A stretch of DNA of 42,806 bases from Candidatus Binatia bacterium (GTDB taxonomy: Bacteria > Desulfobacterota > Binatia > UBA12015). Position numbers and translations under genes: made by a program. Position 1 is the first letter of the stretch. The number at the start of each line of letters is the position of its first letter. Below the pieces are notes generated by a model that saw only the letters and a list, made by a program, of their open reading frames with translations, was not told where the DNA came from and ran no database searches. Positions 1 through 42,806 of the stretch are shown piece by piece. The stretch spans positions 1 through 42,806 of the forward strand of contig JAIEPK010000305.1 of assembly GCA_019749875.1 (NCBI GenBank). Reading direction: 5' to 3'.

Positions 1-114
1 CCCCTCGCTCCACGCGGCAAAGCCGCACGGAGCCTCACTCCCCGCGCTCGCGGTGCTCGGCCGCGCGCTACGCGCGCGGATGTTCGGTCCTTCGTTCATC
101 TTCCAGGTCGTTGC
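1..114. repeat. gap downstream of rpsM with two GC-rich palindromes
   Basis: No coding sequence is visible between the end of rpsM and the window edge. The stretch holds two perfect palindromes with three-base loops: GCGGC-aaa-GCCGC at 14-26 and CCGCGCGC-tac-GCGCGCGG at 61-79. In the canonical order rpsK would follow rpsM almost directly, so this gap separates rpsM from whatever lies beyond the window. Neither hairpin is followed by a U-run in the minus-strand direction, so they do not look like intrinsic terminators. They resemble other short palindromes in the gaps of this window. Confidence 0.5.
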
Positions 115-498
115 TCAGCCCTTCGGCGGTGCCTGCTTCTTGCCGGCGACGGTGCGGCGCGGTCCCTTGCGGGTGCGGGCGTTGGTGTGCGTGCGCTGGC
201 CGTGCACCGGGAGATTCTTCCGGTGACGGATGCCGCGGTACGCCCCGAGGTCGACGTAACGCTTGATGTTCAACGTGATCTCGCGGCGCAGATCGCCCTC
301 GACCTTCAGGTTCTGGTCGATGTAGCGACGCATCTTCTGGAGATCGTCCTCGGAGAGAACGTCGGTCTTGGTATTGACGTCGACGCCCGTCTCCTCGCAG
401 ATCTTCTTCGCGACGCTGCGGCCGATCCCGTAGATGTAGGTCAGCCCGATCTCGATGCGCTTGTTCTTCGGCAGGTCGACGCCGGCGATGCGTGCCAT
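115..498 (-). CDS. rpsM: 30S ribosomal protein S13
   Basis: S13 lies in the head of the 30S subunit and contacts the 50S subunit and P-site tRNA. The 127-aa product starts [10 protein letters not shown], has the helix-two-turn-helix core (YGIGRSVAK around residue 25) and ends in the basic tail [15 protein letters not shown] typical of the family; length is normal. The ATG at 498 follows AAGGAGAG, with a rather long spacer. It lies 22 bp after rpmJ and is the last gene of the long minus-strand ribosomal run inside the window. No truncation or oddity is seen. Confidence 0.97.
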
Positions 499-520
499 GG
501 TTCTGCGACTCTCCTTCGAC

Positions 521-634
521 TCAGCCCTGGCGCTGCTTGTGACGCGGGTTCACGCACAGGACGCGGACCACGCCTTCACGCCGGATGATCTTGCACTTGG
601 GACAGATTTTCTTGACGGACGCCCGGACCTTCAT
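521..634 (-). CDS. rpmJ: 50S ribosomal protein L36, zinc-binding form
   Basis: L36 is the smallest 50S protein and stabilises 23S rRNA. The 37-aa product reads [11 protein letters not shown] at its start and holds the zinc ribbon C11-x2-C14, C27 and H32, so it is the C+ form. The ATG at 634 is preceded by AGGAAGG. It sits 30 bp after infA and 22 bp before rpsM, the standard infA-rpmJ-rpsM order. I found it by translating the minus strand in this gap; its length and cysteine pattern match the family exactly. Confidence 0.96.
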
Positions 635-664
635 GGAGGTACCTTCCTCGTTCCTTCGCGGAGA

Positions 665-883
665 CTACTTGACGCGATACGTGATGCGGCCGCGGCTCAG
701 GTCGTACGGCGAGAGCTCCACCGTCACCTTGTCGCCGGGCAGAATCTTGATGTAGTGCATGCGCATCTTCCCGGAGATGTGCGCGATGATCTTGTGCCCG
801 TTGTCCAGGGCCACCCGGAACATCGCATTGGGAAGCGACTCCTGCACCACCCCGCTGACCTCGATCGCGTCTCCTTTCGGCAT
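665..883 (-). CDS. infA: translation initiation factor IF-1
   Basis: IF-1 binds the A site of the 30S subunit during initiation, together with IF-2 and IF-3. The 72-aa product is a single OB-fold domain with the family signatures [11 protein letters not shown] at the start, [17 protein letters not shown] in the middle and LSRGRITYR near the end. Length is typical (71-73 aa). It starts 13 bp after the map stop and precedes rpmJ, so it is very probably translated from the same messenger as secY, adk and map. Confidence 0.97.
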
Positions 884-896
884 CTCCGTCCCCGGC

Positions 897-1661
897 CTAG
901 CTCGGCAGCGTGAGGATCTCGGGGCCGTTCGCGGTGACGGCGACCGAGTGCTCGAAATGGGCCGCGAGCCGCCGATCGCGGGTCACGGCGGTCCAGCCAT
1001 CCTGCAGGACCTCGACCTCATATGTGCCTTCGCACACCATGGGCTCGATCGCGAGGACCATGCCTTCCTTCAGGCGGGGGTTCTGCCCCGCGCCGACGTA
1101 GTTGGGGACCTGCGGCTCCTCGTGCAGGCGCTGGCCGATACCGTGCCCGACGAAGTCCCGGACCACCCCGTAGCCGTGCGACTCGGCATGCTTCTGGATC
1201 GCGGCCGAGATGTCCCGGATGCGGTTCCCGACACGCATGCTCTCGATGCCGCAATAGAGCGACTCGCGGGTCACGCGCATCAGGCGCTCGGCGTCCTCGC
1301 TCACCTCGCCGACCGCGACGGTGACCGCCGAGTCGCCGTAGTAGCCCTTGTAGACGGCGCCGTAGTCGAGCCCGACGATGTCGCCTGCGTTCAAGACGCG
1401 CTTCGGGGAGGGCATGCCGTGCACGACCTCCTCGTTGATCGAGACGCACAGCGACGAGGGGTACACCCGCCCGCCCACGTTGTAGCCCTTGAACGCCGGA
1501 ACGGCGCCGCGGTCGCGGGTCCATTTCTCGGCGAGCGCGTCGAGCTCGGCCGTGGACACGCCCGGCGCGACCACCTCGACGAGACGCTGCAGGACGTCCG
1601 CGACGATCTGGCAGGCGGCGCGAATCAGCTCGATCTCCTGGCGGCTGCGCAGCACGATCAT
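897..1661 (-). CDS. map: methionine aminopeptidase, type I
   Basis: Removes the N-terminal methionine from nascent proteins. The 254-aa product has the full dimetal peptidase set: H81 (EEVVHGMP), metal ligands D99 and D110, H173 (VGHGIG), E206 (AIEPMV) and E237 (HFEHSV). It lacks N-terminal zinc-finger extensions, so it is the short bacterial type Ia form. The ATG at 1661 overlaps the adk stop as ATGA, which fits translational coupling. The same frame stays open far upstream through adk, but only this start matches the family length. It is followed 13 bp later by infA. Confidence 0.96.
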
Positions 1662-2326
1662 GCCGGCACCCCGAGGCTCGAGACCAGCCGGCGGAACACT
1701 TGCTCGGTGGACCCCGTCCCCTGGACCTCCACCAGAGCCGAGCGCTCGCGGTAGAACGCCAGCAGCGGTGCGGTCTCCTTGCGGTAGACCTCGAGACGCG
1801 CCGTGATGATCTCCTCGCGGTCGTCGTCGCGCTGGTAGAGCTCGCCGCCGCACTTGTCGCAGATCCCGGGACGTTTGGGCGGCTCGAAGCTCAGGTGGAA
1901 CATCGCACCGCAGTTGCGGCAGGTACGGCGCTCGGTCAGACGGCGCACGAGCTCGTCGGTCGGGACGTCCAGGCTCAGGGCACGCAGGTTCGCGAGCGTC
2001 GAGTTCCCGCAGATCTCGTCGAGGCTCACCGCCTGGGGCACCGAGCGCGGAAAGCCGTCGAGGATGAATCCTCCGTGGCAATCCGTCGCAGCGAGGCGCT
2101 GCCGGACGATGCCGAGCATCAGATCGTCGGGCACCAGCTCACCCTTGTCCATGAAGCCCTTGGCGCGCACGCCGAGGGGTGTGCCCTGGGAGATCTGCGA
2201 GCGCAGCATGTCGCCCGTCGAGATGTGCGGCGTCTGCAGACGCGCCGACAGGAGCTCCGCCTGCGTACCCTTCCCGGCCCCCGGAGGTCCGAGCAAGACG
2301 AGCTTCGAGGAGGCGGCGGTGGTCAC
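1658..2326 (-). CDS. adk: adenylate kinase with zinc-binding LID
   Basis: Interconverts ATP + AMP and two ADP. The 222-aa product has the P-loop GPPGAGKGT at residues 13-21, the AMP-binding STGDMLR and DGFPRS motifs, and a long LID domain with four cysteines (C136-x2-C139 and C156-x2-C159). The enzyme is therefore the long, zinc-stabilised form, unlike E. coli Adk. The start is GTG at 2326, 14 bp after the secY stop, with only a weak AGGG upstream, so it may depend on coupling to secY. The stop overlaps map by 4 bp. Confidence 0.96.
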   Translation of the reverse strand: MTTAASSKLVLLGPPGAGKGTQAELLSARLQTPHISTGDMLRSQISQGTPLGVRAKGFMDKGELVPDDLMLGIVRQRLAATDCHGGFILDGFPRSVPQAVSLDEICGNSTLANLRALSLDVPTDELVRRLTERRTCRNCGAMFHLSFEPPKRPGICDKCGGELYQRDDDREEIITARLEVYRKETAPLLAFYRERSALVEVQGTGSTEQVFRRLVSSLGVPA

Positions 2327-2340
2327 GTTGCTGCTGCACC

Positions 2341-3647
<1,307 letters not shown>

Positions 3648-3651
<4 letters not shown>

Positions 3652-4091
3652 GCGACGACCTCGACGCTGCCGCCCTTGGCCTCGATGGCAGCCTTGGCGG
3701 ACTCGCTGAAGGCCTGCGCCTTCACCGTCAGCGCATGCTCGAGAGCTCCGTTGCCGAGGATCTTGACGCGCTTCGCACGGCGGCTGACGAGTCCGGCACC
3801 GGCGAGCGCCGCCGGATCGACCACGCTGCCGGCCGCGAAGCCCGCGAGGCTCGACAGATTCACGATCTCGTACTCCTTGCGGAACGGGTTCGTGAAGCCG
3901 CGCTTCGGTAGGCGGCGCTGCAGCGGCATCTGGCCGCCTTCGTAGCCCGGCGGACTGTTGCCGCCCGAGCGCGACTTACGGCCCTTGTGACCGCGACCGG
4001 CGGTCTTGCCGAGGCCAGAGCCCGTGCCGCGGCCGACGCGCTTGCGCGCCGAGCGGGCACCGGGAGCCGGATGGAGGCTCGAGAGATCCAC
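3648..4091 (-). CDS. rplO: 50S ribosomal protein L15
   Basis: Late-assembly protein of the 50S subunit. The 147-aa product begins [14 protein letters not shown] and has the glycine/arginine-rich N-terminal extension ([20 protein letters not shown]) that threads into 23S rRNA, followed by the globular C-terminal half ending in a short acidic-hydrophobic tail. The GTG start at 4091 directly follows the rpmD TAA; a strong AGGAGG lies about 8 bases upstream inside rpmD. Its stop overlaps the secY start. Confidence 0.97.
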
Positions 4092-4355
4092 TTAATTCGC
4101 CTCCTCGACTTCGATCAGGTGCGCGACCGCACGGATGCGTCCACGTGCCTGCGGGGTGTCTGCCACCAGCGAACGCGAGCCGCGCTTGCCGAGACCGAGG
4201 CAGCGCAGCGTTGCGCGCTGCCGCTCCGTCCCGCCGATCGGGCTGCCGTTCAGCGTGAGACGCAACGTCTTGTTGCTGGCCTCCGAGAGACCCGACATCC
4301 GCTTCAGCAGCTCGCCGATGCGAGCATCGCTCTGTCTCACCTTGCGAGACTTCAT
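4092..4355 (-). CDS. rpmD: 50S ribosomal protein L30 with N-terminal extension
   Basis: L30 is a small 50S protein of about 60 residues. Here the recognisable core (LRLTLNGSPIGGTERQR, then LGLGKRGS, then a tail ending in EVEEAN) is preceded by about 28 extra residues starting MKSRKVRQSD. The extension is supported by GAGGT four bases ahead of the ATG at 4355 and by its position only 7 bp after the rpsE stop. The core alone could start from a TTG or from the internal ATG encoding residue 20, but neither has a good ribosome-binding site. Core identity is firm; the start is moderately firm. Confidence 0.9.
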   Translation of the reverse strand: MKSRKVRQSDARIGELLKRMSGLSEASNKTLRLTLNGSPIGGTERQRATLRCLGLGKRGSRSLVADTPQARGRIRAVAHLIEVEEAN

Positions 4356-4362
4356 GACAACC

Positions 4363-4881
4363 TCAGGCAGCGCCGAGCTCGGCGGCTTCCTTGTTGCGCG
4401 TCCGTGCCACCTGCTCGGGGGAGCGCAGCATCGACAGCGCGGTGATGGTCGCGCGCACCATGTTGTGCGGGTTGTTCGAGCCGATGCACTTGGTCAGCAC
4501 GTTCTGCACGCCGGCTGCCTCGACGACGGCGCGCACGCCGCCGCCCGCGATCACACCGGTACCGGGTCCGGCCGGGCGCATCATCACGATGCCCGCGCCG
4601 AAGCGACCGGTCACCTCGAAGGGAATCGTTCCCTCGTTCAGCGGCACGGTCATCAAGGATTTCTTCGCCTTGTCGATGCCCTTGCGGATCGCCTCGGGAA
4701 CTTCCTTCGCCTTGCCGAGACCGAAGCCGACGTGTCCGGCACCGTCACCGACGACGACCAGGGCTCCGAAGCGGAACCGACGTCCGCCCTTCACCACCTT
4801 GGCGACGCGGTTGATGCTGACCACCTTCTCCTTGAGCTCGAGCCCATGGGGATCGACCCGCTCGCCCGTCGTTACCTGCAC
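4363..4881 (-). CDS. rpsE: 30S ribosomal protein S5
   Basis: S5 contributes to decoding fidelity and the mRNA entry channel. The 172-aa product has the double-stranded RNA-binding N-terminal domain ([20 protein letters not shown] at about residues 19-38, then [16 protein letters not shown]) and the S5 C-terminal domain with [15 protein letters not shown]. Length is normal. The start at 4881 lies 43 bp after the rplR stop. It is followed 7 bp later by the extended rpmD. Confidence 0.97.
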
Positions 4882-4924
4882 CGCTCGACTCCTTCGCGAC
4901 TACCGCACGTGCTGATGAAACGTC

Positions 4925-5293
4925 TCAAAACTTGAGCCCCGCCTCGCGGGCAGCCTCGGCCAGCGTGCGAACCCGTCCGTGATAGAGGAAACCGTTGCGA
5001 TCGAACACCACCGCCTCGATTCCGGCTTCGCGTGCCTTTCGCGCAACGAGCTCGCCGACTTCCTTCGCGGCGCTCTTGTTGCCCGACTTGCCGCCCAGCT
5101 TGTCGCGGACCTCGGCCGAGCGGCTCGAAGCGGCCGCCAGCGTGCGCCCGGACTCGTCCGAGATCACCTGCGCGTAGATGTGGTTCAGGCTCCGGTAGAC
5201 GGTCAGCCGGGGCCGATCGTCGGTGCCGCGCACCCGCTTGCGCACGCGGGCCTGCCGCAGAGTCCGGCCCGGAGATCGCAGATTGGTCAGCAT
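4925..5293 (-). CDS. rplR: 50S ribosomal protein L18
   Basis: L18 binds 5S rRNA and helps dock it in the central protuberance. The 122-aa product has a basic N-terminal tail ([12 protein letters not shown]), the family signature [18 protein letters not shown], and ends [12 protein letters not shown]...[10 protein letters not shown] as in other bacterial L18 proteins. It sits between rplF (37 bp upstream) and rpsE in the usual spc order. Nothing unusual is seen. Confidence 0.97.
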
Positions 5294-5330
5294 GATCGTT
5301 CCTCGTGCACTCGCGCGACGCCGCAGCGTC

Positions 5331-5873
5331 TCAAGCGGCGCCCGCCGCCTTGCCGGACTTCCGGCGAATCTTTTCCTCGGCGTACTTGATGCCCTTGCCC
5401 TTGTAGGGCTCGGGCGGACGGAGCTCGCGGATCGCCGCGGCGGTCGCGCCGATGACCTGCCGGTCCGGGCCCTCGAGCGTGATCGTGACCTGCTTGTCGA
5501 TCTTCGCGGTGATGCCCGGCGGCAGCTGGAACAGGATCGGGTGCGAGTACCCGAGCGAGAACAGGATCGAGTTGCCGCGCAGGTCCGCGCGGTAGCCGAC
5601 GCCGTTGATCTCGAGCACGCGCGTGAAGCCTGCGCTGAGGCCGGTCACCGTGTTGTAGATGCTCTTCCGGGTGAGCCCGTGCAGCGCGCGCACCTGGCGT
5701 CCGTTGCCTTCGCGGGCGACGAGCAGCTCGTCACCTTCCTGGCGCACCTGCACGTCCTTCGGGATCGCCACGGAGGCGGTCCCCTTCGGACCCTTGATGT
5801 CGACCGAGTCCGACTTCACCGCGACGCTGACGCCGCTGGGAAGCTTGACCGGGAGTCGTCCAATGCGGGACAT
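5331..5873 (-). CDS. rplF: 50S ribosomal protein L6
   Basis: L6 lies near the sarcin-ricin loop and the factor-binding site. The 180-aa product starts [15 protein letters not shown], contains two tandem repeats of the L6 alpha-beta fold, and carries the C-terminal signature [20 protein letters not shown]. Length is typical. It starts 24 bp after the rpsH stop and is followed by rplR. No oddity is seen. Confidence 0.97.
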
Positions 5874-5897
5874 CGATCCAACCTCGAAGCTGCTGGC

Positions 5898-6293
5898 TCA
5901 CCACACCGCGCAGAGGATCTCGCCGCCCACCTTGCGCTCGCGCGCCTGGCGGTCCGGCAGGATGCCCTGCGGGGTCGAGAGAATGTTCACGCCGAGGCCG
6001 CGGCGCACCTTCGGCGCGTTCTCGGCGCCGACGTACACGCGCAGGCTCGGACGGCTCACGCGCTGGATGCCGGTGATGACGGGACGGCGCTGGGCGTCGT
6101 AGCGGAGGCCGATGCGGAGCTCCTTCTTCACGCCCTCGCCAACGACGGCGAAGTCCTTCAGGTAGCCCTCGTCGACCAAGACCGCGGTGATGCGCTCCTT
6201 GACCTTCGACCAAGGCACGTCGACGCGGTCCTTGCGCGCCAGGCTGCCGTTGCGGATGCGCGTCAGAAGGTCGGAAATCGGATCGGTCATCAT
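5898..6293 (-). CDS. rpsH: 30S ribosomal protein S8
   Basis: S8 binds the central domain of 16S rRNA early in assembly; in E. coli it also represses the spc operon. The 131-aa product starts MMTDPISDLLTRIRNG and ends with RRGLGVNILSTPQGIL...GGEILCAVW, as in the family. Two consecutive ATG codons at 6293 and 6290 are both possible starts; no strong Shine-Dalgarno is seen, and coupling to rpsZ, whose stop is 5 bp upstream, is likely. The frame stays open upstream across rpsZ, but that part is not S8. Confidence 0.96.
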   Translation of the reverse strand: MMTDPISDLLTRIRNGSLARKDRVDVPWSKVKERITAVLVDEGYLKDFAVVGEGVKKELRIGLRYDAQRRPVITGIQRVSRPSLRVYVGAENAPKVRRGLGVNILSTPQGILPDRQARERKVGGEILCAVW

Positions 6294-6298
6294 GGGGC

Positions 6299-6484
6299 TT
6301 ACCAGCTCGCCTTCGTCACGCCGGGGATCTGACCCTTGCGCGCCAGCTCGCGCAGGCAGATGCGGCACAGCTTGAACTTGCGATAGAACGCGCGCGACCT
6401 GCCGCACGACAAGCAGCGATTGTACTCGCGCACCGCGAACTTCTGCGGCAGCGCGGCTTTGATCCTGAGACACGTCTTGGCCAT
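6299..6484 (-). CDS. rpsZ: 30S ribosomal protein S14 type Z (zinc-binding)
   Basis: S14 is a head protein of the 30S subunit needed for late assembly. At 61 aa this is the short type with the zinc set C24-x2-C27 and C40-x2-C43 ([14 protein letters not shown], then CRIC), unlike the zinc-free form of about 100 aa in E. coli. It ends in IPGVTKASW, the usual tail. It is encoded between rplE and rpsH in the standard spc order. Often annotated rpsN; rpsZ is the name used for type Z. Confidence 0.97.
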
Positions 6485-6507
6485 TCGTCGTTTCCTCGAC
6501 CGGCGCC

Positions 6508-7050
6508 TTAGCTGCGGAACGGCATGCCGAGCGCTTTCAGGAGAGCCTTGCCCTCGCTGTCGCTGCGCGCGGTGGTGCAGATGGTCACGGTGAGCCCGCG
6601 GACCTTGTCGATCTTGTCGATGTCGATCTCGGGGAAGATGATCTGCTCGGTGACGCCGAGCGAGTAGTTGCCTCGTCCGTCGAAGGAGCGGTCGCTCACG
6701 CCCTTGAAGTCGCGCACGCGCGGCAGGGCGGTCGACAGCAGCCGATCGAGGAACTCGTACATGCGGGCGCCGCGCAGCGTGACCATCGCGCCGATCGGCA
6801 TCTTCTCGCGCAGCTTGAAGTTCGCGATCGCCTTCTTGGAACGCGTGACGACCGGCTTCTGTCCGGTGATCGCCGTGAGCTCGGCGACCGCCGAGTCGAC
6901 GACTTTCACGTTCTGGATCGCCTCGCCGAGACCCGTGTTGAGCACGATCTTCTCGAGCCGCGGGACCTGGAGCGGGTTCGACAGCCCGAGCTCCGACTGG
7001 AGCTGGGGCGCGATGCGCTCCTGGAAGGCCTTCTTCAATCTCGGGACCAT
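6508..7050 (-). CDS. rplE: 50S ribosomal protein L5
   Basis: L5 binds 5S rRNA and contacts P-site tRNA. With the ATG at 7050 the product is 180 aa, the family norm, starting [11 protein letters not shown]; it has signatures [30 protein letters not shown] and ends [11 protein letters not shown]. An upstream TTG at 7089, which overlaps the rplX stop, would add 13 residues, but AGGA lies about 12 bases ahead of the ATG, so I prefer the shorter form. It is followed by rpsZ after 23 bp. Confidence 0.95.
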
Positions 7051-7085
7051 CTTGCTGCCGCTTCCTTCTCGCTTCTCGCCGAGGC

Positions 7086-7457
7086 TCAACGCTCGGAGAC
7101 CTCGCCGCAGCGGTGGCAGCGGCGGGCGATCTTGCCGTTGTCGAGAACCTTGGAGCCGCCGCGCGTAGGCTTGTTGCAGCGGTCGCAGACGAGCATCAGG
7201 TTCGAGAGATGGAGTGGCGACTCCTTCTCGACGATCCCGCCCGCCTGCTGGGCGCTGCGCCCCTTGCGGTGACGCTTGACCATGTTCAGGCGCTCGACGG
7301 TCGCGCGATTCTTCTCCGCGATCACGCGCAGGATCTTGCCGGTCTTGCCGCGTTCTTTCCCCGCGATGACCAGGACCGTGTCACCCTTCTTCAGGCGCGT
7401 CGGGATGCGGACCGGCCGGATGCCGCTTCCTGCCCGATTCTTCGTCAGAGCACTCAT
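7086..7457 (-). CDS. rplX: 50S ribosomal protein L24 with C-terminal zinc-ribbon cysteines
   Basis: L24 is an assembly-initiator protein near the exit tunnel. The 123-aa product has the KOW motif at about residues 22-50 ([21 protein letters not shown] cut by family standard) and the MVKRH/GGI...PLHLSN signature. The C-terminal region holds C91-x2-C94 and C114-x2-C117, a possible zinc ribbon present in many but not all L24 proteins. A 10- to 15-residue N-terminal stretch before the KOW region is a little longer than usual. Gaps are 34 bp after rplN and 35 bp to the rplE ATG. Confidence 0.96.
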
Positions 7458-7491
7458 GAAACCTTCTCTCGAGCCTGGTTCGCCCGTCCGC

Positions 7492-7860
7492 TCAGATGAC
7501 TTCCGGCGCGAGCGACACGATCTTCATGAAGCGCTTCGCGCGAAGCTCGCGTGCGATCGGCCCGAAGATGCGGGTTCCGACCGGCTCGCCTTCCTTGTCG
7601 ATGAGGACTGCCGAGTTGTTGTCGAAGCGGATGTACGACCCGTCCGGGCGACCGACTTCCTTCGCCGTACGAACCACCACCGCCTTGACGACGTCGCCCT
7701 TCTTCACCTTCGAGTTCGGCGTCGCTTCCTTCACCGAGCCCACGATGACGTCGCCCAGCGACGCGTAGCGCCGGCGGCTGCCGCCGAGGACCTTGATGCA
7801 GAGCACCTTGCGGGCGCCGGAGTTGTCGGCGACGTCGAGTACAGTTTCCGTCTGGATCAT
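7492..7860 (-). CDS. rplN: 50S ribosomal protein L14
   Basis: L14 sits at the subunit interface and forms bridge B8. The 122-aa product matches the family over its full length, from [17 protein letters not shown] through YASLGDVIV and [14 protein letters not shown] to the end at APEVI. It lies 19 bp after the rpsQ stop. Length and order are standard. Confidence 0.98.
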
Positions 7861-7879
7861 TGCTCGCCTCGATCGCCGC

Positions 7880-8152
7880 TCAGGCCTGCGCCTTCTTGAG
7901 GATCGACACGACGGCCCAGCGCTTCTCGCGCGACAGCGGACGCGTCTCGATGATCTCGACGCGATCGCCCACGTTGCACGCGTTGCGCTCGTCGTGCGCC
8001 TTGAACTTCTTCCGAACCTTCAGATACTTCTTGTACTTCGGATGCTTGACGAGGCGCTCGACCAGAACGACCACCGTCTTGTCCATCTTGTTCGAGAACA
8101 CGACTCCCGAACGGTGCTTGCGCTGTCCCGTCGACTGTTCCGTGGTGCTCAT
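7880..8152 (-). CDS. rpsQ: 30S ribosomal protein S17
   Basis: S17 is a primary 16S rRNA-binding protein with an OB fold. With the ATG at 8152 the product is 90 aa, starting [18 protein letters not shown]; the core [19 protein letters not shown] and [13 protein letters not shown] is diagnostic. This start leaves 1 bp to the rpmC stop; an in-frame start 24 bp upstream would overlap rpmC and is less likely. It is followed by rplN. Confidence 0.96.
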
Positions 8153-8153
8153 C

Positions 8154-8354
8154 TCAGCGTCCCGCTCCCGTGGCACGCTCGCGCTTGAGGGTCAGCACGC
8201 GAGCGAGGTCGCGGCGAACCATCCGCGCCTTCATCTTGTTCTCGATCTGTCCGGTCGCGCCGCGCAGACGGAGACGGAACATCTCCTCGCGGAAGTCGCG
8301 CTCCTTTTGGCCGAGCTCGTCGTCTCCGAGCTCACGAAGCTCTCTAAGCCGCAT
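8154..8354 (-). CDS. rpmC: 50S ribosomal protein L29
   Basis: L29 lies next to the polypeptide exit tunnel beside L23, the docking site of trigger factor. The 66-aa product is all helical, starting [14 protein letters not shown] with the signature [12 protein letters not shown]. Its ATG at 8354 lies 11 bp inside the end of rplP, so the two genes overlap in different frames and translation is probably coupled. It ends 1 bp before the rpsQ ATG. Confidence 0.96.
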
Positions 8355-8760
8355 GATGTCGCTCCACGAACTGGGTCTGGATCGCGATCTTGTGCGCAGC
8401 GAGGCGGAACGCCTCCTTCGCGACGGCGCGATCCACGCCCTCCATCTCGAAGATCATCCGGCCCGGCTTGATCACGCAGACCCACAGCTCGGGCGAGCCC
8501 TTGCCCTTACCCATGCGGGTCTCGGCCGGCTTCTTGGTGAGCGGCTTGTCGGGGAACACGCGGATCCAGACGCGACCACCACGCTTGATGTGGCGCGTGA
8601 GCGCGATACGCGCGGCCTCCAGCTGGCGCGCGGTGAGCCAGCCGCGATCGACGGCCTTCAGGCCGTAGTCGCCGAAGGCCAGCGTCGCACCACGGTACGC
8701 CGTGCCGGGGTTGCGGCTCTTGTGCTGCTTCCTGAACTTGACTCGCTTCGGGGCTAGCAT
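8344..8760 (-). CDS. rplP: 50S ribosomal protein L16
   Basis: L16 helps form the A site of the 50S subunit. The 138-aa product starts [19 protein letters not shown] and shows [30 protein letters not shown] in overlapping family signatures near residues 60-88. The arginine that is beta-hydroxylated in E. coli (R81 in RMGKGKG) is present. Its last 11 bp overlap rpmC. It lies 15 bp after rpsC. Confidence 0.97.
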
Positions 8761-8775
8761 GACCTCTGCCTCGCC

Positions 8776-9435
8776 TCAGGCGCCGACGGCCTGACGCTGC
8801 TCCTCCTCGCGGGAGAGCACGTCGCCACGCATGACCCACGCCTTGATGCCGATCACGCCGTAGGTGGTCTTCGCCTCGGCGAAGCCGTAGCTGATGTCCG
8901 CACGGAGCGTGTGCAGAGGCACGCGACCTTCGCGGTACCACTCGCGACGCGCGATCTCGGCGCCGCCGAGACGGCCCGAGCACTGGATGCGGACGCCCTG
9001 GGCGCCCATGCGCATCGCGCGCGCAACCGCTTCCTTCATCGCACGACGGAACGCGACGCGACGCTCGAGCTGCAGGCCGACGTTCTCCGCGACGAGCTGC
9101 GCGTCGATGTCCGGACGGCGCACCTCGATGATGTTGATGTAGGTCTCCTTGCCCATGAGCTTGTTCAGCTCTGCCTTCAGCTTTTCGATCTCGGCGCCCT
9201 TCTTGCCGATGACGATGCCGGGGCGGGCAGTGTGGATGTTGACCTTGGCCTTGTTGGCGGCACGCTCGATCTCGATCTTCGAGATGCCCGCGTGATACAG
9301 CCGCTTCTTGAGGAAGCGCCGCACGCGGATGTCCTCGTGCAGCAGCTCGGCGTAGTCACGCTTCGCGAACCAGCGAGACTCCCAGTTCTCGATGACGCCG
9401 ACGCGGAACCCCTTCGGGTGAGTCTTGTGTCCCAT
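8776..9435 (-). CDS. rpsC: 30S ribosomal protein S3
   Basis: S3 lines the mRNA entry channel and takes part in helicase activity of the ribosome. The 219-aa product starts [13 protein letters not shown], has a KH domain around residues 40-110 ([18 protein letters not shown]) and the C-terminal S3 domain with [21 protein letters not shown]. Length is usual for bacterial S3 without the long acidic tail of E. coli. It lies 7 bp after rplV. Confidence 0.97.
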
Positions 9436-9442
9436 GTGCTTC

Positions 9443-9775
9443 CTACCGCTCGTCGACCACGACGGTGACGTGACTGCTGCGCTTGAAGATCCGGGTGGCG
9501 CGCCCCTGCGCGCGCGGCAGCGTGCGCTTCTGGGTCGGGCCCTCGTCGACGTACGCCTTCTTCACGTACAGCTGGTCGACATCGACGTTCTGGGTGTTCT
9601 CCGCGTTGGCGACCGCCGAGCGCAGCGTCTTGGCGATCAGCCGGGCCGCCTTCTTCGGCGTGAAGTCCAGAACGGACAACGCCTCGCCGACGTTGCGACC
9701 GCGGATCAGATCCACGACCAGGCGCGCCTTGCGCGGTGACATCCGGATGTAGCGGGTTCTCGCTCGGACTTCCAT
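9443..9775 (-). CDS. rplV: 50S ribosomal protein L22
   Basis: L22 spans the 50S and its long beta-hairpin lines the exit tunnel, the site of macrolide-resistance mutations. With the ATG at 9775 the product is 110 aa starting [19 protein letters not shown] and includes the hairpin region ending [20 protein letters not shown]. The frame is open further upstream into rpsS, but the ATG 7 bp after the rpsS stop gives the normal family length. No loop insertion is seen. Confidence 0.97.
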
Positions 9776-9782
9776 GGTTGCC

Positions 9783-10076
9783 TCAGCGCTTGACCGCGGC
9801 CTTCGTGTCGGTCTTCCGGTCTCCGGAATGGCCGTGGAAGGTACGCGTGGGGGCGAACTCGCCCAGCTTGTGGCCCACCATGTTCTCGGTGACGAACATG
9901 GGGATGAACTTGCGGCCGTTGTGGACCGCAATCGTATGACCCAGCATGTCGGGGATGATGGTGGAGCGACGCGACCACGTGCGGATCACGCGCTTCTCGC
10001 CGCTGGAGTTCATCGCATCGACCTTCTTGACGAGGTGGTCGTCGACGAAGGGTCCCTTCTTGACCGAACGCGGCAT
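9783..10076 (-). CDS. rpsS: 30S ribosomal protein S19
   Basis: S19 forms a complex with S13 in the 30S head. The 97-aa product starts [15 protein letters not shown], has the signatures [21 protein letters not shown] and [16 protein letters not shown], and ends KAAVKR. Length is typical. It sits 11 bp after rplB and 7 bp before rplV. Confidence 0.98.
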
Positions 10077-10087
10077 CTAGGCGCTCC

Positions 10088-10915
10088 TCACTTCTTCTTC
10101 CGGCGCTGCACGATGAGCTTCGTCGTGCGCTTGTTGCGGCGCGTCTTGTAGCCCTTGGTCGGCGTGCCCCACGGCGACGTCGGATGGTTGCCCTTCGAGC
10201 GACCCTCGCCGCCACCGTGCGGGTGGTCGACCGGGTTCATCGCCATGCCGCGGACGTGCGGGCGACGGCCGAGCCAGCGCTTGCGGCCGGCCTTGCCGAG
10301 CGACGTGTTCTCGTGCGCGATGTTGCCGACCTGACCGATGGTCGCGTAGCAGACGAGACGCACGCGGCGCTGCTCACCCGAAGGGAGCTTCACCTGCGCG
10401 TAGTCGCCTTCCTTCGCCATCAGCTGCGCCGCGGTGCCCGCGCTGCGGACCAGCTGTCCGCCACGGCCCTCGGTGAGCTCGATGTTGTGGATCGTGGTGC
10501 CGAGCGGGATGTCCTTGAGCGGCAGCGCGTTGCCCGGCTTGATGTCCGAGCCCGGACCCGCGACCACCGTATCCCCGACCTGCAGGCCGATCGGCGACAG
10601 GATGTAGCGCTTCTCGCCGTCCGCGTAGTGGAGCAGCGCAAGATGCGCCGAGCGGTTCGGATCGTAGTCGATCGACGCGACCTTGGCCGGCACCGTCAGC
10701 TTGTCGCGACGGAAGTCGACGATCCGCAGACGACGCTTGTGCCCGCCGCCACGGTAGCGCGTGGTGACGCGCCCGTTGTTGTTGCGACCGCCGCTCGAGT
10801 GCAGCGGACCGGTCAACGCCTTCGGCGGCTTCGCATCCGAGACGATGCTCAGGTCGCGGCCGGTCTGGAAGCGTCGCCCCGGCGACGTCGGCTTGAAGTA
10901 TCCTGCGCTACGCAT
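10088..10915 (-). CDS. rplB: 50S ribosomal protein L2
   Basis: L2 is needed for subunit association and peptidyl-transfer activity. The 275-aa product has the RNA-binding N-terminal half and the C-terminal signature [16 protein letters not shown] including the conserved histidine near residue 229. The ATG at 10915 shares one base with the rplW TGA (TGATG); a GTG directly upstream would add one residue. The gene ends in a lysine-rich tail. Length is the family norm. Confidence 0.97.
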
Positions 10916-11205
10916 CACGCACCCTCGAAGAAGTCGATGCGCTGCCCTTCGGCGAGCGTCACGTACGCCTTCTTCCAGTCGGAGCGGCGTCCCATCGAGC
11001 GGCCCACGCGACGCGTCTTGCCGAGCACGTTCACCGTCCGAACCTTGACGACCTTGACGTTGAAGAACTGCTCGACCGCGCGCTGGATCTCGACCTTGTT
11101 GGCGTCACGCGAGACCCGGAACAGGACCTGATTCGCCTGCTCGTTGACCAGCGTGCCCTTCTCGGTGATCAGCGGCGAGCGGATGATCTCGGAGTAGTGC
11201 TTCAT
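10915..11205 (-). CDS. rplW: 50S ribosomal protein L23
   Basis: L23 lies at the tunnel exit and is the main docking site for trigger factor and SRP. The 96-aa product starts [17 protein letters not shown] and shows [21 protein letters not shown] and [15 protein letters not shown], both diagnostic. Its start overlaps the rplD stop by 4 bp, and its stop shares one base with the rplB ATG, so all three are likely coupled. Confidence 0.97.
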
Positions 11206-11840
11206 TTCTCGAGCCTCTCGGCGAGCGCCTGCACCGCCTCCTGCGTGAGCAGAACGTGCTGGTGCTTGAGCACGTCGTAGACGTTGACACCGGCCGAGCG
11301 CAGGACCTTGACGGACTTCAGGTTCCGCGCGGCGCGCTCGAGGGCGATGTTCTCGTCCTTGCTGATGATCAGCACGCTGCCGCTGAGCCCGAGGGCACCG
11401 AGCATCTCGACGACCCGCTTGGTCTTCGGCTCGGCGAGCTCGATCCGATCGACGACGGTGAGCGCACCGTTGCGCTGCCGGTCGGCGAGGACCGAGCGCA
11501 GGGCGACGCGACGCGCCTTCGCGGGCACGCGGTAGCTGTAATCACGCGGCTGCGGGCCGAACACGGTCGCACCACCAGCCCAGATCGGCGACCGGTTGCT
11601 GCCGGAGCGGGCGCGGCCGGTGCCCTTCTGGCGCCAGGGCTTCGCGCCGCCACCGGACACGAAGCCACGCGTCTTGGTGGCGTGGGTGCCGGCGCGGCGG
11701 CTCGCCTGCTGCATGTGGACCACCTCGTAGACGAGGTGCTCGCGCGGCTTCTCGCCGAACAGGCCGGGCAGCGTGATGTCGCCCTTGCTGCCGCCGTCGG
11801 CGCCGCGCAGCGAAGCACGGATCTCCGTCGTGGTGCTCAC
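11202..11840 (-). CDS. rplD: 50S ribosomal protein L4
   Basis: L4 lines the exit tunnel; in E. coli it also represses the S10 operon. With the GTG at 11840 the product is 212 aa. It has the extended tunnel loop ([19 protein letters not shown] followed by [12 protein letters not shown]) and a globular Rossmann-like part ending [15 protein letters not shown]. The GTG overlaps the rplC stop as GTGA. The frame runs open far upstream inside rplC, but that part is not L4. Length is slightly above the 201-207 aa norm because of a glycine-containing N-terminus. Confidence 0.96.
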
Positions 11841-12520
11841 TGCTCGACTCCTCCGACCGGCCGGACGATGACGTAGCCGCCGCGCGAGCCGGGCACCGCA
11901 CCGCGGACGAGGATCAGGTTCTTGTCCGAGCGGATCTGAACGACCGGCAGATTGCGCGTCGTGACGCGGTCGCTGCCGTAACGGCCCGCCATGCGCTTGC
12001 CCTTGAAGACGCGGCCCGGGTACGAGCGGTTGCCGATCGATCCGCCGTGGCGGAAGTACTCGTGCGTGCCGTGCGATCCAGGGAAGCCCGCGAAGCCGTG
12101 CCGCTTGATGACACCGCTGTAGCCACGGCCCTTGGTCGTGCCGGTGACGTTGACCATGTCGCCATCCTTGAAGAGATCGGCGACGGTCAGCGTGGCGCCC
12201 AGCTCGAGCTGCTCGCCACCGTGGAACTCGCGCAGCAGGGAGAACGTTCCCTTCCCTGCCTTCGCCGCGTGCCCGACGGCAGCCTTGGTCTCGCGGTGCG
12301 GCTTGGACGGCGCGAAGCCCAGCTGCACGGCCGTGTAGCCGTCGCGATCCGGCGTCTTCCGCTGCACGACGACGCACGGTCCCGCCTCGATCACGGTGAC
12401 CGGAACCGAACGGCCGTTCGGCAGCAGGAGCTGCGTCATGCCGAGCTTCTTGCCCAGCAAGCCGAGCCTCTTCCGCGCCGGGACGGAGCCGACCTGCGGC
12501 GCGCCCTCAACGGTTGCCAT
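11837..12520 (-). CDS. rplC: 50S ribosomal protein L3
   Basis: L3 nucleates 50S assembly and reaches toward the peptidyl-transferase centre. The 227-aa product has [18 protein letters not shown], the central loop [20 protein letters not shown], and [22 protein letters not shown], all typical. The loop glutamine methylated by PrmB in E. coli is not obvious in this stretch. About 15 residues precede the usual L3 start, so an internal start is conceivable, but none is better supported. It lies 43 bp after rpsJ. Confidence 0.96.
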
Positions 12521-12563
12521 GAACCACCTCTGTTCCGCGTGATCGCATCGTTACCAACCAGGA

Positions 12564-12878
<315 letters not shown>

Positions 12879-12897
12879 TCGTCCCCGTGCGGTGCTC

Positions 12898-12964
12898 GCC
12901 GGAGCGCGTTGCGCTCCGGCGCCGCTCCTCCGATGGACCTGGAGCGCGGGCAGAGCCCGCGCTC
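12898..12964 (-). other. two perfect palindromes between tuf and rpsJ
   Basis: The 113-bp gap between the tuf stop and the rpsJ start holds two perfect stem-loops with 10-bp arms and three-base loops: 12898-12907 with 12911-12920 (loop GTT), and 12942-12951 with 12955-12964 (loop AGA). No U-run follows either in the direction of transcription, so they are not standard intrinsic terminators. They could mark processing, partial pausing or the leader of the S10 group, or be members of a dispersed palindromic repeat. Function is inference only. Confidence 0.5.
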
Positions 12965-12991
12965 CTCGCTGTCAATGATCGCTGATTCTGC

Positions 12992-14182
<1,191 letters not shown>

Positions 14183-14201
14183 TGCTGCCTCTCCCAGTGT
14201 T

Positions 14202-14221
14202 CGCCGGGGCTGTTCCCGGCG
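14202..14221 (-). other. hairpin between fusA and tuf
   Basis: In the 66-bp gap between fusA and tuf, CGCCGGG at 14202-14208 pairs with CCCGGCG at 14215-14221 around a six-base loop. It has no following U-run. It lies upstream of the tuf ribosome-binding site on the messenger. It may be an RNA processing or stability element; no function can be shown from sequence. Confidence 0.35.
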
Positions 14222-14248
14222 ATCCTCCTTCGATCGATTGCTACCTGA

Positions 14249-16327
<2,079 letters not shown>

Positions 16328-16369
16328 GAGAGAGTTCGCCTTGATCTTCAGCGCAGCGGACTGCCCTGA

Positions 16370-16846
<477 letters not shown>

Positions 16847-16858
16847 TCAGCTTCATGG

Positions 16859-16885
16859 CCCGCCGCTCGAGCAGCGACGGGCGGG
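16859..16885 (-). promoter_or_regulatory. hairpin in the rpsL-rpsG gap, candidate S7 binding site
   Basis: The 126-bp gap between rpsL and rpsG holds CCCGCC at 16859-16864 and GGCGGG at 16880-16885, with an inner GCT/AGC pairing around a CGAG-containing loop. It lies about 19 bases ahead of the rpsG ATG. In E. coli the S7 repressor site is in exactly this intercistronic region. That this hairpin does the same job is inference from position only; I have not shown similarity to the 16S S7 site. Confidence 0.4.
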
Positions 16886-16966
16886 TTGCGGGGGCGACGG
16901 CGATCGAACGACGACGTGCTCGATGCCTCCCCCTGCCCTGTACGGTTGGCTTTGCTCCCTCGACTC

Positions 16967-17338
16967 TTACTTGGGTCGCTTCGCGCCGTACTTGGAACGG
17001 CCTCTCTTGCGATCCTGGACTCCGACGGCGTCGAGCGTGCCGCGGATGATGTGGTAGCGGACGCCGGGAAGATCCTTGACGCGGCCACCGCGGATCAGAA
17101 CGACCGAATGTTCCTGCAGGTTGTGGCCGATACCCGGGATGTAGGACGTCACCTCGATCCCGTTGGTGAGCTTCACACGGGCCACCTTGCGGAGCGCCGA
17201 GTTCGGCTTCTTGGGGGTCGAGGTGTAGACGCGCGTGCACACGCCGCGCTTCTGAGGTGACTTCTGGAGCGCAGGCGTCGCCATCTTGCGGCGCTGCTTC
17301 TCGCGCCCCTTGCTCACCAGCTGATTGATCGTCGGCAT
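16967..17338 (-). CDS. rpsL: 30S ribosomal protein S12
   Basis: S12 sits at the decoding centre and controls accuracy; it is the site of streptomycin-resistance mutations. With the ATG at 17338 the product is 123 aa: [29 protein letters not shown] with K43, and [13 protein letters not shown] with K88 and D89. Both lysines are wild type, so nothing points to resistance. D89 is the residue methylthiolated in many bacteria. The frame is open upstream into the leader, but only this start fits the family. It opens the str group, 189 bp after rpoC. Confidence 0.97.
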
Positions 17339-17380
17339 CGGTTCTCTCTGCAGATCTGTGCGTTCTGCCGCCGTCCGAGC

Positions 17381-17506
17381 AGGGAGGCGCCCAGGACGGG
17401 CCCTCCCTCGATCTCGTGACTGCCCCCTCGCAACGCTCCGTTCAGCGCCGACAACTCGGCCGGCGCCCACGAGCGTGGGCGAGAAAATCGCTAAAGCGGA
17501 GCGTTG
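17381..17506 (-). promoter_or_regulatory. structured rpoC-rpsL leader region
   Basis: The 189-bp gap ahead of rpsL has no gene but shows two structures. Close to rpsL, AGGGAGG (17381-17387) pairs with CCTCCCT (17402-17408), stacked on GCCC/GGGC (17389-17392 with 17398-17401) around a five-base loop. Further upstream, CAACGCTCCG (17431-17440) pairs with CGGAGCGTTG (17497-17506); the arms extend with one bulge to a CCCCT/AGGGG pairing, and a GCCCAC/GTGGGC hairpin (17464-17479) lies in the loop. No U-run follows, so a terminator is not evident. A promoter or autoregulatory leader for the str genes is plausible; I could not fix a clear -35/-10 pair. Confidence 0.45.
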
Positions 17507-17527
17507 TAGGGGACTACAGGTTAGCTG

Positions 17528-21745
<4,218 letters not shown>

Positions 21746-21816
21746 CTCTTCTTCACCCTTGCCGGCGGCCGGGCATCCCGAAGGACGAGGCCGGCCACCG
21801 TCTCAGTTCGTTGGCG

Positions 21817-25941
<4,125 letters not shown>

Positions 25942-25990
25942 TCCTTCTCCTTCGTCCAGGAACGCATCGATCGTGCGTCCGACGGACCTC

Positions 25991-26013
25991 GCAGCACGGG
26001 ACGACCGTGCTGC
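25991..26013 (-). other. hairpin in the rpoB leader
   Basis: GCAGCACGG (25991-25999) pairs perfectly with CCGTGCTGC (26005-26013) around a five-base loop. It lies about 50 bases upstream of the rpoB ATG and downstream of the attenuator-like element. No U-run follows. In E. coli an RNase III processing site lies between rplL and rpoB; a similar role here is only suggested by position. Confidence 0.4.
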
Positions 26014-26088
26014 CCGCGACTAGAAGCTTCCTGAAAACCGAGCTTCGGCGGCCGATGCACTGCTGGCCGCTCGCCGCGCCCCTACGGC

Positions 26089-26121
26089 AAAAAGGCGCAC
26101 GAGGCCCCTGAGGCCTCGTGC
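26089..26121 (-). terminator. attenuator-like intrinsic terminator between rplL and rpoB
   Basis: On the minus strand GCACGAGGCC (26121-26112) pairs with GGCCTCGTGC (26106-26097), a perfect 10-bp stem with a five-base loop, followed by GCC and a run of five U (26093-26089). This is an intrinsic-terminator shape placed between rplL and rpoB. Known E. coli biology has a partial terminator at the same place that lowers rpoBC relative to rplJL. Full termination is unlikely because rpoB has no other clear promoter in the gap. Confidence 0.7.
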
Positions 26122-26173
26122 CGTCCTTTTCTTGAAACCTGCGATGTCTTGCGCACCGTGCGGCGCGCCGAAA

Positions 26174-26572
26174 CTACTGCAGCTCGACAGTGCCGCCGGC
26201 CTCCTCGAGCTTCTTCTTCATGTCCTCGGCCTCGGCCTTCGCCACGCCTTCCTTGACCGGCTTCGGCGCGCCGTCGACCAGATCCTTCGCTTCCTTCAGG
26301 CCCAGGCCCGTGAGCTCGCGAACGACCTTGATGACCTGGATCTTCTTGTCACCGGCGCCCTTGAGAACGACGGTGAACTCGTCCTTCTCGGCTGCCGGCG
26401 CAGCGCCACCCGCGGCCGCAGGGCCGGCGCCGACCGCCGCCACCGCCACCGGGGCCGCCGCCGACACGCCCCACTTCTCCTCGAGCGACTTGACCAGCTG
26501 GGATACCTCCAGAATGGTCAGCCCCGAGAGGGTGTCAATGATCTCGTTCATCTTCTCTGCCGTGATGGCCAT
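26174..26572 (-). CDS. rplL: 50S ribosomal protein L7/L12
   Basis: Forms the flexible stalk that recruits translation GTPases. The 132-aa product has the N-terminal dimerisation helices ([19 protein letters not shown]), an alanine/glycine/proline-rich hinge at about residues 39-62, and the C-terminal domain with [20 protein letters not shown] and [16 protein letters not shown]. The hinge is slightly longer than in E. coli. It lies 71 bp after rplJ; the attenuator follows about 50 bp downstream. Confidence 0.98.
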
Positions 26573-26643
26573 TTCCTTCTCCTCAGACCTTCGCGGGATC
26601 GTGGCAACCGCCCCGCCTTCGTATCGCCGAAATCGCGCCCGGA

Positions 26644-27171
26644 TCAGTCCGCGGGCGCCCCTTTCTCGGCACGTGCCGCCAACAGGCGGGCGAATCCCGC
26701 ACCGGGCTCGTTGAGAATACGGACGAGCTGGCTGGCCGGCGCCATGAGGACGCCGAGCAGCGAAGCCCGCAGCTGATCCTTGCTCGCGAGCTTGGACAGC
26801 GCGGTCACGTCGTCGCGCTGGAACAGCTGTCCGTCGAGCACTGCTCCTTTGATCGAGAGCTTCTCCCCGTTCTGAGCTGCGTACTCGACCAGTTCCTTCA
26901 GCACGGTCACCGGGTCGCCGTAGCCGAACACCAGCGCCGTCGGGCCCTCCAGCAGAGGGGCGAGCGGCGCAAACGGCGTCTCGTTGACGGCGCGGATCGC
27001 AAGGGTGTTCTTTGCGACCTTGTACTCGCCCTCGAGGCTCCGGATCTTGGTCCGAAGCTTGGTGACCTGCGCGACCGTCAGGCCGCGTGGTTCCGCGAGC
27101 AACGCGACCGAAGCGCGCTCGAGACGCTCGCGCAGACCTGCGACGATTTCTGGTTTGCTTTGAGAGATCAC
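26644..27171 (-). CDS. rplJ: 50S ribosomal protein L10
   Basis: L10 anchors L7/L12 dimers to the stalk base; in E. coli the L10-L12 complex represses its own messenger. The 175-aa product has the rRNA-binding N-terminal domain ([20 protein letters not shown], then [13 protein letters not shown]) and a C-terminal helix for L12 binding ([21 protein letters not shown]). The start is GTG at 27171, with GGAG nine bases upstream. A compact three-way-junction candidate lies just ahead in the 65-bp gap after rplA. Confidence 0.97.
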
Positions 27172-27190
27172 GGATCTTGTCTCCGAATCC

Positions 27191-27231
27191 GCCTGCGCGA
27201 TGCCGATCGCATCACCGCGACGGTGTCAGGC
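27191..27231 (-). promoter_or_regulatory. three-way-junction RNA ahead of rplJ, candidate L10 leader
   Basis: Within the 65-bp rplA-rplJ gap, 41 bases can fold into a closed junction. An outer stem GCCTG/CAGGC (27191-27195 with 27227-27231) encloses hairpin GCGAT/ATCGC with a four-base loop (27197-27210) and hairpin CACCG/CGGTG with a three-base loop (27213-27225). It ends 20 bases before the rplJ GTG. L10(L12)4 leaders of other bacteria lie just upstream of rplJ and contain a junction. The assignment is from position and fold only. Confidence 0.45.
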
Positions 27232-27236
27232 AGCGA

Positions 27237-27941
27237 TCAGGCCGCCACCTTGGTCGTCAGCGGATCCACCTTGATGCCGGGACCCATCGTGGTCGAAACC
27301 GCGATGGACCGGAGGTACGCGCCCTTCGCCGCCGACGGCTTGGCGCGCACGAGCGAGCCCAGGACGGCGTTGGCGTTGTCGAGCAGCTTCTCGAAGCCGA
27401 ACGAGCGCTTGCCGATCGGCACGTGGACGATCCCGGCCTTTTCGACGCGGTACTCGACCTTACCGGCCTTGATCTCGCGGACGGCCTTGGCGACGTCCAT
27501 CGTGACGGTGCCGACCTTCGGGTTCGGCATCAGGCCGCGCGGGCCGAGCACCTTTCCGAGCTTGCCGACCACGCCCATCATGTCGGGTGTCGCGATCGCG
27601 CTGTCGAAGTCGAGCCAGCCCTCGCCGCTGATCTTGGTAGCGAGGTCGTCGGCACCGACGAAATCAGCGCCGGCCTCCTGCGCTTCGCGCGCCTTCTCGC
27701 CCTTCGCGAAGACCAGGACGCGCACCGACTTGCCGGTGCCGTGCGGCAACTGCGTCGTGCCGCGGACGTTCTGATCTGCCTGACGAGGGTCGACGCCGAG
27801 TCGGACGGCGAGCTCGACGGTCTCGTCGAACTTCGCGGGATCGCACTCGACGGCGAGCTTGAGGGCATCTTCCAGGGAGTAGCGCTTCTCACGATCGACC
27901 TTGGCCAGTGCCGCGCGGAGTCTCTTGCTCGAATTCGCCAT
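27237..27941 (-). CDS. rplA: 50S ribosomal protein L1
   Basis: L1 forms the mobile stalk at the E site; in E. coli it also represses the rplKA messenger. The 234-aa product has the signature [31 protein letters not shown]-like [19 protein letters not shown], and the end MGPGIKVD. Length is normal. It starts one base after the rplK stop, so the pair is almost certainly coupled. Confidence 0.98.
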
Positions 27942-27942
27942 G

Positions 27943-28368
27943 TCAGTCCACCACCTCGAGGCCGATGCTGCGCGCCGTGCCGGCGACGGTCCGCTCTGCC
28001 GCCTCGAGCGTATTCACCGCGAGGTCAGGCATCTTGAGCTTCGCGATGTCGCGAACCTGCTCCTTCGTCACCTTTCCGACCATCTTGCGTCGCGGCTCGC
28101 CCGAGCCCTTGTCCAGGCCCGCCGCCTTCTTCAGCAGAACCGCCGCGGGCGGCGTCTTGGTGATGAAGGTGAATGAGCGATCCGCGTACACCGTGATGAT
28201 GACGGGGATGATCAGTCCGGCCTGCGCCTGGGTCTGCGCGTTGAACGCCTTGCAGAACTCCATGATGTTGACGCCGCGCTGACCGAGCGCAGGGCCAACG
28301 GGCGGGCTCGGATTCGCCGCTCCCGCTGGAATCTGCAACTTGACTTCGCCGATGACCTTCTTCGCCAC
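27943..28368 (-). CDS. rplK: 50S ribosomal protein L11
   Basis: L11 binds the GTPase-associated centre of 23S rRNA. The 141-aa product starts [29 protein letters not shown] and has [15 protein letters not shown] and [17 protein letters not shown], with the C-terminal RNA-binding domain ending [12 protein letters not shown]. The proline pair in [10 protein letters not shown], site of thiopeptide resistance changes, is wild type. It lies 13 bp after nusG. Confidence 0.98.
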
Positions 28369-28381
28369 GACGCCTCTCTCC

Positions 28382-29032
28382 CTATGCCTTCTCGACCTGG
28401 ATGAAATCGAGCTCGACAGGCGTCGCGCGCCCGAAGATGCTGATCAGGACTCTGAGCTTGCCCTTGTCCGGCTTGACCTCTTCGACGGTGCCGTTGAAGT
28501 CCTGGAACGGACCGTCGATGACCTTGACGCTCTCGCCGGTCTCGAAGAGGACCTTGGGCTTGACGCCACCCTCTTCCATCTGCTGCGTGATCTCGCGGAC
28601 TTCGGATTCGCTGATCGCAGGCGGATCGTCCGTCCCCCCGACGAAGCCGGTGACGCGGGGCGTGGACTTGATGAAGCCTTTGATGAAATCGCCGAGGATG
28701 TCGATGTTGACCAGGATGTAACCCGGGAAGAACTTGCGGGTCGACGTCCGACGCTGTCCCTTGACCAGCTCCACGACCTTCTCTGCGGGAACGAGGACCT
28801 GCCGAAAGGACTCCAGCTGCTCGACGGCGCGGGTGAGGTCCGCGATCGCGGCGGCGTCCTTGTCGCTCTTGTCGGCCTTCGCCTCGAGGGTCGCGAGGTC
28901 GGCCTTCTTCTTGGCCAGCTCGCCCCGGCGCCGCTCGTCGAGCGACGCCTTCACCTTCGCCTCGTAGCCCGAGTAGGTGTGGACGACGTACCAGCGTGGC
29001 GACACGGTGCCGGCAGGCTTCGTCTCGCTCAT
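28382..29032 (-). CDS. nusG: transcription termination/antitermination factor NusG with an NGN insertion
   Basis: NusG binds RNA polymerase and joins it to Rho or to the ribosome through S10. With the ATG at 29032 the product is 216 aa, against about 175-181 in most bacteria. The NGN domain begins [16 protein letters not shown], and the KOW domain ends [16 protein letters not shown]. Between KASLDER and [11 protein letters not shown] lies an extra charged, alanine-rich helical segment of about 32 residues (roughly 36-75), rich in Lys, Asp and Glu. The ATG overlaps the secE stop as ATGA. Confidence 0.96.
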
Positions 29033-29277
29033 GCGTTCCCCATGATGTACCGCATGGCGTACGAGAGCGCGAAGTCCACGAGCCCCAGGAACGCGGCCAC
29101 GACGACTACGGCGACGATCACGATCACCGTCGCGGAGTAGGTCTCCTTGCGCGTAGGCCAGTGGACCTTCTTGAGCTCCTGCCACGACTCCTTGATGAAC
29201 TCGGCGGACCGCGGGACGAACTCGACGACCTGTCCGAGTCCCCCCTGAGGCTGCCTGCCTCCGGTTTGCTGCTCCAT
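29029..29277 (-). CDS. secE: preprotein translocase subunit SecE
   Basis: SecE clamps SecY in the translocon. The 82-aa product is the short single-span type: an amphipathic helix (FIKESWQELKKVHWPTRKET, with the conserved WP) followed by one membrane segment at about residues 48-72 (VIVIVAVVVVAAFLGL). A glycine/glutamine-rich N-terminus precedes it. It overlaps nusG by 4 bp and lies 89 bp after tRNA-Trp. Confidence 0.95.
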   Translation of the reverse strand: MEQQTGGRQPQGGLGQVVEFVPRSAEFIKESWQELKKVHWPTRKETYSATVIVIVAVVVVAAFLGLVDFALSYAMRYIMGNA

Positions 29278-29366
29278 CGCGTGTTCGCGCCTCGCGGCTT
29301 CTCCCGTGTTCCGTTGTCCCGTGCGGACTTGGTGATTCGATGCGTCCCGTCGCTCCCCGAGCGTGA

Positions 29367-29441
29367 CGGGCCAGGCAGGACTCGAACCTGCAACCCCCGG
29401 ATTTGGAGTCCGGTGCTCTAACCAATTCGAGCTACTGACCC
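29367..29441 (-). tRNA. tRNA-Trp (anticodon CCA)
   Basis: A full cloverleaf on the minus strand: acceptor GGGTCAG/CTGGCCC, D arm GCTC/GAGC, anticodon stem CCGGA/TCCGG with loop CTCCAAA, and T arm GCAGG-TTCGAGT-CCTGC. The discriminator is G; the next bases are TCA, so the 3' CCA is not encoded. It lies between rpmG and secE, the usual place in many Proteobacteria. Confidence 0.96.
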
Positions 29442-29535
29442 CAAATGGGGAACAGCCTTGCCGGAATCGCTCGCCGTCCCGGGTCGGAATCGAACGAGCG
29501 GGTCGGGTCGGACGTTCCGACCCCGATGCTGGTGG

Positions 29536-29688
29536 TCAGACCTTGACCTCCTTGTGCGCCCGGTGGCCACGGCAGGCCGGACAGAATTTCTTGATGCTGA
29601 GCTTTTCGGTGGTCTTCTTCTTGTTCCTGGTGGTGGTGTAGTTCTTCCGCTTGCACTCGTCGCAAGCGAGACCAACGAGATCTCTCAT
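29536..29688 (-). CDS. rpmG: 50S ribosomal protein L33, zinc-binding form
   Basis: L33 is a small 50S protein near the E site. The 50-aa product starts MRDLVGLACDECK, has NYTTTRNKKKTTEKLSIKKF in its middle and CPACRGHRAHKEVKV at its end. C9-x2-C12 and C36-x2-C39 make it the zinc-binding (C+) form. GAGGAAGA precedes the ATG at 29688. It is embedded between tRNA-Thr(GGT) and tRNA-Trp, and was found by translating this gap on the minus strand. Confidence 0.96.
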   Translation of the reverse strand: MRDLVGLACDECKRKNYTTTRNKKKTTEKLSIKKFCPACRGHRAHKEVKV

Positions 29689-29740
29689 CTTCTTCCTCTA
29701 TCGTTTCGATAGCAGATCGATCGCCTGCCGATTTCCGACG

Positions 29741-29813
29741 AGCCCAGGAGCGGGATCGAACCGCCGACCTCGTCCTTACCAAGGACGTGCTCTGCCGACT
29801 GAGCTACCTGGGC
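29741..29813 (-). tRNA. tRNA-Thr (anticodon GGT)
   Basis: Cloverleaf on the minus strand: acceptor GCCCAGG/CCTGGGC, anticodon stem CGTCC/GGACG with loop TTGGTAA, T arm GGCGG-TTCGATC-CCGCT (one G-U pair), discriminator T. No encoded CCA. It is the fourth tRNA of the Thr-Tyr-Gly-Thr cluster. Confidence 0.96.
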
Positions 29814-29873
29814 CTTTTCGTGTCGCCGGATCGATCCTTTCGCGCTTGTCTTACTGCTCGCCACACGCGTGAG

Positions 29874-29947
29874 AGCGGGAAACGGGATTCGAACCCGCGA
29901 CCCCGAGCTTGGAAGGCTCGTGCTCTAGCCAGCTGAGCTACTCCCGC
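29874..29947 (-). tRNA. tRNA-Gly (anticodon TCC)
   Basis: Cloverleaf on the minus strand: acceptor GCGGGAG/TTCCCGC, anticodon stem CGAGC/GCTCG with loop CTTCCAA, T arm GCGGG-TTCGAAT-CCCGT, discriminator T. No encoded CCA. Third tRNA of the cluster. Confidence 0.96.
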
Positions 29948-30052
29948 CTGTCCGTCTTGTCCGACCTAGTTCAATTCGCTCTGATACCGAGTTGTCGAGA
30001 TCGTTGATCGAGCAGTTACGACGACCGCGGTCTCGATCCGGCGATCGCTCCA

Positions 30053-30135
<83 letters not shown>

Positions 30136-30154
30136 TCGACGAAAGCGGACTGCC

Positions 30155-30226
30155 AGCCGATGATCGGAATCGAACCGACAACCTACTGATTACAAATCAG
30201 TTGCTCTACCGTTGAGCTACATCGGC
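30155..30226 (-). tRNA. tRNA-Thr (anticodon TGT)
   Basis: Cloverleaf on the minus strand: acceptor GCCGATG/CATCGGC, anticodon stem ACTGA/TCAGT with loop TTTGTAA, T arm GTCGG-TTCGATT-CCGAT, discriminator T. No encoded CCA. It is the first gene of the tRNA cluster that leads into rpmG, secE and nusG. Confidence 0.96.
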
Positions 30227-30322
30227 CCGGAGGGCTCGTTCGCACCCCACGCCCGAGGCAATGATTTGTCGATGTGCTGGTTCTTCCCCGCGAGCGCCGT
30301 ACCCGCCCCCGCTGGCTTGTCC

Positions 30323-30355
30323 AAAAAATGAGATAACCGGCGTTCCTACCACCGG
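30323..30355 (-). terminator. probable rlmB terminator
   Basis: Directly after the rlmB stop on the minus strand, CCGGTG (30355-30350) pairs with CGCCGG (30342-30337), one G-U pair and a seven-base loop. It is followed by TTATCTCATTTTTT (30336-30323), ten of fourteen being T. This is a reasonable intrinsic terminator. It overlaps the candidate promoter of the downstream tRNA cluster. Confidence 0.5.
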
Positions 30356-30372
30356 GATGAAGCCAGTGTCAA
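30343..30372 (-). promoter_or_regulatory. candidate sigma-70 promoter for the tRNA-rpmG-secE-nusG run
   Basis: A perfect TTGACA -35 box (30372-30367 on the minus strand) is followed 18 bases later by TAGGAA (30348-30343) as a possible -10 box, with a GC-rich stretch after it. It would start transcription about 110 bases before tRNA-Thr(TGT). The -35 box includes the rlmB stop codon. The -10 match is partial and lies in the loop of the terminator hairpin, so the call is tentative. Confidence 0.4.
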
Positions 30373-31166
30373 GGCTTCGCCCCGGGCGGAGCCGCCCCGA
30401 CCAATCGGTCGGTCGCCAACCGGCGAACCTCGAAGAGTGCCACCGCCGCAGCGATCGAGGCATTCAATGATGATGACCGACCCAGCATCGGGATCCGCAC
30501 GATTCGATCGCAGGACCGCCGAACCAGCTGACGCATGCCCTCGCCCTCCGATCCGACGACGAGCGCGAGCGGGAATCCCGGAATCGCGCCCTTTTCGTAC
30601 AGGCTCTCGCTCGACTCCCCGGCGAGCCCGATGGTCCAGTATCCCGCGGCCCGCAGAGCGTCCAAGGTTCGCACGATGTTGACCACGCGCACGATGGGCA
30701 CCCACTCGACCGCCCCCGCCGAGGCCTTCACGAGCGCCGGGGTGAGCTGCGGGGCGCGGTCTCTCGCGAGCACCACGGCTCCGACCCCCGCCGCCTCGGC
30801 GGACCGGAGGATCGCGCCGACGTTGCGCGGATCCGTCACTTCGTCGAGGACGAGAACGATCTCCGGCTGTGCCGCGATGAGATCATCGAGCGCCCACGCA
30901 CTGGGATGTCGCCCCAGGGCCGCCACCCCCTGATGCGGCAGGCCTTGAGCGAGTCGATCGATCACATCGCGCACGACGTACTCGACCCGCACGTGCCCGA
31001 GCCCCGACAGCGTGTCGGCCAGGTCGCGGCAGACGAGCACGCGGTCGACGTCGTGCGGCCGAGCCGCGAGAAATGCCTCGACGGCGTGACGCCCCACCGC
31101 AAGGTAGGGCGCGGTGCCGCCACGTCGCGGCGCGGCGTTTACAGCCCCGGCGGCCTCCGTTAGCAT
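30369..31166 (-). CDS. rlmB: 23S rRNA (guanosine-2'-O)-methyltransferase RlmB-type, SPOUT family
   Basis: SAM-dependent TrmH/RlmB-family ribose methyltransferase; RlmB modifies a guanosine in 23S rRNA of E. coli. The 265-aa product has an N-terminal substrate-binding domain (LAVGRHAVEAFLAA, residues about 22-95) and the SPOUT knot motifs: DPRNVGAILRSAEAAG (motif 1), VVGSEGEGM (motif 2) and IPMLGRSSSLNASIAAAVALFE (motif 3, split here by family). The start at 31166 leaves only 15 bp to the divergent lptF. The exact target base cannot be told from sequence; another TrmH-family role is possible. Confidence 0.85.
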   Translation of the reverse strand: MLTEAAGAVNAAPRRGGTAPYLAVGRHAVEAFLAARPHDVDRVLVCRDLADTLSGLGHVRVEYVVRDVIDRLAQGLPHQGVAALGRHPSAWALDDLIAAQPEIVLVLDEVTDPRNVGAILRSAEAAGVGAVVLARDRAPQLTPALVKASAGAVEWVPIVRVVNIVRTLDALRAAGYWTIGLAGESSESLYEKGAIPGFPLALVVGSEGEGMRQLVRRSCDRIVRIPMLGRSSSLNASIAAAVALFEVRRLATDRLVGAAPPGAKP

Positions 31167-31181
31167 CCGCCTGCCGGGTCG

Positions 31182-32369
31182 ATGGGGCGAACGCTTCACC
31201 GCTACGTGTTCCTGCAGATTCTCGCGCCCTTTGCGGCGGGTCTCGCGCTGTTCACGTTCATTCTTCTGATCGCTCGCATCATGAAGCTGGTCGAGATGGT
31301 CGTGAACCGTGGTGTTCCGGCTCTCGAGATTCTGCGGGTCTTCTCTTACATCCTGCCGGCGTTTCTCGAGGTCACCGTCCCGATGGCGCTGCTGCTCGCT
31401 TGTCTGCTGGCCTGTGGCCGGCTGTCCGCCGACAGCGAGATCACCGCCATGAAGGCAGCCGGTCTGAGCCTCTATCAGATCGCCGCCCCGATCGCCGCGT
31501 TTGCCGGTCTGGTGTTCGCTCTCTCGCTGTTCCTCTCGATCTATGCACGTCCCTGGGGAAACTCCGCGCTCAAGACGGCGATCTTCGATCTTGCGCGTAC
31601 CCGCGCGACCGTCGGCCTGAAGGAGCACGTGTTCAACGACGACTTCAAGGGTCTCGTCATCTACGTCGAGAAGATCGAGCCCCCGGGAAGCAATCTGCGG
31701 CGGATTCTCATCTCCGACCGCCGACAGCCGGGCGAGGACAACACGGTGGTGGCCAAACGCGGCGTCTTGGTCGCCCACGAGGACACGCGGTCCGTCAATC
31801 TGCGGCTGTTCGACGGCACGATCTTCACCAGCCGCAACAGTGAGCAGGGCTACCACAAGACCGATTTCAACACGTATGACGTCAACCTGAACCTGAGCGA
31901 GGCACTCGGACAGATGGAGACCCGAGAGCGCGAGCCGAGCGAGATGCCACTCTCAGAGCTGCGCGATGCGGTGACCGCGGCCAGCGCTCGCGGGGAGGCC
32001 GCCCGGCCCGAACGCGTGGAGCTTGCGCGTCGCTTTTCGATCCCCTTCGCGGCGCTGGTCTTCGCCGTGATCGGCGTGCCGCTCGGACTACAGCCGGTAC
32101 GCGCAGTACGATCGCGTGGGCTCGCGGTGAGCCTGGTGATCATCCTCTCCTACTATCTCATGCTTTCGGCGGCGGAGACGCTCGCCACCCAAGGGAAGGC
32201 CCCGATCGTTCTTGCCATGTGGATGCCCAATCTCGTGCTCGCCTCGATCGGAACGGTGCTCTTCGTTCGCCAAGCACAAGAGGCGGCGCGGCCCGGCGAG
32301 GGCATCGTGTCGAGGGTCACCGGTGGGGCGTGGCATCGCGTCGCGACCGCGGTGCGTCGAGCCGGCTGA
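31182..32369 (+). CDS. lptF: LPS export ABC transporter permease LptF
   Basis: One of the two inner-membrane permeases of the LptBFG machine that pulls lipopolysaccharide from the inner membrane. The 395-aa product has the YjgP/YjgQ layout: membrane segments near residues 10-32, 55-82 and 98-120, a periplasmic beta-jellyroll region, then three C-terminal segments from about 285 to 365. The coupling-helix area around RLSADSEITAMKAAGLS is well conserved. The ATG at 31182 is 15 bp from divergent rlmB. Its TGA shares one base with the lptG ATG. Confidence 0.92.
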   Translation: MGRTLHRYVFLQILAPFAAGLALFTFILLIARIMKLVEMVVNRGVPALEILRVFSYILPAFLEVTVPMALLLACLLACGRLSADSEITAMKAAGLSLYQIAAPIAAFAGLVFALSLFLSIYARPWGNSALKTAIFDLARTRATVGLKEHVFNDDFKGLVIYVEKIEPPGSNLRRILISDRRQPGEDNTVVAKRGVLVAHEDTRSVNLRLFDGTIFTSRNSEQGYHKTDFNTYDVNLNLSEALGQMETREREPSEMPLSELRDAVTAASARGEAARPERVELARRFSIPFAALVFAVIGVPLGLQPVRAVRSRGLAVSLVIILSYYLMLSAAETLATQGKAPIVLAMWMPNLVLASIGTVLFVRQAQEAARPGEGIVSRVTGGAWHRVATAVRRAG

Positions 32370-33463
32370 TGGACGGCGCCTTCTGGCTCCCGACCATCGC
32401 CCGCTACCTGCTGCGGGAGTTCGGACGCACGTTCGCTCTCTGTCTCGGAGCCTTCGTCGGACTCTATCTGTGCGTGGACTTCTTCGAGCGCTTCCCAGGC
32501 TTTTTGAGCCACGGCGCGTCGACCCGCCTCATCGTGCTCTACTTTGCGATGAAGGTTCCGTTGATCGTCACCCAGATGACCCCGGTTGCGGTGCTGGCAT
32601 CGATGCTACTCAGCCTCGGCGGGCTTGCCCGACGCAGCGAGCTGATGGCGATGCGCTCCTGTGGCGTCAGCATCTGGCAGATCGGAACGCCGCTGCTCGG
32701 TGCCTGCCTCGCGATCGCGCTCGTTTCCATCGGTTGGAACGAGTACGTGGTCCCCGCAGCCTCGATGCACGCGCACTACATCGATCGCGTCCAGATCAAG
32801 AACAAAGGATTTCGCGGTCACTTCAACGAGGCCGAGATCTGGTATCACGGCGACGGGAACTTCACGAACATCGACCGCTTCGATGCGAATCGAAACGAGA
32901 TCTACGGGCTGCGTCGATACGAGTTCGACGACGACTTTCAGCTGCGTCGCCTGATCGAGGCGCGCATGGCGCGATGGACCGGCAGTGGCTGGGAGACCAG
33001 CGACGTGCGCGAGATGCGATTCGGCCCCGACGGCACGCTCGAGCGAACCCCGCTGCCGACGTCGGCGCTCCAGCTCGCCGAGACACCGGAGGATTTCACG
33101 GCGGTTCACCGCGACTCCGAGGACCTCAGCTACCAGTCGCTCGCACGCGAGATCGATGATCTGCGCCGCAAGGGCATCGATACCACGGACGCGCGTGTCG
33201 ACCTGTGGCTCAAGCTCGCCGTGCCGTTCACGAGCATCGTCATGGCGCTGATCGCGATTCCGCTCGCGTCACGCCACAACCGTGGCTCTGGAGTGGCCGC
33301 GAGCGTCGGTGCAGCACTCGCGGTCGGGTTCAGCTACTGGGTGGTGCTCGCGCTGACCACGAGCCTGGGCCGCGGCGGAGTCCTGCCGCCCCCGCTCGCC
33401 GCCTGGACGGCGAACCTGATCTTCGGCGCGATCGGCTTGATCTTCTTCCTGAGCGCCGACTGA
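32369..33463 (+). CDS. lptG: LPS export ABC transporter permease LptG
   Basis: Second permease of the LptBFG complex, paralogous to LptF. The 364-aa product begins MDGAFWLPTIARYLLREFG with the first membrane segment at about 18-38, then segments near 60-85 and 105-130. The coupling helix region has GLARRSELMAMRSCGVS. A periplasmic domain and three C-terminal segments from about 280 follow. The ATG overlaps the lptF stop (TGATG). LptB and LptC are not in the window. It converges on rpsI with 67 bp between. Confidence 0.92.
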   Translation: MDGAFWLPTIARYLLREFGRTFALCLGAFVGLYLCVDFFERFPGFLSHGASTRLIVLYFAMKVPLIVTQMTPVAVLASMLLSLGGLARRSELMAMRSCGVSIWQIGTPLLGACLAIALVSIGWNEYVVPAASMHAHYIDRVQIKNKGFRGHFNEAEIWYHGDGNFTNIDRFDANRNEIYGLRRYEFDDDFQLRRLIEARMARWTGSGWETSDVREMRFGPDGTLERTPLPTSALQLAETPEDFTAVHRDSEDLSYQSLAREIDDLRRKGIDTTDARVDLWLKLAVPFTSIVMALIAIPLASRHNRGSGVAASVGAALAVGFSYWVVLALTTSLGRGGVLPPPLAAWTANLIFGAIGLIFFLSAD

Positions 33464-33512
33464 GCCCCACCGGCCACGGCGTGAAGAGACGGCGTCGTCG
33501 CCTTCGCCGGGT

Positions 33513-33526
33513 GCTCCGAAAGGAGC
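33513..33526 (-). other. small GAAA-loop hairpin between lptG and rpsI
   Basis: GCTCC-GAAA-GGAGC lies four bases beyond the rpsI stop in the 67-bp gap between the convergent lptG and rpsI genes. There is no U-run on either side, so a terminator role is uncertain. Confidence 0.3.
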
Positions 33527-33530
33527 TCGA

Positions 33531-33932
33531 TCAGCGCTTTGAGTACTGGGGCCGCTTGCGCGCCTTGTGGCGGCCGTACTTCTTGCGCTCCACCTCGCGC
33601 GAGTCGCGGGTCAGATAGCCCGCGCGCTTCAGCGCACCGCGGAGTTCGGGATCGACATCGAGGAGCGCGCGCGAGATCCCGTGCCGGATCGCCGAGGCCT
33701 GCGCCGCAACGCCGCCACCGCGTACGTTGGCCATGACGTCGTAGCGCCCCTGGATCTCGGACACCTCGAACGGCTGGTTCACGATCATCCGGGAGGTCTC
33801 CCGGCCGAAGTACTCTTCGAGGGGCCGGCGGTTGACGAGGATCTTGCCGTCGCCCGGAAAGAGTCGAACCTGCGCAATTGCGGATTTCCGCTTCCCGGTG
33901 GACTGAGAAACCGACGACGTTTGCTGTGCCAT
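33531..33932 (-). CDS. rpsI: 30S ribosomal protein S9
   Basis: S9 is a 30S head protein whose C-terminal tail touches P-site tRNA. With the ATG at 33932 the product is 133 aa: [16 protein letters not shown], the NRRPLEEYF region, [19 protein letters not shown], and the tail ending RKRPQYSKR, all typical. A TTG at 33941 overlapping the rplM stop would add three residues. It follows rplM as in nearly all bacteria. Confidence 0.97.
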
Positions 33933-33937
33933 GACGT

Positions 33938-34384
33938 TCAATCCCGGGCCGCGACGGCAACCGCCTGCTGGGCCGCATGCGGATGCTCCGCACCGGCGTA
34001 GACCTTCAGCTTGGTGATGAGCCGTCGCGACAGACGGTTCTTGGGCAGCATTCCCTGCACGGCCGTGCGCACCAAGCGCTCGGGCTTGTCCGCGAGCATC
34101 TTGCCGGCGGTCGTCGCACGCAGGCCACCCGGATACTCCGAGTGACGGTAGTAGATCTTATCCGTCATCTTTCGACCGGTGAGGCGGACCTTCGACGCGT
34201 TGGTGACGACGACGAAATCGCCACAGTCGATGTGTGGCGAGAAGGTCGGCTTGCCCTTCCCGCGCAGCAGATCGGCGACCTGGGTGGCGACGCGACCGAG
34301 CGCCCTGTCACTGGCGTCGACGACGACCCAGCGACGTTGCGCCAGCGCGTCCTCGCGCGAGACCACCAATGTCTTTCCCGCCAT
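33938..34384 (-). CDS. rplM: 50S ribosomal protein L13
   Basis: L13 is an early 50S assembly protein. The 148-aa product contains [24 protein letters not shown] in the N-terminal part, [14 protein letters not shown] in the middle and a C-terminal [27 protein letters not shown] region. Length is slightly above the usual 142-146 because of a few N-terminal residues. It lies 76 bp after tRNA-Asp and forms the rplM-rpsI pair. Confidence 0.97.
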
Positions 34385-34460
34385 ACGAATCGTCTTTCCA
34401 ACCGCCGCCGTCGACCGGCCAGCCTGCTCGGTCTCGTCGAACGAGATGCTTTGGAGTGAA

Positions 34461-34534
<74 letters not shown>

Positions 34535-34616
34535 GTAATCCTGTGCTCGTTAACAGTCCTGATCGGCCTCGGCAAGGAAAAGTGAGCCTGCCGGCGAGGT
34601 CCCCATCGCGAACGAG

Positions 34617-34688
34617 TGGGCGGTGTGCGGATCGAACGCACGACCCTCGGCTTGTAAGGCCGATGCTCTCCCGCTGAGCTAACCGCCC
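34617..34688 (-). tRNA. tRNA-Val (anticodon TAC)
   Basis: Cloverleaf on the minus strand: acceptor GGGCGGT/ACCGCCC, anticodon stem TCGGC/GCCGA with loop CTTACAA, T arm GTGCG-TTCGATC-CGCAC, discriminator A. No encoded CCA. The tandem repeat region begins just upstream of its 5' end. Confidence 0.96.
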
Positions 34689-35048
34689 ATTGCCTGGAGG
34701 GGGACTCTGTCCCCCTCCCTCCACCGCGGCGAAGCCGCGGTGGATTCCCTCCCCCGGCTCGGCTTCGCCTCGGCCACTCGCCTCCGGCTTCGCGGGTGGG
34801 CCGGTGTCACTCCGTTCCTTCCCTCTTCTGCCGCGATGCCGCGGTGGAGGCCCTCCCCCCGGCTCGGCTTCGCCTCGGCCACTCGCCTTCGGCTTCGCGG
34901 GTGGGCCGGTGTCACTCCGTTCCTTCCCTCTTCTGCCGCGATGCCGCGGTGGAGGCCCTCCCCTGGCTCGGCTTCGCCTCGGCCGCGCGCCTTCGCACGC
35001 GGCCCCGTGCTGCCGGGCCCGGCTTCGCGTGGAGACGTTATGCCGGGC
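34689..35048. repeat. gene-free 360 bp with 104/105-bp tandem repeat and palindromes
   Basis: No gene is supported here. A unit beginning GGCTCGGCTTCGCC starts at 34756, 34861 and 34965 (periods 105 and 104). The array runs from about 34731 to 34984: two near-identical copies, a short piece before the first and about 20 bases of a third. Variation is a few substitutions and one indel. Each copy carries a CCGCG/CGCGG palindrome. Flanking palindromes are 34696-34704 with 34710-34718, 34721-34730 with 34734-34743 (loop GAA), and GCCGGGCCCGGC after the array. Frames stay open through it on both strands, but the translations look random. Confidence 0.85.
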
Positions 35049-35321
35049 TCAGTTCAGCGAGTCCTTGAGGATCTTGCCAGGCTTGAATTTGGCAGAGCGC
35101 GACGCGGCGATCTCGATCGTCTCGCCGGTCTTCGGGTTGCGGCCCTGGCGCGCCTTCCGTTCCGACACGGTGAACGTCCCGAAGCCCGAGATGTTGACCT
35201 TGTCGTTGTTCTTGAGCGCCGCGATGATGTCGTCGAAGATCAAGTTCACGGCGCGCTCGGCGGTCGCCTTCGGGAGGTCGATCTTGCCCGCCATCGCCTC
35301 GATCAGATCCGCCTTGGTCAT
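35049..35321 (-). CDS. hup: HU family DNA-binding protein
   Basis: Histone-like nucleoid protein that bends DNA without strong sequence preference. With the ATG at 35321 the product is 90 aa: [25 protein letters not shown], the core [25 protein letters not shown] (about residues 45-69, shown in parts by family) with the DNA-intercalating RNP tip, and the C-terminal helix [20 protein letters not shown] precedes the ATG. An upstream in-frame start would add 15 unrelated residues. It follows lon, as in many Proteobacteria. Whether it is an HU-alpha or HU-beta type cannot be decided. Confidence 0.95.
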
Positions 35322-35412
35322 TTTCCCCCCTCTCGCAAAGCCGGCGTCGTGCCGGTGCCGTACCAATACAAGAACTTCCCGTCGCCACAGGCAATCCCTG
35401 CCTCAGGGCGGC

Positions 35413-35484
35413 GGGCGCGTCCGATACATTGCAGACGCGCCCCTCACGTGCACGTGGCCGCCCCGGAGGCGGAGCGGCCACGTG
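35413..35484 (-). other. two stem-loops between lon and the HU gene
   Basis: In the 184-bp gap, GGGCGCGTC (35413-35421) pairs with GACGCGCCC (35434-35442), and CACGTGGCCGC (35451-35461) pairs with GCGGCCACGTG (35474-35484). Both have perfect arms and both have 12-base loops. No U-run follows, so termination after lon would not be of the standard intrinsic type. A weak promoter-like pair (TTGCCT, 17 bases, TTGTAT) lies between them and the HU gene. They could be lon 3'-end structures or protein-binding sites. Confidence 0.45.
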
Positions 35485-35505
35485 TGCGAGAGCCTGGACG
35501 GACTT

Positions 35506-37953
35506 TCAGTGGGTGACGACGTCGGTCGGCGGAGGCGGCGGCTCGGTGAAGCTCGCGATCTCGGCCGGCTTCTTCAGGAAGTTCTCGGGATGCTCGAGAA
35601 CCAGCGCCTTCCGCAGCACCTCGTCCATGTGCTCGACCATCTCGATGGTGACGGTCTTGAGAATCGAGGGCGGGATCTCGCTGATGTCCTTCTCGTTCTC
35701 TGCCGGGATCAGGATGTGCTTGATGCCGCCACGGTGCGCCGCGAGGACCTTCTCCTTGAGCCCGCCGATCGGCAGCACGCGGCCCCGCAGGGTGACCTCG
35801 CCGGTCATCGCGAGATCGAACCGCACGGGGATGCGGGTCAGCGCGGAAACCAGCGCCGTTGCCAGCGTGATTCCGGCAGACGGACCGTCCTTCGGAGTCG
35901 CGCCCTCCGGCACGTGAATGTGGATGTCGATCTTCTGGTAGAAGTCACGCTCCAGCCCGAGGTCGTCCGCACGCGACCGGACGTAGCTCATCGCGGCCTG
36001 AGCGGACTCCTGCATCACCTCGCCGAGCCGGCCCGTGATGGTCAGCTTGCCCTTTCCGGGCACCACCGACACTTCGATGTTGAGCAGCTCGCCGCCCAGG
36101 TCGGTCCAGGCGAGACCGGTCGTGACACCGATCTTCACTTCCTGATCCGCGCGACCGTAGCGGTACTTCTCGGGTCCGAGGTACTTCGAGAGGCTCTTCG
36201 AGTTGATCAGGATGTGCGCGTCGCGATCTCCCTTGACGACCTCGACCACCACCTTGCGGCACAGCGACGCGAGCTCGCGCTCGAGATTCCGGACGCCAGC
36301 CTCCTTCGTGTAGTGCCGAATCAGGCCGAGGACCGCGTTGTCGGAGAACTCGATGTTGCTCTCCTTCAACCCGTTCTGCTCGCGAACCTTCGGAACGAGA
36401 TAGCGCTTCGCAATGTTGAGCTTCTCGAGCTCGGTGTATCCGGCGATCCGAATGATCTCCATGCGATCCTGGAGTGGACGCGGGATGCGCTCGAGGTTGT
36501 TCGCGGTGGTGATGAACATGACCTTCGACAGGTCGTAGTCGACGTCGAGGTAATGGTCGTTGAACGTCTGGTTCTGCTCGGGATCGAGGACCTCGAGCAG
36601 CGCCGACGACGGATCGCCGCGGAAGTCGGTCGACATCTTGTCGACTTCATCGAGGAGGAAGACCGGATTGTTCGATCCGGCCTTCTTCATCGACTGGATG
36701 ATCTTGCCCGGCAACGCTCCGATGTACGTCCGACGATGGCCGCGGATCTCGGCCTCGTCCCGCACGCCGCCGAGCGACACGCGGACGAACTTGCGTCCCG
36801 TCGAGCGCGCGATCGACTTGCCGAGCGACGTCTTGCCGACGCCGGGAGGTCCGACGAGGCAGAGCACCGGGCCCTTGATCTCGCCGACCAGGCTCTGCAC
36901 CGCGAGGTACTCGAGAATCCTCTGCTTGACCTTCTCGAGGCCGTAGTGGTCCTCCTCGAGAACCTTCTCGGCCTCGCCGATGTCGAGCTTGTCGTCGGTG
37001 TACTCGCCCCAAGGCAGAGAGATGAGCCAGTCGATGTAGTTGCGGACGACCGTGGCCTCCGCCGACATCGGCGACATCATCTTGAGCTTCTTCAGCTCCT
37101 TCTCGGCCTTCTCCTGGGCCTCCGCGGTCATCTTCCGCGCCTTGATCTTCTCCTCGAGCTCCTGGATCTCGTTCTTGAACTCGTCCTTCTCGCCGAGCTC
37201 CTTCTGGATCGCGCGCATCTGCTCGTTGAGGTAGTACTCCTTCTGCGTCTTCTCCATTTGCTTCTTGACGCGAGTACGGATGCGCTTCTCGACCTCGAGG
37301 ATCTCGATCTCGGAGCGCATGTAGCCGAGGACTTTTTCGAGCCGGGCGGCCGGGTCGAAGGTCTCGAGCAGCGACTCCTTGTCCTCGAGCTTGATCCCCA
37401 GGTGCGCGACGATCGTGTCCGCGAGGCGCGCGGGGTCGGTGATGGAGGCCACCGACATGATCATCTCGGGTGGGATCTTCTTGTTGAGCTTGACGTAGTT
37501 CTCGAACGTCGAGTTGACGCTGCGGATGAGCGCCTCGACCTCGGTGGTCGCCTCGGAGCTCTCCTCGATCTCCTCGACGTCGACCAGGAAGAACTCCTGG
37601 TTCGGGACGTAGCGCGCGATGCGCGCCCGCTTCTTGCCCTCGACCAGGACCTTGACCGTCCCGTCGGGCAGGCGGAGCAGCTGGACCACAGTGCCCAGCG
37701 TGCCCACGTTGTAGATGTCGCCCTCGGAAGGTTCGTTCGTCTTCGCGTCCTTCTGGGCCGCGAGGAGGATGAACTTCTGCTTGTTCATCGCCTCTTCGAG
37801 CGCACGGATCGACTTCTGCCGCCCGACGAACAGCGGTACCACCATGTGCGGGAAGACGATGATGTCGCGCAGCGGCAGGAGCGGGACGCGCAGGCCGCCG
37901 CGCTGATCGTCGCCGCCCGGGTCCTTCTTGTCCTTGTCGTTCCGGAAGAGCAT
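35506..37953 (-). CDS. lon: ATP-dependent protease Lon
   Basis: Cytoplasmic AAA+ serine protease for misfolded and regulatory proteins. The 815-aa product has the LON substrate-binding domain ([18 protein letters not shown]), a long coiled-coil, the AAA+ domain with [13 protein letters not shown] near residue 368 and FLLDEVDKM, and the protease domain with the Ser in PKDGPSAGI (about 690) and Lys in [14 protein letters not shown] (about 733). I chose the ATG at 37953 (GAGGA 11 bases upstream); a GTG at 37971, overlapping the clpX stop, would add six residues. Length is normal for LonA. Confidence 0.97.
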
Positions 37954-37967
37954 CGAGTTGGTTTTCC

Positions 37968-39221
<1,254 letters not shown>

Positions 39222-39244
39222 GGAACCCCCTAGGCCCTCTCTTC

Positions 39245-39844
39245 TCAGGCCCTGGTCTTGTTCGAGCGGGCGACGATCACCTCGTCGACCAACCCATACT
39301 CGACGGCCTGCTTGCTGGTCATGAAAAAGTCGCGGTCGGTATCCTTCTCGATGCGCTTCAGGCTCTGGCCGGTGTGCTTGGCCAGGATGTTGTTCACCTG
39401 CTCGCGCACGCGGAGGATCTCACGCGCCTGGATGTCGATGTCCGTCGCCTGCCCCTGGGCCCCGCCCAGAGGCTGGTGGATCATGATCCGTGCGTAGGGC
39501 AACGCAAACCGCTTGCCCTTCTCTCCAGCGGTCAGGAGGAGCGCTCCCATGCTGGCCGCCTGCCCGAGGCAGAGCGTCGACACGGGGGGCCGGATGTACT
39601 GCATGGTGTCGTAGATCGCGAGACCGGCCGACACCGAGCCACCGGGTGAGTTGATGTAGAAATGAATGTCTTTCTCAGGGTCTTCCGACTCGAGAAAGAG
39701 CATCTGCGCGATGACCAGATTCGCAATCTCGTCGGTGACCTGGGTACCGAGGAAGACGATGCGATCCTTGAGAAGACGCGAGAAGATGTCGTAGGCGCGT
39801 TCGCCTCGACCCGTCTGCTCGACCACCATCGGAATCAGATTCAT
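39245..39844 (-). CDS. clpP: ATP-dependent Clp protease proteolytic subunit
   Basis: Barrel-forming serine peptidase partnered by ClpX. With the ATG at 39844 the product is 199 aa and has the catalytic triad S98 ([11 protein letters not shown]), H123 ([10 protein letters not shown]) and D172 (TDRDFFM). The N-terminus [20 protein letters not shown] is typical of mature-length ClpP. GAGGT lies 11 bases ahead of this ATG. A TTG at 39901 would add 19 residues not seen in the family. It follows tig. Confidence 0.97.
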
Positions 39845-39918
39845 CACCGATCGGACCTCGCAGCTGGGCTCTTTTTCATGGGCGGATTCTAGACGTTTCA
39901 AAAACCCCGAGCAACGAC

Positions 39919-41226
39919 CTATTCCTTCTCGGGGGCCGCCGCGCGCGCGTCCACCTCTCTCACATCGGCACCAGCGACGAGCTGCTCAAGCGTCTGCCCC
40001 CGCGTCATCTCGGCGCGCAGCGCGTCACGTGCATGATCGTGCGCGTAGTGCTCGCGAAGTCGCTCGGCATGGCGTCCCCCCGACGCGACGATCTGGCCGA
40101 TCTGCTCCGCCAGCTGCTCGTCGGTTACACGAACGTCGAGCTGACGGGCGATCGCGTCAAGCAGGAGGTCGCGGCGCACCTCACGCTCCGCGCGCGGACG
40201 CAGCTTGTCGCGCGCTTCGGTCTCGTGCTCGGGCCCGTTGAGCTGCAGGCCGCGGCCGGCGAGCTCCATGAGAAACTCACGCAGCAGGCCGTCGATGCGC
40301 CGGCTGACGAACGTTTCCGGCAGATCGATCGGATTCCGCTTCACGAGCTCGTCGATCAGGCTCTCGCGGGCGACCAGATCCGCGCGACGGTTGCCCTCCC
40401 GCTCGAGCTGCTCATGGATGCGGGTGCGCAGCTCGGCGAGCGTCTCGCAGTCGCCGTGGTCCTTCGCGAACTCGTCGTCGAGCACGGGCAGCCGGCGCTC
40501 TTGGATGGCGCTGACGGTGACCGTGTACTTGACCTGCTTGCCCTCGAGCTCGGGCGGTGCTCCGTCGGGCGGCGGGCCTTCGACCGTGAACGTCTCGCCG
40601 ACGCGCGCCAGCGCCAGGCGCTCGTCGATCACGGCAGGCAGCTGGCCACCTGCGACCTCCACCGTCGCCGACTCGACCTGCAGCCCCTCGACCGGCGCGC
40701 CGTCGCTCTCCGCCGCGATGGCGATGGTCGCGAAGTCGCCGCGAGCGAGCTCGCTGCGGCCCTCCACGGGCACCAGCTCGCCATGACGCAGGCGCAGCTG
40801 CTCGAGGACCTTGTCGACGTCCTCGTCGGTGATCGCGACACGCGGACGGGTGACGGTGAACCCGGTGGTGTCGACGTCCGACATCGGCGGCAGGATGTCG
40901 ACGGTCGCAGAGAACTGCAGCGCCGCCTTCGGATCGAAGTCGCCCAGCTCCAGCTCGGGCTGCGACACCATCTCGATCTTCGATTCCTCGATCGCCGACG
41001 AGAATCCTTCGCGCACCAGGCTCGACAGCACCTCGTTGCGGATCTCCTCGCCGAACTGCCGCTCGATCACGCCGCGCGGGGCCTTGCCGGGACGGAAGCC
41101 CCGAATCGTGGCGCGGCGCGCGACGTCGCGGAATGCGCGCTCGAACTCGCTCGAGACGCGCTCGGCCGGAATCTCGATCGCGAGCTTCCGGCGGGTAGTG
41201 CTGACCTCTTCGACCTCGAACTTCAT
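39919..41226 (-). CDS. tig: trigger factor
   Basis: Ribosome-bound chaperone with peptidyl-prolyl isomerase activity that receives nascent chains at L23. The 435-aa product has the ribosome-binding signature GFRPGKAP at residues 43-50, a central FKBP-like domain (about 150-240, with [12 protein letters not shown]) and a helical C-terminal substrate-binding domain ending in an alanine-rich acidic tail. The central domain looks divergent, as is common. It heads tig-clpP-clpX-lon and is preceded by a 54-bp tandem repeat array where its promoter should lie. Confidence 0.95.
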
Positions 41227-41617
41227 CTACGCTCCGCCGGCGTGCGCCGGGCCAACGTCGCGACGGCCTCCATGGCGGCGTCGCGAGGATCGGGTCTGGG
41301 TAACGGACCCCTCCGACGCCCACAACTGCGAGCGCCAGCGAGCAGTCAAGTGGTTGCCGGCGAACGCCGGCAACCCGCACTGCGAGCGCCAGCGACCACT
41401 CGCGTGCTCGCCGGCGAACGCCGGCAACCCGCACTGCGAGCGCCAGCGACCACTCGCGTGCTCGCCGGCGAACGCCGGCAACCCGCACTGCGAGCGCCGG
41501 CAACCCGCACTGCGACCACCAGCGACCACTCGCGTGCTCGCCGGCGAACGCCGGCAACCCGCACTGCGACCACCTGCGACCACCCGCGTCTTCGCCGCGA
41601 ACGCCGCCGACCCAAAC
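41227..41617. repeat. gene-free 391 bp with 54-bp tandem repeat array
   Basis: No gene is supported here. From about 41317 to 41617 a 54-bp unit recurs, beginning CAACCCGCACTGCGA and ending CGCCGGCGAACGCCGG-like. Clear unit starts are 41371, 41425, 41479 and 41555, with degenerate copies at about 41317 and 41608. A short copy of 22 bp starts at 41501, which looks like an internal deletion of 32 bp. Each full unit carries the palindrome CCGGCG-aa-CGCCGG. Copies differ by few bases and there are no unique spacers, so this is a minisatellite, not a CRISPR array. It lies between tRNA-Leu and tig; 41227-41316 shows nothing recognisable. Confidence 0.9.
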
Positions 41618-41697
41618 TGCGAGAGGGGGGACTCGAACCCCCACGGTTACCCGCTAGATCCTAAGTCTAGTGCGTCTGCCAGTTCCGCCACTCTCGC
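41618..41697 (-). tRNA. tRNA-Leu (anticodon TAG)
   Basis: Class II cloverleaf, 80 bases: acceptor GCGAGAG/CTCTCGC, anticodon stem CTAGA/TCTAG with loop CTTAGGA, short variable arm, T arm GGGGG-TTCGAGT-CCCCC, discriminator A. No encoded CCA. Its 3' end borders the 54-bp tandem repeat array directly. Confidence 0.96.
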
Positions 41698-41718
41698 GTG
41701 GGACCGTCTACGGCGCCC

Positions 41719-41737
41719 GCGACGGTAGCACCGTCGC
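41719..41737. other. perfect inverted repeat between tRNA-Leu and the UspA gene
   Basis: GCGACGGT (41719-41726) and ACCGTCGC (41730-41737) form a perfect 8-bp inverted repeat with a three-base spacer. It lies in the 112-bp divergent region, 22 bp from the tRNA-Leu 5' end. It could be an operator or simply another GC palindrome. No clear promoter boxes were found in this gap. Confidence 0.35.
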
Positions 41738-41809
41738 AATGGGCTTGCACTCGATCGGCCGCCGGCCGGCGCGCTTCTCCCGATCGGATCCGGGCGCTAG
41801 AAGCGTGCG

Positions 41810-42274
41810 ATGCCCCTCTTCAAGAAGATCCTCGTCCCGCACGACGCTTCCGAGGCCGCGTCGCAGGCGCTGCTGGTCGCCGCCGACCTGGCGCGAAGGA
41901 ACGACGGTCGCCTGATCGTCCTGCGCGCGATCGCGCCGTTCGTCCCGTTCTCCGACCTGGGCTCGGCCGAGGGGAGCGGCTGGGTACCACCGGAGGACGT
42001 GGTGTCGCTCGAGCTCGCGAGCCTCGAGCGCCTGGTGAAGAAGGTCCTCACGCGAAATGCGCCGCCCGTCGAGTGTCGCGTCGAGGTCGGCTCGCCGTAC
42101 GAGACCATCATGGACGCGAGCGCCGACGTCGATTCCATCATCATGGCGACGCACGGCCGGACCGGCCTAGAGCACCTGCTGATCGGCAGCGTCGCCGAGA
42201 AGGTCGTCCGCCACGCGACGGTCCCCGTGCTGACCATTCGCCCGCACGACCTCGACGCGAAGAAGCGCCGCTGA
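41810..42274 (+). CDS. universal stress protein, UspA family
   Basis: Single-domain Usp protein, 154 aa. It begins FKKILVPHDASEAASQALLVA, with the strand and conserved aspartate of the nucleotide pocket, and ends with MATHGRTGLEHLLIGSVAEKVV and PVLTIRP. The ATP-binding motif is A-x2-G-x9-G-S, so the first glycine of the usual G-x2-G-x9-G-S/T motif is alanine; binding is likely but not certain. It is on the plus strand, 38 bp before the efflux adaptor gene, and may be cotranscribed. The substrate or stress cannot be told. Confidence 0.88.
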   Translation: MPLFKKILVPHDASEAASQALLVAADLARRNDGRLIVLRAIAPFVPFSDLGSAEGSGWVPPEDVVSLELASLERLVKKVLTRNAPPVECRVEVGSPYETIMDASADVDSIIMATHGRTGLEHLLIGSVAEKVVRHATVPVLTIRPHDLDAKKRR

Positions 42275-42312
42275 TCGAGGCGACCGCACCGAAGCTCGGA
42301 CGCGTCGACCGC

Positions 42313-42806
42313 ATGAAGCACCGCTCGCGCTGGATCGCGCTGATCGCACTGCTCGCCGTCGTCGCGGCGGGCCTGTGGTACGGGATGCGCGAAAAGCCGG
42401 TCGCCGTCACGCTCGCGGCGGTGGACCGCGGCCGCATCGAGCGCACGGTCGCGAACACCCGCGCGGGAACCGTCAAGGCCTGCCAGCGTGCGCGCATCGC
42501 CCCCGCGACCGGTGGACAGATCCAGACCCTCGCGGTGCACGAGGGCGACCGCGTCGAGGCCGGCCAGCTGCTGCTCGAGCTCTGGAACCAGGACCTCGCG
42601 GCCCAGCTGCAGCTGGTCGAGCGCGAGCACGTGTCCGCGTCCGCCCGCGCCGACGAGGCGTGCGCGCTGGCCGACGTGGCCGAGCGCGAGGCCGACCGAC
42701 TGGTGCGTCTGCGCAAGCAAGGGGTGGTCTCCGAGGAGGACTTCGATCGCGCCCGGGGGGACGCGGTCGCACGCCGCGCCGGGTGCCGCGCGGCGCAGGC
42801 TGCGGT
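42313..42806 (+). CDS. HlyD/RND-type efflux periplasmic adaptor subunit, partial
   Basis: The gene runs off the window; 164 codons are visible. The product starts MKHRSRWIALIALLAVVAAG, an N-terminal membrane anchor at about residues 7-23. Next comes a biotinyl-lipoyl-like half motif (GGQIQTLAVHEGDRVEAGQ) and the first arm of an alpha-helical hairpin with RLRKQGVVSEEDFDRAR, as in membrane-fusion proteins of ABC or RND exporters. The ATG at 42313 has only a weak ribosome-binding site. The partner transporter would be expected just beyond the edge. MacA-like versus AcrA-like cannot be resolved. Confidence 0.82.
   Translation, partial: MKHRSRWIALIALLAVVAAGLWYGMREKPVAVTLAAVDRGRIERTVANTRAGTVKACQRARIAPATGGQIQTLAVHEGDRVEAGQLLLELWNQDLAAQLQLVEREHVSASARADEACALADVAEREADRLVRLRKQGVVSEEDFDRARGDAVARRAGCRAAQAA

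Follow-up and report, generated by a model that had tools for sequence, protein, structure and literature searches.

A 54-bp tandem repeat that begins inside a tRNA-Leu gene and ends at the probable promoter of tig in a Binatia bacterium

The window, by which I mean the whole 42,806-nucleotide stretch of DNA analysed, contains a tandem array of 54-bp units whose period begins inside the gene for tRNA-Leu(UAG) and which ends immediately upstream of a conserved promoter-like block in front of tig. A sister species carries an array of the same period and phase at the same place. The explanation that I favour, though I would give it only about an even chance of being right, is that this is a tRNA-tail minisatellite that grew by tandem duplication between two octamers, is transcribed as a tRNA trailer, and carries hairpins that would at most damp read-through into tig. 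The features of the locus are as follows:

39919-41226, minus strand: tig (trigger factor), 435 aa, ATG at 41226; Pfam PF05697 and PF05698
41297-41325, minus strand: probable tig promoter, TTGTGG (41325-41320), 17-bp spacer, TACCCA (41302-41297)
41325-41332, minus strand: terminal octamer CTCGCAGT, which closes the array
41333-41386, minus strand: unit 6, 54 bp, with a 10-bp hairpin GGTTGCCGGC/GCCGGCAACC (fold z -3.2)
41387-41440, minus strand: unit 5, 54 bp, same sequence as unit 4
41441-41494, minus strand: unit 4, 54 bp
41495-41516, minus strand: unit 3, shortened to 22 bp
41517-41570, minus strand: unit 2, 54 bp
41571-41623, minus strand: unit 1, 53 bp, degenerate; starts with the last 6 bases of the tRNA gene
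41618-41697, minus strand: tRNA-Leu(UAG) gene, CCA not encoded (ARAGORN; Rfam RF00005, 57.2 bits)
41722-41750, minus strand: probable tRNA-Leu promoter, GTGCAA-N17-TACCGT

TRF placed the 54-bp array at 41325-41622, with a best score of 306, whereas 500 dinucleotide-preserving shuffles of 41317-41700 reached no more than 68; the repeat array reported between tRNA-Leu and tig in the initial annotation is thus real. The limits given there, 41317-41617, need correcting, because the array overlaps the end of the tRNA gene and stops at 41325, and a start at 41317 takes in about 8 promoter-like bases. Cutting the minus strand at [CG]TCGCAGT, over a span from 41623 down to 41333, gives the order tRNA-Leu(UAG), units of 53, 54, 22, 54, 54 and 54 bp, closing octamer, tig. 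The exact number of copies in the window is uncertain and may be wrong because the genome is a 680-contig draft. Unit 2 is identical to units 4 and 5 except at 2 of 54 positions, the copies at the two edges (units 1 and 6) have diverged, and units 2 and 3 begin with GTCGCAGT rather than CTCGCAGT. The CCGGCG..CGCCGG palindrome, which had been described as perfect in each unit, is so in four of the six; one base of it is missing from the tRNA-proximal unit, and the 22-bp unit breaks off within it. This short copy does look like an internal deletion, in keeping with the slippage or recombination that had been proposed for it. Reading the terminal flank as one more degenerate copy is unconvincing (it agrees with unit 6 in 26 of 54 columns, 7 of these within the octamer). 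A coding role was also considered, since the unit length of 54 is divisible by 3 and the array is spanned by long open frames, but the frame is interrupted by the units of 53 and 22 bp; a 118-aa frame had no Pfam match.

The octamer ACTGCGAG lies at 41616-41623, as previously noted, and six of its eight bases fall inside the tRNA gene, whose end is 41618; the repeat period begins with CTCGCA of the tRNA followed by two flanking bases. Between the copy at the tRNA end and an inner copy, 8 nt are identical in the window (9 nt in the sister species), the match ending at the next tRNA base, and an 8-nt match in register would arise by chance about once in 65,000 (4^-8, a hand calculation). In both congeners the period extends into the 3' end of the tRNA, which supports the earlier suggestion that the array grew out of the flank of that gene. 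The array belongs with tRNA-tail tandem repeats of the tyrT type, in which the period starts inside the tRNA and each copy holds its 3' end, the shared piece here being 8-9 nt with 6 in the gene. Of 45 distinct tRNA genes in the window's own genome (G000), surveyed up to 400 bases on each side except for two genes with just 138 and 173 bases downstream, only tRNA-Leu(TAG) has its own 3' end repeated behind it. The same gene is the only one of 42 in the sister species (G001) with periodic repeats of its own end; single 8-mer recurrences at tRNA-Arg and tRNA-His were taken as chance. The GTGCAA-N17-TACCGT arrangement upstream of tRNA-Leu was found, besides the window, only in G001 and G002 (3 of 12 family genomes examined).

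Unrelated arrays lie near other tRNA genes. A 105 bp x 2.6 array is found at 34729-34995, upstream of a tRNA-Val/tRNA-Asp pair and adjoining a gene that by eye is HU-like; in place of this array G001 has a short 7-bp one near tRNA-Val and tRNA-Asp. Two more are present in G001, one of 113 bp x 2.1 following tRNA-Ser(CGA) and the other of 14 bp x 8.4 within an Arg/His/Pro tRNA cluster (loci L204 and L174).

A genome-wide search for the 54-bp unit, as the initial annotation had proposed, found it only at this locus in its own genome. When a less strict 21-nt pattern was used, allowing up to two mismatches, 13 matches appeared in G000, 6 in the array and 7 outside, compared with 5 for a reversed control. 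The unit was found in none of the plasmids and none of the viral contigs searched, and a 19-nt hairpin pattern matched 71 stretches in contigs of other genomes, from unrelated taxa and with one match each, which I take as chance. A literature search, limited in its collection and terms and reaching its sources only in part, yielded no report of a tRNA-tail minisatellite behind tRNA-Leu next to tig.

The history of the array was traced through the family, 14 genomes in all (an order-level search gave the same 14), of which G001 was the single congener compared. In G001 the array (TRF, 54 bp x 3.1) is found at the same position, beginning within the tRNA and stopping just short of the promoter-like block, and consists of three diverged 54-bp units in the same phase, so that the two species have six and three units, respectively, plus the end octamer. 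Units of the two species are identical at 35-44 of 53-54 positions, unit 6 being the one in the window most similar to those of G001. At least two units were probably already present in the common ancestor of the two, since the first, tRNA-proximal units of both share TGGGTCGGCGGC whereas GCGGGTYGCCGGC is common to the remaining full-length units. Between tRNA-Leu and tig, the 12 other family genomes are all free of an array; the array thus arose in this genus.

The gene order itself is far more widespread. Of the 14 family genomes, 12 have a tRNA-Leu(TAG) upstream of tig according to ARAGORN, the two exceptions being G012, which keeps just the 3' part of the tRNA gene, and G008 (locus L085), in which the gene is filled by a run of N, possibly a scaffold gap hiding an insertion. 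The truncation in G012 could reflect an insertion at the tRNA or a misassembly; a DDE transposase gene is found on the same contig (locus L167, G012:C170:1-4400). Beyond the family, a tig match was found in 133 of 145 class genomes, and 17 further class loci were examined (30 listed minus 13 from the family); in nine of these tRNA-Leu(TAG) precedes tig, in no case with an array in between. Judging from this distribution, the placing of tRNA-Leu(UAG) immediately before tig is old. The two genes are close neighbours in many class genomes, often with little room for a tig promoter, and their adjacency in these nine loci, together with a distance of only 24 bp in G008 and G009, suggests co-transcription of tRNA and tig where they are so closely set.

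In this family, a promoter-like block usually separates the two genes, and the genus of the window adds a hairpin-rich array before it. Twelve of the 14 family genomes, 10 of them lacking the array, have the form TTGnnn-N17-TA once and once only in the interval from the tRNA end to the tig ATG; spacers of 16, 17 and 18 were permitted in the search and 17 was found in all twelve. In shuffles of the last 120 bases the block arises at a per-genome frequency of 0 to 0.115, and none of the 12 genomes has it on the antisense strand; these statistics overstate the case somewhat because related genomes are not independent. It is absent from G008 and G009, and its N17 form was also absent from the nine class loci with the tRNA, most of which have short spacers. 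In both array-bearing genomes the block lies downstream of the array, and in the window directly so. A generic sigma-70 consensus scan did not list it because its -10 box is far from TATAAT. On the strength of its conservation, 41325-41297 is probably the tig promoter. The initial annotation had placed the array where the tig promoter should be, which must be corrected: a promoter inside the array is unsupported because the conserved block sits whole and downstream of it. Thus, a change in copy number would shift the distance from tRNA-Leu to the tig promoter and not the probable core promoter. Between the block and tig, the leader (41227-41250) holds, by eye, a small hairpin, CCGGCGCACGCCGG, just before a Shine-Dalgarno-like GGAG, and CGGCGCACGCCG is retained in G001.

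Unit 6 of the window and unit 1 of G001 form 10-bp hairpins more stable than those of shuffled sequences (z -3.2 and -4.3), whereas the stability of the two inner units folded, unit 5 of G000 and unit 2 of G001, is unremarkable (z about -1.2 to -1.3). Two pairs of the hairpin changed on both sides, but 144 of 500 shuffles reach the same, so this covariation is not evidence for RNA structure. The fold of the whole trailer has a z of -5.8 in G000, a value inflated by the repeats, and of -1.05 in G001. An array-free relative, G004, also has a strong hairpin between tRNA and tig (z -3.7); in four others without the array (G003, G005, G006 and G007) the trailer folds no better than its shuffles. 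No intrinsic terminator, that is, a GC-rich hairpin with a T tract, was found in the trailer, which has no run of four T. G002 and genus g6 have just 13-26 nt between tRNA and promoter block and no hairpin, so insulation is not generally needed.

The favoured origin and effect may be put together as follows. In the ancestor of the genus, about 46 bp with a GC-rich hairpin would have ended up between two CTCGCAGT octamers, the first formed by the 3' end of tRNA-Leu(UAG), the second directly adjoining the tig -35 box. A 54-bp unit would then have been multiplied head to tail as these octamers slipped or exchanged unequally, and one copy would later have been trimmed to 22 bp. I infer that the array is transcribed as the tRNA 3' trailer, ending just before tig's own promoter, and that its likeliest effect, if any, would be for stacked hairpins to damp read-through from the tRNA promoter so that tig uses its own. 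The start of the period in the tRNA gene of both congeners argues for this account, as do the same period, phase and place despite diverged sequence. Damping would be the likeliest function, with neutrality nearly as likely; covariation is not above shuffles and there is no U-tract terminator, so any function is at most a candidate and neutrality stays a close rival.

A neutral minisatellite of the same duplication origin, persisting in unconstrained space with no effect on tRNA or tig expression, is accordingly a serious though lesser possibility. It would account for the absence of the array from the rest of the family and for covariation at the level of shuffles, and the further, unrelated arrays in the neighbourhood of tRNA genes (of 105 bp by tRNA-Val in G000, and of 14, 32 and 113 bp in G001) indicate that the genus is generally rich in intergenic arrays. 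However, no other array is found at one and the same tRNA gene in the two species, and this one has retained its period and hairpin though the sequence diverged. Tuning of tig-clpP-clpX by copy number through a changed tig promoter, the effect first proposed for this array (clpP and then clpX, with Pfam PF00574 and zf-C4_ClpX, follow tig), seems improbable: the array does touch the -35 box of the probable promoter, but the block is intact outside it and is found in 10 array-free family genomes.

Quite improbable too is an rtT-like role, in which units cut from the tRNA trailer act as separate RNAs. The architecture equals that of E. coli tyrV-rttR as re-measured here, and rtT is described, in the part of the source consulted, as released from tRNA operon transcripts (PMC4986893), but RtT has no match in this genome while the E. 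coli control is positive, and the unit sequence diverges fast between congeners. I hold it highly improbable that the units, each an acceptor end plus hairpin, are decoys that compete for the enzymes of tRNA 3' maturation, with the processing state setting how much transcription or intact RNA reaches tig; if that were true, the supply of tRNA-Leu would be coupled to chaperone and Clp expression through unit number. A mobile-element trace, whether attachment-site copies from integration at the tRNA 3' end or a REP/MITE family, is scarcely tenable and mostly refuted already. The reduced tRNA-Leu of G012, with its transposase gene nearby, and the resemblance of the hairpin to a palindromic unit would suit it, but the shared piece is just 8-9 nt without the T arm, no element lies between the copies as an attachment site would demand, and the unit is neither dispersed (7 outside matches compared with 5 in the reversed control) nor present in viral contigs or plasmids.

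How, then, does the tRNA-tail minisatellite compare with known systems? The closest likeness is to the E. coli tyrT/tyrV repeats (rttR / rtT RNA, RF00391; tpr). Behind tyrV of E. coli K-12 (NC_000913.3), the array is 178 bp x 3.1, with its start within the tRNA gene, whose final 19 nt recur at +159, +337 and +515. In both systems the array lies directly behind a tRNA with its period starting inside it, every copy holds the tRNA 3' end, and the array closes on a partial tRNA end. They differ in period (54 bp here, 178 bp there), in the tRNA (Leu here, Tyr there) and in the length shared with it (6 nt, or 8 with the flank, compared with 19). Furthermore, the Rfam RtT covariance model (RF00391) found no match in this genome at E <= 0.001, and none in the window, while the E. 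coli control was positive; sequence homology to RtT was not found and the array is not assigned to that family.

As far as the sources consulted in part describe it, rtT is linked to the stringent response (PMC4986893), and rtT-resembling elements belong to BIMEs, which can terminate or attenuate transcription (PMC2965389). The array resembles REP/BIME in having GC-rich palindromes in intergenic space, but its copies are direct and in tandem, not in alternating orientations, and the unit, present at this locus only, lacks the many dispersed copies of that class. In the layout of its genes, with a tRNA immediately upstream of a translation-related protein gene (compare the 24 bp of G008 and G009), the locus is like the tRNA-mRNA dicistrons exemplified by E. 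coli tyrU-tufB; in this genus, however, the array pushes the pair apart and a promoter-like block lies between. Bacterial minisatellites or VNTRs have head-to-tail units, a trimmed copy and near-identical inner copies, all of which are seen here, but the phase of this array is fixed on the tRNA 3' end and is common to two species. Two congeners with array-free relatives at one locus show how such arrays arise, and they provide a test in nature of whether repeats in a tRNA trailer insulate the gene that follows; the placement of the tig promoter is corrected as well. The array is apparently an independent case of the odd E. coli tyrT layout, in an unrelated lineage and at a different tRNA.
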